From: Myxococcota bacterium
GTDB taxonomy: Bacteria > Myxococcota_A > Polyangia > Polyangiales > Houyiibacteriaceae
Direction of reading: 5' to 3'
NCBI GenBank assembly: GCA_028284955.1
Contig: JANQQS010000093.1
Span: forward strand, 1 to 64,000
Length of the DNA stretch: 64,000 nucleotides
In this document: positions 1 through 64,000 of the stretch, piece after piece
Layout: each line of letters opens with the position of its first letter
Numbering within the stretch: the stretch's first letter is position 1
Made by a program: the position numbers and the translations under genes
The notes under the pieces: generated by a model
Seen by the model: the letters and a program-made list of their open reading frames with translations, nothing else
Told to the model about the DNA's origin: nothing
The model's database searches: none

Positions 1-10
1 TCTGCATCCG

Positions 11-70
11 CTCCTGATGTTCGGGTTGAGGGCCAAGACGGGGCGTGACCCTCAACCCAAACATCAGGAG
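11..70 (+). promoter_or_regulatory. 22-bp inverted repeat enclosing an RBS
   Basis: The arms at 11-32 and 49-70 are complementary over 22 positions with one mismatch (position 22), around a 16-nt loop. The right arm contains the CAGGAG that serves as Shine-Dalgarno for the ATG at 78. In RNA the ribosome-binding site would therefore be buried in a long stem, a layout that would silence translation unless the stem is opened or cleaved. The same palindrome could instead be a DNA-level site such as a cruciform or transposase/recombinase target. The arms are seen in the sequence; the function is inferred. Confidence 0.8.
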
Positions 71-77
71 CTCTACG

Positions 78-380
78 ATGAAGTTTCATGCCCTCGAGCG
101 TTCTCTTCAAGCCATCCGACACCTGAGGCCAATTGTCGCGACGGTCAGTCGATACGACCCAAGTCTCGCGAATCAACTACGCACTGCTGCTTCCTCGATC
201 GCCCTCAATCTTTCCGAAGCCAATGGGCGTACCGGGCGAGACCGTACGCATCTATTCAGAGTCGCTCTTGGAAGCGCCAAGGAAAGTCATACCGCGGTGT
301 CGCTCGCGGTCGCCTGGGGCTACCTCCAGGAAGACGAGGCAAAGTCCGTATTGGAGCATCTCGACGCTCTGTGGCCATGA
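78..380 (+). CDS. four-helix bundle protein (S23 / 23S rRNA intervening-sequence protein family)
   Basis: A 100-residue all-helical protein with the family pattern: the block QLRTAASSIALNLSEA, followed by a segment with HLFRVALGSAKES. The family forms small pentameric four-helix bundles. It was first seen inside 23S rRNA intervening sequences and is related to the Avd accessory protein of diversity-generating retroelements; its biochemical role is unknown. I chose the ATG at 78 over the upstream ATG at 45 because CAGGAG sits 7 nt before it and family homology starts there. No rRNA and no reverse transcriptase lie next to it here. The unusual context is the long hairpin over its RBS and the hexamer tract downstream. 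Confidence 0.85.
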   Translation: MKFHALERSLQAIRHLRPIVATVSRYDPSLANQLRTAASSIALNLSEANGRTGRDRTHLFRVALGSAKESHTAVSLAVAWGYLQEDEAKSVLEHLDALWP

Positions 381-415
381 CGTGGCGCCTCGCCGGTCGG
401 TAGCAAAGTCCGCCT

Positions 416-442
416 GCGGAAAGGCTCCGAAGGCTTTTCCGC
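416..442 (+). terminator. stem-loop after the four-helix bundle gene
   Basis: An 11-bp stem (416-426 with 432-442, two G-U pairs) and a 5-nt loop lie 36 nt after the stop codon. There is no T-tract, so it may be a 3'-end-stabilising hairpin or part of the repeat unit rather than a classical terminator. Confidence 0.45.
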
Positions 443-463
443 CCCAAACAAAAGGAACCCAAT

Positions 464-661
464 ATGACCCGCAGCCCCCGGACCCGAAACACCGCCAGCC
501 ACCCCGCGACCAAAGCCCCTCCCGACCCCAAACCCGCCGCCTCTCCAGATCCAGACCCCGACCCCGATGCCCCTCCCGATCCCGATCCTCACCCCGTTCC
601 CACTGCGAGTAAGAGGCTCACGATCAACGCAAGCAGGCACTGCTTGACCTATCTAGTCTGA
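464..661 (+). CDS. possible 65-residue Asp/Pro-rich ORF over the hexamer tract
   Basis: An ATG at 464 has AAAGGA about 10 nt upstream. The frame reads mostly Asp-Pro and Ala-Pro dipeptides because the underlying DNA is a degenerate hexamer repeat. Repeat DNA of this composition opens several frames at once, including the opposite strand (a Gly-Val/Gly-Ile-rich reading). Translation is therefore doubtful. I list it only because the RBS is acceptable and it follows the four-helix bundle gene directly. Confidence 0.2.
   Translation: MTRSPRTRNTASHPATKAPPDPKPAASPDPDPDPDAPPDPDPHPVPTASKRLTINASRHCLTYLV
515..600. repeat. degenerate hexanucleotide tract, locus 1
   Basis: A run of imperfect 6-bp units of the type GAYCCN (Asp-Pro when read on the plus strand) starts about 135 nt after the four-helix bundle gene. 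The same unit family recurs at 24.5-24.85 kb and 62.1-62.3 kb. From 601 to the imelysin stop at 711 I see nothing else. Confidence 0.7.
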
Positions 662-710
662 ACGAACTGCCGTCACCTGCGGTAGGCTTATACGCGATTT
701 CGCTGCTCGA

Positions 711-1964
711 TCAGTCGTTGTCTCCTGCGGCGCGCTGCGGTGCTTCTAGATCGAGCACGCTGAGAAACGTCGACTTGAGTTCGTCGGTGACGCGACGCAA
801 GGCTGTGTGGGCTGCGACCACGGAGTCGCCGCTGAGCGCTTCTACGAGCGACGGTCCGATTTGCTCCGCGGCTGTGATCGAAGCTTCGATATCTGACTCC
901 ATTTGGTCGCTGAGATCGCTCGCCCCCATGTCCCGCAGCAAATCGTCGAACCCTAGATTTTGGGCGTCCTGCGAATCGGTGTTCTGAGCCTCGGAGTTGG
1001 GGGCGCCACCGAGGAAGAGCTGCTGGAACGCTCGGATGTTTTCCACCACGTGGCTGGCTGAGCGATTGGCAAAACGCGATTCCCGTGAGTCGGGGCAGGT
1101 TTCTCCATCACACATGCTGATTCCCGAGGGTTCCCCGAGTTTCATGTCTTTGGTTTCGCGGTCGAGATAGAACATCGCGTTCGAGATGGCGTTGAGCGCT
1201 TCCTGCGCGCTTCCGTATACGGCGCCTGAGCGCGCTGGATCGGTGAGCTCGATCAAGAAACCTTCTTGGCCTCCTTCTGGGTCGCCTCGCCAGCGCGAAA
1301 CCAACTCTTCTGCGCTCCCTTTTACCAACGTCGCGAGTGAATGGGCGTGGCGCGCGCGACGCTGCTCGATGTCCTGGTCGCTCAACCGCTCCCACGATCC
1401 GTCGGCATTGATAGCCGCCACCGGGGAACAGCGATTTTCTGAGTCGTCAACGAAGAGTAGATATTCGATGGCGCCGAGACCTCGCAGATTGATTCCGTCG
1501 CCCGCGAGCTCGGAGGGCGAATCGTAGTTTTCGCCGACCGTGCGCTGATCGATCGAACAAAGGTTGAGCGCGGGCCACGCGTAAATGTCATCGCGAAAAT
1601 CCTCACCGCCCGCCGACAAATCTGCAGCCGCGGCCGGCCCCAGCTGCATCAACTCGGCGCGCTGCCAAAGATCGATCGCTCGGCTCCACGCGTCTTGCGC
1701 GGCGCGACGCGTATCGACGCTTGGTGCAGCGGCGTAGGCATCGAGATCACTCACCAGGGAATCCGCACGCGACGCGAACTCCTCATACACTGGAAGTACG
1801 ACATTCTCGCCAAGGCTGCGTACGACATCAGCTCGAAGCGACGCCGACTCGGCGGTCGCCCCAGACTCCATGGTCGTACTTTCGTCCATGGAGCCTTCGC
1901 TGTCTGAACAACCGAGGCTAAAAAGCAAACCCAAGCCACATGTGAAATGCACCATCCGGAGCAT
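711..1964 (-). CDS. imelysin family (IrpA-like) lipoprotein
   Basis: A 417-residue predicted lipoprotein: N-terminal hydrophobic segment ending in a FSLGC lipobox, then an acidic linker. The imelysin core is recognisable by the GAIEYLLF block near residues 164-171. Canonical members carry a GxHxxE signature at this place; here the His is replaced by Gly (GLGAIE), so metal binding there may be altered. The family occurs in the outer membrane or periplasm of Gram-negative bacteria and is usually iron-regulated; substrate unknown. I chose the ATG at 1964, with GAGGAAAG about 9 nt upstream, over the GTG at 1973. It lies 78 nt downstream of the DUF4856 gene and is probably co-transcribed from the Fur-box promoter. 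Confidence 0.85.
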   Translation of the reverse strand: MLRMVHFTCGLGLLFSLGCSDSEGSMDESTTMESGATAESASLRADVVRSLGENVVLPVYEEFASRADSLVSDLDAYAAAPSVDTRRAAQDAWSRAIDLWQRAELMQLGPAAAADLSAGGEDFRDDIYAWPALNLCSIDQRTVGENYDSPSELAGDGINLRGLGAIEYLLFVDDSENRCSPVAAINADGSWERLSDQDIEQRRARHAHSLATLVKGSAEELVSRWRGDPEGGQEGFLIELTDPARSGAVYGSAQEALNAISNAMFYLDRETKDMKLGEPSGISMCDGETCPDSRESRFANRSASHVVENIRAFQQLFLGGAPNSEAQNTDSQDAQNLGFDDLLRDMGASDLSDQMESDIEASITAAEQIGPSLVEALSGDSVVAAHTALRRVTDELKSTFLSVLDLEAPQRAAGDND

Positions 1965-2042
1965 GCGCTGCACCTTTCCTCTTTGTTTCGCCGCTGTTCT
2001 TGTTCTGCGGCTTGCGACTTCGATCGTAGTCTCAGTTCGGGG

Positions 2043-3602
2043 TTACCAGTCCGCGACATCCTGCTCGGCGAATCCGTAGGCGGCTTGTATCGCATCCTGG
2101 GCCGTAATGAGCGCGCGCTGATATGCCGCAAAACCATCCTCCGGGCAAAGCACTGGCGCGTCGCCGATCAGGTCATGCAAACCTGCGAAATCGTGCTCGG
2201 GTGTATTGAACGGAGAGCGCGGATTGAACTGGAACGCAAGGGCGAAACCCTTCAGTTCGCTCCAATGCTTGGCGTGATCGGTAAAGTCGTAGTCGTCGGT
2301 GCCGCAATCCGCCATGTCGGCGATCACGTCGTTGACGTAGTGCACCGCGGTGGCAGCAAGCGCTTGCTCCCAGGTCGACACAGCAATGTCGCGCTGCTCA
2401 CGAAGCGCGTCGAGCTCCTCGTCCGACAAAGGTCCCGTCGCGTTCGCTAAAATCGTCCGGCCGCGCAAGAAGGCTTCAAACGCCGCGTTGGTGAAATCCG
2501 TTCCGGTAGTCGACCCGGCGTCGCGTTTTGCGGCATTGACCGACGCGGCAAAGTTGTATTCCGAAAATACGTCGATGCAGGCATCTCCATCAAAATCCTG
2601 GTAGCCCCCCGCATAGTCGTCTCGTCGGTCGTCACCGCTGCCGCGAATCTCGTCGTCGGTATACGCGCCGTAGTTGATCGCGGCACCAAAGTAGCCGAAC
2701 CCTTCGTCCCAAGCGTGCTCCACCGTGGTGTCGGGCGCGCCGTCTTCGCGAGGCATGGTGTGATCGGCGAGCAATCCTTTTTCCGGCGTGTCGACGTCAT
2801 CATCCAGGTAGTCGTCGGTGCCTTGGCTAAAGTGAATCGACGCCAGCAGGAACTTCTCTACGAGCTGAACCAAGTCGAGCCCAGTAGGGGTGACGTAAAG
2901 AGGCAGGTCGTTGCCGTCGATATCCTGAACGCAATCATCTACGTTCAGCACGCAAGCGCGCACTTGCTCTTCAAACGTCGCAAAGAATGCATCGATCAGC
3001 TCGACCGGTGTCTGAACGGAGCTCGATGCCAACCCCTCCGTCGACGCCCATCCTTCAAACTCGGGGGATGCTGACTCTGTATCATCACCGTCCCAATCCC
3101 GGTGATCGGTCGCGTCATCTTCGCCGGCAACCTTGCCGATAAGATTCGCGGCGCTGACATCTTCGTAGGTGGCTTGGCACAGCTGGTCGGGATCGTCGAC
3201 AAGCAATGGAAGCTCACGCGCCCCCAAATCTGCGGCGCCATCACGAAAAAATCCATTGAGACGAGCGATCACTTCGCCCGGCTCGTCCACCGCCGTAGGC
3301 TCGAGGCTCCCGCTCTGCGCGTCGAGCGAAATCTTCTTCATCTCGTCTACAAGTCCCCGAATCAGAACAGACCGCGTAGTTTGCCCGCGGTAGTTCACGC
3401 TGCTTTCTCCAGGGGTGAAACGGCTTTCAAAAACGTATTCGTCTGGCTTCGTGATGGAAACGCTGCCGTCGGTCGATCCATCTCCCGGCACCATGGAATC
3501 GGTGTCGGTCGCGGCGTCCATCGACAGGGATGTGTCGTCGTCACCGCACGCCACCAGACCAACACAACTAAGACAACAAAAACAGAGTGTTACTCGATTC
3601 AC
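2043..3602 (-). CDS. DUF4856 domain lipoprotein
   Basis: A 519-residue lipoprotein with a GLVACG lipobox and a Ser/Asp-rich linker. The mature part opens with YVFESRFTPGESSVNYRGQT, the characteristic start of DUF4856, a family often found beside imelysins. A GTG at 3602 is taken as start because it gives a normal lipoprotein signal and has GAGG about 7 nt upstream; the reading frame extends to an ATG at 3704, but that would precede the promoter region. Proposed role: cell-surface component of an iron- or haem-related uptake function together with the imelysin downstream (inference from family pairing and the Fur box). Confidence 0.8.
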   Translation of the reverse strand: MNRVTLCFCCLSCVGLVACGDDDTSLSMDAATDTDSMVPGDGSTDGSVSITKPDEYVFESRFTPGESSVNYRGQTTRSVLIRGLVDEMKKISLDAQSGSLEPTAVDEPGEVIARLNGFFRDGAADLGARELPLLVDDPDQLCQATYEDVSAANLIGKVAGEDDATDHRDWDGDDTESASPEFEGWASTEGLASSSVQTPVELIDAFFATFEEQVRACVLNVDDCVQDIDGNDLPLYVTPTGLDLVQLVEKFLLASIHFSQGTDDYLDDDVDTPEKGLLADHTMPREDGAPDTTVEHAWDEGFGYFGAAINYGAYTDDEIRGSGDDRRDDYAGGYQDFDGDACIDVFSEYNFAASVNAAKRDAGSTTGTDFTNAAFEAFLRGRTILANATGPLSDEELDALREQRDIAVSTWEQALAATAVHYVNDVIADMADCGTDDYDFTDHAKHWSELKGFALAFQFNPRSPFNTPEHDFAGLHDLIGDAPVLCPEDGFAAYQRALITAQDAIQAAYGFAEQDVADW

Positions 3603-3622
3603 CGGGACCTCATAGCTCAGAT

Positions 3623-3641
3623 GAAATTGAAAACGATTTTC
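3623..3641 (-). promoter_or_regulatory. probable Fur box upstream of the DUF4856-imelysin operon
   Basis: The 19-mer GAAATTGAAAACGATTTTC matches the classical Fur consensus at 13 of 19 positions, with both outer and central half-site features. It lies 21 nt upstream of the GTG start, where it would cover the promoter. It sits in an AT-rich island within otherwise GC-rich DNA. Confidence 0.55.
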
Positions 3642-3770
3642 TATATCGAAAGCTTCGCTGTTCCTATCACCCGACAACGAGACGCGCAATCCAAATTTGG
3701 GCACAACACACGCACCACCGAAGAGCCGCCCAGAACGAATTCCAAAAGCCCGACGATCGAAGGAGGAAGG

Positions 3771-5171
3771 GTGAGCACGAAAGCTGGCGGGCCACGAGGG
3801 TCAACAAAAGGTCGGGTTGATGAACCACGCGTTTCGGTTGTAAGGAATCCCTCGATGCAGCATTGGGCTAGCGACGTAGGTCTCCAGTGGCTCGTTCGAG
3901 TGCGATGGATTGCAGCTCTGCTCGGGCTGGCGATGATCACGGCCGCCTACGCTACGAATACACTTCGTACTACTCCGGTCATTCCGCTCGGCCTCATCGC
4001 GATCATGCTCGGCACGAACGCTTGGTTTTCGCGCCACCCGGGGAACACGCGCGCTGGCGGAGGGCTCGTCTGGATTACCGTAGCCGACACGATCACCCTC
4101 ACCGGGTTGCTCGCGACAACTGGAGGCGCCGCAAACCCGTTTAGCGTTCTGTACATCGTAGAAATCGCCCTCGCCGCGGTGGTGCTCAGCAGTCGATGGA
4201 CCTGGCTCATGGTCGGCCTTTCCGTAGGCTGCTTTGCCGCGCTCTTTTTTGTCGGAGACCCGCAATCGGACATGGCGCATCACGCGCCCGGCGCGATGAG
4301 CGCGCAGGGGCAGTTCAGCCTTCATCTCTATGGCATGCTCGCCGCGTTTACCTTGGCGGCCATCGCCGTGGCGTACTTGGTCCACCGCGTGTCCGGCGCG
4401 CTGCAGCAGCGCGAGCAAGAGCTGGCCAGCGCTCGAGAACAAGCCGCCCGCAGCGAACGAACTGCCGCGCTGACCACGCTCGCAGCAGGCGCCGCCCACG
4501 AACTGGCCACGCCGCTCGGAACGATCGCGGTCATCGCGGGAGAGCTAAAACGGGCGGCTCAAAAAGCTCCGCTCGCGGACGCGCTGCGCGACGATATCGA
4601 CCTCATTCAGGCCGAAGTCACGCGATGCCGCCGCATTCTCGATGACCTGAGTGTGCAAGCAGAAGGAGGCGCACTGGACGCGCGCAATGCCGTCGACGCG
4701 CGCGATCTTCTCGACGACGTGCTTGGCGCACTGCCGGCAGACCGAGCGACCCGAGTCACCGTCCATGCGCCGCCCGACCCCACTCCCGTACGCGTGCCTC
4801 GCGCAATATTCATCCGGATTCTCGCCAACCTCGTGAACAACGCGTTTGACGCATCTGGGCCCGACGATTCGGTAGAACTTGCGGCCCGCCGAGAAGGCCA
4901 CACAATCGAATTCTACATACGCGATCAAGGACATGGGATGCCCGAAGATTTGCTTGCGCGCGCAGCGGACCCCTTCTTCACCACCAAACCTGCGGGGCAA
5001 GGCCTGGGCTTAGGCTTGTTTTTGGCGCAGTCAGTCGCGCAGAGACTCGGCGGGCGGCTCCGTCTCGAATCCGCTGACGAACACGGTACCACTGCGTTTG
5101 TCGAGGTGCCCGCGAGGCCGGACGTGCCCTCAACTTCGAAGGCACCCGTTTTGCTGGAGGCGCCAGCGTGA
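3771..5171 (+). CDS. regB: RegB/PrrB/ActS-type redox sensor histidine kinase
   Basis: A 466-residue membrane kinase. About six hydrophobic segments occupy residues ~45-205 and include TGGAANPF (117-124), the conserved ubiquinone-binding loop of RegB. The H-box is AAHELATPLG with His at 243. Cys286 in RCRRIL corresponds in position to the redox-active Cys of RegB. The catalytic ATPase domain has N box (LVNNAFDAS) and G box (GQGLGLGL). The GTG at 3771 is chosen for the strong AGGAGG before it; an ATG at 3855 is an alternative. It overlaps regA by 4 bp, so the pair is translationally coupled. Known RegB senses aerobic quinone redox state and controls respiratory genes; the targets here are unknown. 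Confidence 0.88.
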   Translation: MSTKAGGPRGSTKGRVDEPRVSVVRNPSMQHWASDVGLQWLVRVRWIAALLGLAMITAAYATNTLRTTPVIPLGLIAIMLGTNAWFSRHPGNTRAGGGLVWITVADTITLTGLLATTGGAANPFSVLYIVEIALAAVVLSSRWTWLMVGLSVGCFAALFFVGDPQSDMAHHAPGAMSAQGQFSLHLYGMLAAFTLAAIAVAYLVHRVSGALQQREQELASAREQAARSERTAALTTLAAGAAHELATPLGTIAVIAGELKRAAQKAPLADALRDDIDLIQAEVTRCRRILDDLSVQAEGGALDARNAVDARDLLDDVLGALPADRATRVTVHAPPDPTPVRVPRAIFIRILANLVNNAFDASGPDDSVELAARREGHTIEFYIRDQGHGMPEDLLARAADPFFTTKPAGQGLGLGLFLAQSVAQRLGGRLRLESADEHGTTAFVEVPARPDVPSTSKAPVLLEAPA

Positions 5172-5707
5172 TCAGTCCGCGGTCTATCCTCGTCGTCGAC
5201 GACGACGACGTATTTCGCGAGCGTCTGGTTCGCGCATTCGCCGACCGAGGATACAATGCGCGCGGCGCCAATTCAGCGAGCGAGGCCGTAGCCGTCGCCA
5301 CGGAAACGTCGCCGCGATTCGCGGTGGTCGATTTACGCATGCCAGATCGATCCGGCCTATCGCTGATCAAAGACCTCAAGGAGTTGGATGCGTCAACCAG
5401 CATCGTTGTGCTCACCGGCTACGGCAGCATCGCGACGGCGCTTGAAGCCGTGCGACTGGGCGCGACAAACTACCTCACCAAACCCGCCACCGTAGACGAT
5501 ATCGAAGCATCACTAACCGCATCCGACCTGCCCAGCGAATCAGACCTTCCGCCGATTCATGTGCCCTCCCTCGCCCGGGTGGAATGGGAGCATATCGAGC
5601 GGGTTCTGCGTCAATGCGATGGAAACATTACCCAAGCCGCAAAACTGCTCGGTATTCATCGCCGCTCGCTGCAGCGAAAGCTGTCAAAATACCCCTCTAC
5701 GCGCTGA
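5168..5707 (+). CDS. regA: RegA/PrrA/ActR-type response regulator
   Basis: A 179-residue protein: receiver domain (acidic pocket DDDD at 11-14, phospho-acceptor Asp55 in VVDLRMPD, Lys in YLTKPA), a short linker, and a C-terminal Fis-type helix-turn-helix with the RegA-typical text SLARVEWEHIERVL and HRRSLQRKLSK. Starts with a GTG that overlaps the regB stop (GTGA), preceded by GGAGG. It is convergent with the outer-membrane protein gene at 5711 with only 3 bp between them. It is the partner of the kinase just upstream. Confidence 0.92.
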   Translation: MISPRSILVVDDDDVFRERLVRAFADRGYNARGANSASEAVAVATETSPRFAVVDLRMPDRSGLSLIKDLKELDASTSIVVLTGYGSIATALEAVRLGATNYLTKPATVDDIEASLTASDLPSESDLPPIHVPSLARVEWEHIERVLRQCDGNITQAAKLLGIHRRSLQRKLSKYPSTR

Positions 5708-5710
5708 CGG

Positions 5711-6757
5711 CTACAGCGCCGCGCGCACCCCGAGCGAACCCGAAAAGTCAAACTCGCGTTCTCGGGTCACCGGCACGTCTACGTTGGCATAGACAGACCA
5801 AACGCTCGAAGCCGCGACCCAAACCCCCGGGCTTAGCGCAAAGCTCGTTTGGCCAAGATCCCGCATGGGCTGGGGACCCGCAAGCCCTTGGCCAAGCGAG
5901 GCGTCATCGGGAGTCTGGCGCGAACTCGAGCGAACCACTGTGCGCGCGCGTGTATCGATCAGCACCCCAAAACGAGACCAAGGCTGGTACCCAATCGAAA
6001 GCCCGTAGTCGATGACCATCCTCGACGAAGCATTCCAGGAAGAGAGCAGCGAGGATTCAAACGAGCCCCACCAGCCGGTTGCGCCAGATTCGCCCGCCCG
6101 ACCTGGCTGACGGCGGGCCGGCTGCCACGTGAGCACGCCACCGACTCTCGTAGGAACATCACCGCGGCGCCATCGAGCGCGCGCGTCCGGCACCGGAATC
6201 GAGAGCTCGGTCAATGTGCCGGCCGAAAACCCTCGACGAGCATTGCGGTACGGCAACCAAACCGCACCGAGACGCACATCCGCCGCGCGCACCCGGGCGC
6301 TCTCTCCGCCACCTCCGCGCACGTCGCCCCAGGTCGCATCCAGCGGCGCACTCAACGCCAACCGCGCGCGGCCGGCCCATGAGAGACCGAGTGAAGCCTC
6401 ACCCCGCAGCCCATGACGAGTCGCACGACCTCGAGGGTCGGTGTAGGAGCGAGGCTTCGATGGAAATCGATAGTAGCGCGACATCCAACCCGCATCCCAG
6501 CGATGCTGGGTCGCTGAGGTCGGTGACGCGCCGGTCTCCACCGCGTTCAACTGTCGCCACGCGCCGTAGCCCTGAACTCGGCCAAGCGCGCCGACCGCAT
6601 CCACTGAACTGCCTAGCCCTGGGTGATGTGCCCGTGCCAACGCAGGCATCGCCGACAGCGACAGAAGCCAACCCGCGACCGCAAGCGCCCGTCGGCCCAC
6701 ACACAGCCGCACGACGAATTGAGCGCCGCCGCTCGTGCGCAGGGAGTCTTCTCGCAT
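5711..6757 (-). CDS. outer-membrane beta-barrel protein of unknown substrate
   Basis: A 348-residue protein with a signal peptide (basic N-terminus, hydrophobic core about residues 22-42, cleavage after ALARA). The mature chain starts HHPGLG and consists of alternating amphipathic segments rich in Gly, Arg, Trp and Tyr, as in transporter-type barrels. I cannot assign a precise family. It is divergent from the MbnP gene and shares with it an intergenic region that contains a perfect 20-bp inverted repeat. Co-regulation and a role in metal handling across the outer membrane are therefore plausible but inferred. Confidence 0.7.
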   Translation of the reverse strand: MREDSLRTSGGAQFVVRLCVGRRALAVAGWLLSLSAMPALARAHHPGLGSSVDAVGALGRVQGYGAWRQLNAVETGASPTSATQHRWDAGWMSRYYRFPSKPRSYTDPRGRATRHGLRGEASLGLSWAGRARLALSAPLDATWGDVRGGGGESARVRAADVRLGAVWLPYRNARRGFSAGTLTELSIPVPDARARWRRGDVPTRVGGVLTWQPARRQPGRAGESGATGWWGSFESSLLSSWNASSRMVIDYGLSIGYQPWSRFGVLIDTRARTVVRSSSRQTPDDASLGQGLAGPQPMRDLGQTSFALSPGVWVAASSVWSVYANVDVPVTREREFDFSGSLGVRAAL

Positions 6758-6791
6758 GCGGGGCGTACCCTAAACCAACGTCAGCGCAAAT

Positions 6792-6845
6792 CACCGCGGC
6801 ATATTGTCGCGTCTCGATCATCGCGCGCGACAATATGCCGCGGTG
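6792..6845. promoter_or_regulatory. perfect 20-bp inverted repeat between divergent genes
   Basis: Arms 6792-6811 and 6826-6845 are exact reverse complements (CACCGCGGCATATTGTCGCG), separated by 14 nt. It lies 35 nt upstream of the outer-membrane protein start and 73 nt upstream of the mbnP ATG. Position and perfection suggest an operator for a dimeric regulator serving both genes, or two divergent identical sites. A hairpin in either transcript leader is the alternative. Confidence 0.75.
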
Positions 6846-6918
6846 CCGTGCGACCGAACACACGCTAGAAATCCACTGAACGGTTTAGCGCGCATCAACG
6901 ATACGCAACGAGGACGAC

Positions 6919-7812
6919 ATGCCCACGGGACGAAATATTTCGCATCTCAAACCTACCACGAGCTTCGCGGGCACCATAGCGCTGGCCAGCGCGATCGTGC
7001 TGGGGGCCTGCTCACTGGGGGCCTGCTCAGACGATGAGCAGGACATCGAGTTGTCGTTTGCAGCACAGGTAGGGACCGAAGACTTCGGGTGCGGAAACAC
7101 CTACTCGGACGTGGGCGAAACCCAATCGGAGCTGCGCCTCGACGACTTGCGGCTCTATGTCCACAACATTCGCCTCGTGGACGCAAGCGGTGCCGAGCAA
7201 GCACTTGCTCTCGAACAAGACGGCAAGTGGCAACTCGAAGACATCGCGCTCCTCGATTTTGAAGACGGCAGTGCCACCTGTGAAAATGGAACCCCGGAAA
7301 CGCGAACCACCGTGACGGGCACCGCGCCGTCCGGCTCGTATGTCGGCGTGCGCATGAGCCTGGGAGTTCCGTTCGCGCGCAACCACGGCGACGCTGCCGT
7401 GGCGCCTCCCCCTCTCAACCTCACGGCGATGTTTTGGAACTGGAATGCGGGTTATAAGTTTCTCCGCGTGGACGGAAACGCCCCGGAACTTGAGGGCTGG
7501 CGCCTGCATCTGGGCAGCACTGGATGCGACGGAGACAGCATGGGCAACGTGACCGAATGCCAGAACCCCAATCGGTCCGAGCTTGCCTTTGATGACTTTA
7601 CACCCGGGGAAAGTAGAATTGTGGTGGACGTGGCGGAGTTGCTTCGTGGCGCAAGCCTCGCGAGCAACATCGCCGACACCCCGCCAGGATGTATGTCGGG
7701 TGGAGACGACGATGATTGTGCGCCCTACTTCGCAAACCTGGGCCTGCCCTGGAAAGACTCTTCCGCCACGGAGCAACGAATGTTCCGCAGCGAACCCATG
7801 GATTCGCCGTAG
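6919..7812 (+). CDS. mbnP: MbnP-like copper-binding lipoprotein (metallo-mystery pair, four-Cys)
   Basis: A 297-residue predicted lipoprotein (lipobox LGACS at 33-37). The mature part has the family layout: an early block with [10 protein letters not shown], Cys at 58, 121, 203 and 214 (the four-Cys pattern), and the signature [11 protein letters not shown] (171-181). Two extra Cys sit near the end (258, 267). In the characterised methanotroph pair, MbnP binds copper after its partner MbnH oxidises one of its Trp residues to kynurenine; Trp173 and Trp175 lie in the conserved segment here. ATG at 6919 is preceded by GAGGA. mbnH follows after 19 nt. Confidence 0.92.
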
Positions 7813-7831
7813 GCGCCGGAGCCATCGTCTG

Positions 7832-8968
7832 GTGGGTCCAAGGAAGCAGACTTGGGCGTGCGCGGCGCTGACATTGTTCGCGGCGTGCTCCTCCTCGGAG
7901 CCGGCGAGCGAATGGACCTGGCAGCTCCCTGATAACTTTCCCGAACCTCGGGTGCCCGACGACAATCCGATGAACGCAGCCAAGGTCGAACTTGGCCGCC
8001 GCCTCTTCTACGACACGCGACTATCGGGAAACGAAACGCAATCCTGCGCATCGTGCCACGTTCAGGAGCTAGCATTTGCCGACGGTCAAGCGCGAGCCGT
8101 GGGATCGACCGGCGAAATGCACCCCCGCGGGGCCATGGGCCTCACCAACGTCGCCTACGTCGCCACGCTGGCGTGGGCGAACCCGCTGCTTCGTGAGCTC
8201 GAAGAGCAAGCCCTGGTTCCTATGTTCGGCGACGATCCGGTGGAACTCGGGTTGGGCGGTAAAGAAGACGTCGCGCTCGACCGATTGCGCAGCGACGCCG
8301 ACTATCCCAATCAATTCGCTGAGGCATTTTCCGAGGAGCCAGGCGACGAGAACCTCATCACCATCAAACGCATCACCCAGGCCTTGGCTGCATTCGAACG
8401 AACCTTGATCAGCGGGAACGCGCCCTATGACCGCTTCCTGCGCGGCGACTCATCGGCGCTCTCCGAGGACGCACAACGAGGTCTCGACCTGTTTTTTTCG
8501 GAACAATTTGAGTGCTTTCATTGCCACGGCGGATTCAACTTTTCGAACTCCGTGGACCATGACCAAAACGTGTTCGACCAGGCTGCCTTTCACAACAACG
8601 GCCTCTACAACACCGACGGCCGCGGCGCCTACCCTACCGGGAATCAAGGCGTCTACGAGTTTTCGACCGACCGCAAAGACCTCGGCCGCTTCAAAGCCCC
8701 AACGTTGCGCAATATCGAACGAACCGCGCCCTATATGCACGACGGATCGATCGCGACGCTCGAAGAAGTGCTCGAGCACTACGCCGCCGGAGGACGCAAC
8801 GTCACCGAAGGCCCCAATATTGGCGACGGCCGCGAACATCCCAACAAAAGCCAATTTGTACGCGGATTCGAAATGAGCGACGACGAACAACAAGCGCTGC
8901 TCGCATTTCTCCGATCCCTCACCGACGAAGAATTCTTAACCGATCCCCGTTTCTCCGACCCAGGCTAG
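7832..8968 (+). CDS. mbnH: MbnH-like di-haem cytochrome c peroxidase/MauG family enzyme
   Basis: A 378-residue lipoprotein (lipobox LFAAC) with two c-type haem sites, CASCH at 72-76 and CFHCH at 228-232, and the family's C-terminal block with [19 protein letters not shown]. The MauG/BCCP fold in this clade performs peroxide-driven Trp-to-kynurenine modification of the partner MbnP. The frame is open back to 7583 inside mbnP; I take the GTG at 7832 because it gives a short lipoprotein signal with CCGGAG upstream. Operon with mbnP. Stops 10 bp before the convergent Cys-rich lipoprotein gene. Confidence 0.93.
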
Positions 8969-8978
8969 CCCGGGTCAG

Positions 8979-10115
8979 CTACTCGCAGCGAAATACGTTT
9001 GGCGAGACTTCCATCGCGGAGGATCCGTCCTCGCATCGCGCGCGACAACCGGTGATTTGACAGGCGCCGCGACACTCAAAGCGAGAGCACGAATACCCCG
9101 CGGTGAGCGGCCCCAACGTGACTTGGCATCCATCGACACAAACCCCACCCACGATCGGGTTGTCCGTGCCCACCGCGATCGTGCACTGGGCGCCCGCAAG
9201 GCAGTATACATCGACGATACCGTTGACGATATTCGTCTGACACGTTGAGTTGGCGTCACATTGAACGTCATTGATGCCATCCACGCTGAATGTGCAGTTT
9301 GCGTTCGGGGCACAGCGGAGGTCTGTAATCCCATCCGCACTGATGGAGCAGTTGGTCGGCGTGCAGCTCGTGGGCGCGGCGCAGCCCGAGCCGCTGCAGG
9401 AGCATGCCCCCGGGGCGCAAAGATCGTCACAGGTAGGATCTTGGCCGTTGCAATCGTCATCGAGACCATCACCGCAAAAATCTAGGCGCGGACCGACTCT
9501 GCCCGCGCACTGGCTGAACTGGGTATTCCCGTCTGCGTCGGCGATGCATGTCCGAATCCCGGCGCGGCAAATGCCGACTCCGGGCATCGCCGAACCTGAA
9601 TCGCCGAAGCAACTCACCGTGTCTCCTGCTTCGCAATCCTCGTCGACGAGGCTGTCGCAATCGTTGTCTAGGTCATCCTTGATATCCGCTTCCGGCTGCC
9701 CCGACCCCAAACAACGCGCCCAGCGTGGCTCTGCGCTCTGGTTTGAATCGTTTGTGACCACGCAGCGCTGCAAGCCTCGGTTGCACAGCCCGACTCCGGC
9801 TTGGGCGACCGGTCCAGCGTAACACTGCTGCGTTTCGTCCGGTTCGCATGCGCAGCCTTCGTCGACCTCACCATCCTGGTCGTTGTCAAGCCCGTCGTCG
9901 CACGCCTCAGGCTCGCCCGAGACGCCTCCACCATCCACGCCCCCACCGTTCGTTGTGGGGCCGCCGTCGACTGCGGCATCCGCAGATGGCGTCATACCTG
10001 AGTCGCCAACCGCATCCGAGTCATCATCGCCGCAACCCGCGACGCCGCCGAGTAGCAGCACCAAAAGCGCAGCACAGATATCCGTTCGACCGACGAAATG
10101 TGAAACTACGGACAT
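8979..10115 (-). CDS. Cys-rich MopE-like metal-binding-motif lipoprotein (copy 2)
   Basis: A 378-residue lipoprotein (lipobox VAGCG, then DDDSD). After a Gly/Asp linker come repeated motifs of the putative metal-binding MopE type: CDDGLDNDQDGEVDEGC, DDLDNDCDSLVDEDC, CGDGLDDDCNG. The C-terminal half is a Cys-rich region with semi-regular 'C...A.C....' spacing (about 130 residues), ending in CRARCEDGS and a short tail. The DxDNDxDG loops resemble calcium-binding loops. The ATG at 10115 overlaps the end of its upstream paralogue by 10 bp and has GGAGG upstream. Surface-exposed function unknown. Confidence 0.85.
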   Translation of the reverse strand: MSVVSHFVGRTDICAALLVLLLGGVAGCGDDDSDAVGDSGMTPSADAAVDGGPTTNGGGVDGGGVSGEPEACDDGLDNDQDGEVDEGCACEPDETQQCYAGPVAQAGVGLCNRGLQRCVVTNDSNQSAEPRWARCLGSGQPEADIKDDLDNDCDSLVDEDCEAGDTVSCFGDSGSAMPGVGICRAGIRTCIADADGNTQFSQCAGRVGPRLDFCGDGLDDDCNGQDPTCDDLCAPGACSCSGSGCAAPTSCTPTNCSISADGITDLRCAPNANCTFSVDGINDVQCDANSTCQTNIVNGIVDVYCLAGAQCTIAVGTDNPIVGGVCVDGCQVTLGPLTAGYSCSRFECRGACQITGCRARCEDGSSAMEVSPNVFRCE

Positions 10116-11146
10116 AGAAATACGCCCTCCTCCTCCATCGACTCCACCGGATTCGCATTGTCGGCGCACCCCACGGCGCCGCCGCACCCGCGAACTTCAC
10201 AACGCCCCGCGCAGAGCACGCCGCATGAACCTGCGGGCTCCCGTATGACCGTGCAGCCGTTGGCGCATTGCACCACTACCCGGCTGCTGTCCTCTGCGAT
10301 TTGGCATCGCGCACCCTCTTGGCAAAACACGTTCGCGGGCCCCGTCGCTCGGATCAGACAACTCGACCTTGGGTCGCACTGGAACATGGTGGATGCCTCG
10401 CCCGTTAGTTCACACGAAGCGCTCGATGCACAATAAAGCTGAGAATCGGCTCCTCCCGCGGCGACGCATCGAGCGGGCGTGCACTCCGCGACGTCTTCGC
10501 ACGTCTCCCCGCCACAGCCGCAGGCGCCCTCTGCACAGAGCTCGGGACACTCCAAGTCCGACCCGTTGCAATCTTGGTCTTCGCCGTCACCGCACACCTC
10601 CGGCTCGGCACCGCGTGATCCAAGGCACGTGCTCCACTCAGGCTCTTCGGCGGTGGAGGCGATGCACGTCCGCTGCCCCGAACGACATCGACCGATGCCC
10701 GGCGGCCCGCAAATGCATGTCTCGCCCACGGTGCACGCTTCATCGACCTCTCCGTCGCAATCGTTGTCGAGGCTGTCGCCCGCGATCTCACACGATGGCG
10801 CTATCGCGGAGTCGCAAAGGGTCCACGTTTTGCTTTCGGGGTCACACGCCTGGCTTCCTCGCACGCACACGCCGACGTCGGCGGCCGCTGGGTCGCCTAT
10901 GAAGCACTCCTGCGTCTGCCCGTCTTCGCACTCGCATTCCTCGTCGACTTTGTTGTCCGAATCGTCGTCGAGACCATCGCCGCATTCTTCCGGTGGACCG
11001 GAGCCTGCACCTCCATCTGTGGCCGCCGACCCATCGCCGCCGATCACCCTCGAACCACCGTCAGTACCTGGAGCTCCGCCTCCATCGTCATCGCCGCACG
11101 CGACTCCAAGCATGCACACAGCCAAACCAACGCCAAACGCTCGCAT
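10106..11146 (-). CDS. Cys-rich MopE-like metal-binding-motif lipoprotein (copy 1)
   Basis: A 346-residue paralogue of the next gene, same order of parts: signal with MLGVACG lipobox, Gly/Asp linker, CGDGLDDDSDNKVDEEC, GDSLDNDCDGEVDEAC and CGDGEDQDCNG motifs, then a Cys-rich C-terminal half with CxPARC, SASCEL, GARCQI and NGCTV. The two genes form a tandem, overlapping pair, so duplication is likely. They are convergent with mbnPH; MopE of methanotrophs is a copper protein that carries a kynurenine, but the motif shared here is the 'DNDxDG' repeat and not the copper site, so a link to copper is only suggestive. Confidence 0.85.
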   Translation of the reverse strand: MRAFGVGLAVCMLGVACGDDDGGGAPGTDGGSRVIGGDGSAATDGGAGSGPPEECGDGLDDDSDNKVDEECECEDGQTQECFIGDPAAADVGVCVRGSQACDPESKTWTLCDSAIAPSCEIAGDSLDNDCDGEVDEACTVGETCICGPPGIGRCRSGQRTCIASTAEEPEWSTCLGSRGAEPEVCGDGEDQDCNGSDLECPELCAEGACGCGGETCEDVAECTPARCVAAGGADSQLYCASSASCELTGEASTMFQCDPRSSCLIRATGPANVFCQEGARCQIAEDSSRVVVQCANGCTVIREPAGSCGVLCAGRCEVRGCGGAVGCADNANPVESMEEEGVFLCP

Positions 11147-11248
11147 CGGGATACCTCGCTAATGCTTGGACAGTATCCAGCCGGTTCTGAGAAATGCAAA
11201 CGCTGGCCTCTGCCTTGCCTCTCCAGGATGAGTACGGGATACACTCAA

Positions 11249-13009
11249 ATGTCGTATCGGGCGACAATCTCGATATCATTGCTTTTCTGGGCAGGATGCG
11301 GTCCCAAACCGCCCCCGCATCCCCCCGAACACCCCGTCGATCGACTCGCCGCAGAGGACCATCCGATGCGAGACGGCGCGCTGCGTTTCATCTCCCCGCG
11401 CCAGATAGGCGCAACGTGCCCCGGTGCTGCCGTGCCAATGCGTGCACCGCTGACCCGTCTTTCTTCAGATGAATACCAGTCGACGCTCCGGTCACTGTTT
11501 GGTGACGCCATCGTTGACGGACTTCAGCTTGAACTGGCCATGCTCCCGCCAAACGCCCCCGCACACGCAACGGGATTTCGGCGAAGCGACCATCGCCTGT
11601 CTTCCGCGCACGTCGACGCCTACTTCCGTGTCGCCGATGTGGTGGCGACGCAGGTTGCTTCGGGGGATGCGCCATACCGGACTGTGTTCGGAAGGTTCTC
11701 GAGGTGCCAGGGACTGGAGAACCCCAAGCTCAATGATCGCTGCCGTCGGGCAATCGTATCTCGATTCTTGCGACGAGCATTCCGGCGCACTCCCAAGGCC
11801 CAAGAGACGCAGCATATGATCCGGCAAATGAGTCGCGTGGCCCCCGACCAGCAAATCTATGCGCTTGTCTTCAGCACGCTGGTTGCGCCCGCGTTTCTCT
11901 ACCGATTTGAACACCGCGGCCGGCGATTGAATCAACGAACAAAACGGCTCACGCCCTTCGAACTAGCTACCCGTCTTTCGTATCACTTCTGGAGAACCAA
12001 TCCGGACGAATCTTTGCTCAAAGCGGCGAAAAGCGGCGCCCTCTCGAACGAAGCGGGGTATCGAGCGGCCGTGCGCCGGATATTCGAAGACCCTCGAACT
12101 GAAGCAACGATGCTTTCGTTCTTCAACGAATGGCTTCATCTCACCCCGTCGCCTTTTCACCGAAGCCCGCGCCTCGAGCGACTACGGGACAAGCTCAACA
12201 CAGAGGAGCTTCACGCAGAAATGGCGGAAGAGGTTCGCGATTTATTGCGCTACCACATTCACCATCGAGACTCATGGAGAACAATCCTGACCTCGCCGTA
12301 TTCGTTCGCCAAGACAGAACGGCTCGCGCAAATCTATGGCGTACCGATATGGGACGGGCGAGCCAATCCGTCTCGGTTGCCTCCTGCGGAGCGTTCCGGA
12401 CTGCTGACCCGCGCGGCCGTACTCGCCACCACCGACGGGTCGACCAACCCTTTTCGCCGTGGAGCTGAGCTGCGCCGCCGTGTCATGTGCGAGCATATTC
12501 CGCCGCCGCCCGCCGACCTTCCCGCGGGTTCTCTAGAACCTCCCGAACCAGAAGCGGGCGCGTCCACGCGAGCTCAGTTTGCCGCCAAGATCACAGGCGA
12601 GCCGTGCGCCACCTGCCACTTGATGTTCACCGGTGTGGGTTATGCGCTTGAGGCTTATGATGGATTGGGGCGATACCGAACACGAGAGCGAGTCGTCACT
12701 GCGGACGGTAAAGCGCTGGGTTTTGCGCCGATCGACTTTCGATCGGTACCGGCCATTGATCCGAACGATCGCGATCCGATAACGGGCCCCGTGGACATGG
12801 TTCGCAAGATCGCCGAGAGCCCCAAGACCTACCGCTGTTTTGCGGAGCGCTATGTTGCCTTTTCGTTCCGCCGAGAAACGATCGACGCATTCGACGCGTG
12901 CACCGTGGAACGCATAGCTGCAAAGCTCGAGAGCGGAGCTCCAGTGGCCGAGGTGTTGCGCGACATTGCGCTCGATCCCACATTTCGTCTGCGCAGAATC
13001 GAAGACTGA
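11249..13009 (+). CDS. DUF1592/DUF1588/DUF1585 domain lipoprotein
   Basis: A 586-residue predicted lipoprotein (lipobox LFWAGCG). Domain order matches the DUF1587-1595-1592-1588-1585 architecture: LTRLSSDEYQSTLRSLFGD early; FLRRAFRRTPKA and VAPAFLYRFE (1595-like); LSYHFWRTNPDE (1592-like); RRRVMCEHIPPPP (1588-like); GEPCATCHLMFTGVGYALEAYDG at the C-terminal domain, which contains a CxxCH-type sequence, CATCH. Family function is unknown; the CATCH could bind haem or be a leftover of a cytochrome-like fold. An ATG at 11228 is an alternative start. The DUF1552 gene starts 2 nt after the stop, so the two are one transcript. Confidence 0.85.
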   Translation: MSYRATISISLLFWAGCGPKPPPHPPEHPVDRLAAEDHPMRDGALRFISPRQIGATCPGAAVPMRAPLTRLSSDEYQSTLRSLFGDAIVDGLQLELAMLPPNAPAHATGFRRSDHRLSSAHVDAYFRVADVVATQVASGDAPYRTVFGRFSRCQGLENPKLNDRCRRAIVSRFLRRAFRRTPKAQETQHMIRQMSRVAPDQQIYALVFSTLVAPAFLYRFEHRGRRLNQRTKRLTPFELATRLSYHFWRTNPDESLLKAAKSGALSNEAGYRAAVRRIFEDPRTEATMLSFFNEWLHLTPSPFHRSPRLERLRDKLNTEELHAEMAEEVRDLLRYHIHHRDSWRTILTSPYSFAKTERLAQIYGVPIWDGRANPSRLPPAERSGLLTRAAVLATTDGSTNPFRRGAELRRRVMCEHIPPPPADLPAGSLEPPEPEAGASTRAQFAAKITGEPCATCHLMFTGVGYALEAYDGLGRYRTRERVVTADGKALGFAPIDFRSVPAIDPNDRDPITGPVDMVRKIAESPKTYRCFAERYVAFSFRRETIDAFDACTVERIAAKLESGAPVAEVLRDIALDPTFRLRRIED

Positions 13010-13011
13010 TT

Positions 13012-14649
13012 ATGCTTTTTGTCCCCACCAGCCGACGAATGTTCCTCCGCACCGCATGCGGAGGCATCGTCGCCGCGCCCTTCCTTCCCTCTCTGCTTCC
13101 TCGAAGTCTTCGATCCGCCGCAGACGCGCAAACCAAGGCAGACCGCCACACGGTGCCCCGCCGGTTTGTTGCGATCAAAACCTACAGTGGAATGCCGGTG
13201 CTCGATTGGCTTCCGCGCAACGCACCCCAACAATATCGCCGACATTCCGAAGACGGAACGGTTGCCCTCAAGCGGCCACTGCCGAGCCCTACGGGCCGCC
13301 ACAAAAATGGACAGCCGTATTCCGGCCACGACGCACCGCTTAGCGATTTTCGTACCTTCGGTGTGTCGCGCATATTGAGCAAAAAACTCAACCCACATCT
13401 CGACACCATGCTGCTGTTCCGAGGCCTCGATTTCATGCCCGGGCTCAACCACAATCACGGTGGCTATTTGGGAAACCTCGGAATCAATACCGACGCTACT
13501 GGAGGGCCTTTTCCTGGAGCTCAAATCAACACCACCATCGACTATGTGATCGCCGCCTCGCGCGCGGTATACCCAGAGCCGCCCATCGGACCGCGCGTGC
13601 TGCACCTTGGGGGTCGCCGAAACACCGCATCCTACGCGCCACGAGGACCGCTGCTCGCCACTGGCCTCGACGCGGTGGAGCAAGCTCAGGCGTACACCGA
13701 CCCGCAATCCGCCTTTAATGCTGCGCTCGGCACTGTCATGCCGATGCTCACGCGCGGACGACCCGAGGTGGGCGGCAGCCTGCTGAACGGCGCAATTGAA
13801 GACTACCGACGCGTTCGAGCAAACCCGCAGCTGGGGCGCGACGACCGGCGACTGCTCGAACGACATCTCAACTTCCTGAGCGAGCTCGAGCATCGCATCG
13901 CGCGCGCGGCGCACCGTACCTGCGGAAACCAGAGCGCGCCAAAGTCCGTCGATGCGGGCGAAGAGTTCAACGTCGACGTAGACCAAATCACCGCCCTGTT
14001 CGAAGGCTTCGTGGACGTGATCTTGATGGCATTTCAGTGCGACGTCACGCGCGTCGTAACCTTGGATGTAAGCAAAATGGTGGTGCGCGACCGCCATGCC
14101 GCCTTTGGCATGGGCGATTCAGAGGCCGCCGATTCTGCAGGCCGAGACAACTGGCACTTTCAGGCGCACGAGTGGGACGACAACGCAAAACGATGGCTCG
14201 CCCTAGGCGCCCAATGGATCGCGGAGCAGGTGGTTCTGCGGTTGCTCAACGGGTTGAGCGAGGTGAACGAGGCCGACGGCAATACCATGCTCCACCATTC
14301 CCTGGTGGTCTGGGGAAACGAAGTAAGCTTCAACCATTTAAACTACAGCGTTCCAACCGCGACGTGGGGCCGGGCGGGGGGCGTACTGAACACCGGGCGC
14401 TACATCGACTACGTCGACCACGATCAACCCGTTCGATTTCGCCAACACGACGGCTCCGTGATCGAGGGCGTTCAATACAACCGGTTTCTCGTCACCCTCA
14501 TGCAAGCCATGGGCCTTACGGAAAAAGAATACGAACGAAACCCCGGACGCGGATTCGGCGAAACGCGGCCTCTCGAAAAAGGACCAGGGTTCGCCACTGA
14601 CTACGACCACACCAACGTAGGGCAAACATTGCCCAGCCTGCTGCTCTAG
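13012..14649 (+). CDS. DUF1552 domain secreted protein (Tat signal)
   Basis: A 545-residue protein with a twin-arginine-type signal (SRRMFLRTACGG) and Ala-rich stretch, exported folded. DUF1552 features: FRGLDFMPGLNHNHGGYLGNL, a central helical part, and a C-terminal VVWGNEVS block near LHHSLVVWGNE. The family is related in fold to DUF1501/sulfatase-like secreted proteins and nearly always follows a DUF1592 gene, as here. Function unknown; a shared role at the cell surface is inferred from the obligate pairing. Its TAG stop shares the palindromic CTAG with the convergent hisD stop. Confidence 0.87.
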   Translation: MLFVPTSRRMFLRTACGGIVAAPFLPSLLPRSLRSAADAQTKADRHTVPRRFVAIKTYSGMPVLDWLPRNAPQQYRRHSEDGTVALKRPLPSPTGRHKNGQPYSGHDAPLSDFRTFGVSRILSKKLNPHLDTMLLFRGLDFMPGLNHNHGGYLGNLGINTDATGGPFPGAQINTTIDYVIAASRAVYPEPPIGPRVLHLGGRRNTASYAPRGPLLATGLDAVEQAQAYTDPQSAFNAALGTVMPMLTRGRPEVGGSLLNGAIEDYRRVRANPQLGRDDRRLLERHLNFLSELEHRIARAAHRTCGNQSAPKSVDAGEEFNVDVDQITALFEGFVDVILMAFQCDVTRVVTLDVSKMVVRDRHAAFGMGDSEAADSAGRDNWHFQAHEWDDNAKRWLALGAQWIAEQVVLRLLNGLSEVNEADGNTMLHHSLVVWGNEVSFNHLNYSVPTATWGRAGGVLNTGRYIDYVDHDQPVRFRQHDGSVIEGVQYNRFLVTLMQAMGLTEKEYERNPGRGFGETRPLEKGPGFATDYDHTNVGQTLPSLLL

Positions 14650-15998
14650 CGTCGGATGGCGGCCGAAGAAGCATGCGCAGTCAACCCCTCGTGGGTGGCG
14701 AACTTTGCCACATCGCCAGCGTCTTGAGCGATGCCTTCAGCTTCGTATTCGATCGTGCTCGAGGCTTTGAGAAAATCGTTGCACGACATCGCGCTTGCAA
14801 ATCGCGCCGTGCCGCCCGTCGGCAAGGTATGCGATGGGCCGGCGATGTAATCGCCAAACGGAACCGAGGCCAGCTCGCCAAGAAAGATGGCTCCCGCGTG
14901 GCGCACTTCGGCAGCACATCGCGCGTTGTCGCTCGTCATGATCTGCAGATGCTCCGGGGCAAACTCGTTCGTCAGGGCGCACGCAGCGTCGAGGTGTTCG
15001 ACGACCACGAGGGCGCTGTTATGTTCGAGCGATGGCCGTATCGCGTCTGCACGTTCGAGACGGGCGATCTGAGAGGCAAGCTCCTCGCGGACTGAGTCCG
15101 CGAGCGCCTCCGACGGAGTAATCAAAATCGCCGAACCTGGGTCGTGCTCGGCCTGGGCCAGCAAGTCGGCTGCGACGTAGCGCGCCGACGCGCGTGCGTC
15201 GGCAATGATGATCACTTCGCTGGGCCCCGCCATCATGTCGATGCCGACCGGCCCCGACACCTGTCGTTTTGCCTCCGCGACGAACGCGTTTCCTGGGCCG
15301 GCGATTTTTTGCACGGCTGGCACGGTCTCGGTACCAAAAGCCATCGCACCGATCGCCACCGCGCCTCCAATTCGGTACACCTCCCGTACGCCGAGCTCGT
15401 GGGCAATCGCTAGCACCAGCGGATGAATGTCTCCGCCAGTGGGCGGAGAACAAAGCGCGATCTCAGACACTCCAGCCACTTGCGCAGGCACCACCGTCAT
15501 GAGTACCGAACTCGGATACAGTGCGCGTCCGCCGGGAACGTACACTCCGGCGCGATCGACCGGTCGATAGCGCACCCCCAAGCGACGACCATCACGCACC
15601 AACGGCGGCGAATCTCGATGGCGAATGTGCTCCTGATACGCGCGAATGTTGGACGCGGCGCGGCGCATCAACGCGAGGAGTTCCGCATCGACTTGTGCGT
15701 GGGCTGCCTCAAGCTCCGAAGGACCCACGCGCAGGGTGCCGCGTCGCAACTCGGCCCCGTCCAACTGATGGGCAAGATCGATCAGCGCAGCGTCGCCTTC
15801 TTCTCGTACCCGCCCGAGAATGTCCGTCACGATGTCCTGAATCGTCGCATGCTCGGGCGCTGGGCTTCCCTCTGAGCTCTTGGCGGATCGCGCCCCTTGC
15901 GCCGAGACGAGCTGCCCGCCGTGAATCCGCGCTCTGAGCGCATCGACGTGCTCACGGAAGTCTGGGGATGAGAAATGAATCGAAGGAATCAAGCCCAC
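14646..15998 (-). CDS. hisD: histidinol dehydrogenase
   Basis: A 450-residue enzyme for the last two steps of histidine synthesis (L-histidinol to L-histidine, NAD and Zn dependent). Diagnostic blocks: YVPGGRALYPSSVLMTVVPA, GPGNAFVAEAKRQVSG, DMMAGPSEVIIIAD, AQAEHDP (Zn-site Gln/His), FAPEHLQI and GPSHTLPTGG. Length is normal for the family. It is isolated from other his genes in this window. It ends head-to-head with the DUF1552 gene through a shared CTAG. Confidence 0.97.
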   Translation of the reverse strand: MGLIPSIHFSSPDFREHVDALRARIHGGQLVSAQGARSAKSSEGSPAPEHATIQDIVTDILGRVREEGDAALIDLAHQLDGAELRRGTLRVGPSELEAAHAQVDAELLALMRRAASNIRAYQEHIRHRDSPPLVRDGRRLGVRYRPVDRAGVYVPGGRALYPSSVLMTVVPAQVAGVSEIALCSPPTGGDIHPLVLAIAHELGVREVYRIGGAVAIGAMAFGTETVPAVQKIAGPGNAFVAEAKRQVSGPVGIDMMAGPSEVIIIADARASARYVAADLLAQAEHDPGSAILITPSEALADSVREELASQIARLERADAIRPSLEHNSALVVVEHLDAACALTNEFAPEHLQIMTSDNARCAAEVRHAGAIFLGELASVPFGDYIAGPSHTLPTGGTARFASAMSCNDFLKASSTIEYEAEGIAQDAGDVAKFATHEGLTAHASSAAIRR

Positions 15999-16010
15999 CG
16001 CCGGCTCTCC

Positions 16011-17798
16011 TTAACGCAAACCGGTATCGGGCACCAACATCGTGGGTCGGCGCACCGCGTACATGAGAACGGACTGCTCCTCCGCGTCATCGCCCGACGT
16101 GCTCGCCACCAGCACTCGGCCGCGAACCACTGTGGGCGGGTTGAATCGCGAAAACCCAGGTGTATCCGCGTACCAAAGCGTCTCCAAAGAAAACGGATCG
16201 AACGCCCACACTCGACCCGGTCGATTCCCCATTAGCGTAGTCTCGGCAGGCGGCCGTTCGGTAGTGGCCCAAAGCACTCCGGTTTCCGCAACGCCCCCCT
16301 GAGCGGTCAGCATGAGGTTGCCCCCGTCGCGCAACGCGGGAAGCTCAGCGGTAGCCAGCACCTCCAGCATTCCGGTCTGGTAGTCAAACCGGAACGAGGT
16401 CAATCGCTGACGATTCGGCCACACGTAGGCATATCCGAAGTTGCCGGGCCCCTCCACGCCCGCTTCGTTTGGTCGCCAAAACACCATCCCCTGAAGGAGG
16501 GTGGCTTCGCTATCGTCGCCAAATGGCGCCAGCGGCTCCTGGGTTTCTTCGAGGGCGCTGCGGCTCAACACATGAATCAAGCCAGGACTCACGCTGGTGA
16601 GCAGATGGTCGGTTTCCGGAATCAGCGTCACCCCGGAAGTGCCTCCGCTTAGCTCCCAGATCGTTTCCGCGCTCGACAACGAACTCGTGCCCGGCGCCCG
16701 ATACACCACAGCCGAGGCGTCGCTCCGGTTCGCGCCGGGTTCCGAAGAGACATTCGATCTCTGAAAACCATCGAGGGAGAGACGAATCACCCGACCACCG
16801 TCGGTGCTTTCCGGGGTCGACGGGCCGGCCGTCACGTATAGAAACTCATCATCGGCCGCAGGCCCGGCGCCGGCTTGAGCGATCGACGAGCCGGCCTGGG
16901 CCGTTGACGCGGCCGCGTTCATCGAACCGGTCACATAGACCTGGGGACCGATATTGATGTCCTCTGGGTCATAACGAAAAATCCAGCCTTGACCGGCCGC
17001 TCCGGACGAGCTCGCGGAGTCCCCCGAAGGTGCGTCGGGATCGTCCGAATCCTCGCGCTCGGCGCCCGCGCCAAACGCCACAAATAAACCCGTTTCGTGC
17101 AGGAGAAGGGCAGGACGATTCCAATGCGCGTTGGCGTCGAATTGAAGCTCCTCAGACCCGACCTGAGTTCGGCCCGAAATCAGACGTTCGGTCCGTGTGT
17201 CGCCAGCTCGGATATCGATTTCGTGCAGGCGGTAATTGCAGGCTTGGCGCAGAGTCGGATCGCACGCCCGAACCACCACCAAGACGCGGCTGCGACTCGT
17301 ATCGACAACCGGAGTAGAGAGAATGCCGTGGTCGCCGACGATGCCGAAATCAGACTGGCCCGGTGCACCCAAATCTTCGTCCTCTCCCCCCCGCGTCCAA
17401 AGCGGCTCGCCCGGTGCTGAGCCATCCATATCGAACGCGAACAGCGAGTTGTTCATGGTTGCCACGATCGCAACCGGGCGAGAAATCTGCCGAATGCGGA
17501 CGCCGTCGGCGACCAAGACCTGGGCAAACACATCGCCATCGATCAAAAACCGATTGCTCAGCGCGAGGCCGGCCGCATTTTGCGGGGAGAGAACCTCTTC
17601 GCGAAGGTTCGCCCCCGTTCGCGCATTATTGACGCGATTGGTAACGAGCTCGCCCGTCCCGGTCAAAAAGGGGCCGCGGCCGTTGTTTTCCATGACCGCG
17701 CCGGCTGCAGACCCCTGACATCCAACAAGGAGCGACCCTGTAAAGAGCGACCCTGTAAGAAGCGACCCTGTGAGAAGCCAGCTCGCCAAGCGCCGCAT
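16011..17798 (-). CDS. PQQ-type beta-propeller lipoprotein
   Basis: A 595-residue lipoprotein with repeated hydrophobic signal units (LLTGS x3) and a LLVGC lipobox. The mature part begins with RVNNARTGAN, a hallmark of a family of secreted PQQ-like beta-propellers, then blade-like repeats such as GDVFAQVLVADGVRI, VAIVATMNNSLFAFDMDG and GILSTPVVD. No catalytic residues are obvious; it may be a scaffold or sugar/quinone-binding protein. An ATG at 17855 is an alternative start. It sits downstream of the divergent PIG-L-like gene and upstream of hisD on the same strand, 12 nt before it. Confidence 0.75.
   Translation of the reverse strand: MRRLASWLLTGSLLTGSLFTGSLLVGCQGSAAGAVMENNGRGPFLTGTGELVTNRVNNARTGANLREEVLSPQNAAGLALSNRFLIDGDVFAQVLVADGVRIRQISRPVAIVATMNNSLFAFDMDGSAPGEPLWTRGGEDEDLGAPGQSDFGIVGDHGILSTPVVDTSRSRVLVVVRACDPTLRQACNYRLHEIDIRAGDTRTERLISGRTQVGSEELQFDANAHWNRPALLLHETGLFVAFGAGAEREDSDDPDAPSGDSASSSGAAGQGWIFRYDPEDINIGPQVYVTGSMNAAASTAQAGSSIAQAGAGPAADDEFLYVTAGPSTPESTDGGRVIRLSLDGFQRSNVSSEPGANRSDASAVVYRAPGTSSLSSAETIWELSGGTSGVTLIPETDHLLTSVSPGLIHVLSRSALEETQEPLAPFGDDSEATLLQGMVFWRPNEAGVEGPGNFGYAYVWPNRQRLTSFRFDYQTGMLEVLATAELPALRDGGNLMLTAQGGVAETGVLWATTERPPAETTLMGNRPGRVWAFDPFSLETLWYADTPGFSRFNPPTVVRGRVLVASTSGDDAEEQSVLMYAVRRPTMLVPDTGLR
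17730..17774. repeat. three 15-bp tandem repeats encoding a signal peptide core
   Basis: Units 17730-17744, 17745-17759 and 17760-17774 differ at only a few positions (core GAGCGACCCTGT). On the minus strand they encode the pentapeptide L(L/F)TGS three times in the hydrophobic core of the lipoprotein signal. Slippage here would change signal length in steps of five residues without breaking the frame. Confidence 0.8.
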
Positions 17799-17943
17799 GT
17801 CTAGGGTCCGCTCGCGAACGGAACCCACAAAGGATCCATATTTGACAACGTCCATACCGCCACCCGGTGGAGGGTTAGCACAATTGCTCCCCCCCTGCCG
17901 GCGGGACTTGCACAGACGGCCGTCCGATCTCAGAGTCACGCCG

Positions 17944-18585
17944 ATGGGTGTTGCGCGGAAAGCAGCGCCGCGTGGTTGGCGGCTGAAGCTCGCGGCGAGG
18001 TCGCCGTGGCGACGCGCGCTCCGTCGCGTGCATCGCACCACGCATCGCCTGCCCGTCGTGCTCCGCGACATCCGTCCTGGGAGGGTGTTCGCGCTGGCCG
18101 AAACCCCCGAAGACCTAGCCGTCGGGATCGGAGGCACCCTGCTCCGCCACCGGGCGGCGCGCAGCCAGGTTCACTCGATCGTGGGCCCCGGCCATACCGA
18201 TGCGCCCGCCGCCATCGCGCGCGCCTTACGCCAAGCTCAACCCGACGTCATCTTCTGTCCCACCCCCAGCGATCGGCCGGATGCTCCAACGCTCGCGGAC
18301 AAGCTCGGGCACGTTCTTTCGAACGAACGCTTCCGCGGCGAAATCTGGATGTACGAAATATGGTCACCGCTTTGGCCCAGCGCCTGCGTCGACATCAGTG
18401 GCGTCGTCGATGAAAAAAAGGCGGCGATCTCCCATCAACTCGACAGCGAACGTGCCGAACAAGTCATCGGACTCAATCGGTACCGTGCGCTTCGCGTCTA
18501 CGTAGAGTACGCCGAAGCGTTCTACATCACCTCCCCTCGGCAGTTCACCCGCAGCTTTCTCAAGACGATATCGACAACACCATGA
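17944..18585 (+). CDS. PIG-L-like protein lacking the metal-site residues
   Basis: A 213-residue protein that follows the PIG-L (GlcNAc deacetylase) pattern: a beta strand into VGIGGTLLRH, a DVIFCPTPSDRPDAP segment, WPSACVDISGVVDEKKAAI, and GLNRYRALRVYVEYAEAFYI near the end. In active enzymes the first loop is AHPDDE and the later one HPDH; here they read AETPEDL and RPDAP, so the zinc ligands are gone. It is probably a pseudoenzyme or a binding protein, unless it uses other residues. Start ATG at 17944 is tentative because no clear RBS is seen. Overlaps the methyltransferase gene by 4 bp (ATGA). Confidence 0.7.
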   Translation: MGVARKAAPRGWRLKLAARSPWRRALRRVHRTTHRLPVVLRDIRPGRVFALAETPEDLAVGIGGTLLRHRAARSQVHSIVGPGHTDAPAAIARALRQAQPDVIFCPTPSDRPDAPTLADKLGHVLSNERFRGEIWMYEIWSPLWPSACVDISGVVDEKKAAISHQLDSERAEQVIGLNRYRALRVYVEYAEAFYITSPRQFTRSFLKTISTTP

Positions 18586-19307
18586 ACATCAGAATCCCCA
18601 AATACACCGCCGACGCAGCCCCCGGCACCGCCGACCTCAACTTCGACTTGTGCACGCAGAATACCGCGTCAGGCGGTACCGTGGCCGACCTTGGAGCTGG
18701 CTCCGGAGCGCTTTCGCGGCGGCTTCGCGACTACGGCTTTCGAGTCCATGCCGTCGACCTCGAGCCCATGAAAGCACACGATTTCGAAGGCATCGAGCGT
18801 CACCAAGCGAACCTCGAAGAAGGCATCCCGCTGCGATCCGAATCGTGCGACGCCACCATTTGCCAAGAAGCAGCCCACCAGCTCGAAAACCCCTGGCTGC
18901 TCTTCCGCGAAGCCGCGCGCATTCTCAAGCCGGAAGGCGTATTCGTCATGAGCACGCCCAACATGAACCACCTCTTCGTCCGGCTCTTCGAGCTCGCGAC
19001 CCACAAGACCCCGCACTTTCTCGACAGCCACTATCAGCTCGCGCATCAAATGACGCCGCTGCCGATGTGGACGTTGAAACGGATGGGTGAAAAAGCGGGA
19101 CTGTCGCTGTTCGAAACCAACTACAACATGAACTACCTGCCCGTCGTCCGACTGCGGCTACCAGGACGCACCCGCCGCTTTGGTCATACGTTGGTCACCG
19201 CCTGGCGGAAACTCGCTTCATCCCCCAGCTCGGTGATTTCGGCCTCGCCAACTCCATCGCCAGAGGCTCAAGACGGCTCAGAAAACTTGCTGCGCAGAAA
19301 CGCGTAG
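18582..19307 (+). CDS. class I SAM-dependent methyltransferase
   Basis: A 241-residue protein. Motif I VADLGAGSGALSRRL, acidic residue at the end of strand 2 (HAVDLEP), motif II region CDATICQEAAHQLENPW, and motif III ILKPEGVFVMSTPN are typical of Ubi/COQ5-type methyltransferases. Substrate unknown. Coupling by ATGA overlap to the PIG-L-like gene suggests the two act together, perhaps on a glycan or glycolipid (inference from PIG-L biology). Its last 40 bp overlap the 3' end of the convergent aminopeptidase gene. Confidence 0.85.
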   Translation: MNIRIPKYTADAAPGTADLNFDLCTQNTASGGTVADLGAGSGALSRRLRDYGFRVHAVDLEPMKAHDFEGIERHQANLEEGIPLRSESCDATICQEAAHQLENPWLLFREAARILKPEGVFVMSTPNMNHLFVRLFELATHKTPHFLDSHYQLAHQMTPLPMWTLKRMGEKAGLSLFETNYNMNYLPVVRLRLPGRTRRFGHTLVTAWRKLASSPSSVISASPTPSPEAQDGSENLLRRNA

Positions 19308-20662
19308 ACGGCCCGCAAACCCATCGCCTCGCCCCCCACAGGATGACCCGGTCGAGACGCAAGGTTGTAGGCCATCGTATCGATGTGCACCCAGGGGCGC
19401 GAAGGCCCCACGAACTCCGCCAAGAACAGCGCCGCCGTGATCGCGCCGCCGTAGCGACTCGAAGAAATATTGTTGAGGTCCGCGACTTTGCTGTCGAGCA
19501 GCTTGCGGTAGCCGCGATGCAACGGAAGCTGCCACAGCGGGTCACCCACTTGCTCTCCCGTCGCCACCAGCTCTTCCGCGATCGGTCGATGACTCCCGAA
19601 CACCACGGGAACGTCGGTCCCCAGAGCGACCCGCGCAGCCCCCGTGAGCGTAGCGAAATCCACGATCAAATCGGGATCTTCGTCGACCGCCTCGGCGAGC
19701 GCGTCGCAGAGGATAAGCCGTCCTTCCGCATCCGTATTGCCAATCTCCACCGTTTTCCCGCTGCGGGTTCGTACGACATCGAGCGGCCGCATCGCATTGC
19801 CGGCCACGCTATTTTCCACCGCGGGAATCAACACCCGGAGCCGAACCGGCAGCTTCGCGTCCATCACCGCCTGAGCCAGCCCAAGCACCGTGGCTGCGCC
19901 GCCCATATCCTTCTTCATCAACTTCATGCCGGAAGCCGGTTTGAGGTTCAATCCCCCGCTATCGAAACAAACGCCCTTGCCCACCAGCGTCAACTTCGGA
20001 TGCTCCTCGGCGCCCCATCGAATATCGATCAGCCGCGGAGGTTGCGCGCCAGCTCGGCCCACCGCGTGCACCGTGGGGTAGTTTTCTTTCAGCAGGTTGT
20101 CCCCTACGATCACCGAACACTTGGCTCGATGAGCTTTGGCTACTGCGCGTGCCGCATCGGCGAGCTCCACGGGACCGAGGTCGCCGGCCGGCGTATTGAT
20201 CAGGTCGCGAGCCAAGAATATCCCTCGAGCCAGCCGACCCACATGCGCCTGGTCAGCCTGCTCCGGCCAAACCAACGTCGCGGGCTTTCCCTTTCTCGCT
20301 CGGTACGCGGTGAACTCGTAGGTTCCGAGCGCCCAACCAAGCGCCGCATCGTTCGCCGCGTCCGGCGTCATCGTACCGTCGATGCGATAGCTCCGCTCAG
20401 GCAGCGCGCTCGCGAGGCTGGCCCACGTGAGATATCGCTCGCCCTCAATGGCCACGACGCGAGATAGGGACCCGTCTCGCGCAGGAATCAAACAATGGGC
20501 GCCCACCCGAGGACGAAATCGAACCCCTCGCACCCAGTTCTTAGTGACCGCCGATTGCTTCTGCAGCCACTTCGAAAACGCTCGGGATTTGAGCAACACG
20601 ATGGGCACGGTGGTGGATGAGGCGCGCCGGGCGAGGTAATCGAGCGCCGTAACGTCGTTCAT
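19268..20662 (-). CDS. M17 leucyl aminopeptidase family protein
   Basis: A 464-residue cytosolic metallopeptidase. The two-metal site is intact: GKGVCFDSGGLNLK (Lys and Asp), MKKDMGGAA, and NTDAEGRLIL, with the catalytic Arg in AEGR. The N-terminal domain is divergent, as in many M17 members of the PepB/LAP type. It removes N-terminal residues from peptides, with Mn or Zn. A 105-nt region separates it from the divergent ppk1. Confidence 0.92.
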   Translation of the reverse strand: MNDVTALDYLARRASSTTVPIVLLKSRAFSKWLQKQSAVTKNWVRGVRFRPRVGAHCLIPARDGSLSRVVAIEGERYLTWASLASALPERSYRIDGTMTPDAANDAALGWALGTYEFTAYRARKGKPATLVWPEQADQAHVGRLARGIFLARDLINTPAGDLGPVELADAARAVAKAHRAKCSVIVGDNLLKENYPTVHAVGRAGAQPPRLIDIRWGAEEHPKLTLVGKGVCFDSGGLNLKPASGMKLMKKDMGGAATVLGLAQAVMDAKLPVRLRVLIPAVENSVAGNAMRPLDVVRTRSGKTVEIGNTDAEGRLILCDALAEAVDEDPDLIVDFATLTGAARVALGTDVPVVFGSHRPIAEELVATGEQVGDPLWQLPLHRGYRKLLDSKVADLNNISSSRYGGAITAALFLAEFVGPSRPWVHIDTMAYNLASRPGHPVGGEAMGLRAVYAFLRSKFSEPS

Positions 20663-20732
20663 GATGTCTCCGCAGTTCCCTTTTTGAGGTCCCTGGGTGG
20701 TACATCGATTCCGCCCAGAGTGGAAGTCCTGA

Positions 20733-20763
20733 TTGAGCTCGTTTCGATGTGACGATCTATACT
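20733..20763 (+). promoter_or_regulatory. possible sigma70-type promoter for ppk1
   Basis: TTGAGC at 20733-20738 and TATACT at 20758-20763 are spaced by 19 nt. Transcription from here would start near 20770, which favours the ATG at 20780 over the GTG at 20768 and gives a very short leader. Only a motif match. Confidence 0.3.
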
Positions 20764-20779
20764 ATATGTGTCGCATCTA

Positions 20780-23218
20780 ATGACCGACGACGCTTTTGAA
20801 CTCGCGCTCCCCTACGGCCGAAGCCCTGATTCGGATGCGTCTACCTCCGCGGCGGCTCAAGTGGAAGGGTCCCGCGCAGAGTCGCCCACCGAGTCGCCCA
20901 CGCTGTTCGAAATCGCTCGCTCGGAAGCGAGCTCCCCGGCGTCTGACGAGGCATCTGACTCCCCGCCCGCAGGTTCTCAGCCCACCGGCTCTCAACCGCC
21001 AGGAGGACAGCCTTCCGCGGGATTCGACGCCGACCTGTTTCTGAACCGCGAACTATCCTGGCTCGAGTTCAACGAACGCGTGCTCGAAGAAGCGCGCGAC
21101 CCCACGGTGCCGCTGCTCGAACGACTCAAATTCTTATCCATCTGCGTCGCCAATCTCGAGGAGTTTTTCATGGTCCGCGTCGCCGGCCTCCTCGAGCAGC
21201 GCAACGAAGAAATCATGGACCTGCCCCCCGACGGGATGAGCCCCGCGGAGCAGCTCGAAGCCATCTCCGCGCGCACCCAGCGCATGTACAAAGACATTGG
21301 CGCCACCGTATCGGACGAACTGCTGCCCAAGCTTCAAAACGCCGGCGTCGTTCTCACCCACCCGTCCAAGCTCAAAAAATCGGAGCGAACGCGACTGCGG
21401 GCGTTTTTTCGCGAACAGGTATTTCCCATATTGACCCCGCTCGCGATCGACCCCGGCCACCCGTTCCCGCATGTGCCCAACAAGCGCTTGCACCTGATCA
21501 TCATGTTGTCGGGCAAAAAGGGTGGCGAGCCCGCGTTCGCAATCGTCCAAGTGCCCGACGTGTTGCCTCGGTTGATTCCGGTCCGCAGCAAGGAACACCA
21601 GGAACACCAAACCACGTTCGTATTGCTCGACGACGTCATCGGCGAACACGCGGGAGAGCTGTTTCGCGGATTTCGACAGCGAGGCGCATGGTGCTTTCGC
21701 GTGATTCGAAACTTCGACCTCTCGATCGACGAAGAAGAGGCCGAAGATCTGCTCGAAATGATCAAAAAGGAAGTCCGCCGCCGCGACCGCGGCAACGCGG
21801 TGCATTTAGCCCACGACGCCCGGTGTGCCCCTGAAGCGGTCGACATGCTGCGCAAGGCCTTGGGGGTCGACCGACAGTTCGTCTTTCCCGTCGACATGCC
21901 GCTGCCCACGCCGGACATCACGGCGCTCGGCCAGCCACTCGCCGAACGCCGCGACCTACGCGACCCCGCGTGGAACCCGAGCCCCGCCCCGGAATTTTCG
22001 CAGTCGGAAAGCGTGTTCGAAGCCATCAAGCGGCGCGATATTCTGCTGCATCATCCCTACGAAAGCTTCGACCCGGTCGTCAATCTGGTGGAAGAAGCCG
22101 CGAACGACCCCGACGTGCTCGCCATCAAGCAGACGCTCTACCGAACGAGCGGCGACTCGCCGATCGTGAAAGCGCTGACGCGGGCGGCGGAGAACGGCAA
22201 ACAAGTCGCCGCGCTGGTCGAAATCAAGGCCCGCTTTGACGAAGAGAACAATATCTTGTGGGCGCGCGAGCTTGAAGAATCCGGAGTGCACGTGGTGTAC
22301 GGATTGGTCGGGCTCAAGACGCACTGCAAGGTAATCTTGATCGTGCGCCGCGAAGGAGGGCAGCTTCGACGCTACGTTCACTTTGGAACCGGCAACTACA
22401 ATCCACGAACTGCGCGCCTCTACACCGACCTAAGCTTCTTCACTTCCCGCTGGGAGTTCGGAGAAGACGCCACCGCGCTCTTTAATCTGCTCACTTCGTG
22501 CACGCCCCCGCGCGAATGGCGCAAGCTCATCGTGGCGCCACTCGGCATGCACGAACAAGTCCTCGGGCTCATCGAGCGGGAAGCGAGCTTCGCCCGCACC
22601 GGCCGCGGAGGGCGCATCATCGCCAAAATGAACTCATTGGTCGATCCCGATGTCATCCAGGGTCTCTATCGCGCATCGCAGGCTGGCGTACACATCGAAC
22701 TCATCGTTCGGGGCATCTGCTGCCTCAGGCCAGGAATCCCCGGTCTCAGCGAAAACATCGAAGTACGCAGCGTGGTCGACCGCTTTCTCGAGCACAGCCG
22801 GATCTTCTACTTCGGCGCGGGCGGAGCGAACGAAGTCTACGGCTCAAGCGCGGACTGGATGCCGCGAAACTTCCATCGGCGGGTCGAAGTGATGTTTCCC
22901 ATCGAAGAAGAAGCGCTTCGCGACCGCGTCGCGACAGAAATCTTGGGCATCTCGCTCGCCGACAATACCAAAGCGCGGCTGCTCGAGGCCGACGGAAGCT
23001 ACCGCCCGGTCGATCCCCCCAGCGAACAGGGCGACACCGAAGAATGCCGCAGCCAGCGAAGATTCCGTGAGCTCGCCAAAGCCGCGCACGCACAAGCATC
23101 CGCGCGAGCCCGCTCGTCACGAACCTTTATCGTCCGCCCGGTCCGCCAGCGGCCCACCAAAGAGGCCGACCCGGCTGTCGCCGTGAGCTCGGACGACGGC
23201 GCAAGCACCGACTCCTGA
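20780..23218 (+). CDS. ppk1: polyphosphate kinase 1
   Basis: An 812-residue enzyme that reversibly makes polyphosphate from ATP. An N-terminal extension of about 80 Ser/Pro/Gly-rich, probably disordered residues precedes the standard PPK N domain (FLNRELSWLEFNERVLEEA). Catalytic blocks: HFGTGNYNPRTARLYTD (autophosphorylated His about residue 534) and FLEHSRIFYFGAGG (second essential His). A GTG four codons upstream (20768) is an alternative start. Ends in TGATG, overlapping the mechanosensitive channel gene by 1 bp, so polyphosphate synthesis and osmotic response may be co-expressed. Confidence 0.96.
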   Translation: MTDDAFELALPYGRSPDSDASTSAAAQVEGSRAESPTESPTLFEIARSEASSPASDEASDSPPAGSQPTGSQPPGGQPSAGFDADLFLNRELSWLEFNERVLEEARDPTVPLLERLKFLSICVANLEEFFMVRVAGLLEQRNEEIMDLPPDGMSPAEQLEAISARTQRMYKDIGATVSDELLPKLQNAGVVLTHPSKLKKSERTRLRAFFREQVFPILTPLAIDPGHPFPHVPNKRLHLIIMLSGKKGGEPAFAIVQVPDVLPRLIPVRSKEHQEHQTTFVLLDDVIGEHAGELFRGFRQRGAWCFRVIRNFDLSIDEEEAEDLLEMIKKEVRRRDRGNAVHLAHDARCAPEAVDMLRKALGVDRQFVFPVDMPLPTPDITALGQPLAERRDLRDPAWNPSPAPEFSQSESVFEAIKRRDILLHHPYESFDPVVNLVEEAANDPDVLAIKQTLYRTSGDSPIVKALTRAAENGKQVAALVEIKARFDEENNILWARELEESGVHVVYGLVGLKTHCKVILIVRREGGQLRRYVHFGTGNYNPRTARLYTDLSFFTSRWEFGEDATALFNLLTSCTPPREWRKLIVAPLGMHEQVLGLIEREASFARTGRGGRIIAKMNSLVDPDVIQGLYRASQAGVHIELIVRGICCLRPGIPGLSENIEVRSVVDRFLEHSRIFYFGAGGANEVYGSSADWMPRNFHRRVEVMFPIEEEALRDRVATEILGISLADNTKARLLEADGSYRPVDPPSEQGDTEECRSQRRFRELAKAAHAQASARARSSRTFIVRPVRQRPTKEADPAVAVSSDDGASTDS

Positions 23219-24303
23219 TGCCGGAACTTTTCGACACGATATCCGAAAGCCGCTACGCGGCGGCCGCCGCGCTGGTCGTAGCGTCGATACTTGGCGCCTA
23301 TGCGGTGGCGTTTTTGATCGAAAAAACGCTCGTCGTATTGGCCCGGCGAACCACCACCGACCTCGACGACCACATCGTCGAGGCGCTGCGCAAGCCCATC
23401 GCAATCAGCGTGATGCTGCTTGGGCTGGGGGTCGCGATCTCCATTCTGCCCGCTCCCGCCCCTCTTAAGCGCATCAGCAACTCCGTTTTGGAATCGCTCG
23501 CCATCATCGTCTGGGTGATCGGCGGGTTCAGCGTGCTTCACGCCGCGCTGCACCACCTCAGCCGCGGAGCGACCGAAAGCTCATTCATCCAAAAACGCAC
23601 CCTTCCCGTATTCGACATGGTGGGCAAGGCGCTGATCATCGGCGCGGGCGTCTATTTCTTATTTCTCGCGTGGGATATCGACCTGACGGCATGGCTCGCA
23701 TCGGCCGGCGTCGTCGGCATCGCGGTCGGTTTCGCCGCCAAAGACACCCTCGCCAACCTCTTCAGCGGAATCTTCATCATCGCCGACGCGCCGTACAAGA
23801 TCGGCGACGTCATCGTGCTCGACGACGGATTGCGCGGACAGGTCACCTCCATCGGCATACGGTCGACCCGCGTGCTCACGCGCGACGACATCGAAATCAC
23901 CATTCCGAACGCCGTGATCGGGGCCTCGAAAATCGTCAACGAAGCCGGCGGCCCCGCCACCTACCAGCGCGTGGGCGTCACGGTCGATGCCGCCTACGGA
24001 GCAGATATCGATCGAGTACACGAAGTGTTGCTCAGCGCAAGCGAAGGCGTCGCCAACGTACTCAAGCGGCCGTCTCCGTGCGTCCGATTTCGCGCGTTCG
24101 GCGCATCCGGATTGACCCACGTACTCTACGTTTGGATTCACGACCCCCGCGACCGAGAGCTCGTCGAGCACCAGCTCCACACCAACATCTACCGCGCTTT
24201 TGGCGAAGCCGGCCTCGAAATACCGTTCAGCAAACACGACGTATACATCAAGGAGCAACCCGAGGCGCCGCTGCGCGTGATCGGCGCGAGCAAAGGCGGC
24301 TAG
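23218..24303 (+). CDS. small-conductance mechanosensitive channel (MscS family)
   Basis: A 361-residue inner-membrane channel with four hydrophobic segments in the first ~170 residues, then the pore/beta-domain signature GVVGIAVGFAAKDTLANLFSG and the MscS beta-domain block with RSTRVLTRDDIEITIPNAVI, and a C-terminal domain. Gates under membrane tension to release solutes. Translationally coupled to ppk1. Its stop is followed after 19 nt by a double-hairpin element on the same strand. Confidence 0.92.
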   Translation: MPELFDTISESRYAAAAALVVASILGAYAVAFLIEKTLVVLARRTTTDLDDHIVEALRKPIAISVMLLGLGVAISILPAPAPLKRISNSVLESLAIIVWVIGGFSVLHAALHHLSRGATESSFIQKRTLPVFDMVGKALIIGAGVYFLFLAWDIDLTAWLASAGVVGIAVGFAAKDTLANLFSGIFIIADAPYKIGDVIVLDDGLRGQVTSIGIRSTRVLTRDDIEITIPNAVIGASKIVNEAGGPATYQRVGVTVDAAYGADIDRVHEVLLSASEGVANVLKRPSPCVRFRAFGASGLTHVLYVWIHDPRDRELVEHQLHTNIYRAFGEAGLEIPFSKHDVYIKEQPEAPLRVIGASKGG

Positions 24304-24322
24304 AGCACTGATCAATTTGCCT

Positions 24323-24410
24323 GAGGGTCTGGCACCCAGACCCTCTCGTCGGGGTACGACCCCGACGATTCACCCAAACTCCCCCGCCAGGAGGCACGTG
24401 ACATGGTTGC
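24323..24410 (+). ncRNA. tandem 3-nt-loop hairpin element, copy A
   Basis: Stem 1 is 10 bp (24323-24332 with 24336-24345, loop CAC). After one T, stem 2 is 9 bp (24347-24355 with 24359-24367, loop ACG). Then follows a conserved single-strand block starting ATTCACCCAAACTCCCCCGC and ending GTTGC. The same arrangement recurs on the minus strand at 37418-37507 with a near-identical block but a different, still paired, stem 2. It lies 19 nt after the mscS stop, in the transcribed direction. Probably an RNA 3'-end element or a REP-like dispersed repeat. Confidence 0.75.
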
Positions 24411-24463
24411 CAAGGAGTTCGTCGGATGTCTTTACGCTGCGTGATTTCGATCAACCATACTGA

Positions 24464-24489
24464 CCACTGCTTTAGGACTAGAGCAGTGG
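24464..24489. repeat. 8-bp inverted repeat at the edge of the hexamer tract
   Basis: CCACTGCT at 24464-24471 and AGCAGTGG at 24482-24489 are exact reverse complements around a 10-nt loop, just before the hexamer tract begins. It may bound the repeat unit. Confidence 0.5.
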
Positions 24490-24506
24490 CCTGTCGCGTT
24501 GATGGT

Positions 24507-24850
24507 GATGGTCGGGTTCGCGTTCAGGAACGGGTGCGGGTGCGGGTGCGGGTGCGGTTTCAGGTTCAGGTTCAGGTTCAGGAACGGGATCGGCATCAGG
24601 AACGGGTTCGGCATCGGCATCAGGAACGGGTTCGGGTGCGGGTTCACACAGCGGGTTTGAGGTCAGGAGGCGGACTTAGTAAAGTACCGAACCCGACGCC
24701 GAACCGGACGCCGACGCCGAACCTGATACTGATGCCGACGCCGAACCTGATACTGATGCCGACGCCGAACCTGATACTGATGCCGATCCCGTTCCCGACG
24801 CCGATGCCGTTCCCGTTCCTGACGCCGATACGGTCCCGCTCAGCCTCCGC
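24507..24850. repeat. hexanucleotide palindromic repeat tract, locus 2
   Basis: The left part (about 24507-24650) is made of degenerate GGNTNS-type hexamers, the right part (about 24687-24850) of their complements. The whole is a large imperfect inverted repeat around a ~35-nt centre. The right arm contains a perfect 24-bp unit, CCGACGCCGAACCTGATACT plus GATG, three times in tandem (24711-24782). Both strands stay open as Asn-Pro/Leu-Met-Pro-rich frames, which is a consequence of the 6-bp period. From 24851 to 24941 I see nothing further. Confidence 0.8.
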
Positions 24851-24941
24851 TACCGACTCCACGCCGTATTGACCAGCGATACACATCGCACCATACCGTC
24901 AGGCGATCCGGCATCAAAATGGATTGCCGGCAGCGGTCAAG

Positions 24942-25856
24942 ATGTTGGTTCGAGGCAGACGTAGAGCAGTGCTTCGGTGGTTGGTGGTGTACGCGGCGCA
25001 TGCCGTTTCGACCCTCACCGCGTGCGAATCAGCTTCTGAATCGAACGAGGGCCGGCCCAAGCAGGTGTCGGCCAATGAACTGGAAGCACCCAAAGAGATT
25101 CGCGCGGTATTTCAGGAACACTCTGGATTTTCTTGCGAAGCTGCGCGCCGGAAAGCAGTCATCGGCGGCGGGCTCATCTACGGCCCCGGAGGGTTGCGAC
25201 ACGTGCTTTCAGTGATCGAGCACTACCAAACCACCGTTCTCGTGGACGATCACACGCCCATGTCCGCTTGGGAGAATCGACACGTCGCTTCCGATGCAAC
25301 AAGACTCGCGGGATTCAACACGACTCAACAATCGATGACCGCCCTTCGCGAATACATTCGGTCTTCACCGGCGCAACGAACGCTCAAGTACAAGTGGGGC
25401 ATGTCTCTGCGGAGCTACATACGCGACATCGGCAAGCAGGATCACGTCGACATCTTCGTCATTCAGCCGACGAATCGGTTCGCCGTGGGCGTCGGTTATT
25501 CCAACACCGGGCTTCTCACCATCCCGCTCATCATGTCCGACAGATCCAATCTCTACATCGCATCGTCGCTGAAACTGTTCGATCAAGCTCGTTCCACCTG
25601 GAACTCAGACCGTACCCCGCTCACGACGATCGTAGGATCCGACGAATCTGAACGACTGGATCACGGATTGGCAACGCTTCGAGTGAATAGTGCACTCTTC
25701 GAGATCGTAGGCGAAAAACTCCAGTATCCATTCACCCATGTCGTCCACAACGGTTCTCAACCGGCCAGCATCATATTCGACTCCGACTTTGCTGAAGGAG
25801 AAGATGTCCGGCTGATGCGCTTCCACTACCCGAGTGATTCAACTGCATCGCAGTAG
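24942..25856 (+). CDS. hypothetical secreted protein, probable lipoprotein
   Basis: A 304-residue protein that I do not recognise. An Arg-rich N-terminus and hydrophobic stretch (about residues 10-27) end in LTAC, a weak lipobox, followed by a Ser/Glu-rich linker. The mature part is mixed alpha/beta in appearance with no clear catalytic motif; GGGLIYGPGGLRHV and GVGYSNTGLLTIPLIMSD are the most distinctive segments. ATG at 24942 chosen; a TTG at 24924 is an alternative. It directly follows the hexamer palindrome and may rely on a promoter within or beside it. Confidence 0.65.
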   Translation: MLVRGRRRAVLRWLVVYAAHAVSTLTACESASESNEGRPKQVSANELEAPKEIRAVFQEHSGFSCEAARRKAVIGGGLIYGPGGLRHVLSVIEHYQTTVLVDDHTPMSAWENRHVASDATRLAGFNTTQQSMTALREYIRSSPAQRTLKYKWGMSLRSYIRDIGKQDHVDIFVIQPTNRFAVGVGYSNTGLLTIPLIMSDRSNLYIASSLKLFDQARSTWNSDRTPLTTIVGSDESERLDHGLATLRVNSALFEIVGEKLQYPFTHVVHNGSQPASIIFDSDFAEGEDVRLMRFHYPSDSTASQ

Positions 25857-25929
25857 CTTCGATTTAGCCAACAGCCACAAAGCGTCCGTATGTGCTAAAA
25901 TTACACTATCTGTGCCTAAATTGCTCCTC

Positions 25930-26520
25930 TTATGCGCTTGGCTCATCATCATCCTGGCGGCGTTGGTGCACGTGTTCGGAAAACGTTCCGCGACGCGGAG
26001 ACGATCCCGCTGGGTCCCGATGTTCGGCGGGGCCCCCGTCTTCAGCAGGGTCTCGATCCAGGTCGAGCAAGAACCGGCCCATCAATCCGTCGATCATGAG
26101 ATCGCGCTGGTCATCGGTAAGCGTTCCGTTGCTCCGATCGCGATGGACGGTTTCGTACTGCCCGCGATAGGCGTCGACCATCCGGCGAATGATCTCTACG
26201 CGCTCCCAGATTCGTTCGTGGTTGCGCACGTAGACCGCGACGAGAGAAGCCACGCTCGCGCCAGTCAGCAAGAGCCCGATCGGTCCGCCCACGAAGGTGC
26301 GCAAGAGTACCGCCACCGCTGCCGCGCCCGCCGCGCCCGTCAGCATTTTTTTTCCTGCTTCGGCGCTGGTGGTTTTTCCCCAGGCCACGGCCCACGCTTC
26401 CCGCGTGGCGAGCAAGAGGGCAATGAACGTGGCTTTGCTGGCGCCCTTGGTTTCCCAGTAGCCCTTGATGGCCGCCCGCAAGAAACCTTCGTAAGAATCG
26501 TAAGCACTATCTTTCGCCAT
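25930..26520 (-). CDS. hypothetical membrane protein
   Basis: A 196-residue protein. Residues ~1-50 are amphipathic (start MAKDSAYDSYEGFLRAAIKG); two adjacent hydrophobic Ala/Gly/Val-rich segments around residues 58-95 look like a membrane hairpin. A charged helical region follows, and a hydrophilic tail rich in Asp, Arg and Pro closes the chain. No family recognised. The gene stands alone between two plus-strand genes, with 73 nt to the upstream neighbour's end and 93 nt to the next gene's start. Confidence 0.65.
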   Translation of the reverse strand: MAKDSAYDSYEGFLRAAIKGYWETKGASKATFIALLLATREAWAVAWGKTTSAEAGKKMLTGAAGAAAVAVLLRTFVGGPIGLLLTGASVASLVAVYVRNHERIWERVEIIRRMVDAYRGQYETVHRDRSNGTLTDDQRDLMIDGLMGRFLLDLDRDPAEDGGPAEHRDPAGSSPRRGTFSEHVHQRRQDDDEPSA

Positions 26521-26613
26521 GCTTCCACCATAAACTATCGACGTTCGGAATCCAGGCCTTCGATCGCCAGGGCGCTTGGAATTAAGGCAACTGGGATCTA
26601 GAGACCTTACCCC

Positions 26614-29589
26614 ATGTCACGTTCTCTCTGGCCTCACTGCATCGTTGCTGGCTTCGTCGTCGTTGGCGCGGTGATCGCATGCGGCAGCCCTGCGCCAAAC
26701 TCCTCCACTGCGCCAAAACGCAATCCCCGTGCCGCGACAGGCTCCGCAGAAGCCAAACCTGGCTCTGCGCAACCTTTCGATATGGCGCCCAGGCCTGACC
26801 CTGCGCCAACCTCGCTCACCCTGCCGCGCCGACTCAACGAGCGCCTCGAGATTGGCGATCTCGCCAGCGCGGAGCAGGCGCTTCGACAAGGGTATTACTC
26901 TGCGCTCGAGCAGGCGATTCCCGCCATCAAAGGATCGCGTTCATCGCCTGCCGACAAAGCCCAGCTCCTCCTCCTCGAAGCGCGGCTCGCCATGGTGCGC
27001 GGACGCTACCCCGAAGCGTTGAGCGCAACTCATGCGGCAACCCGGGCCGCGCGCGGCAATCCAAGCCTCCGCAATGACGCCGAGACGCTCGGCGCCGAAG
27101 CCATGATCGCGCAAGGAAAGCGTTCCGAAGCGCAGTCCACGCTGTCTCGATTGGCCCAAAACGACGGCGCAACGCGAGCCCAGCTGCTTCTCGGTCTGCT
27201 CCATCAGGCCGCTGGACGACAGAACGAAGCCGAGCAAGCGCTCATGCAGCTCATCGAAGCCTACAACAGCGAGGCGATCGGGCCTCGCGACGCGGCGGGG
27301 CTCGCCTACGTCGCCGCGGCTGCCGCCGCGCTCGATAGCCCTCAAGACGCAAACGACGCGTTTCAGCAAAGCACCAAGGCCGCCCCCAAACGCATCGAAA
27401 CGCAACTTTGGTGGGCACGCCTTTTTCTGGATAAAAAAGACGCTGGACACGCGGAAGAGAGCGTCATGCAGGCATTGCGCGAAAACCCCGAGCACCCCGA
27501 AGCACACGCGCTGATGGCGCGTATTCGCATCGAGCAAAGCCTGGATTTTGCCAACGCAGAAAAAGAGCTCGACCGTGCGATGGAGGTCAACCCGAACCTC
27601 GTCATGGCCCTGGTCACGCGCGCGGGGATGGCGCTTCGCGACCGCGACTTTGCATCGACCAAGGCGCACCTCGAGCGCGCGCTCAAAATCAACCCGCGCG
27701 ATCTGGAAGCTCTGAGCGTCCGGGTCGCGCAACATTTTGTGGCGTCAGACGACACCGGTTTCGAACGCGCAAAGCGCGACGTGCAGAAGCAAAACCCGCG
27801 CTTTGGGCCGATGTATCGAATCCTGGATGAGTTCGCCGAATGGGAGCATCGATATCCCGAGCTCGTTCAGCTCGCGCGGAAGCGCCTCGCGCAAGACCCG
27901 GAAGATGCGCACGCCCATGCCACGCTAGGACTGAATTTGCTGCGCATGGGCGACGAAACAGCGGGCCTCGCAGCGCTGCGAGCCGCATGGGACCGCGACC
28001 GATTCAACGTTCGCGTCTTTAATACCCTCAACCTCTACGACGACATCATCGCGAGCCAGTACGAAGAAGTTTCGACGCCCGCCATCATCTTTCGCTTTCA
28101 CAAGGAAGAACGCGCGATTCTCGAGCGATATGTCCCGCGCACGCTCGAGAAGGCTTTTCGGGCCATGCGCGCGAGATACAAGTTTCGCCCCGAGGGCCCG
28201 ATCCGTTTCGAACTCTTCGCCGACCCCGAACATTTTTCGCTGCGCACTGCAGGTCTCCCCAATCTTGGGGTGCAGGGAGTCTGCTTCGGAAAGGTGGTCA
28301 CCGCGATTTCGCCGCGAGGTGGCCCGTTCAACTGGGGGCAGATCACCTGGCACGAGCTCGCCCACATTTTTCATATTCAACTCTCGCGCAATCGCGTACC
28401 TCGCTGGTTCACGGAAGGGCTCGCCGAATATGAAACCATGATCGCGCGGCCGGAATGGCAGCGAGAGCTCGACCACGAGCTCTGGTCCGCGCTCCATAGC
28501 GATCGCTTGCCGCCGCTCCGCTTGATGAACCAAGCGTTCACGCGGGCCCGGTCTGCGCACGACATGATGACTGCGTACTACGCGAGTTCTCAGATTGCGA
28601 AATACATCGTCGAGCAATATGGGTTCGATCGCGTAGTCCGTATGCTCCGCGGTTGGGGCGCAGGGAAACAGACCGCAGACGTAGTTCAGAACGCGCTCGG
28701 CATATCGGTAGATGAGCTCGACCGAAAGTTTCGAGCTCATTCCCGAACCCGAATGGCCGCCCGCGCAAAAGACTTCCGCGTAGATTTCAACCGCTACGCC
28801 GATCTCGACCGCTATAAGGAACGCGCGGCCAAACAATCAAACGCCACCCGCCAAGCCGAGCTGGCCGCGGCTTGGGTCGCCGCGGGGAATCGACAAAAAG
28901 CCGCCACCGCGGCGCAGCGCGCGCTCTCTATAAACGACAAAGAACCGATCGCTCACTTTGTCATGGCGCATGTCGATCGCGATCGCGCTGAATTTCATCT
29001 GCGCCATCTCCTGGCCGACGGACACAACGGCTACGAAGTTCGATTGTTGCTCGCGCGCGCCATGCTGCGCCGCAAAAAAAAGGACCTGGCCGCAGTCCAG
29101 CGCGAGCTCGAAGCCGCGCAGCGTATCGATTCTGCACGACCTGAAGCGTGGCTGGGCTTGCGAGAAGTGGCTCGCCGAACGAAAAACCGTCGACTTCGAC
29201 TCCGAGCGCTCACCAAGCTCGCGCAAATCGACGAACACAACCCGGAAATCAACGCCGAGCTGCTCGACCTGTTGAGAGCCCGGGAGCAATGGGGCGAGCT
29301 CGTGCGCTTCGGAGAGATGGGCCGGTTTTTGACCCCGGGGCGCGTACGAACCCACGCTGTGCTCGGGGCGGCCTACCTTCGCACCAACCGCGCGCAAGAC
29401 GCGCTGTTCGAATACGACACCGCGCTACTCGCGTCGCCGGAACAACCAGGGCCCGTGTACCTGGGCCGGGCGCGAGCCCTGATGGCGCTCCGTCGATTCG
29501 AAGACGCCAAGAAATCGGTGAAACAGGCTGTCGCCGCAGACGCGAAACTCTCCTCCGAAGGAAACCAAATTTTGAATCGGCACCCGTGA
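26614..29589 (+). CDS. TPR-repeat lipoprotein with gluzincin (peptidase MA-like) domain
   Basis: A 991-residue lipoprotein (lipobox AVIACG). N-terminal and C-terminal parts are Ala/Glu/Arg-rich helical repeats of TPR type. Between them lies a metallopeptidase domain with HELAH at 580-584 and the downstream Glu in WFTEGLAEYE (Glu601), the HExxH...E pattern of gluzincins (peptidase MA family). The zinc site is complete, so an active periplasmic peptidase is likely; the TPRs would bind partner proteins. Substrate unknown. The sensor kinase gene begins 48 nt downstream. Confidence 0.85.
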   Translation: MSRSLWPHCIVAGFVVVGAVIACGSPAPNSSTAPKRNPRAATGSAEAKPGSAQPFDMAPRPDPAPTSLTLPRRLNERLEIGDLASAEQALRQGYYSALEQAIPAIKGSRSSPADKAQLLLLEARLAMVRGRYPEALSATHAATRAARGNPSLRNDAETLGAEAMIAQGKRSEAQSTLSRLAQNDGATRAQLLLGLLHQAAGRQNEAEQALMQLIEAYNSEAIGPRDAAGLAYVAAAAAALDSPQDANDAFQQSTKAAPKRIETQLWWARLFLDKKDAGHAEESVMQALRENPEHPEAHALMARIRIEQSLDFANAEKELDRAMEVNPNLVMALVTRAGMALRDRDFASTKAHLERALKINPRDLEALSVRVAQHFVASDDTGFERAKRDVQKQNPRFGPMYRILDEFAEWEHRYPELVQLARKRLAQDPEDAHAHATLGLNLLRMGDETAGLAALRAAWDRDRFNVRVFNTLNLYDDIIASQYEEVSTPAIIFRFHKEERAILERYVPRTLEKAFRAMRARYKFRPEGPIRFELFADPEHFSLRTAGLPNLGVQGVCFGKVVTAISPRGGPFNWGQITWHELAHIFHIQLSRNRVPRWFTEGLAEYETMIARPEWQRELDHELWSALHSDRLPPLRLMNQAFTRARSAHDMMTAYYASSQIAKYIVEQYGFDRVVRMLRGWGAGKQTADVVQNALGISVDELDRKFRAHSRTRMAARAKDFRVDFNRYADLDRYKERAAKQSNATRQAELAAAWVAAGNRQKAATAAQRALSINDKEPIAHFVMAHVDRDRAEFHLRHLLADGHNGYEVRLLLARAMLRRKKKDLAAVQRELEAAQRIDSARPEAWLGLREVARRTKNRRLRLRALTKLAQIDEHNPEINAELLDLLRAREQWGELVRFGEMGRFLTPGRVRTHAVLGAAYLRTNRAQDALFEYDTALLASPEQPGPVYLGRARALMALRRFEDAKKSVKQAVAADAKLSSEGNQILNRHP

Positions 29590-29637
29590 TTTGAACAGGC
29601 CCCGTGATTTGAAGCGAGACTCCCAGTAGTCTGCGGT

Positions 29638-31233
29638 ATGCGCGGACGCTCGCGATGGTCCATCCCGACCCGGATTTTTTTTGGTTTCACGATCGTGCTG
29701 GTGTCGTTTGGAACCGTGGCCGCGGCGAGCGTGATTCAGCACCGCCGCACATCACAAACGCTCGAGTTGCTCCATCAAGGGTATCTTCCCCTGGCGCTCA
29801 CGCTCGGCGAAGCCAAAGCGACCCAAGCCGTCTTTGCCACGCTGCTCGATCGATTGCAGCAGGGGCCGCAGCACCAATCTACGAAAAACTGGCTAAACGC
29901 CGCCCGACGAGTTCGACCGGCGACCCTCAGACGCGCGTTTGGCGATCTCGATCGTGCACAAAGCCTTGGGCAAGCGAGCGACGAGAAAAACCGGGTGCCG
30001 GCGATTCGGCGCGAGCTCGATGCTGTTCGGCGAGCCTTCGAAACCAATGACCAGCGCTACGACGCTCTGTTCGCGCTCATGGAACGCGGCGGAGACGAAC
30101 GCGCAGCACCTGTGCTGGCGGAACTCCGGGAGCGAGAGCGCGCGATCCAGCGACACTACCGCCATGGATGGCGACGTATTCAAGAACAGGTTGCTGAAAC
30201 CAGCGCCCAGGCTGCCGAGCATGAGCGAAGATCAGCCTTGTGGCTCGGCGCGCTGACTTTGTTGTCGCTCGCGGTAGGCATCGCCGTGCTGTGGTGGAGC
30301 CAGCGCCTGCTCAAGCCGTTGCCTTTGCTCCACAAGCGCGTCTCTGCAGTGGCGCGTGGAGACTTGTCAGTGACGGCGCTGGAATCGACGCGAGACGATG
30401 AAGTCGGACGGCTTGCAGCGGAGTTTGAACGAATGGTCGCGGCGCTCGCCGCGCGCGATGCGCGGCTTCGCCAAACCGAACGATTGGCAGCCATCGGTCG
30501 CATGGCCGCGCACGTCGCCCACGAGGTACGCAACCCCTTGTCGAGCATCGGCCTCAACGTTGAACTCTTGGAAGACGAACTTCTTGGCCGCCCCGCGAAA
30601 GACGACGCCGGCCGTCGCGACGTTCGAAACGGCCATGCCCAAACACCGGACGAAATCGAATCGCGGGCGCTCATTGCCGCGATCCAACGAGAGCTCGACC
30701 GATTGACCGACATTACTGGGGAGTACCTGCGACTCGCACGGGTGCCGGAGCCTGCGCTCGAGACAGGCGACATTGGATCGATGATTGAAGAAGTCGTGCG
30801 CTTCGTGAAACCGGAGATGGACGCTTGCGGAGTCGACGTGAGCGTCCATCTTGATTCCACCCTTTCACCTGTCGCGATGGACCAAGCCCAGCTTCGACAA
30901 GCGCTGCTCAATCTTCTCCGCAACGCCCGAGAAGCCATGCCGGAAGGGGGCGTGATCCAGCTGACGGCAGAGCAGCAAAGCGAACGCGTAGCCGTTGCGG
31001 TGCGCGACTATGGAAACGGTATCTCGGAAACCGAACGCGAAATCATCTTCGACCTATTTTATTCCACAAAAGAGCGTGGCACAGGCCTCGGACTCCCGCT
31101 TACCCAGCAGATCATCGCGGCGCATGGGGGAGAAATCCAATGTCGCACCCCGGCGGGTGGCGGCACCACATTCGAAGTCTGGCTGCCCACCGCCTCTCGC
31201 GAATCCCTAGCACCCACGGAACCCATCCGATAA
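29638..31233 (+). CDS. membrane sensor histidine kinase (HAMP-HisKA-HATPase)
   Basis: A 531-residue kinase: TM1 about 11-33, a periplasmic helical sensor region 34-200, TM2 about 201-220, HAMP to ~275, H-box HVAHEVRNPLSS with His295, and an ATPase domain with LLNLLRNAREAM (N box) and GTGLGLPLTQQI (G2 box). The H-box and ATPase resemble NtrB/AtoS-type kinases that partner sigma54 activators. No response regulator lies beside it, so it is an orphan kinase here. Confidence 0.9.
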   Translation: MRGRSRWSIPTRIFFGFTIVLVSFGTVAAASVIQHRRTSQTLELLHQGYLPLALTLGEAKATQAVFATLLDRLQQGPQHQSTKNWLNAARRVRPATLRRAFGDLDRAQSLGQASDEKNRVPAIRRELDAVRRAFETNDQRYDALFALMERGGDERAAPVLAELRERERAIQRHYRHGWRRIQEQVAETSAQAAEHERRSALWLGALTLLSLAVGIAVLWWSQRLLKPLPLLHKRVSAVARGDLSVTALESTRDDEVGRLAAEFERMVAALAARDARLRQTERLAAIGRMAAHVAHEVRNPLSSIGLNVELLEDELLGRPAKDDAGRRDVRNGHAQTPDEIESRALIAAIQRELDRLTDITGEYLRLARVPEPALETGDIGSMIEEVVRFVKPEMDACGVDVSVHLDSTLSPVAMDQAQLRQALLNLLRNAREAMPEGGVIQLTAEQQSERVAVAVRDYGNGISETEREIIFDLFYSTKERGTGLGLPLTQQIIAAHGGEIQCRTPAGGGTTFEVWLPTASRESLAPTEPIR

Positions 31234-31333
31234 CCGCGAGCCATCCGTTTTGGGTGGGCGAAAACGCGATTCGCCTGTTAGCCTGACGCTTTGGATTTTT
31301 CCGCAATGTAGGCTCCCGCACTGTAGGCACAGC

Positions 31334-32083
31334 ATGACCACCAGAACCGACGGCCGTAGCGCAGACGCGCTCCGAGCGGTGACCATCGAAACCAATATTC
31401 AACGAAACCCCCAGGGGTCGGTGCTCTATCGATCAGGGCGAACCACAGTGCTCGTGAGCGCTGCGGTCGCAGACGGCGCCCCAGATTGGCTCGGGGATCA
31501 AGGCGGGTGGCTCACGGCTGAGTACGCGATGCACCCTTGCGCGAACCCAGGTCGCCAGCGGAGAGAAGGCCGAAACGGTCGCGTAGGCGGCCGCACGTCC
31601 GAAATTCAGCGCCTCGTAGGTCGTGCTCTGCGTGCCGCGGTGGCACTCGACCGTTTAGGAAGCCGCACCATCACCATCGACTGCGACGTCCTGGACGCGG
31701 ATGGGGGTACGCGAACCGCTTCAGTGTGCGGGGGATTTGTGGCGCTCGCGCTCGCGCTCGATGGTCTACGAAAACGAGGCTTGGTAGGCCCCGGGGTGCT
31801 CCGCGAGCCGGTGGCCGCGATCAGCGTCGGGCTGCTTAGCGGGCGCCCACTGCTCGACCTTTGCTACGAAGAAGATCGCGACGCCGAGGTCGACCTGAAC
31901 GTCGTAGGAACGGCGGGCGGTTCGTTTGTGGAAGTGCAAGGAACCGCGGAAGGCGCTCCCGTGGCTCGCGAGAAGCTCGACGCTATGTTGGATCTCGCTC
32001 TTGGCGCGATGCCCGAACTGATTCGTTTGCAAACGCAGGCGCTTGCGCAAGCCGAAGTGGATGTCGATAAGCTCATGTCATGA
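31334..32083 (+). CDS. rph: ribonuclease PH
   Basis: A 249-residue phosphorolytic 3'-5' exoribonuclease that trims tRNA 3' ends. Diagnostic text: TDGRSADALRAV at the start, GGWLTAEYAMHP, GRTSEIQRLVGRALRAAVAL, TITIDCDVLDADGGTRTASV and DLCYEEDRDAEVDLNVV. The usual MLP.AT in the second block reads MHPCAN here. ATG at 31334 gives the normal family length. Overlaps rdgB by 4 bp (ATGA), the common rph-rdgB operon. Confidence 0.96.
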   Translation: MTTRTDGRSADALRAVTIETNIQRNPQGSVLYRSGRTTVLVSAAVADGAPDWLGDQGGWLTAEYAMHPCANPGRQRREGRNGRVGGRTSEIQRLVGRALRAAVALDRLGSRTITIDCDVLDADGGTRTASVCGGFVALALALDGLRKRGLVGPGVLREPVAAISVGLLSGRPLLDLCYEEDRDAEVDLNVVGTAGGSFVEVQGTAEGAPVAREKLDAMLDLALGAMPELIRLQTQALAQAEVDVDKLMS

Positions 32084-32730
32084 ATCTGCTCATCGCGACG
32101 AAAAACCGCGGCAAACAAAAAGAGCTCGGGCGACTGCTGGAAGGGTTCGGCGTGTCGGTCTCGTCGCTGGCAGACTTTTCGGACGCCCCCGATGTGGTGG
32201 AAGATCAGCCAACCTTTGCCGGCAACGCGCGCAAGAAAGCGCGAGAGCTTGCTGCACATTGCGACCTGCTCTCGCTGGCCGACGACAGCGGCCTCGAAGT
32301 CGACGCGCTCGATGGAGCCCCGGGCGTTTGGTCCGCGCGCTACGCGGGGCCTCACGCAAGCGACGAAGACAACAACCGCAAGCTCCTCAGCGCACTTCAG
32401 TCGATTCCCGCGGCAGAGCGAAGCGCGCGTTTCGTTTGCGTACTCGCCCTCGCCACCTCGAGCGGTGAAGTCGTGTTTGAAACGCGAGGGCTTCTGAATG
32501 GACGCATTGCCGAAGAACCGCGCGGAGCCGAGGGATTCGGCTACGACCCACTGTTCATTCCCGAAGGCGAGCGATCTACGCTCGCAGAACTCGGGGCGTC
32601 GTTTAAGAACGCCCATAGCCACCGAGCAAACGCGATGCGAGAGCTCAAACGTTATTTCGACGAGACCCCTGAGGTGCCAGACCCTCAAACAAAACCGGAC
32701 GACGGGGCCCTGAACGTCCGCCGCCGATGA
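32080..32730 (+). CDS. rdgB: XTP/dITP diphosphatase (RdgB/HAM1)
   Basis: A 216-residue enzyme that cleaves dITP, ITP and XTP to monophosphates and keeps deaminated purines out of nucleic acids. Motifs: IATKNRGKQKELGRLL, FAGNARKKARELA, LADDSGLEVDALDGAPGVWS, GFGYDPLFIPEG and SHRANAM. Coupled to rph by a 4-bp overlap. The kinase gene downstream starts after 24 nt and could share the transcript. Confidence 0.97.
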   Translation: MNLLIATKNRGKQKELGRLLEGFGVSVSSLADFSDAPDVVEDQPTFAGNARKKARELAAHCDLLSLADDSGLEVDALDGAPGVWSARYAGPHASDEDNNRKLLSALQSIPAAERSARFVCVLALATSSGEVVFETRGLLNGRIAEEPRGAEGFGYDPLFIPEGERSTLAELGASFKNAHSHRANAMRELKRYFDETPEVPDPQTKPDDGALNVRRR

Positions 32731-32754
32731 ACATCTATCGATGAAGGCTTGCGA

Positions 32755-34449
32755 ATGAAAATTTGCCCCGTATGTCAGCTGCGCTACCGAGATGATACAG
32801 CGCGCTGCATGGTCGACGGGGAGCTCTTACAGCCGCTTACCGATCCGAACATCGGCGCGGTGCTAGGCGGGCGATATGCCGTCGAGGCGCGGCTTGGCAG
32901 CGGGGGCATGGCCACCGTGTATCGCGCCACGCATTCGCTCATCGAACGACAAGTGGCGGTCAAGATCCTCCACGAGCGTTTCGCCGGAGACCGACCGCTG
33001 CGCGAACGACTGCATCGCGAGGCACAGAGCACCGCCGCGCTGGCCCATCCCAATATCGTCGAAATGTACGATTTCGGAACCACCGACGACGACGTGCCGT
33101 TCCTGGTGATGGAACTGCTCGAAGGTCAAACGCTCTATCAGTTTCTGAAGGACCAAGCACGTATCCGACCGCCCCGGGCCATCCAGCTCGGCCTCCAAAT
33201 CGCGCGGGGCCTGGCCCGGGCCCATGACTTCCGAGTCGTTCATCGAGACATCAAACCAGAGAACATTTTTGTCTGCGATAGCGAAGACGGAGAGCCGGTG
33301 GTCAAGCTGGTTGACTTCGGCATTGCGCTCTCTCCCGAGGACCCGCGGCTCACTCATACCGGCCAGCTCATTGGCAGCCCTAAATACATGGCGCCCGAGC
33401 GATTTCGCGGAAGAGATGTTTCGTTTCCCTCTGATCTCTATTCGCTGGGCATCGTGCTCTTCGAAATCGTGACCGGCAACCTGCCCTTCGCATCGAGCAG
33501 TGCGCCCGGGTTTATGATTCATCACCTTGAAACCATTCCTCCGCGCGTGCGATCGATCATCGCCGAATGCCCCTCGGCGCTCGACGAGCTGATTGCTTCA
33601 CTGCTGGAAAAAGACCCCGCCCAGCGACCGGTCGACGCGCACCAGGTAGTCTCCGCGCTAAATGATATGGCGACCTCCAAAGCGCGTCGCGTACGCCGGG
33701 TGACCGCGTATTCGCGCGAAGTTCCCGTGGGAGAAGCAAGCCGGCTCGATCAATGGGTAGAGCGAATTGCGAAATACGGTTCGACCCTCGATCGCCAAAC
33801 GCTGGCCGGGAAACCGGCGACCGAGCCACTACGCGAAACGCTCGCCGAACTTCAAGCCACGCTGGGACGGCTCACGCGACTTCGCAAACAAGGGCTGGAA
33901 GCGCACGAACGAATGGAGTCGCTCGCCCAAGAACTGCAAACCGACCGGGAACTGCTCGGTCGCGCCGTCCACGTCATCGCGGCCGACTTGTCGCGCGCTC
34001 GAACGCAACAAAAACGACACGCGCCGACCGGCCAACCCGCGTCGCCAGCAAACGAATCGGGGACGAAATGCCGGGAGCGTTTTCTGAATACACTCGCCCA
34101 AGCCCAGCATGCACACGCGGTTTCCCCCACGGCTCCCTCGGACGATACCCTCGCCGCGTTTCGCAATGTGGTGGCAACCTATGCCGACTGGCTTTCCGCG
34201 CACCGACAGGAACAATTGTCCTCGAATCCACCCCCTGCGTCTGAGAACGCAAGCGATGTGGCGGATCTCGAATTCCAACTCGAAGCCCTTCGAACACAGT
34301 TGCAAGAACGGGAGCGAGCCGTGCAACGCAAACGAGCGTCGATGGAAGACGAGCTCGCCCAAAACGGCGAGGAACGGCGACAGCTCGAACTCCGTCTGCT
34401 GGCCCTCTCACAACAGTTCGAGCGCGCGCTGAAGAAGACCGGAACGTAG
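32755..34449 (+). CDS. Ser/Thr protein kinase with N-terminal zinc ribbon and C-terminal coiled coil
   Basis: A 564-residue soluble protein. N-terminal CPVC (4-7) with a later Cys18 suggests a small zinc ribbon. The PknB-type kinase domain has GSGGMATVY, Lys70 in VAVKIL, HRDIKPENIF with Asp165, DFG at 187-189 and APERF, so it should be active. From about residue 320 on the chain is highly charged and heptad-like (coiled coil). No transmembrane segment, unlike many PknB kinases, so it acts in the cytoplasm, perhaps in an assembly held by the coiled coil. ATG at 32755 with AAGG upstream. Confidence 0.9.
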   Translation: MKICPVCQLRYRDDTARCMVDGELLQPLTDPNIGAVLGGRYAVEARLGSGGMATVYRATHSLIERQVAVKILHERFAGDRPLRERLHREAQSTAALAHPNIVEMYDFGTTDDDVPFLVMELLEGQTLYQFLKDQARIRPPRAIQLGLQIARGLARAHDFRVVHRDIKPENIFVCDSEDGEPVVKLVDFGIALSPEDPRLTHTGQLIGSPKYMAPERFRGRDVSFPSDLYSLGIVLFEIVTGNLPFASSSAPGFMIHHLETIPPRVRSIIAECPSALDELIASLLEKDPAQRPVDAHQVVSALNDMATSKARRVRRVTAYSREVPVGEASRLDQWVERIAKYGSTLDRQTLAGKPATEPLRETLAELQATLGRLTRLRKQGLEAHERMESLAQELQTDRELLGRAVHVIAADLSRARTQQKRHAPTGQPASPANESGTKCRERFLNTLAQAQHAHAVSPTAPSDDTLAAFRNVVATYADWLSAHRQEQLSSNPPPASENASDVADLEFQLEALRTQLQERERAVQRKRASMEDELAQNGEERRQLELRLLALSQQFERALKKTGT

Positions 34450-34569
34450 AGCACGAAACCGGTACCGAAGCGCCCGAACACCGATGGAAGCGTGCGCGGG
34501 CTTGAGCCAGACGCTCGCGTCGGCTAGCGTGCGGCCCGTCGCTCGGGAACGATACCCAGCCGAGCCGTT

Positions 34570-34646
34570 CGGGGTGTAGCACAGCCTGGCAGTGCGCAAG
34601 CTTTGGGAGCTTGAGGTCGTGGGTTCGAATCCCACCACCCCGACCA
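34570..34646 (+). tRNA. tRNA-Pro (anticodon TGG)
   Basis: A 77-nt cloverleaf with encoded CCA. The acceptor arms CGGGGTG and CACCCCG pair; the anticodon loop TTTGGGA is flanked by CAAGC/GCTTG and gives anticodon TGG; the T loop reads GGTTCGAATCC inside GTGGG/CCCAC. Between the kinase stop and here (120 nt) I see nothing else. Confidence 0.95.
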
Positions 34647-34652
34647 CTTGAC

Positions 34653-34668
34653 GCCTCCGCCAGGAGGC
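34653..34668 (+). terminator. short hairpin after tRNA-Pro
   Basis: A 6-bp GC-rich stem (GCCTCC/GGAGGC) with a 4-nt loop, 7 nt after the tRNA, without a T-tract. It shares the text CCGCCAGGAGGC with hairpin element A. From 34669 to 35148 I find no convincing gene; the stretch 35040-35080 is AT-rich and may hold the promoter of the M23 peptidase gene. Confidence 0.4.
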
Positions 34669-35148
34669 CAAATGAAACGGATACGCGGAGCCTGAGCCTT
34701 GCTCCCCTGTACAAGCGGAACGGCAAGACGGAATCAAACTGCGAGACCGTCTAGGTCACATCAAGCTACGAGTGACCGAGCAAGGCCCAGGGCCGCGTGA
34801 GCCCGGACGTCTTGCTCGAATCGTGCCAACATTCGTCAAACTCAAACTGCCGCAATTTTGGCGACATTCAATTCCGCCCAGAGCGCTTCCGTCGGTTTGT
34901 CCCTGGAGGCGGGCCACCACAATTTCCGAAAACCTGGAGTCTGCCGACCCCACAGGGAACTCCCGTACCCCGACCAAGCCGCGGATATCCGAACGCGTTC
35001 TGCCTTGTGCGCACTCGCGACATCGCTCTCGAAAGCGCAGGATTGCCTAAAATCAAAATAAAAACAGATATTTAAATACAACGAGTGTTCTCTCGGCGAA
35101 GCTTGGTGTAGTCCTTGCTTTGGGAATCATGTGGGGCCAACCGTTGGG

Positions 35149-36528
35149 ATGAACGTGACCGGTCGACTACCGCGCGGGAGCAAACACATTCTTCAACCAC
35201 TGAGTGGGATGTCATTCATGGTCGCCGCTCTCGCCGGGATAGTCGGCGCAGGATGCGCTGCCGCGGCAGAGGACGACGATGCTCAGGAGAACAAGCTCGC
35301 GCGCCGAATGGCGAAAATGGTGGACCCGTTCCCCGGAAATCCCGCGCTCACTTCTCACTTTGGGTGGCGCTGGGATCGCTGCCACACCGGAACTGACTAC
35401 GCTCAGGGTGGTAAGGCGCCCATTTACGCCGTCACCGCGGGCGAGATAGTCGGCGTCTGGGACAAGAACAAAACAGCCAACGGCTACGGCGCGGTGCTCA
35501 AATCCGGCGACTGGACGTTCGCCGCAATCCACTTTGCCGACAAACCAAACGTCAAACTCGGGCAAAAGGTCGAAGCGGGCACGTTGTTGGGGCGACAGGG
35601 CAATACGGGAAGGTCGAAGGGGGCACACCTCCATTATACCATCCGCCATCAGGGCTGGCTGGTGGACGCGCACAAGGTGCTTGTCGCCATGGACGTAGGC
35701 AACTACCGCAACATGGGGATGAAACACAACAGCGAAAACGGCTGCGGAAAAAAATTCGAGAGCATCGAGCAGATTCGCTCGCTGCTTCCGCGAGACACCA
35801 GTGCTTGTCAGCCGGGTGAAGACTGCTGCGATGCCGGAGAAGGCAAACGAGTGACTCCTGGGACATGCCTCACCGGATTGGCCGATTCACAAACCGGCGC
35901 TTCGGTGTGCCTGACTGGCAACACGTGGGGCGATGTGACCGCGTGCTGCAACTCGGAAAGCGAGGGTCGCGCGGTGGGCGAAGGGTACTGCATCGAATAC
36001 GCGGGCGGCGGCGGCCCAGACAAGCATGGCTGGTTCGGCAAACACACATGCTTGCCTCATGCCGTCTGTCAGCCCGACGGCAAGTTCGCGGCGACCGCCG
36101 AATGCAGTCAAGACGCAAGCCTCGGGTACAAAGTTCGGACGCCCAATAGCCTGATGCTTCCCGTCAACACCGATCGCATGTGCTCCCATGGTCCGCGCGG
36201 CGAAGTCACCGACTACGACCTCATCAAGCAATCGGGAGCGATCTGCAACCCGAGCGAATTCGCGCCGATTTGCTCCGCTGACGGAACACTCTTCTATCGC
36301 TGCAGCGGCTTCGGTACCATTCAAGTCGATACTTGCGACTGTATGGGCGCGCCTGCTTCGTGCCCTCCTCTCGCCAAGCTGCCCACCGAAGGGCCGCTTC
36401 CGCGCCCCGTGCGTCGACCGACCACCGCTCCTCCGGTCGAAGGCGCCGGAGCTCCGAGCACTCCAAACACTACACCCAGCTCGCAAAGCGGAAGGTCGGT
36501 CTTGCGAACGTCGAACCTCACTCTTTAG
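35149..36528 (+). CDS. M23-type metallopeptidase lipoprotein, Cys-rich tail
   Basis: A 459-residue lipoprotein (lipobox VGAGC). The M23 domain spans about residues 55-195: HTGTDYA (first His and Asp ligands), a hydrophobic strand IYAVTAGEIVGV, and HLHYT with the closing His ligand. Such enzymes cut peptidoglycan cross-links or act as LytM-type scaffolds. The C-terminal ~230 residues carry about 20 Cys in pairs such as CCDA, CCNS and CDCMG, probably disulfide-bonded, and end in a Pro/Thr-rich tail. ATG at 35149 is tentative; 35209 would still give a signal. Confidence 0.82.
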   Translation: MNVTGRLPRGSKHILQPLSGMSFMVAALAGIVGAGCAAAAEDDDAQENKLARRMAKMVDPFPGNPALTSHFGWRWDRCHTGTDYAQGGKAPIYAVTAGEIVGVWDKNKTANGYGAVLKSGDWTFAAIHFADKPNVKLGQKVEAGTLLGRQGNTGRSKGAHLHYTIRHQGWLVDAHKVLVAMDVGNYRNMGMKHNSENGCGKKFESIEQIRSLLPRDTSACQPGEDCCDAGEGKRVTPGTCLTGLADSQTGASVCLTGNTWGDVTACCNSESEGRAVGEGYCIEYAGGGGPDKHGWFGKHTCLPHAVCQPDGKFAATAECSQDASLGYKVRTPNSLMLPVNTDRMCSHGPRGEVTDYDLIKQSGAICNPSEFAPICSADGTLFYRCSGFGTIQVDTCDCMGAPASCPPLAKLPTEGPLPRPVRRPTTAPPVEGAGAPSTPNTTPSSQSGRSVLRTSNLTL

Positions 36529-36552
36529 CCGCGCGCCTGCTTCGAGTCTCCG

Positions 36553-37269
36553 ATGAACAGCCATCAGTCGCGCTTTCTTATCGTCAAAATGGGCGAGACG
36601 ATGCCCGACCTCCAGGCGCGTCGCGGCGACTACGAGCATTGGTTTGCGAGCGCGCTCGCGGGCGATCCCGCGCGCATTGAAATCATTGATGCACGGAGCG
36701 CAGAACTGCCTTCGCCAGAACCATTTCGCTCGGTGGTGATGACCGGTTCGTCTTCACTCGTCAGCGACCGCGAACCATGGAGCGAGCGAGCCGCGGCGTG
36801 GCTTCGGCGGGTCGTTGACGCCGGTGTGCCATTCCTCGGCGTGTGTTACGGACACCAGCTTCTCGCCCACGCGTTCGGCGGACACGTAGAGCGAAACCCC
36901 AAAGGCCGAGAGATCGGAACTATCGAAGTCTCCCTCACTGCCGATGCGAAACACGACACGCTGATGAACACGCTCCCCGCTTCGTTCGTCGCGCAGGCAA
37001 CCCACCGCGAATCGGTCCTCGAGCTCCCTCCCCGCGCGATCTGCCTCGCCTACAACGCCCACGATCCGCATCAGGCCTTTCGCCTGGGCGAACGCGCATG
37101 GGGCGTTCAATTTCACCCCGAGTTCGATGCCGACATTGCGCGCACCTACCTCGAAGCTCGCGCCGACGCATGCCGAGAAGAAGGACTCAACCCTGACGAC
37201 CTCATTGCAGCCATTCAAGAAAGCCCGATCGGCCCACAAATCCTCAAACGCTTCGGGAACCTTCGCTGA
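36553..37269 (+). CDS. type 1 (class I) glutamine amidotransferase
   Basis: A 238-residue stand-alone GATase of the GMP-synthase-like kind. Nucleophile Cys in GVCYGHQLLAHA; His-Glu of the triad in VQFHPEFD; the first loop MTGSSSLVSD and AYNAHDPHQAF match gamma-glutamyl hydrolase-like paralogues rather than GuaA itself. It hydrolyses glutamine or a gamma-glutamyl compound; the acceptor is unknown. Starts 24 nt after the M23 gene. The stop codon is immediately followed by hairpin element C. Confidence 0.9.
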   Translation: MNSHQSRFLIVKMGETMPDLQARRGDYEHWFASALAGDPARIEIIDARSAELPSPEPFRSVVMTGSSSLVSDREPWSERAAAWLRRVVDAGVPFLGVCYGHQLLAHAFGGHVERNPKGREIGTIEVSLTADAKHDTLMNTLPASFVAQATHRESVLELPPRAICLAYNAHDPHQAFRLGERAWGVQFHPEFDADIARTYLEARADACREEGLNPDDLIAAIQESPIGPQILKRFGNLR

Positions 37270-37314
37270 AGGGTTTGCCTCAAACCCTCCCCCACGGAAT
37301 ACGATTCCGCGGGG
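37270..37314 (+). ncRNA. tandem 3-nt-loop hairpin element, copy C
   Basis: Directly after the GATase stop: stem 1 of 8 bp (37270-37277 with 37281-37288, loop CCT), then stem 2 of 10 bp with one A-C mismatch (37290-37300 with 37304-37314, loop ACG). Both stems differ in sequence from copies A and B but keep length, order and loop size, and stem 2 keeps the ACG loop of copy A. CTGTTTTT follows at 37319-37326, so it may also terminate transcription. Confidence 0.65.
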
Positions 37315-37359
37315 CCTCGCTGTTTTTCGGAGGAGCTGGCCGTAGCCCCTCCCGACTCC

Positions 37360-37396
37360 GGCCGCTGCGCGGCCGCCCCACCGCTTCGCGGCGGGG
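37360..37396. repeat. two further GC-rich hairpins with 3-nt loops
   Basis: GGCCGC-TGC-GCGGCC at 37360-37374 and a 9-pair stem (37376-37384 with 37388-37396, loop TTC, one A-C mismatch at the same relative place as in stem 2 of copy C). They lie between the convergent copies B and C, so 37270-37506 is a continuous hairpin cluster between two convergent genes. Confidence 0.65.
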
Positions 37397-37417
37397 CCCC
37401 AGCAGTTCACTCCTCAC

Positions 37418-37507
37418 GCAACCAGGTCACGTGCTTCCTGGCGGGGGAGTTTGGGTGAATCGCACGGGATTGTATCCCGGGCGAGAGGGTCTGGGTGCCA
37501 GACCCTT
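37418..37507 (-). ncRNA. tandem 3-nt-loop hairpin element, copy B
   Basis: On the minus strand, right after the stop of the lipoprotein gene at 37511: stem 1 of 9 bp (37486-37494 with 37498-37506, loop CAC when read on this strand), then stem 2 of 10 bp with one mismatch (37461-37470 with 37474-37483, loop ACA), then the block ATTCACCCAAACTCCCCCGC and onward, nearly identical to copy A for about 43 nt including CACGTGAC. The conserved block plus changed-but-paired stem 2 is the strongest evidence that the fold is selected. Confidence 0.75.
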
Positions 37508-37510
37508 AAG

Positions 37511-38374
37511 TTAAGGACCGTTGGTGCACAAGCCGGCGTTGTCCGGCCAAGGCATGTCGGGCGCAACGCATCGACCCTCGCCTGCAGGGCAGCCTTGGCC
37601 CAATTCGCAGATGCGCACGCATCGGCTATCCACAAGCCCGGCGCAAAACAGACCGGCGCGACATTCGTTTTGTTTGGCGCACGACGCGCCAACCTCTCCC
37701 GTGCCGGCCGCCAAGCACTCGGTGTCGGGCTCAGACGATACGACGTAGCAGCCTTCGCCTGGCTCGCACGAGCGCGTATCCAGTACGTCACACGATCGCG
37801 GAGCGCCACACTCCCGCCAACTCGACGCCACCGAAAGTCCCTCTTCGATGAGTAGTCCTGGACCACCACAGCGCTCTTCCGCTCCGCAAGCGCCTTCCGT
37901 GCCGTCGCAACACACCCTACCGCATTCGCCTCCGGTCCGTTTTTCAAAACACGCATGCCCGAGCGCGCAGTCGCTACTCCGCGTGCAGCTTTGCCCCACC
38001 TCTCCATGGCCCACGTCGGCCACGCACATGCCTTGCCCGTCGACCAACGCGCAGGAAAGATCGCCTGCGCACGAATCCGCCGTCGTAGGTCGACAGTCGC
38101 CCAAGCACGCCGGCTCCCCGAGGTTGGTTCCAGCGTCGGAGTTGGCTGTCGTCGTAAGACCTCCGTCGGACAGGATGGATCCGTCAAACAACACGGTGTC
38201 CAACGTGCCGGCATCTCGAGCCGACGTGCCGCCGTCTCCGTCCGAACACGCCGCGGCGAGAATCGAGCAAAAGATGAATACGCAGCGCGCGGCGGTCGAT
38301 CCCGACCACGCGCCCGCGAAACGATGGAACCCAACGAAGTGATGGAACCCAGCGAATGTCGTTTTTGTAAGCAA
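37511..38374 (-). CDS. Cys-rich lipoprotein (paralogue of the next gene)
   Basis: A 287-residue lipoprotein with a long N-terminal region (about 40 residues) ending in LAAAC, then an Asp/Gly linker. The mature part carries about 26 Cys in repeated units such as VGQSCTRSSDCALGHACF and VGASCAKQNECRAGLFCA, spaced like small disulfide knots, each introduced by EVG.SC. No enzymatic motif. The first ~20 residues come from a short DNA repeat with TTCCATC and may not be translated; a later start cannot be excluded. Together with the gene upstream it makes a tandem pair. Confidence 0.75.
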   Translation of the reverse strand: MLTKTTFAGFHHFVGFHRFAGAWSGSTAARCVFIFCSILAAACSDGDGGTSARDAGTLDTVLFDGSILSDGGLTTTANSDAGTNLGEPACLGDCRPTTADSCAGDLSCALVDGQGMCVADVGHGEVGQSCTRSSDCALGHACFEKRTGGECGRVCCDGTEGACGAEERCGGPGLLIEEGLSVASSWRECGAPRSCDVLDTRSCEPGEGCYVVSSEPDTECLAAGTGEVGASCAKQNECRAGLFCAGLVDSRCVRICELGQGCPAGEGRCVAPDMPWPDNAGLCTNGP

Positions 38375-38457
38375 GCGAACCTCGGGGGCTAGTCAGCCGC
38401 CGCCCTGCCTTTAGTTTACAGCGGAATGCGAACATTCGCCCGTCGCTTTGATCAGGC

Positions 38458-39177
38458 TCAACGACACGCACCCAGCGGACTCGTATAACCTGCCAAATTT
38501 CCGCAGGTTTGGCCGGAGTCGCACGACGGATCGTCATCTTCCTGGTCACAGAATGTGGCGCATCGGCCAGTCTCTTCGACGCACGCCGCGCCCTTCACGC
38601 ATTCACTAGAGCTGACGCATGCCGCGCCTACCTCCGCCGATCCGGGAGGAAGGCAAAGGAACTCGCCGCCGCCAATGGGAGTACAAGCCCGGTCCGCGGG
38701 ACAACCGGTATCAGCGAGCGGGTCGCAATCGTCGGTCGCACGGCACAGACCCACGCCGGTATCGTCGCCAGTGTTCTCGTTAATGATGGAGATCAAACAT
38801 TGCTGCCCCGATGGACAGGCGTCCGAAGACCCTCCGCAGCAATACGTCCGACACACTTTGTCGTCTCGATCGCAATGCAATCCTGGCGCGCAGTCTTGGT
38901 TTCGCGAACAGGCCTCGAGGTCGGTTTTGGTCCCGGCTACGCCACACACCGGGATGGGGTCGTCATTGTCGGCAAGCCCCACATAGCAAGCGTTGCCGTC
39001 GGAGCACTCGCTTTCGTCCATAACGTTGCAGGCCGCCGCGGGACAGAGGTCTGCAGGATTGGCTCCGGAGTCCGATGTTCCGCCATCGGTATCGTCTTTG
39101 GAATCGCTGCTGCACGAAGACAAAATCATCGTCGGCGTCACCAAGAGCGCCATCACCAAGCTAAGTCGAATACTCAT
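38458..39177 (-). CDS. Cys-rich lipoprotein
   Basis: A 239-residue lipoprotein (lipobox ILSSC, Ser/Asp linker). The Cys pattern matches its downstream neighbour: CNVMDESECSDGNACYV, LEACSRNQDCAPGLHCD, TYCCGGSSDACPSGQQCL, VGAACVSSSECVKGAACV. Probably a disulfide-rich surface protein; function unknown. It has 83 nt to the downstream paralogue and 117 nt to pyrG on its upstream side. Confidence 0.78.
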   Translation of the reverse strand: MSIRLSLVMALLVTPTMILSSCSSDSKDDTDGGTSDSGANPADLCPAAACNVMDESECSDGNACYVGLADNDDPIPVCGVAGTKTDLEACSRNQDCAPGLHCDRDDKVCRTYCCGGSSDACPSGQQCLISIINENTGDDTGVGLCRATDDCDPLADTGCPADRACTPIGGGEFLCLPPGSAEVGAACVSSSECVKGAACVEETGRCATFCDQEDDDPSCDSGQTCGNLAGYTSPLGACR

Positions 39178-39294
39178 TCGCTTCTTCCTCCTATTGGACG
39201 ATCCCCCTACCGAATGCGCGCGATTGCGGGACCGCGCCGAGTTGTTTGCAGCACAGGATCAGGACGCCGCGCTGTTGTGTTTTGTTCAGACGGG

Positions 39295-40977
<1,683 letters not shown>

Positions 40978-41492
40978 TCAACAACACTCCCATTTTCGGG
41001 CTATCGGCACTTTCGGGTATCGGCTATCGGCCAAGTACGGCTGACCACGCGGCCACAGGCCTGCTGGCAATTGGTACAGTGTAGGACGCTGTCCGCATTC
41101 GAGCACCAGAGACCGGCCAGGAAGCCGAATCGCCGGAGAATCTACGGGGGCGCGCGGTGGCTGTCAACGCAGCCGAAATAGTGCAAAAATTGCCCACAAC
41201 GCGCGCTTGAAGTCAGAGAAACCGCGTGCACATGCGCATTCCGGCGCGTCAATTTACAGCCGATTTACAAGAACAGCACCGACCGTCCTCGAACGAAGAC
41301 ACTGTGTCAAAGTACTCGCTAGCGGATCCATCGTCTTGACGCGTTGCGACAGAATGCTTATGAAACTTCTGTTGGCTCCGTATCACTGTGAAGATGTAAA
41401 CTGTATGATTGGAGCTGCCGAGCCGCGTTGGTGGACACAGGACAAGTCGGGGGAACGATTCAGACGACGCAGCACAACGGGAGGGAGTTCGA

Positions 41493-41984
41493 GTGAGCGT
41501 GCAAACCATTGTGATCCGTGGAAACCCAGTCCACGCTGCCGGCCTCATCGAACGGTGTGGCCGCGCCGGGTTCTCCGTGATCCATCTTGCCGACTCCGAC
41601 GAGCATCCCGCCGACGCCCTGCAGAACGCCGATTTAGTGTGGGTCTTGCTTGAGGGTGAGGAGCTTCCGGACGAAAGCGCTAGGCTCGACGACCAGTCCG
41701 CGCACTCCCTCAGCCAACTAGAACAACACATGACCCCGGGAGCGATTCTGGCGGCGAGCGCCCCTTCAGATTCTTGCTGGGCGCTGGCACGAAGCCTCAC
41801 GCGCCCGGCGCAGTTTCTCGGTGTGCGTCTTGCGTCCCCCCAAAGATTAGAGCTCATCCCGATTTCCGAAACCGCACCAGGTGTTCTTGAGGCGACCCGG
41901 CTCTTCGGCCGACAGATTGGTCTCGACGCCACAAATACGCCAGCTCCATCCCCAACATGCCTGCTTCCTGACGCTGCCGAGTAG
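41493..41984 (+). CDS. degenerate 3-hydroxyacyl-CoA dehydrogenase NAD-domain-like protein
   Basis: A 163-residue protein resembling only the N-terminal Rossmann domain of 3-hydroxyacyl-CoA dehydrogenases: a first strand TIVIRGNPVHAAGLIERCGRAG, a middle ADLVWVLLEGEELPDE, then MTPGAILAASAPSDSCWALA and RPAQFLGVRLASPQRLELIPI. The Gly-rich dinucleotide loop GxGxxG is replaced by RGNPVH, and the C-terminal catalytic domain is absent. It may be a non-catalytic relative. The GTG at 41493 is preceded by GGGAGGG. It lies 103 nt upstream of dnaX. Confidence 0.65.
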   Translation: MSVQTIVIRGNPVHAAGLIERCGRAGFSVIHLADSDEHPADALQNADLVWVLLEGEELPDESARLDDQSAHSLSQLEQHMTPGAILAASAPSDSCWALARSLTRPAQFLGVRLASPQRLELIPISETAPGVLEATRLFGRQIGLDATNTPAPSPTCLLPDAAE

Positions 41985-42087
41985 CCTCGGGAGACCACCT
42001 CAGCAGACCTCGACCGGTCGGATGTCGCGGGTTGAGTACCAACGTATTGAAAACCAGACGAAATCGACCTAGGTGTAGCCGAACGCC

Positions 42088-43989
42088 ATGGCCTACACCG
42101 TCTTCGCCCGGAAATATCGACCGCAGACGTTCGACCAACTCGTCGGCCAAGAACACGTCGCACAAACGCTATCCAACGCGATAAGCGCCGACCGCGTAGC
42201 CCACGCGTTCTTGTTCACCGGGGTGCGGGGCGTGGGAAAGACAACCACCGCGCGTATCCTGGCGAAGGCCATCAACTGCGAACGTGGCCCCACGGCCAAT
42301 CCGTGCAACGAGTGCACCACCTGCACAGAGATCACGGCCGGAATCGATATGGATGTGCAAGAAATCGATGGCGCATCCAACAACGGGGTCGACGACGTGC
42401 GGAGGCTACAAGAATCGCTTCCGTTTCGGCCAGCGCGCGATCGCTTCAAGGTGGTGATTGTAGACGAAGTCCACATGCTTTCGACTGGTGCGTTCAACGC
42501 TTTTCTCAAGACTCTCGAAGAACCGCCGGCCCACGTGAAGTTTGTGTTTGCGACCACCGAAATACACAAAGTGCCGGTCACGATTCGGTCTCGGTGCCAG
42601 CGCTACGACTTCCGACTCATCCCGCGGGCGACGATCGCGCAGCGAGTGGGCGAAATTCTCGAAGCGGAAGGAGTTGAAGCCGACGCAGAATCGATCGCAC
42701 TCGTCGCCCGCGAAGCAGCCGGCTCAATGCGAGACGCACTGACGTTGCTGGATCAAGCGGTCGCGTTCGCAGGGAACACACTGGTCGGATCCGAGGTCAC
42801 CCAGGCGCTTGGGGTCGCCCCCCAACAACTCGTTCGTGATGTGACGGATGCAATGCTCGGCGGCGACGGGAGGGCAGTGATCAGTGGAATGCGCACGGTC
42901 GCCGAACAAGGAGCTGACCTCGTGCACTTTGCCCAGCAGCTCACATTGTGGCTACGAGACCTCATCGTTCTGAACATGAGCGATGACGGCAGCGTAGTGG
43001 ATTTGGCACCCGACGAGCTGGACGCTGCGCTGGCCCAGGCACGCTCTTGCGAAACGCTCGAGCTGCAGCGCACGTTCGCGGGTTTGTCGACGCTTGTGGA
43101 GGACCTCACTAGAGCAGCCCAACCGCGAGTGATCCTTGAAATGGGCTTGATGCGCCTCGCAACGCGTCCTCGACTACAAGATATCGGTCGCCTGCTTTCG
43201 CGTCTGGAGCAACTAGAGCGGCGCCTCGAAGCCGGAAGCCCTGGCGCCGGAAGCCCTGGCGCCGGAAGCCCTGGCACCGGAAGCTCGGGAACGAACAACT
43301 CGACGACAAGAGACTCGAGGACGAGCAGCGAGACTTCCGAGACCCGCTCGACATCAACGGTCGCCGAACCCCACCCGGTGGACACATCGACTGCGGTCAA
43401 GCGCGCAATGGCACTCGCCGGATCCAAGATCGATTCCCCTGCAGGCGAGGCAACAACGACGGGCGAAACAACAACGACGAGCGAGACGATAGAGAGTCAC
43501 CACTCAAACGGTCATGCAACGAACCCTGTGTCCGCCAACTTCGGCATCGCGGACGGCGTAGCTCCTGATCCTCGCCGATCCGCGGTCCAGGAGTGGGAAG
43601 AACTCATCTCTTCACTGCGCGATGACCGACCGGGAATCGCTGCAGTGTTGCAGCATGCTGTGCCGCGCGTCGTCTCGGGCGACCGGGTGGTGCTTTCGTT
43701 TCAGAAGGGATCGTTCTACGGCCGCAAAGCGACAGCACCGGAAACCACTGAGGCGATAGAAACCGCGATCTTTTCGCGATTCGGTACGAAACCTGAGGTG
43801 AAGATCCGATTTGACGCAGATGAGCGCAGCGCAGAACGTTCGGTAGCAGTCATCGAAGCAAAACGGCGCGACGCACGAAAGGATTCGTTGCATCGAGAAG
43901 CGATACACCATCCAATCGTGCGCGAGGCGCTGCAGCTATTTCCAGCATCGCAAGATCATGTTGATGTCCGAGTAGAGGCCGACGCTTGA
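42088..43989 (+). CDS. dnaX: DNA polymerase III subunit gamma/tau
   Basis: A 633-residue clamp-loader ATPase. Walker A GVRGVGKTTTARIL, four-Cys zinc module (NCERGPTANPCNECTTC), Walker B VVIVDEVHML, and the SRC motif in RSRCQRYDF. After the collar domain comes a low-complexity Gly/Ser/Thr linker, then a tau-like C-terminal domain. No obvious slippery heptamer for a gamma product was seen. It heads the dnaX-ebfC-recR-sctV operon. Confidence 0.96.
   Translation: MAYTVFARKYRPQTFDQLVGQEHVAQTLSNAISADRVAHAFLFTGVRGVGKTTTARILAKAINCERGPTANPCNECTTCTEITAGIDMDVQEIDGASNNGVDDVRRLQESLPFRPARDRFKVVIVDEVHMLSTGAFNAFLKTLEEPPAHVKFVFATTEIHKVPVTIRSRCQRYDFRLIPRATIAQRVGEILEAEGVEADAESIALVAREAAGSMRDALTLLDQAVAFAGNTLVGSEVTQALGVAPQQLVRDVTDAMLGGDGRAVISGMRTVAEQGADLVHFAQQLTLWLRDLIVLNMSDDGSVVDLAPDELDAALAQARSCETLELQRTFAGLSTLVEDLTRAAQPRVILEMGLMRLATRPRLQDIGRLLSRLEQLERRLEAGSPGAGSPGAGSPGTGSSGTNNSTTRDSRTSSETSETRSTSTVAEPHPVDTSTAVKRAMALAGSKIDSPAGEATTTGETTTTSETIESHHSNGHATNPVSANFGIADGVAPDPRRSAVQEWEELISSLRDDRPGIAAVLQHAVPRVVSGDRVVLSFQKGSFYGRKATAPETTEAIETAIFSRFGTKPEVKIRFDADERSAERSVAVIEAKRRDARKDSLHREAIHHPIVREALQLFPASQDHVDVRVEADA
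43231..43275. repeat. dnaX: three perfect 15-bp tandem repeats in dnaX linker
   Basis: The unit GCCGGAAGCCCTGGC occurs three times without change (43231, 43246, 43261), followed by a diverged fourth, and encodes AGSPG repeats in the linker between the ATPase/collar and tau parts. Slippage would alter linker length in frame. Confidence 0.85.
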
Positions 43990-44039
43990 ACTGGGAAACG
44001 GCAGAGCATGCAGGTACGTAGATCGGAGGCGAAAAGAAC

Positions 44040-44360
44040 ATGAAATTCCGGGGTGGAATGGGTGAATTGATGCGGCAAGCGAGCCGCATGCAACGGAAAA
44101 TCGAAAAACGGAAAGAAGAGCTCAAAGAAGAGCTCTTCGATGCGTCCGCGGGCAACGATGCGGTCAAGGTGGTCGTCAACGGCGCGAGCGAAGTCGTCAG
44201 TGTGACGATCAATGAACAGCTGCTTCAAGACGAAGGGCTTGAGATGACGCAGGATCTGATTGTCGCGGCAATGAATGCGGCGCTCACCAAATCGCGTGAT
44301 GCTGTCAGCGAAGAGCTCGACAAAGTCACTGGCGGACTTGCTATCCCGGGTATTGGGTGA
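44040..44360 (+). CDS. ebfC: YbaB/EbfC family nucleoid-associated protein
   Basis: A 106-residue DNA-binding protein. Family pattern: GGMGELMRQASRMQRKIEKRKEEL, then VKVVVNGASEVVSVTIN and a C-terminal helix with DLIVAAMNAALTKSRDAV. Binds DNA as a tweezer-like dimer; its gene is typically between dnaX and recR, as here. Strong SD (GGAGG) 8 nt before the ATG. Ends in GTGA overlap with recR. Confidence 0.95.
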   Translation: MKFRGGMGELMRQASRMQRKIEKRKEELKEELFDASAGNDAVKVVVNGASEVVSVTINEQLLQDEGLEMTQDLIVAAMNAALTKSRDAVSEELDKVTGGLAIPGIG

Positions 44361-44998
44361 GTCAAGATATTCGCGTGGACGATCCCATCAAGGAGCTGAC
44401 TTCTCTGCTTTCGCGGCTGCCGAGCATCGGCGAACGTACCGCTACACGGCTTGCGTTCCATGTCCTGGCCGATGATCCGAGGTTTGCGCGCGCGCTGGGG
44501 GAAAGCATCGCGCAAATCCACGACCGTGTTGTGCGCTGCACACGGTGCGGAAACTACGGCGCTTCCGCCTTGTGTTCCATCTGCTCTGACAGCAAACGCG
44601 ACCATTCGCTGGTCTGTGTTGTCGCTCGGGTGCCCGACTTAGTGGCCATCGAGCGAAGCGGAACCTATCGCGGGGGATATCATGTGCTTCATGGCCTGCT
44701 GGCACCGCTCGAAGGTATCGGACCGGAACGCCTCCCCCTGGATACGTTGATCCAGCGCGTGCGCAACGGCGAAGTACGCGAAGTTGTGATCGCCACGCCG
44801 CTCAATGTGGAAGGAGAAGCGACAGCTCTATACGTCGCAGAAACATTGCGCGATATGCCTTGCCAGGTGAGTCGAATCGCGAGCGGCGTACCGCACGGCG
44901 GCGAGCTCGAGTTCACAGATCAGGTTACGCTTGGACGCGCGATCTCCGAGAGAAAATCGGTCCACGACTCGACGCAGAGCCAAGGTCAAGAACCATGA
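44357..44998 (+). CDS. recR: recombination mediator RecR
   Basis: A 213-residue protein of the RecFOR pathway. N-terminal helix-hairpin-helix (LLSRLPSIGERTATRLAF), C4 zinc finger CTRCGNYGASALCSIC, and Toprim domain with VVARVPDLVAIERSG and YHVLHGLLAPLEGIGPERL. Starts with GTG overlapping the ebfC stop; its own stop overlaps the sctV start (ATGA). Confidence 0.96.
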   Translation: MSQDIRVDDPIKELTSLLSRLPSIGERTATRLAFHVLADDPRFARALGESIAQIHDRVVRCTRCGNYGASALCSICSDSKRDHSLVCVVARVPDLVAIERSGTYRGGYHVLHGLLAPLEGIGPERLPLDTLIQRVRNGEVREVVIATPLNVEGEATALYVAETLRDMPCQVSRIASGVPHGGELEFTDQVTLGRAISERKSVHDSTQSQGQEP

Positions 44999-47064
44999 CA
45001 AACGCAACCCTTTCTTCCGGCGCAAAGGGCGCGCGGCACGTCGCGGACGCAGTACTCGCCGCGCTCGTATTGTTGATCGTGGGCATGATGGTGATTCCAC
45101 TGCCGACGACAATCCTCGATCTCTTGATCGCCGGAAATCTGTCGGTCGCGGTCGTCATGCTCCTTGTGGCCATGCACATCTCCGGTGGTCTCCAGTTCGC
45201 TTCATTTCCTACCGTGCTCCTCATCACCACGCTGTACCGACTAGCGCTGAATGTCTCGTCCACTCGTCTCATTCTGCTTCAGGCTGACGCTGGCGAGATC
45301 ATTCGAAGCTTTGGTAGTTTTGTCGTTCGCGGCAACTACGTCGTGGGCGCGGTGGTGTTTCTGATCATCACGCTCATCCAATTCCTGGTGATCGCGAAGG
45401 GCTCGGAACGCGTCGCTGAAGTAGGTGCCCGCTTCACTTTGGACGCCATGCCCGGCAAACAAATGAGCATCGACGCAGAGCTTCGCAACGGTTCGCTGAG
45501 CTCCGACGAAGCGCGCGTCAAACGAGCTCAGTTGCAACGCGAGAGTCAGTTTTTTGGGGCGATGGACGGAGCGATGAAGTTCGTTAAGGGAGACGCCATC
45601 GCGGGGTTGGTCATCACAGCCATCAATATCGTAGGGGGGTTGGCGGTGGGCATCTCGCTCCACGACCTCAAACCGCTCGAGAGTCTCGAGCTCTATGGCT
45701 TGTTGACCATCGGCGACGGCTTGGTATCTCAGATTCCCGCGTTGTTGATTTCGACATCCGCAGGTTTGGTCGTAACGCGCGTTTCGTCTGAAGCCGAAAA
45801 CCGATCGCTTGGCCGCGATGTCGCCGCAGAAATTTTCGGACAACCCAAAGCGCTCGCGATTGCAAGCGCATTTCTTTTGGCTCTTGGCCTGGTTCCCGGC
45901 TTGCCGCTTGTACCTTTCCTGGCGCTTTCGGCTCTTTCGGGAGGGCTCGCGTATCGCCTTTGGCCCACCCATACGCCCGAAGATGCATCGCGCGGAAGAG
46001 GACGTGCGGGCGCCCGGACACTCGCCTCGGACACTTGGGTTCGTCAGGTTGCACCTTTGGAAATCGAACTCGGCGCCGAGCTTGCTGCAGAGCTCCACGG
46101 CGCGCCGCCTGCCTCGCCTCCTCCCCTCGAGCGCGACATCGCCAAACTTCGCGAGGAAATTTTTCTGGATCTCGGCGTCGTCTTGCCCGACACGTCGATT
46201 GCGCCGAACCCTCGAATCGCCCCGCGACACTATCGCATTCTCGCCGACGAGGTCGTGGTGGGCGAAAACACCGTGCCGGGCGGTCAATCTTTGATCGTTG
46301 CAGCAACCGATATTTTCGCAGCGCTCGATATGACTACGCGTCAGACGACGGATCCGGTCACCGGGGCCCACGCGTATTGGGTTCCCACGCAGCACGCAGC
46401 GATGCTTACCGCACGCGGGTTGTCGCCGCTGGGGCCGGAAGCGGTGGTGTTGCGCCATTTACGCCATATCGCGCAAACGTCGGCCCGCCGTTGGCTCGGG
46501 GTACAGGAAGTTCAGCACATGCTCGACGAGCTCTCGTCCACACACCCTGCGCTGATCCGTAGCATCGTGCCGAAACCGGTATCGCTCGTTGCCCTTACCG
46601 AAATTCTATCCCGCCTCGTGCACGAGCGAATCAGCATTCGACCCTTCGTCCAGATTCTGGAAGTACTCGCAGTTCACGCGCAGCACGAACAGGACGTCGC
46701 TCGCTTGTCAGAACAGGTTCGATCTTCGCTTCGCGAACATATCACCCAGCGCTACTCCGACGGCGGTGTGCTGCGCGCATATGTACTCGACCCTTCGATC
46801 GAAGAAGCCATTCGGGACTCCACCGAACACGGTTCGACGAAGCCCCGACTCGCGCTGCCTCCCGACCTCGCTCGCGAAATCACCGACGCGATTCGCAGAC
46901 GCGTCTCCGTGGACTACGAGAACGTCGTCCTCCTTACCCAACCCGATGTGCGATGGATGCTCAGAAGCTTGATCGAAGTCGACCTGCCGCAAGTCGCCGT
47001 GCTCAGCTACGATGACGTCGCTCCTGAGGCGACGGTGGAAGCGCGCGGGCATATCTCGCTGTAG
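44995..47064 (+). CDS. sctV: SctV/FlhA-family export gate protein, orphan
   Basis: A 689-residue inner-membrane protein. About eight hydrophobic segments fill residues ~20-330; the FHIPEP-family signature is clear in RNGSLSSDEARVKRAQLQRE and FFGAMDGAMKFVKGDAIAG. The cytoplasmic domain (from ~370) ends with DLPQVAVLSYDDVAPEA, closer to SctV/YscV of injectisomes than to flagellar FlhA, as far as I can judge by eye. It forms the nonameric ring that passes substrates to the ATPase. No other type III secretion or flagellar gene is in the window, and it is translationally coupled to recR by an ATGA overlap. Confidence 0.9.
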   Translation: MTNATLSSGAKGARHVADAVLAALVLLIVGMMVIPLPTTILDLLIAGNLSVAVVMLLVAMHISGGLQFASFPTVLLITTLYRLALNVSSTRLILLQADAGEIIRSFGSFVVRGNYVVGAVVFLIITLIQFLVIAKGSERVAEVGARFTLDAMPGKQMSIDAELRNGSLSSDEARVKRAQLQRESQFFGAMDGAMKFVKGDAIAGLVITAINIVGGLAVGISLHDLKPLESLELYGLLTIGDGLVSQIPALLISTSAGLVVTRVSSEAENRSLGRDVAAEIFGQPKALAIASAFLLALGLVPGLPLVPFLALSALSGGLAYRLWPTHTPEDASRGRGRAGARTLASDTWVRQVAPLEIELGAELAAELHGAPPASPPPLERDIAKLREEIFLDLGVVLPDTSIAPNPRIAPRHYRILADEVVVGENTVPGGQSLIVAATDIFAALDMTTRQTTDPVTGAHAYWVPTQHAAMLTARGLSPLGPEAVVLRHLRHIAQTSARRWLGVQEVQHMLDELSSTHPALIRSIVPKPVSLVALTEILSRLVHERISIRPFVQILEVLAVHAQHEQDVARLSEQVRSSLREHITQRYSDGGVLRAYVLDPSIEEAIRDSTEHGSTKPRLALPPDLAREITDAIRRRVSVDYENVVLLTQPDVRWMLRSLIEVDLPQVAVLSYDDVAPEATVEARGHISL

Positions 47065-47246
47065 CGGACTGTAAACCGTGAGACCCAGACCTAGGCCGAT
47101 TCTGCGTGAACCAGTCTTCACAGCGTGGCCGCCGCGCGCGGGATCGGGCAGCAAAACCCCAGTAACTTCGCGGGAGTTCGCAAGAAACGACAATGGCATT
47201 GCCTTTGCGAAGGGATCGAGCGTGACCCTTGTGGAGGTATGTGTCG

Positions 47247-48107
47247 ATGCAACGTTTTCTGGGTGCCGCTCTCGTTCTGATTCCTGCGGCCCATCTCGTT
47301 CAAGTAAGCGCCGCACACGCGGATTGTGATCCGTCAGACGGGCCTTGCCTCGAGGCCGAAGCGGCCAGCGCAAGCGCTCCCGCGGCTCCGCTGGCGACCA
47401 CGCCAACGCCGACCACCACCACGACACCGGCCACCACCACGACGACGGTGTCGGCAAGCCCGGGCGGACAGGTAGTCGTCGTTCAGGCCCCTCCGCCGGT
47501 CGTCGTCGTACCCAATCCCGCGCCTCCACCCCCTCCTCCGGTCGCTATAGTGGCTCCCCCCGTGCCCCCGCAGCCGGCCGTTGTTGTGAAGAAGGTCGAG
47601 CGATTCCCGCAGCGGGTTGGCTTGCATGCGCATGTGGGCTTTGTCGCCAGCGACGACGTGGCGATGGGAGGATTTAGCGGGGCCTTTCGTTTTCGCCCGG
47701 TGCCTCGATTTGCACTCGATTTTGGAGTCGGTGTGTACGGCGGAAACGACTACTACGATCGCGATCGCGTAGAAGTCCCGATCACCATCGATGGTTTGCT
47801 CTACGTGAATCCTCGTTCCCGTTTCCAGTTCTATTTTCTTGGCGGAGTCGGTCTCACCCTCGCCCACGCCGAAGGCCCTGCGCCGGACGGCACGCGCGAG
47901 CGAGATTTCGCCTACGCAGGCGGAGAACTCGGCGTTGGCGTAGAGTGGCGCATCGGCAACCATTTCGCGCTCAACACAGATATTCGCGGCTTCATCAGAA
48001 GGCGTATCGACGACCACGCGACGCCGGAGTTTATCCGTTCGGATGGGCAGACGACCGACGTGTCCGGAGGCGGCATTTGGACCTTGGGCGGAACGATATA
48101 CTTCTAG
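47247..48107 (+). CDS. outer-membrane beta-barrel protein with Thr/Pro-rich linker
   Basis: A 286-residue protein with a signal peptide (cleavage near SAAHA). A linker of ~90 residues is rich in Thr, Ala, Val and Pro (PPPVVVVPNPAPPPPPP), then a C-terminal ~170-residue OmpA/OmpW-like eight-strand barrel: RVGLHAHVGFVASDD, RFALDFGVGVYGG, FYFLGGVGLTLAHA, LGVGVEWRIG, ending in a terminal aromatic (TIYF), the barrel-assembly signal. GGAGG lies 12 nt before the ATG at 47247. Function unknown. Confidence 0.8.
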   Translation: MQRFLGAALVLIPAAHLVQVSAAHADCDPSDGPCLEAEAASASAPAAPLATTPTPTTTTTPATTTTTVSASPGGQVVVVQAPPPVVVVPNPAPPPPPPVAIVAPPVPPQPAVVVKKVERFPQRVGLHAHVGFVASDDVAMGGFSGAFRFRPVPRFALDFGVGVYGGNDYYDRDRVEVPITIDGLLYVNPRSRFQFYFLGGVGLTLAHAEGPAPDGTRERDFAYAGGELGVGVEWRIGNHFALNTDIRGFIRRRIDDHATPEFIRSDGQTTDVSGGGIWTLGGTIYF

Positions 48108-48131
48108 AGGAAGCCGTTTCGAACGCGGTGG

Positions 48132-48746
48132 CTATCCAAATAGTTTGCGAAAGAACTTCTTCACCTGCGAATCATCCGGATTGCTGGAGGTTTCGCCCTC
48201 CTCTGATTCGCCGTCGTCATTGTGTTCGCGGTTATCGACGTGCGGACCGTCGACCACCACCACGTCGTCTGAAACGTGAAGCTCGAAATCATCGGTTCCC
48301 AAGCTCGACGGAAACTCCGAGCGAGCCGCCGCCTCCGGTCCCCCTTCGAGGAGCTCCGCGAGATCAGGTGCCGCCGCCGGTGGATGCGAGGATGTCATCG
48401 CGGGAGAATCGGTCACCAACGGCGCCGACACATCGCCCTGATCCAAGTCTCCAAAAAGATCATCAACCGACAATCGCGCACCTGGTTCTGGGCCATCAAT
48501 TTCTTGAACACCCGACGCACGTGGCACTGCTTCGGACGATGCCGACGGAGAACGCCGCGGCTTTCTGGATATGACGGTATTCTCGCGGCCAGGCAGATCG
48601 CCTACGCTGGTCAGACCATGAAGCGACGAATCAACTTCGCTCAGCGAGCGCGACGCTGCCCGGTGACGAGAACATACCTCCGTAATCTCGTCATCGGTCT
48701 TGCCGAGCGACGAAAGCTCTTCGTCAATTTTCTCGAATGGCTGCAT
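48132..48746 (-). CDS. acidic low-complexity hypothetical protein
   Basis: A 204-residue protein with no recognised domain. The start MQPFEKIDEELSSLGKTDDEI looks helical, the middle is disordered and rich in Ser, Pro, Asp and Glu (VDDLFGDLDQGDVSAP), and the end DDSQVKKFFRKLFG is a short basic amphipathic helix that could touch membrane or a partner. Codon choice fits its neighbours. Downstream of the DsbA-like gene with 23 nt between them, so likely co-transcribed. Confidence 0.6.
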   Translation of the reverse strand: MQPFEKIDEELSSLGKTDDEITEVCSRHRAASRSLSEVDSSLHGLTSVGDLPGRENTVISRKPRRSPSASSEAVPRASGVQEIDGPEPGARLSVDDLFGDLDQGDVSAPLVTDSPAMTSSHPPAAAPDLAELLEGGPEAAARSEFPSSLGTDDFELHVSDDVVVVDGPHVDNREHNDDGESEEGETSSNPDDSQVKKFFRKLFG

Positions 48747-48769
48747 CCCCCTACCTCGCCTGCCACGTC

Positions 48770-50116
48770 TCAGTGTGCCTCGGTTTCGGATGAAAGCCAA
48801 TCGGCGAGAAGACATACCCGATCCTGGCCCCAAGCGATCCGCTCGCCCACTCGAAACGAAGGCACACCCCATAGGCCGAGTTCTCGAAACGTGTCCCAAT
48901 GCTCGCCAGCGATTTCTCGCCATCCGTCTTGATTGAGCGCGTCGCAAACCTCCGTGAATTCAACCCCCGCGCGCGCGGCGACGTGACGAAGCCCGTCATC
49001 ACGAGAAACATCTACACCTTCGGACCAGATTCCCCGAAGCGCCGATTCAACAAAATCGAAAACCTTGTCTTCACGAATACCGAGCGCGACGGCGACGCAA
49101 CGCGCGGCTCCTTCGTCTCCTGGATCACAAATCCGGCCAAACGGAACGCCCACGTGACGTGCTTCGCGAAACGCATCGCTTCGCAAGTAGGCGGCTTGAA
49201 CTGGAGAAGTCGGGAGCCCCCCCAAAAAGCGGGGAAGTAGCGGGCGACAGCGTACGCGCAACGGAAGTTCTTGATGGATCCGGCGCAGCCGTTCTACCGC
49301 AAGATACGAATGAGGATCGCGAAACGTGAAGTACACGTCGATCGTGTAGGGATTCTCTTTTTCCGTCGCGCCGCGGTGGCGCGCATGCACAGGGAGATCG
49401 GAGCGCGTGCGTTCAGATGCGCGAGAACAGACCCGCGGGATGGTTGGGTGCGCACGAACGTTCAAGCCTTCTCGCCGCAAACGTTCTTCAAAATACGCAA
49501 GCCGTTCGGCGCCTCGATACCATTCGCCCGCGTAAAAAACGACGCCGCCTTGATAGAACCCTCGATTTCGCAGACCGCGATAGTTCTCCTCCAATCGGGG
49601 TCGAACATCCTGACCTGGTACAGAGCCAAGCCGAGAGACCAAGGAGCGAAGAGCTTCTCCATCTCCGGAAAATATCGCATTCCCCAAAGCCCTCGCAGCC
49701 TGGAACGTTTCGTCCAGGGGTCGTTCGGCAAGCAGCACTGCGTTCGCCTGCCGAGCTTGATGCATCGACGGCGAGGTCGCGCGAGCAGGAAAATCGAGCC
49801 CCAGGTAACTCGCAATCTCCTTGGCGTCGATGAGATTCATGCGCGCGCGAAGCTCCGGTTCGGGGTCCACATCGGCGGCGGGCGGAGGCACAACCACAAG
49901 CGACAACTTCAAAGGATAAACTTCCCGGAGCCGTTCCAGCGCCTGCAGCGTCAAGTGGCTGTGGGGATCGTCCACTTGGTGGTAGAAGGTGAGCTTGCGT
50001 CGCCGCTCTCGAATCAGCCGACCTCCGAGCGTTCGTCCCACCCAGCGAAACGGGACCGCTAGCGCATCCCCCGAAACTTTTCGATAGGGCGGATACAATA
50101 CGCTGCTTGTAGACAC
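48770..50116 (-). CDS. tandem DsbA / HCCA-isomerase-like thioredoxin-fold protein
   Basis: A 448-residue protein made of two related thioredoxin-fold modules. The C-terminal module is well conserved: FTFRDPHSYLAVERL at the active-site helix, GVPSFRVGERIAWGQDR with the cis-Pro. The N-terminal module is weaker: YHQVDDPHSHLTLQAL and GGVVFYAGEWYRGAERL. Neither has a CxxC; the Ser at the helix start is as in 2-hydroxychromene-2-carboxylate isomerase and kappa GSTs, so a glutathione-linked isomerase or transferase is more likely than a disulfide oxidase. No signal peptide. Upstream of alaS's 3' end by 16 nt on the same strand. Confidence 0.8.
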   Translation of the reverse strand: MSTSSVLYPPYRKVSGDALAVPFRWVGRTLGGRLIRERRRKLTFYHQVDDPHSHLTLQALERLREVYPLKLSLVVVPPPAADVDPEPELRARMNLIDAKEIASYLGLDFPARATSPSMHQARQANAVLLAERPLDETFQAARALGNAIFSGDGEALRSLVSRLGSVPGQDVRPRLEENYRGLRNRGFYQGGVVFYAGEWYRGAERLAYFEERLRREGLNVRAHPTIPRVCSRASERTRSDLPVHARHRGATEKENPYTIDVYFTFRDPHSYLAVERLRRIHQELPLRVRCRPLLPRFLGGLPTSPVQAAYLRSDAFREARHVGVPFGRICDPGDEGAARCVAVALGIREDKVFDFVESALRGIWSEGVDVSRDDGLRHVAARAGVEFTEVCDALNQDGWREIAGEHWDTFRELGLWGVPSFRVGERIAWGQDRVCLLADWLSSETEAH

Positions 50117-50132
50117 CAGCGACCCCTTCGAC

Positions 50133-52838
50133 CTACGCCTGGACCAACCGGTAAAGGACCTCCACCGCTTCTGAAAGCTTGCTCGGGTCCGATCCCCCCG
50201 CTTGCGCGAAATCCGCGCGGCCTCCTCCCCCGCCTCCTACCACGGCGGCGGCTTCGCGAATCATGGCTCCCGCCTGATATCGATCGGTGAGCTCTTGCGA
50301 AACCGAACAGACGAGCAGAGCCTTTTTCCCGTCTCGGCTCTTTGACCCCAGCATCACGATCGCTGGGGTCATGCGGTTCTTCAGCTGGTCCGCCATGTCG
50401 CGGAGCGCTTTCCCGTCTCCGACGTCGACGGTGGACGCAAGCACGTTGATATCGCCCACCCGCCGCGCTTGGAGGTCTGCTTTGCCGCCTCGAATGAGCT
50501 GCCGGTTGAGGCGTTCGATCTCTTTTTCCAGTTCCCGCTGTTTGGCGAGCGCGCGACTCGCTTTCTGGGATGTTTCAAGCGGCGGAGATTTGAGCAGCGC
50601 CGCAGCTTTGGCGAGCTCTTCGTCGACGGCGCGAAACCGGGCAAGTCCGCGCAATCCGGTGCACGCCTCGATGCGCCGTACACCAGCCGCGAGCCCGCTG
50701 TCGCTTAAAATCTTGAAGATGCCGATGTCCCCAGTGCGATAGGCGTGGGTCCCGCCGCAAAGTTCGAGCGAAGGCCCGATACGCACCATGCGCACGGTCG
50801 CGCCGTATTTCTCCTCGAAAATCCCGATCGCGCCCCGCTCTTTGGCTTCCGCAATCGGGAGTTCTTCGGTGGTGATTTCAGTATTCTCTAGCACCGCGTG
50901 GTTCACTAGGTCTTCGATCTCCGCAATCTCCTGAGCGGAAAGCGCGCGGCTCGCGCTGAAGTCAAACCGCAAACGATCTGAACTAACCAGCGAACCTTTT
51001 TGCACCGCCGAGGTTCCCACGACCTCTCGCAACGCCCAATGAAGCAAGTGGGTAGCGCTATGGTTCCGGCGCGTGGACACGCGCGCGGCTCGATCGACCC
51101 GAAGCGAGACCTCATCACCTACGCGAAGCGTGCTGCGCGCCGTACCGGGTCGCAGCGTTCCGCGATGAATCACCAAATCATCCAACGGGCGCTGGGTATC
51201 GTGCACGTCGAAGACGACGTCGCCGAGCCGAAGCTCGCCACGGTCGCCTGCCTGGCCGCCGCGTTCGCCATAAAACGGCGTCTCACGCACCACGACCTCC
51301 GCGACCTCGCCGTCTAGCCCATCGCCGCCTGCTTCCGCACCGCTAGCGATAGGAAGCTCTCGCACGCAAACGCCGTTGTGGATCAAAGCGACGATTTCGC
51401 TTTGGCCATCTTCCTCTGCATAGCCGGTAAAGGAAACCGGCCCTACGTCGGCAAGCACTTGGCGATACACGTCCAAGACCGCCGGCCCGCCAACCTTGGA
51501 CCCTTGGCTGCGCTCTTTCGCTTCCTGCAGCGCCGACTCAAATCCTGCGTCGTCTATACGAAACCCCTGCTCCTCGCCGATTACGTGCTGCAAGTCCAGT
51601 GGAAACCCGTAGGTATCGTAAAGCTTGAACGCAACATCCCCAGGCAGCACCCGGTCCGCTCCATCGCCAAGCCACGCGTCGTTTTCTTCGAGCAGATCAA
51701 GCCCACGCCGCAGGGTGCGACGAAATCGCTCCTCTTCCTGCTCCGTAACGTCGCGGATCAAATCACGATGCTCGGAGAGCTGGGGGTAGACCGCGTTCAT
51801 CAAGTCCACCACCTTGAGCGCGCAGTGATGCAAAAACGGCTCACTGATCCCCAATTGATGGCCGTGGCGAATCGCCCGCCGCATCACCCGACGCAGCACA
51901 TAGGCCCGGTCCTCCTTGTCTGGAAAAATACCTTCCGAGATGAGAAACGCGGTGGTCCGGGCGTGGTCTGCGATCACCCGCATGCTCACGTCATGCGCTT
52001 CTTGAGTCCCGCCGTAGCGTCGGCCGGCGATTTCCGACGCCAAGTCGACAATCGGTCGCAGCAAATCGGTATCGTAGTTGCTGAATACATCCTGCCCCAC
52101 CACCGCCATGCGTTCGAGGCCTGCGCCTGTATCCACCGACGGAGCGGGCAGCTCGTGCAAGGAGCCGCCTGCTTCATGCCGCACGAACTGCATGAACACC
52201 AAATTCCAAATCTCGAACCAACCTCGACCGTCGGCGGCCGGTTCTTCCCCGAACGTCGAAGGGTCGGTCGAATCGAGCCCCAGACAGTAGTGAATCTCCG
52301 AGCATGGACCGCAAGGCCCCACTTCGCCCATCTGCCAAAAATTTTCTTTCGCACCGCAGCGAATGATGCGCGCCGCATCGAGCCCGCTCACGTCCCGCCA
52401 AATTGCCGCCGCTTCATCGTCGGCCGGCCCGTATCCTTCTTCGCCACCGAATACCGTAACCACCAAGCGTTCGGGATCGAGCGCCACCGTCTTGGTCACA
52501 AACTCCCACGCGAACTCTATCGCCTCGCGTTTGAAGTAATCGCCGAACGAAAAGTTCCCGAGCATTTCAAAAAACGTATGGTGCCGGGCTGTCACTCCCA
52601 CGTTTTCCAAATCGTTGTGCTTGCCGCTAATGCGAATGCATTTTTGAGAAGACGTCGCGCGCCGATAGCCACGCGTCTCTTTGCCCGTAAACACATCTTT
52701 GAACGGCACCATGCCCGCGTTCACGAACATCAGCGTCGGATCATTCGGCGGCACTAGTGTCCCCGAGGGAACCTGCTCGTGCCCTCGAGCGGAGAAAAAT
52801 TTCAAGAACTGCTGACGAATGTCTGCTGACGAAGCCAT
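50133..52838 (-). CDS. alaS: alanine-tRNA ligase
   Basis: A 901-residue class II synthetase. Aminoacylation core with FFSARGHEQVPSGTLVP and MLGNFSFGDYFK; editing domain with RRNHSATHLLHWALREV (HxxxH) and ELCGGTHAYRTGDIGIFKI (C and H of the zinc site); C-terminal C-Ala domain with GGGGGGRADFAQAGG near the end. Length and layout are standard. The ATG at 52838 is close to a small remnant gene on the other strand. Confidence 0.97.
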   Translation of the reverse strand: MASSADIRQQFLKFFSARGHEQVPSGTLVPPNDPTLMFVNAGMVPFKDVFTGKETRGYRRATSSQKCIRISGKHNDLENVGVTARHHTFFEMLGNFSFGDYFKREAIEFAWEFVTKTVALDPERLVVTVFGGEEGYGPADDEAAAIWRDVSGLDAARIIRCGAKENFWQMGEVGPCGPCSEIHYCLGLDSTDPSTFGEEPAADGRGWFEIWNLVFMQFVRHEAGGSLHELPAPSVDTGAGLERMAVVGQDVFSNYDTDLLRPIVDLASEIAGRRYGGTQEAHDVSMRVIADHARTTAFLISEGIFPDKEDRAYVLRRVMRRAIRHGHQLGISEPFLHHCALKVVDLMNAVYPQLSEHRDLIRDVTEQEEERFRRTLRRGLDLLEENDAWLGDGADRVLPGDVAFKLYDTYGFPLDLQHVIGEEQGFRIDDAGFESALQEAKERSQGSKVGGPAVLDVYRQVLADVGPVSFTGYAEEDGQSEIVALIHNGVCVRELPIASGAEAGGDGLDGEVAEVVVRETPFYGERGGQAGDRGELRLGDVVFDVHDTQRPLDDLVIHRGTLRPGTARSTLRVGDEVSLRVDRAARVSTRRNHSATHLLHWALREVVGTSAVQKGSLVSSDRLRFDFSASRALSAQEIAEIEDLVNHAVLENTEITTEELPIAEAKERGAIGIFEEKYGATVRMVRIGPSLELCGGTHAYRTGDIGIFKILSDSGLAAGVRRIEACTGLRGLARFRAVDEELAKAAALLKSPPLETSQKASRALAKQRELEKEIERLNRQLIRGGKADLQARRVGDINVLASTVDVGDGKALRDMADQLKNRMTPAIVMLGSKSRDGKKALLVCSVSQELTDRYQAGAMIREAAAVVGGGGGGRADFAQAGGSDPSKLSEAVEVLYRLVQA

Positions 52839-52923
52839 AGTCTTACGCGTCCTCTAGCGCTCAGACGATCTCATGGCAACGAGAGGGCTTGAGGGTGCCG
52901 ACGAGGAGAAGTACGCTGGCACT

Positions 52924-53094
52924 ATGGCCATTTCGCCCGCGATGCCGCTTTTCGCTCACGAATCGCACGCGCTGGCGGCGTTCCAGTCATGGATTCGGGA
53001 GCGTTTTTCGGACCGGCTCTGCGAACTCAAGCTATTTGGATCGCGCGCACGTGGCACCGGTCACGAGCAGTCGGATCTCGACTTTCAGCTGTAG
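52924..53094 (+). pseudogene. truncated MNT-type nucleotidyltransferase remnant
   Basis: A 56-codon piece that matches only the first part of a minimal nucleotidyltransferase: a helix IRERFSDRLCELKLFGSRARG and SDLDFQL, with the GSRARG...SDLD metal motif, then a TAG. In another frame just beyond the stop, AVDLYDRKQN looks like a continuation, so a frameshift followed by truncation is likely. Such domains are usually one half of MNT/HEPN toxin-antitoxin pairs; no HEPN gene is present. Between 53095 and 53145 nothing else is seen. Confidence 0.55.
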
Positions 53095-53145
53095 ATCTCT
53101 ACGATAGAAAGCAGAACGCGGGCTCGTCGCTTTCCCTAGCCACGG

Positions 53146-54900
53146 CTAGTGAAACGCGTAGCCGATTCCGGCACCGAGGCGAACGTAGTGGTCGACGACG
53201 GGGTCTCTCAGCCCACCAGTGACTTGTTCGCCGCCGGTGTCGAGGTCGGCAGAAGGCCAGGGCTCCCAGAAATCAGTATTGGGACATTCGCTCGAGCCGT
53301 CCGCGCATATCGATTGCCCGCGGAACGACGTTTGGTAGCGCATGTATTCGACGATGAGCTTCAGGAACAAGCCGTCGACGAGATAGGGCATTTCGTGAAT
53401 CGCATCGAAGCCAATCACGATGGCGCCCGACTGCCGAGTGTCGCCGCCCCAAATGGCTTTGGCGTCTCGTCCGATGTCGAGCACGACGCGGTACGCAAAC
53501 CGAAGCGCCAGCGTCAAATAGGTCGGGACCAAACCGTAGGTCGCGCCCGCGCCGATTTGAAGATGGCGATATTCGAGGGGAGGAACCACGCTGGTGCGAT
53601 CCACGTTGATGAGATCCAGCGGGCTGAGTGAAAATCTTAAGGCACCGTAGCCAAGCTCGGCGGTGATATGCGGATCACGGCGCTGCTCGCCGATACGATA
53701 GTTCATCTTGGCGCCGACGTAGTACTCCTGCTGCTCCGTGGAGATGGCGATTTGCTCTTGATTGCTATCGGGGCAGCGCGGTTCTTCGCGGCAGGCGGGA
53801 GCGATGGTGGCCGGGGCGAACCCGCGCCGATAGTTGAACGCGAGGCCGAACCACGGCACGCGCTGTTCTTTCAAAAACGCGCCGGGATACACTTCGCCTT
53901 CGATCCCAAGCTCGGGATGGCCAATTCCTCCGCTGCGGTAGCTGCGCTGCTCGGGGCTGCCCATGTCCGGCGATTCGTCCTGACCCCGCAGCGTTGCGTC
54001 GACAAACGCGGTCGCCGACATCGAGCGACGCAATACGCCACCGAGGAGCGCGACGCGAAACGCGTCGAAGTGGGTGTCGCCGTCGCCGTCGTCGTCTTCT
54101 TCGTCATCCGCCGCGGCGGGATCTTCGTCGTCTCCCTTCGCGTACCACGGCGAGGCTGCGCCACCGGGGTGGGTGTCGGGGAGGCCCGGCGGGAGATACT
54201 CGGGGGGCGGCTGGCCTGGGGCGGGGAAGAATGGGTCTTGGCCCGGTGCAGCGGTGGGCGGCGGGGCCTGGTTTGGCGCGGGTTGGACGGGAGCGGGTGC
54301 GGGTGCGGGTGCGGGTGCGGGTGCGGGTGCGGGAGCAGGAGCAGGAGCCGGGGCGGGTGCAGGTGCCGGGGCGGGTGCAGGTGCGGGGGCGGGGGCAGGG
54401 ACTGCGGCGCCGCCGGGAGGCGAGGTTTTGCTGAGATGGCGGAGGAGGCGCGAGTAGCCGTTTCGGCGTACGGCCGCGAGCGAACGCATGGTTCGGCCCG
54501 ACCACGTTGCCGAGCCTACGGTGGCTCCATCCGCCGCATTGCGCACGCTTACCCTCAGCGACCAGCCGCGCCCGGCTCGGCTTACGCGACCATCCAGAAA
54601 CGCCGAAATACCCAGACCGCTCGCAATTTGGGTCTCGTCCTGCGGGCGAACCCGAGACCGTCCAAACATATCGCGCGCGGTTCGCTTCATCTCCGCGTTC
54701 GACACCACGTCGACTTGCCCGCTAGCCTTGAGATTGGAGACCAGCGAACTCCGCAGCGAGGCGCCCTGAGGGCCTCGAAACCCATTCACCACCACCCGCA
54801 TCTGCGCATCGACGACCGCGGGGGCAACAGCCGACGCGGCGAGCATTGTTGCGCACGCCGCCTCAACCCATAGCCAGCGCCCGAGCGCAAGCCGCTTCAT
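53146..54900 (-). CDS. secreted outer-membrane protein with Pro-Ala repeat
   Basis: A 584-residue protein with signal peptide (cleavage near VVDAQ). Residues ~32-150 resemble a TolB/CsgG-like N-terminal domain (VVVNGFRGPQGASLRSSL, VDVVSNAEMKRTARD). A Pro-Ala repeat of about 40 residues and a Pro/Gln/Gly linker follow, then an Asp/Glu run (DDEEDDDGDGD), then a C-terminal barrel-like region ending in IGYAFH. Several in-frame ATGs precede 54900 (54912, 54939) inside a small GAGCCGGCTAT repeat; 54900 gives the best signal peptide. Function unknown. The 255 nt upstream of it hold no gene I can support. Confidence 0.72.
   Translation of the reverse strand: MKRLALGRWLWVEAACATMLAASAVAPAVVDAQMRVVVNGFRGPQGASLRSSLVSNLKASGQVDVVSNAEMKRTARDMFGRSRVRPQDETQIASGLGISAFLDGRVSRAGRGWSLRVSVRNAADGATVGSATWSGRTMRSLAAVRRNGYSRLLRHLSKTSPPGGAAVPAPAPAPAPAPAPAPAPAPAPAPAPAPAPAPAPAPAPVQPAPNQAPPPTAAPGQDPFFPAPGQPPPEYLPPGLPDTHPGGAASPWYAKGDDEDPAAADDEEDDDGDGDTHFDAFRVALLGGVLRRSMSATAFVDATLRGQDESPDMGSPEQRSYRSGGIGHPELGIEGEVYPGAFLKEQRVPWFGLAFNYRRGFAPATIAPACREEPRCPDSNQEQIAISTEQQEYYVGAKMNYRIGEQRRDPHITAELGYGALRFSLSPLDLINVDRTSVVPPLEYRHLQIGAGATYGLVPTYLTLALRFAYRVVLDIGRDAKAIWGGDTRQSGAIVIGFDAIHEMPYLVDGLFLKLIVEYMRYQTSFRGQSICADGSSECPNTDFWEPWPSADLDTGGEQVTGGLRDPVVDHYVRLGAGIGYAFH
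54291..54402. repeat. hexanucleotide repeat encoding (Pro-Ala)n
   Basis: A run of GGGTGC/GGGGGC/GGAGCA-type hexamers codes, on the minus strand, for about 19 Pro-Ala pairs. The 6-bp period and skewed composition make it prone to slippage. Unlike the three intergenic hexamer tracts it lies wholly inside a gene and keeps the frame. Confidence 0.85.
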
Positions 54901-55155
54901 AGCCGGCTCCATAGCCGGCTCTCGGGGCGCGGGTCGCAATCCGCGAATCTACATGTAATCGTACCCTGTCGCTGGACGACAGGAGGAAGCGGTGAATCCA
55001 TGTTCAAGAAATCGTGACACAAAAACGGGCGCCGCCCACAAGACCTCGCACACCGGGTCCGGCGCCTGCGTCCGTCCCAAGACTAGCTCGCCCCGCCAGA
55101 TCGAGCACGCACTCGTTTCGCAACGCTCGAGCTTGACCACATCCTGAGTGGTTTT

Positions 55156-56418
55156 CTACGGGTGGTCACGTTCGCCAGCTCGCCGGAGAAAATAACGAAC
55201 GAGCCAATGCCCACCGTTGCCGACAGTGTCCGGAGCCTTGTGTATACCTGAAGGTGGAAACGTTCCATCACCGACATACGTAATTGGCCAGGAAAACTTT
55301 GGCTTGAGCACGTCTCCTGTACAGTCGTAGTTCGGCACTCCGCCTATTGACTCGTCATTCGGCACCCCATTCGTGCAACCCCACGTTCCGGTTTTGGACC
55401 ACAGCACACGCACCTCTGTTTTGAAATCCAGATGAAAAGGCGTGGGGTGAAACCTCTCCACATCCATCATCGACCGTCCCTCGGTTTTTGTATCGAACCT
55501 CATCCACAACGCCGAGAACGCGCGGTTGTATAGCGATCGAGCGCAGGCGCCGAGCAGAACCAACTCCTGAACGGGGTTGTCGGCATTGGCGTTTAACCCG
55601 CGTTTCAGAATACTCGAAGCCGTGGCGTCGTTTGCGAATCGGCCCCCGGGCTTTACAAATGCAAAGCCTCTCCGCAACGGGGAGTTTGCCGACGAGGGAC
55701 GTGAGAGACCTTCTCGCAGCGAAAGGATCGCGTCGTCCACGTTTGCGAACACTTTTTCCTTCCGGCAGACATCAAGATAGTCGACGGCGACATATTTTGT
55801 GAGGACATTTGCGGGTGAGGAGAAACCTTCGTCTTCGAAGCCTTCGAGATCACAGTCGCGGCTCGTCTCAGGGGAGCCTGCAGTGGGTTTCTCGCGAATT
55901 TGGATCTTGTACGCGCCGTCAAACTCCAGCGGCCGAGGAACGTACCGAAACAGTCTGCCTCTCGGCGGTTCCCCCATCGAGCCCGCGGTTAGATATACCG
56001 GCCCCGGCGTTGATCCCGGTTCGCACGGGTCGAACGTCCGTACAATGCAGTTCCACTCGTTCGGCTTCGGCGAACCAAGCTGCAGTCTTTGAGGAACGCT
56101 CCACTCTTGAAAGCGCTCGAACTGACGCCAACGTATTTCGTAGGCGACGGGCTTTGGGTTGTCGAAGTCCACGCGAATTCCGTGTGTCACAAACCGACCA
56201 TCGGTCCCTTGCGTCGAGTCGCGATACGCGAGCGCCTCTTTCGGCAGCTCTTCTCGCATCACCATGCGCGCCGAAACCGACAGCCTACGGGCGGACTGCT
56301 TGGCGGTGTCGGCGGCCCGTCCCGCAGACGCCGCATCGCATCCTGCGAGGGCAGTAAGCGACACCACCATCGCCAACCGCAACCGTCGCCCGCAGTCTGA
56401 ACTTCGACCTACAGGCAT
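55156..56418 (-). CDS. hypothetical lipoprotein, twin copy 2
   Basis: A 420-residue lipoprotein (lipobox LTALAGC, then DAASAGRAADTAKQSA). I do not recognise the family. Shared with its upstream twin: MVMREELPKEAL, GTDGRFVTHGIRVDF, AYEIRWRQFE, WNCIVRTFDPC, PVYLTAGSMG, DVCRKEKVF, FWGCTNG-like SGTWGCTNG, and the ending HWLVRYFLRR. Conserved Cys and Trp and a WGCT motif suggest a disulfide-bearing extracytoplasmic domain. ATG at 56418 is 5 nt after the twin's stop, so both belong to one operon. Confidence 0.75.
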   Translation of the reverse strand: MPVGRSSDCGRRLRLAMVVSLTALAGCDAASAGRAADTAKQSARRLSVSARMVMREELPKEALAYRDSTQGTDGRFVTHGIRVDFDNPKPVAYEIRWRQFERFQEWSVPQRLQLGSPKPNEWNCIVRTFDPCEPGSTPGPVYLTAGSMGEPPRGRLFRYVPRPLEFDGAYKIQIREKPTAGSPETSRDCDLEGFEDEGFSSPANVLTKYVAVDYLDVCRKEKVFANVDDAILSLREGLSRPSSANSPLRRGFAFVKPGGRFANDATASSILKRGLNANADNPVQELVLLGACARSLYNRAFSALWMRFDTKTEGRSMMDVERFHPTPFHLDFKTEVRVLWSKTGTWGCTNGVPNDESIGGVPNYDCTGDVLKPKFSWPITYVGDGTFPPSGIHKAPDTVGNGGHWLVRYFLRRAGERDHP

Positions 56419-56423
56419 GTCGT

Positions 56424-57734
56424 CTACATCCAACTGCCAGGGTGATCGTGCCTGTCGCTCCGCCTGAGAAAGTAGCGAGCGACCAAATGGCCCATGGCTC
56501 CGAGCGTCGGAGGCGCTTGATGCAGCCCTATCGCCGGAAAACCTGCGGTTCGCGTGGGCGGCCCGTCGCCAACATACGTAATCGACCACGGGACCTCCGG
56601 CTCGAGCACGTCCCCAGTGCATCGGTACGCGCGCACCCCGCCTTCTCGCGATCCAGTTTCTTCACCTTGGGTGCACCCCCAGGTGCCGCTTTCGGACCAA
56701 AGCGCGCGCACGTCGGTCACGTTGTCGTAGTGAAAGGTAGTCGGCGGGAATGCCGCGATGTCAACGAGCGGCGACTTGGCGTTCTCGTTGATGTTGATGG
56801 CGCCGTTTTCTCTCCGCCTCATGCGCTTATCGAATCTCATCCAATAGTCTGGAAACGCTCGATTGAATAACGAGCGAATGCAACCGCCGAGCACCACAAG
56901 CTCATGAACAGGCTCGGGTGGCTTATCTAGCTGAGCGACAACGTAGCGGTTGGCATTGACGGAGTTCGCAAACCGCCCCGATGGTTTGATGTGCGCAATG
57001 CCCACGCCCCCGGGCGCGAACGCCGTTTTCAGCAACCGCACGGCCCGGTTGACGTCGTCAAACACACGCCCCTTTCGGCAGACCTCGAGATAGTCGACGG
57101 TGATCTTTTTCTGAGAGATCGATTCGCCCCGCAGCGCCTGGTCGTCGAACCCTTTGTCGTCGCACCAGCGTGCCGGCGCTGCGAAGCCTTCCGGACTCTC
57201 GCGAACTTGGATGAGGTAGGTCCCATCAAACTCAAACGGACGCGGCACGCGAGTGAACCGTTCGGGATGGAAGTTTTCGCCCTCGGGCGCGACGCCCATC
57301 GAGCCCGCCGTCAAGTACACTGGCTGGGGCCGACCGGAGGAGTCCGCCGCGTCGCAAGGGACCACCGTCCGTACGATGCAGTTCCAGTGCTCCGGCTCGG
57401 GCGCGGGGACCGCCCGGCGCCAATCCCCACTTTGAAGTTGCTCGAACTGTCGCCACCGGATTTCGTACGCTTGGCCCGGTTTCGCGTTCTGGAAGTTCAC
57501 GCGAATCCCGTGCGTGATGAACCGGCCGTCGGTCCCGCGCCTCGGGTCGCGAGGCTCAAGTGCTTCTTTCGGCAACCGGTTTCGCATCACCATGTGCGCC
57601 GAAAACGACAGCCCCCCCGCAGACTGCTTGGCGGTATCGGCCGGCTGTCCCGCAGACGCTGCGTCGCAGGCCAGGCTCATCACGCTCAGCGCGCACGACA
57701 GGATGGTTCCATGGCCATTCTTCACTACAGGCAT
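56424..57734 (-). CDS. hypothetical lipoprotein, twin copy 1
   Basis: A 436-residue lipoprotein (lipobox VMSLAC, then DAASAGQPADTAKQSA, almost the same as in the twin). Recurrent blocks: MVMRNRLPKEAL, GTDGRFITHGIRVNF, QAYEIRWRQFE, WNCIVRTVVPC, PVYLTAGSMG, YLEVCRKGRVF, GTWGCTQG, YVGDG, VARYFLRRSD. Gene duplication is evident. Function unknown. Divergent from the protease gene; the 239 nt between them hold no other gene that I can support. Confidence 0.77.
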   Translation of the reverse strand: MPVVKNGHGTILSCALSVMSLACDAASAGQPADTAKQSAGGLSFSAHMVMRNRLPKEALEPRDPRRGTDGRFITHGIRVNFQNAKPGQAYEIRWRQFEQLQSGDWRRAVPAPEPEHWNCIVRTVVPCDAADSSGRPQPVYLTAGSMGVAPEGENFHPERFTRVPRPFEFDGTYLIQVRESPEGFAAPARWCDDKGFDDQALRGESISQKKITVDYLEVCRKGRVFDDVNRAVRLLKTAFAPGGVGIAHIKPSGRFANSVNANRYVVAQLDKPPEPVHELVVLGGCIRSLFNRAFPDYWMRFDKRMRRRENGAININENAKSPLVDIAAFPPTTFHYDNVTDVRALWSESGTWGCTQGEETGSREGGVRAYRCTGDVLEPEVPWSITYVGDGPPTRTAGFPAIGLHQAPPTLGAMGHLVARYFLRRSDRHDHPGSWM

Positions 57735-57973
57735 GTCCCGAACGGCGGGCTACACGAACACGTCAACCGCGAGCTCCAGGGGGCCTAAACTAGGGAACCA
57801 CCGCGCCCGGTCAAGGCGCTGGGTCGGCGAACATACCTTCCGTTTCTTGCCTGCTTGGCACGACCCATTGCGAGCAACCCGTTCATACCCCTGATTTCAC
57901 AAAGCAATCTCGCCCTCGTCGCACGATGAGCCCACCAAAGATGGTTGGATCGCAACTTGCGCAGGGCCAGAGA

Positions 57974-59458
57974 GTGAACCGCTCCGCGCTTTGCCTGATG
58001 ATGTTGCTTTGCGGCTCGCCGCTCTTCGCATGCTCCGCCGTGGAGGACGCGAGCTCGGATTCGGAGCAAAAACAACGAACCGGGGGGCGCTACGCAAGCG
58101 TATTGAAAGTTCGATATCCTGACGGGACCTCGGCGTCTTCGGTGCTGGTGTACGATCGAAAAACGGTATTGACCGCGGCGCACGTGTTGCGTCGGGAAAG
58201 GCCGACTTTTGGCCGGATCGGTGCGTGTCAGCTCATCGAACATCCGGGGTTTCTTTTTCCCGACGCTCAAGCCTACAACCCCTCGTTCTTTGGCCATCTC
58301 GACTTGGCCGTGGTCCAGTTGAAGCGACGGGCGTTTCAGACCCCGGCGAACCTGGTCACCGAACCGGAGAAGATGTTGGGGCGATGCACAAAGGCGGTCG
58401 CTTCGGGATACGGTGAGGACAGTTCTGGGCAGGTCCGACGGCGCATCGATGCGCCGGTCGTGGTCAGCGGTCATGTAAAACAGATGACGTCGCTAGACCC
58501 ACTCATCGACCGGGAGTCACAATTCTTTTTCAGGATGAGGCAGGACGGCGAGATGTTGAAGCGGAACCGCGAGCTGGCACTCGCGCCGGGTCATAGCGGT
58601 GGCGGTCTGTTCGACGACAACGGTGGTCTCCATGGAATCGTGTCCGCCGCTGTTTGCCGCCTCGATTCCATCCTAGGGCAAGCGGTCTCCATCGCGCGGC
58701 ACCAGGCATGGATCAATTTGGTTCGAGAGGCTCTCGACGCCTCGAGAGACAGTCCTCCTTTGCGCATCGACGCGTGCCACCCCGCCGCTCCCTTTGTGCG
58801 GCTCCTGCACCGAAAAAGGCTGATACTCACAGACGAAGTCTCAGGGGGACTCGAACGCGCTCTATCACGGCGGGTGTTTGCGCGATGGCTCGAACGCGCG
58901 TTCCGAGGCGAATACGCAATCAGTGTCCGCGGCGACGCCGCTTTCGGTGATGTCACACGCCAGGACCCTGACTACGTTGCGATTCGCTTCGCGTACCAGA
59001 AGAACTTCATGGATGTCGGGGAGTCAGGATTGTTTCGGCCCGACGAGCCACTGGAATATATGGACGCGATTCGAGCGCTGGTTCGTGGCACGCAGATGCA
59101 GCTCTGGGTAGGGAAGACGGCTGAACGCACGCTCCGGGAAAACTACCGTCTGTTGTGGCCCGCCATTCGATCTCACTACGCCCAAGAGCGCACCAAAGAC
59201 CTCGCCATCGCCATCCATAACCAGATCGCGATCAACCTCTCGTTCACGCTGCGTCCCGATAGACTGACGACGGTTGACTACAAAGGTGCAAACGTCGGCA
59301 ATCGGTGGCAAACCCGGCCGCTCGCCCAGGTTGGTGAAGCGGCGACCATGCTCTATCGAACGCTGGTCAACAAGAAGATGGCTAAGCCTTTGAGCTCACG
59401 CTACGTCACGTTCTATCCGCTCGAAGGCACAGACCGCGAACCAAGCTGCGAACCGTAG
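57974..59458 (+). CDS. trypsin-like serine protease lipoprotein with SLH-like C-terminus
   Basis: A 494-residue lipoprotein (lipobox LFACS). S1 protease domain about residues 35-245: VLTAAHVL (His), GHLDLAVVQL (Asp), APGHSGGGLFDD (Ser), so the triad is complete. The C-terminal part contains text typical of S-layer homology repeats: FGDVTRQDPDYVAIRFAYQK and GLFRPDEPLEYMDAIRALVR. SLH modules normally tether proteins to cell-wall polymers. The GTG at 57974 gives a normal short signal; an ATG at 57926 in the same frame is an alternative. Confidence 0.83.
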   Translation: MNRSALCLMMLLCGSPLFACSAVEDASSDSEQKQRTGGRYASVLKVRYPDGTSASSVLVYDRKTVLTAAHVLRRERPTFGRIGACQLIEHPGFLFPDAQAYNPSFFGHLDLAVVQLKRRAFQTPANLVTEPEKMLGRCTKAVASGYGEDSSGQVRRRIDAPVVVSGHVKQMTSLDPLIDRESQFFFRMRQDGEMLKRNRELALAPGHSGGGLFDDNGGLHGIVSAAVCRLDSILGQAVSIARHQAWINLVREALDASRDSPPLRIDACHPAAPFVRLLHRKRLILTDEVSGGLERALSRRVFARWLERAFRGEYAISVRGDAAFGDVTRQDPDYVAIRFAYQKNFMDVGESGLFRPDEPLEYMDAIRALVRGTQMQLWVGKTAERTLRENYRLLWPAIRSHYAQERTKDLAIAIHNQIAINLSFTLRPDRLTTVDYKGANVGNRWQTRPLAQVGEAATMLYRTLVNKKMAKPLSSRYVTFYPLEGTDREPSCEP

Positions 59459-59542
59459 CGCCGCGTCTCGCACGCAGATCGTAGCGCGGCGTCTCGAACC
59501 ACGACGAGCGCCACACAACTGTTCATGCTATCAGTAGTCGCG

Positions 59543-61291
59543 ATGCTGACATGTCTACGCATTCGCGATTTCGCGATTATCGAAGAGCTGGAAGTGACGT
59601 TCGGTCCGGGGCTGAATGTGCTCACGGGCGAGACGGGGGCGGGGAAGTCGATTTTGGTGGCGGCGCTGCAGCTCGTGCTGGGCGGAAAAGGGACGCCCGG
59701 GGTGGTGCGTACGGGGGCGCCGCAGGCAGAAATCGAGGGGCTATTTGAGATCGACGAGGCGCATCCGATTCACCGCGAAGTCGACGCGGAGCTGGTGATT
59801 CGCCGCGTGGTGCTCAGCAGCGGCCGAACCCGCGCCTACGTCAACGGGCGGTTGGTCACCGCAAAAGAGCTCGCTCGGATCACGCTGGGGCTCGCCGATA
59901 TCTCTTCGCAACACGAGCATCACGAGCTTGTGCACGCGCGCACCCATCTCAACTATCTGGACGCCTTCGCCGAGCTTCGGAACGAGCGGGAAACGATCGC
60001 CCAAGCGCACGCCACGCTGGCGCACGCCGCGCGGGCCCTCAAAGAGCTCGAAGAGCTCGGACGCGCGCGCGCGGAGCGCGAAGATTTATTGCGATTCCAG
60101 CTCAGCGAAATCGAAGACCTCGCCCCCGAGCCCGACGAAGAAACGAAGCTCGAAGAAGAACGGCAGCGCCTTCAGCATGCCGAACAGCTTGCCTCGACGA
60201 CCGGAAACGCCGAGCTCGCGATCTATTCCCAAGACGGCGCGCTCTGCGAGCGGCTAGCCCAAATCGCCGGGCAGCTCGAGTCGATCGCGAAATTTGACCC
60301 AACGCTAGGCGCGCTTGCGGAACGCCTCCGCGAAGCCACCGTGCGCATCGAAGACGTGGCTGGCGACCTGGGCCAGTACCAACGCTCGCTTAGCGTCGAC
60401 CCCAAGCGCCTCGCCGAAGTCGAAGACCGGCTGAGCCGCTTGGCGCACTTGCAGCGAAAATACGCGCGGGACGAATCTTCGGTGGCAGACTATCAAGCCC
60501 GCATCACCGCCGAGCTCGACGATCTGCAGCGGCACGAACAGAAAGAAGCCGAGTGCGCGGAAACGCGCGACCGGGCGCTCGCCAAGGCGCGAAAGATCGC
60601 TCTATCGCTTCGCAAAAAGCGCGCTGGCGGCGCCAAGACCCTGGGCCAAGCGATCAGCGGAGAACTGGGCTCGCTGGGCATGGGCGACGCCCAAGTCACT
60701 GTGGAGCTCGCGCCGCTCGAAGGAAAGCCTGGCGAAGTCGATATCGATGGCGCGCGGCTTACCGCGACGGGCATCGACCGCTGCGAATTTCTCATCGCGC
60801 CCAACCCCGGCGAATGCGCCAAGCCGCTGCGACAAATTGCCAGCGGCGGCGAACTCTCCCGCGCGATGCTCGCGATCAAACGCGTACTCGCTCACGTTGG
60901 CCCAGCGAATCTCTACGTATTCGACGAAGTCGACGCCGGCGTCGGCGGCGCGGTGGCCGAAACCATCGGTCGCAAGCTCGCCGACGTCGCCAAGCACCAC
61001 CAAGTACTGTGCATCACCCACTTGCCACAAATCGCAGTATTCGCTCGCGACCACTTCCTGGTGCGCAAAGAAGTCGCCCGCGGACGCACGCGAAGCGCCA
61101 TCGTTCCGCTGACCGAGAGCCAACGAAAAAACGAAATCGCCCGCATGCTCGGCGGAATCCAAATCACCGAGCGCACCGAAGCCGCCGCGGCCGAGCTTCT
61201 TGGAAATGCTCAGCAGCTTGAGCCTCAAAAACGCAAGCCGCGTCGATCGAAAGCTGCTTCACACAGTCAGGCGAAAAGATCAGTGCTCTAA
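59543..61291 (+). CDS. recN: DNA repair protein RecN
   Basis: A 582-residue SMC-like ATPase for double-strand-break repair. Walker A GETGAGKSILVAAL, ISSQHEHHELVHARTHLNYLD, a central coiled coil rich in Glu/Arg/Ala, signature QIASGGELSRAMLAIK and Walker B NLYVFDEVDAGVGG. ATG at 59543 matches the family start (MLTCLRIRDFAIIEELEV). A short Lys/Arg-rich tail ends the protein. Convergent with the lipoprotein gene at 61311. Confidence 0.96.
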   Translation: MLTCLRIRDFAIIEELEVTFGPGLNVLTGETGAGKSILVAALQLVLGGKGTPGVVRTGAPQAEIEGLFEIDEAHPIHREVDAELVIRRVVLSSGRTRAYVNGRLVTAKELARITLGLADISSQHEHHELVHARTHLNYLDAFAELRNERETIAQAHATLAHAARALKELEELGRARAEREDLLRFQLSEIEDLAPEPDEETKLEEERQRLQHAEQLASTTGNAELAIYSQDGALCERLAQIAGQLESIAKFDPTLGALAERLREATVRIEDVAGDLGQYQRSLSVDPKRLAEVEDRLSRLAHLQRKYARDESSVADYQARITAELDDLQRHEQKEAECAETRDRALAKARKIALSLRKKRAGGAKTLGQAISGELGSLGMGDAQVTVELAPLEGKPGEVDIDGARLTATGIDRCEFLIAPNPGECAKPLRQIASGGELSRAMLAIKRVLAHVGPANLYVFDEVDAGVGGAVAETIGRKLADVAKHHQVLCITHLPQIAVFARDHFLVRKEVARGRTRSAIVPLTESQRKNEIARMLGGIQITERTEAAAAELLGNAQQLEPQKRKPRRSKAASHSQAKRSVL

Positions 61292-61310
61292 ATAGAATCA
61301 CCGCGCCGCG

Positions 61311-61955
61311 CTAGCGCACGGCGACCGGTTTGGGCTCCTCTTTCTGCCAGCATTCGAGGCCAGTGAGATCCCCAAACTGACCAAATTCGTTTCCGAGCGA
61401 GGAAAAAAGCGCGTCGATCGGTTTGGGATTCACGGTGCAAGTGCTTGGATTGCTCTCGTACCAAGTCCAGGTGTAGCCGTCCGGCCTGCCTACTTCCACG
61501 TTGTCGATCGTGACGGTTCGTCCGACGGACGCCTCATTGTAGGGCGTGACCCAGAGTTGAAGCACCGGAACGTCCTCGACATGGTTCTCGCCTGGCAGAA
61601 GCTTCCAGTAGCCGTCCTTGGCTCCGGACTTCTGCCGACAACTACCCGGACGAGCTGTGAAGCTCACGTGCCAGCGTATCGGCGCCGGAAGCGTTTTCAC
61701 GTTGGCCACGTTTTCGGTTTTCGGATTTCGTTTGCTCCAAAGCCAGCCTCGGACGCTGGCGCCATCAAGCACGAGATAGCTGCCGTCATCACAGCTTAAG
61801 ATGCGCTGAGCACTCGTGGACTTCCTTTGCTGATCAGAAAACGGATGGTCGCTGGTGGCTGCGGTGCACGCACCCGCAATCCACGCCATGACAATCAAGC
61901 CGACTCGGCTGCACAAGTTTGCGCCGGCTCGGCGCCCATCCATCAAGCGGCTCAT
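61311..61955 (-). CDS. hypothetical lipoprotein
   Basis: A 214-residue lipoprotein (lipobox IAGAC). The mature part has several Cys and Trp residues (RILSCDDGSYLVLDG, WHVSFTARPGSC, YTWTWYESNPSTC, LTGLECW), suggesting a small disulfide-bonded beta domain. No family recognised. Start uncertain (ATGs at 61982, 61955, 61940). It ends 19 nt from recN and is convergent with it. Confidence 0.6.
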   Translation of the reverse strand: MSRLMDGRRAGANLCSRVGLIVMAWIAGACTAATSDHPFSDQQRKSTSAQRILSCDDGSYLVLDGASVRGWLWSKRNPKTENVANVKTLPAPIRWHVSFTARPGSCRQKSGAKDGYWKLLPGENHVEDVPVLQLWVTPYNEASVGRTVTIDNVEVGRPDGYTWTWYESNPSTCTVNPKPIDALFSSLGNEFGQFGDLTGLECWQKEEPKPVAVR

Positions 61956-62097
61956 TGCGAACAACATCACCCCGGGGATCATCGCAACCTCTTCGTAGTT
62001 TTAGAGACGTTCGGAGGTATTCGCATAGCGTAGCCGACGACGCAAACCGCTATGCAGCACTCCAGACCGCAAACAAGGACTGGACAAAGACCCTGAA

Positions 62098-62315
62098 ACT
62101 GATCCCGATGCGGATGCCGAAACCGATCCTGACGCCAATGCTGATTCCGAAGCCGATGCCGAACCTCATCCCGAACCCGATGCCGATCCCGAACCAAAAA
62201 ACTCCGAGTTTTTCCCCATCTGCGTCTACATCTGCAACTGCCTCAGATTCAGATTCAGGTGCTGATTCGGCGTCGGTGTCGGCGTCGGGTTCGGGGATGA
62301 GGTTCGGCATCCGCG
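62098..62315. repeat. hexanucleotide palindromic repeat tract, locus 3
   Basis: Left arm about 62098-62195 of GAYNCC-type hexamers, right arm about 62250-62315 of their complements. The inner segments 62155-62186 and 62279-62311 pair almost perfectly (one mismatch and a one-base bulge). In the loop lies a small hairpin AAAAACT-CCG-AGTTTTT at 62197-62213. Same repeat family as loci 1 and 2. It is joined directly to the broken outer-membrane gene that follows. Confidence 0.8.
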
Positions 62316-62331
62316 TCGGTGTCTGGGCCCG

Positions 62332-62749
62332 ATGGTGGTTGAGTTCACGCAGCAGCATTCAAACGAGCATGCTGTTGAGCTCGTCATTCCGATGGTCGTC
62401 CAGTTCGGAGCCCGATCGCACCTTCGGAGCACCGAGAGCACCGCGGACGTGGGGGTCCACGTGGTCGCTTGGTTACACACACACGCTCGGCGAAGCCGTT
62501 ACTCTGAATATTGGCGCCGGATATGTTCAGCGGGTGCTCTTTCGGGGAGGGCTCCCGGGCAACCGCGCCGAACTGGGATCGCGCATCGAACTGGGATCGG
62601 TGCAAACCATCGCCAACCGACTTCAGCCGCTCATTCGTATTCACCTGGGCGACTTGGCTTCTCTCGATGTTCGCGTTTCCGCGCAGTACGACTTCTCGAC
62701 TCGTTCGTTCGAAGAAACCTACATGTTTGGAACGACATTCATCTGGTAA
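62332..62749 (+). pseudogene. 3' remnant of an outer-membrane beta-barrel gene, frameshifted
   Basis: The reading ends with a good barrel C-terminus (ADVGVHV, then WSLGYTHTLGEAVTLNIGAG, RIELGSVQTIANRLQPLIRIHL, SARYDF-like SAQYDFSTRSFEETYMFGTTFIW). The first part (VEFTQQHSNEHAVELVIPMVVQFGARS) is in one frame and the rest in another, with the switch at about 62455-62466. No start or signal peptide exists: the upstream DNA is the hexamer palindrome. A broken gene whose 5' part was lost or replaced is the simplest reading; a sequencing indel could explain only the frameshift. Confidence 0.6.
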
Positions 62750-62855
62750 CTGCACACCGAAACGTCCGCTTTGTTTTCCTCCACGGTTCATTTTTCAGAG
62801 CGATTGCACTACTGTCTGTTCCACCTTGGACATCGTCCAGGGGTTGGAGCGACGG

Positions 62856-64000
62856 ATGACACCAGAGACGATTCGCGAAGAGTTTGAGCAGCGCGGGATT
62901 ACCCGCGTCAAGGTAGGCGGGTTTGATGTGGACGGAGTGCTGCGGGGCAAACACATCAGCTTGAAGAAGTTTTGGTCGGCGGCCGAACACGGGTTTGGGT
63001 TTTGCGACGTCATCTTCGGATGGGACATCGCCGACCAGCTCTACGACAACGGTGCGCTCACCAACTGGGATACCGGGTACCCTGATGCGATCGCGCGCAT
63101 TGATCTGTCGACCTTTCGCGTACTGCCCACCGACCCGCACACTGCGCATTTTTTGATCGACTTCGAACACGGCAAGAAGCCTCACCCCGCGTGTCCACGG
63201 TCGCTGCTCAAGCACATGGCGGCGCGCGCCGAAGCAGCGGGCTACCGGGCCAAGTTTTCGGCGGAGTTTGAGTTCTGGATATTTCGCGAAACGCCCGAAT
63301 CGATTCGTGACAAAGACTACCGCGCGCTCACTCCGCTTAGCCCGGGCATGTTTGGCTATTCCTGGCTGCGCGAAGGTCAGCATCAAGAGCTCATGCACGA
63401 CATTTTGGACCACATGCAGGCCTACCGCATCGACATCGAGGGCTTGCATACCGAAACGGGCCCCGGCGTATGGGAAGCCGCGATCGGCTACGACGATATT
63501 CTCCCTGCCGCCGACAAAGCCGCGCTCTTCAAAACCACGCTGAAACAAATCTGCCATGACCATGGGCTCATGGTGACCTTCATGGCCAAGTGGAACGCCG
63601 ATTTGCCCGGCTCGAGCGGGCACATTCACCAAAGCCTCTGGGACGATAGCGGCGAGAAAAACCTATTCGCATCACCGAGCGGGCCCCATGGCTTGTCGGA
63701 TCTCGGGCGCGCTTATCTGGCAGGAGTGGTGGGTCTATCCCGCGAGCTGACTGCGCTCTACGCACCCTTTTCCAATTCATACAAGCGCTACGTGCCGGGA
63801 GTATGGGCGCCGCTCACGCCGTCTTGGGGCGTCGACAATCGAACCTGCGCGGTGCGCGTCATCAATGGACCGGGATCGAGCGCAGCGCGGCTCGAGCTTC
63901 GTCAGACCGCGGCCGACATCAACCCCTACATTGCGATGGCGACAAGCCTCGGCGCCGGCCTTCACGGCATACTCAATGGCCTCGAGCCGCCTGAGCCTAC
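62856..64000 (+). CDS. glutamine synthetase family protein (partial, runs off the window)
   Basis: The first 381 codons are visible. N-terminal beta-grasp part: FEQRGITRVKVGGFDVDGVLRG. Catalytic part: AEFEFWIF (metal Glu), GLHTETGPGVWEAAIG, SGHIHQSLWD (His and Arg region), NSYKRYVPGVWAP and RLELRQTAADINPY. The text is that of the GlnA-like subfamily that ligates glutamate to amines or polyamines rather than housekeeping GlnA, judged by the 'DVDGVLRGK' start. ATG at 62856 with GGAG 6-10 nt upstream. The 3' end lies beyond position 64000. Confidence 0.93.
   Translation, partial: MTPETIREEFEQRGITRVKVGGFDVDGVLRGKHISLKKFWSAAEHGFGFCDVIFGWDIADQLYDNGALTNWDTGYPDAIARIDLSTFRVLPTDPHTAHFLIDFEHGKKPHPACPRSLLKHMAARAEAAGYRAKFSAEFEFWIFRETPESIRDKDYRALTPLSPGMFGYSWLREGQHQELMHDILDHMQAYRIDIEGLHTETGPGVWEAAIGYDDILPAADKAALFKTTLKQICHDHGLMVTFMAKWNADLPGSSGHIHQSLWDDSGEKNLFASPSGPHGLSDLGRAYLAGVVGLSRELTALYAPFSNSYKRYVPGVWAPLTPSWGVDNRTCAVRVINGPGSSAARLELRQTAADINPYIAMATSLGAGLHGILNGLEPPEP

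Follow-up and report, generated by a model that had tools for sequence, protein, structure and literature searches.

An S23/IVP-like gene with a ribosome-site hairpin in a Myxococcota bacterium forms the left half of a damaged two-gene, two-palindrome element

Proteins of the S23/IVP family are widespread and, to our knowledge, have remained without a function in the record since their discovery in rRNA intervening sequences. The intervening sequence (IVS) in the 23S rRNA of Coxiella burnetii is a selfish element with an S23p ORF, long complementary sequences and a 28-bp stem, and RNase III cuts it at a region resembling a Shine-Dalgarno (SD) site (PMC4990558). The same protein family, PF05635, has been described as Avd-like (PMC10053308). 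REP sequences form hairpins in DNA, carry a guide of four nucleotides and are moved by TnpA-REP (PMC6006769). ISPpu9 is an insertion sequence whose transposase has a structured leader (PMC8450116).

The element described here, a damaged copy of which opens the window (the whole stretch of 64,000 nucleotides that was analysed), resembles each of these systems in part. With the 23S rRNA IVS it has in common a PF05635 protein and long stems; however, the IVS occupies helix 45 of 23S rRNA, carries one ORF in one stem-loop and has decaying ORFs, whereas the element is intergenic and possesses two conserved convergent genes, a palindrome upstream of each, and hexamer arrays. With Avd of the diversity-generating retroelements (DGRs) it shares the four-helix fold, but it encodes two paralogues, and no PF00078 reverse transcriptase was found in the host genome (96.6% complete), the sister-genus members tested having none or a single one. 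For this lack in the host genome, both a DGR and RNA-mediated mobility were rejected. Multi-copy intergenic palindromes and a tetranucleotide target (here TAG/CTAG) are reminiscent of REP/BIME sequences with TnpA-REP (RAYT) and of IS200/IS605; in contrast to these, the element has arms of 22-31 bp, mostly larger loops, no GTAG head, and conserved genes of its own. An assignment to IS200/IS605 or RAYT/REP was rejected, as no Y1 gene is linked and no GTAG/GTGG guide stands at the hairpin foot. The feet read CATCC-GCTCC or TC-GTGAT, and TAG/CTAG is found farther out, past the arrays, where the element ends. Finally, a 5' leader structure that would govern the translation start of an element gene recalls ISPpu9, IS10 and IS50, from which the element differs in having no transposase gene, and in having two genes and two palindromes. 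Searches for a known RNA family returned sub-threshold matches only, mostly to miRNA-type hairpins, PADLOC gave no match to a known defence gene, and a literature search of open-licence papers brought up no account of an element of this kind.

The hairpin, gene A and the full element

The first palindrome of the window is an inverted repeat (10-35/46-71) of 92% complementarity. An earlier note on this DNA had described a hairpin with 22-nt arms and a single mismatch; the hairpin and the mismatch stand, while the best core is in fact 23 bp long. The SD was correctly placed by that note in the outer end of the stem just before the ATG at 78, which starts 7 nt after the palindrome and the SD (Table 1). 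Folding of window positions 1-140 as RNA yields -55.7 kcal/mol, compared with -40.2 for shuffled sequences (z -3.96; 0 of 200 shuffles as low), and in a tiled scan of the 64-kb window this palindrome is joint best. Another palindrome in the window (6792-6845), with perfect 20-bp arms (caccgcggcatattgtcgcg / cgcgacaatatgccgcggtg), precedes by approximately 74 nt what may be a start codon (ATG, 6919), and no resemblance to the element was noticed.

The ORF behind the hairpin, gene A, matches PF05635 (E 1e-12) and TIGR02436 'four helix bundle protein', its scores of 47-64 bits exceeding the curated cut-offs of 33.8 and 24. The AlphaFold model of its protein consists of four helices (pLDDT 92.8) and is closest to the S23-family structures 2rld and 2gsc (TM ~0.8), followed by Avd of DGRs. 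The S23-like four-helix-bundle family proposed in the earlier note is therefore upheld, although the ORF is not intact: one base is missing near position 375, and intact copies continue to the equivalent of a stop at 401-403.

The full element, repeated many times in the genomes of certain uncultured myxobacteria and represented most clearly in the host genome by the copy on contig C200 (locus L005), spans about 1.1 kb. It opens with an array of degenerate hexamers, continues through palindrome 1 and gene A to a terminator-like stem, and then comprises the convergent gene B, palindrome 2, a second hexamer array, and the right end. Both genes encode S23/IVP-like four-helix-bundle proteins, and no transposase is recognisable. 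Palindrome 2, with arms of about 30 nt, contains the ribosome site and start of gene B, and both SD sites of the full copy sit in stems. A scan of the full-copy palindromes against the sigma-70 consensus, the only one tried, recognised no internal promoter. Window positions 1-442 align to positions 119-562 of the full element and 442-646 to 978-1176, the start of the contig (C155), which is also the start of the window, truncating the copy on its left. The hairpin and gene are thus the left half of a degraded element copy in which gene A is frameshifted and gene B is lost.

Table 1. Element features in the window
Feature	Position	Strand	Remarks
Palindrome 1	10..71	+	Core arms 10-32 and 49-71; loop 33-48 (ccaagacggggcgtga); mismatch C22/A59
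Shine-Dalgarno CAGGAG	65..70	+	Within 3' arm of palindrome 1; AAGGAG at the matching place in relatives
Gene A, S23/IVP-like four-helix-bundle protein	78..380	+	Frameshifted; intact frame would end at stop 401-403
Terminator-like stem remnant	411..442	.	Separates the two genes where the element is complete; from alignment to the full element
Deletion junction	442..443	.	About 415 bp gone: gene B and half of palindrome 2
Palindrome 2, outer half-arm	443..469	.	5' of the lost gene B; from comparison with a full copy
Right-hand degenerate hexamer array	494..612	.	GAYNCN-like units; from comparison with a full copy; array limits vague
Element right end (GAGGCTCACGATCAACGCAAGCAGGCACTGCT)	613..646	.	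Matches right ends of other copies, often then CTA(G)

Copies, insertion sites and selection on the proteins

A search of the host genome (6.07 Mb in 223 contigs) with window positions 1-410 produced 45 matches. Palindrome 1 is present in at least 17 places, many of them at contig ends, the points at which the assembly broke, and the genome contains 15 PF05635 matches. When element DNA of the host genome was compared with the relatives by nucleotide search, only hexamer repeats matched outside the host genome. Among 116 related genomes, 66 have genes of the PF05635 family, frequently arranged as convergent pairs no more than about 100 bp apart. Within the same family, a sister genus whose records are Myxococcales and Polyangiaceae MAGs (CP070713 and JAOTYL01 among them) carries the gene pair in many copies, and nearly all of its full copies have a palindrome before each gene, with an AAGGAG-type SD in the 3' arm. 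Most arms in these stems measure 22-31 nt, with scores of 20-31, against a mean of 8 and a 95% point of 16.5 for random pieces of the same loci. The recurrence of the hairpin, with covariation, before homologous genes, which the earlier note had suggested looking for, is hence found in the sister genus; palindromes missing from the close homologues and occurring unlinked elsewhere were not the pattern observed.

In another genus (genome G008) the gene pair is preceded by leader hairpins that are long but imperfect (z -5.5 and -2.7) and differ in form, and the SD of gene A falls outside the main stem. Many other PF05635 genes are preceded by no such hairpin; the SD hairpin is consequently a trait of this element and not of S23-like genes generally. 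For the convergent S23 pair of Sorangium cellulosum So ce26 (L269, 3992-4682), no significant hairpin was found before the gene tested; this pair, which has no SD-bearing palindromes, may represent an older form or a relic. In genome G024, one element copy (L170, ~2090-2165) has as its neighbours a masked stretch and a sequence resembling a tRNA.

One element of genome G001 (L161) is absent at the orthologous site in ten congeners, whose flanking convergent genes touch or overlap at their stop codons. The occupied site reads GAGTAG(element)CTAGCG, so that neither flanking gene loses its stop, and the TAG/CTAG target seems to have been duplicated. This duplication is clear at the one G001 site only, while CTA(G)/TAG is found at many, not all, of the host-genome ends. 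The equivalent site in the congener G012 carries a scar with a few hexamers, and the core of a second G001 element (L162) is missing from G012. Dispersed copies and empty target sites, by which transposable elements are generally recognised, are thus both in evidence. Furthermore, in the tree of either gene the copies group according to the genome that holds them, with G001 monophyletic in both trees, which indicates that the two genes travel together and amplify within genomes. Multiple copies, empty sites, amplification within genomes and the presence of two palindromes all support one of the possibilities raised in the earlier note, that of a mobile unit ending in a palindrome. The copies that were read are flanked by protein genes and intergenic DNA and sit behind gene ends; since these are the flanks, and a full-copy locus gave no rRNA family match, a 23S rRNA IVS is ruled out. 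Viral spread was rejected, since the search for it yielded a single distant viral contig.

Pairwise dN/dS between copies within a genome is 0.04-0.15 for both genes (six genomes). Changes unique to single copies give an omega of 0.12-0.42 in unmixed, cleanly classified sets; one further set, at 0.68, includes a misclassified gene. Both genes are under purifying selection, somewhat relaxed once a copy has inserted, and the proteins are of importance either for the element or for its host.

Pairing in the stems and the role of the palindromes

Standard pairs make up 97% of the paired cells in 33 gene B palindromes, and 91 cells are changed on both sides, compared with 23.5 in shuffles; slid controls of the same palindromes are 43-57% paired. 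Some stem positions show all four pair types. RNAalifold, when applied to a mixed gene A alignment, returned a poor structure because stem lengths differ between the genera, and a per-hairpin analysis was employed instead. An mRNA helix under selection is expected to show G.U above A.C. On the mRNA strand of all hairpins, A.C is found in 26 and G.U in 6 distinct contexts, these being partly non-independent, and the gene B palindromes contain only one cell changed on one side (G.U) against the 91 double changes. Any one of the following would account for the scarcity of G.U: a palindrome maintained at the DNA level, the antisense strand, stronger constraint on the 3' arm, or template switching between the arms. 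The abundant double changes show a conserved structure, kept up by compensatory change; with G.U nearly absent, selection on the mRNA hairpin is no more than possible.

This bears on whether the four-helix protein represses its own translation by binding the leader at the loop motif CGGGGTGAG. The SD lies within the stem in the sister genus as well as in the window genome. The loops of the gene A hairpins keep a related motif in two genera while their stems vary; it reads GGGGTGAG, with GGGGCGTGA as its form in the window genome, which makes the loop a candidate protein-binding site. S23 proteins are toroidal pentamers (PMC4990558), and Avd, to which the model is structurally matched (4dwl, 8ub7), acts in the DGR ribonucleoprotein. 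However, the near-absence of G.U on the mRNA strand, the position of the gene A SD outside the main stem in G008, and the stability of a 23-31 bp stem, which is very high for a switch, lead us to regard such a regulator as unlikely. A leader peptide from an in-frame GTG in the loop was also considered and rejected, the GTG being out of frame in gene B of the sister genus.

The near-perfect arms and the double changes, almost without one-sided G.U intermediates, could also arise from quasi-palindrome template switching, in which one arm is repaired from the other and compensation accrues without selection on structure. Such mutational persistence does not account for the position of the palindromes before genes, their SD content or the loop motif kept across two genera, and the stems of G008 are long yet imperfect and uncorrected; we judge it very improbable as the explanation.

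It is probable, in our assessment, that the hairpin and gene derive from a degraded transposon-like element whose palindromes serve both as sites of mobility and as a lock against read-through. As cis sites of mobility, the palindromes would be recognised in the form of DNA or of a single-stranded hairpin; the recognising agents would be either the four-helix proteins, together with a nuclease or transposase of the host, or a trans-acting transposase. Since each palindrome also holds the SD, a transcript entering from a neighbouring gene would fold the ribosome site shut, as is suggested by analogy with insertion sequences, and only transcripts initiated within the palindrome would yield protein. 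Read-through is likely because the copies are located behind gene ends. The insertion sequences IS10 and IS50 guard themselves against read-through transcription, and on this analogy the hairpin is more likely to be a lock against outside transcription than a switch operated by a metabolite or a protein. A dedicated translational switch or autoregulation, both suggested by the earlier note, is no more than possible.

Mobility enzymes, shared repeat ends and implications

No Y1 transposase is encoded within the element, and neither G001 nor G012 gave a match; the host genome contains one weak, unlinked ORF. This IS200-like ORF (L315; G000:C158:15000-18500, frame ~1600-2514) has an HYH motif and may be a RAYT serving short repeats. 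The element ends in the host genome, CTAG-AGCAGTG, are common to an abundant short palindromic repeat. Indeed, the end motif TAGAGCAGTG has 153 exact occurrences in the host genome (among them window positions 24479 and 24962), against 8 for a reversed control, and these are often arranged in inverted pairs about 117-127 bp apart with CTAG-type flanks. As its ends are the same as those of this repeat, an enzyme acting in trans is possible, and the element could be a passenger of the short-repeat machinery. These shared ends and the lack of an encoded mobility enzyme weigh against the reading favoured above, as do the vague array limits, the single clear CTAG duplication and the failure to recognise an internal promoter with the sigma-70 consensus.

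According to this explanation, a coding-capable passenger is moved in trans by a REP- or MITE-like machinery (e.g. Y1/RAYT), and its proteins serve another role. The shared ends, the Y1-like ORF with its HYH motif, and the precedent of REP hairpins moved by TnpA-REP are all consistent with it. Conversely, two reading frames kept at a dN/dS of about 0.1 are unexpected for a mere passenger, G001 is without a Y1 match despite its many copies, and no ends in common with a short repeat were seen among the sister-genus copies. We consider this explanation possible, albeit doubtful. Somewhat less probable still, and rather unlikely on the whole, is an autonomous class of mobile element in which two S23/Avd-like four-helix bundles recognise the paired palindromes and recruit host enzymes.

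The element is a carrier of the S23/IVP protein family, and would constitute a new class if the four-helix proteins drive its movement. If it is autonomous, free S23/IVP genes, and perhaps the rRNA intervening sequences, would be relics of mobility genes. There may be a link among rRNA intervening sequences, the Avd proteins of DGRs and intergenic palindromic repeats. In this natural system, two S23/IVP proteins are the sole proteins of a spreading element, are conserved by selection and are each tied to a palindrome. The element thereby renders the function of the S23/IVP family testable, in terms of whether these proteins bind the palindromes and whether they move the element.
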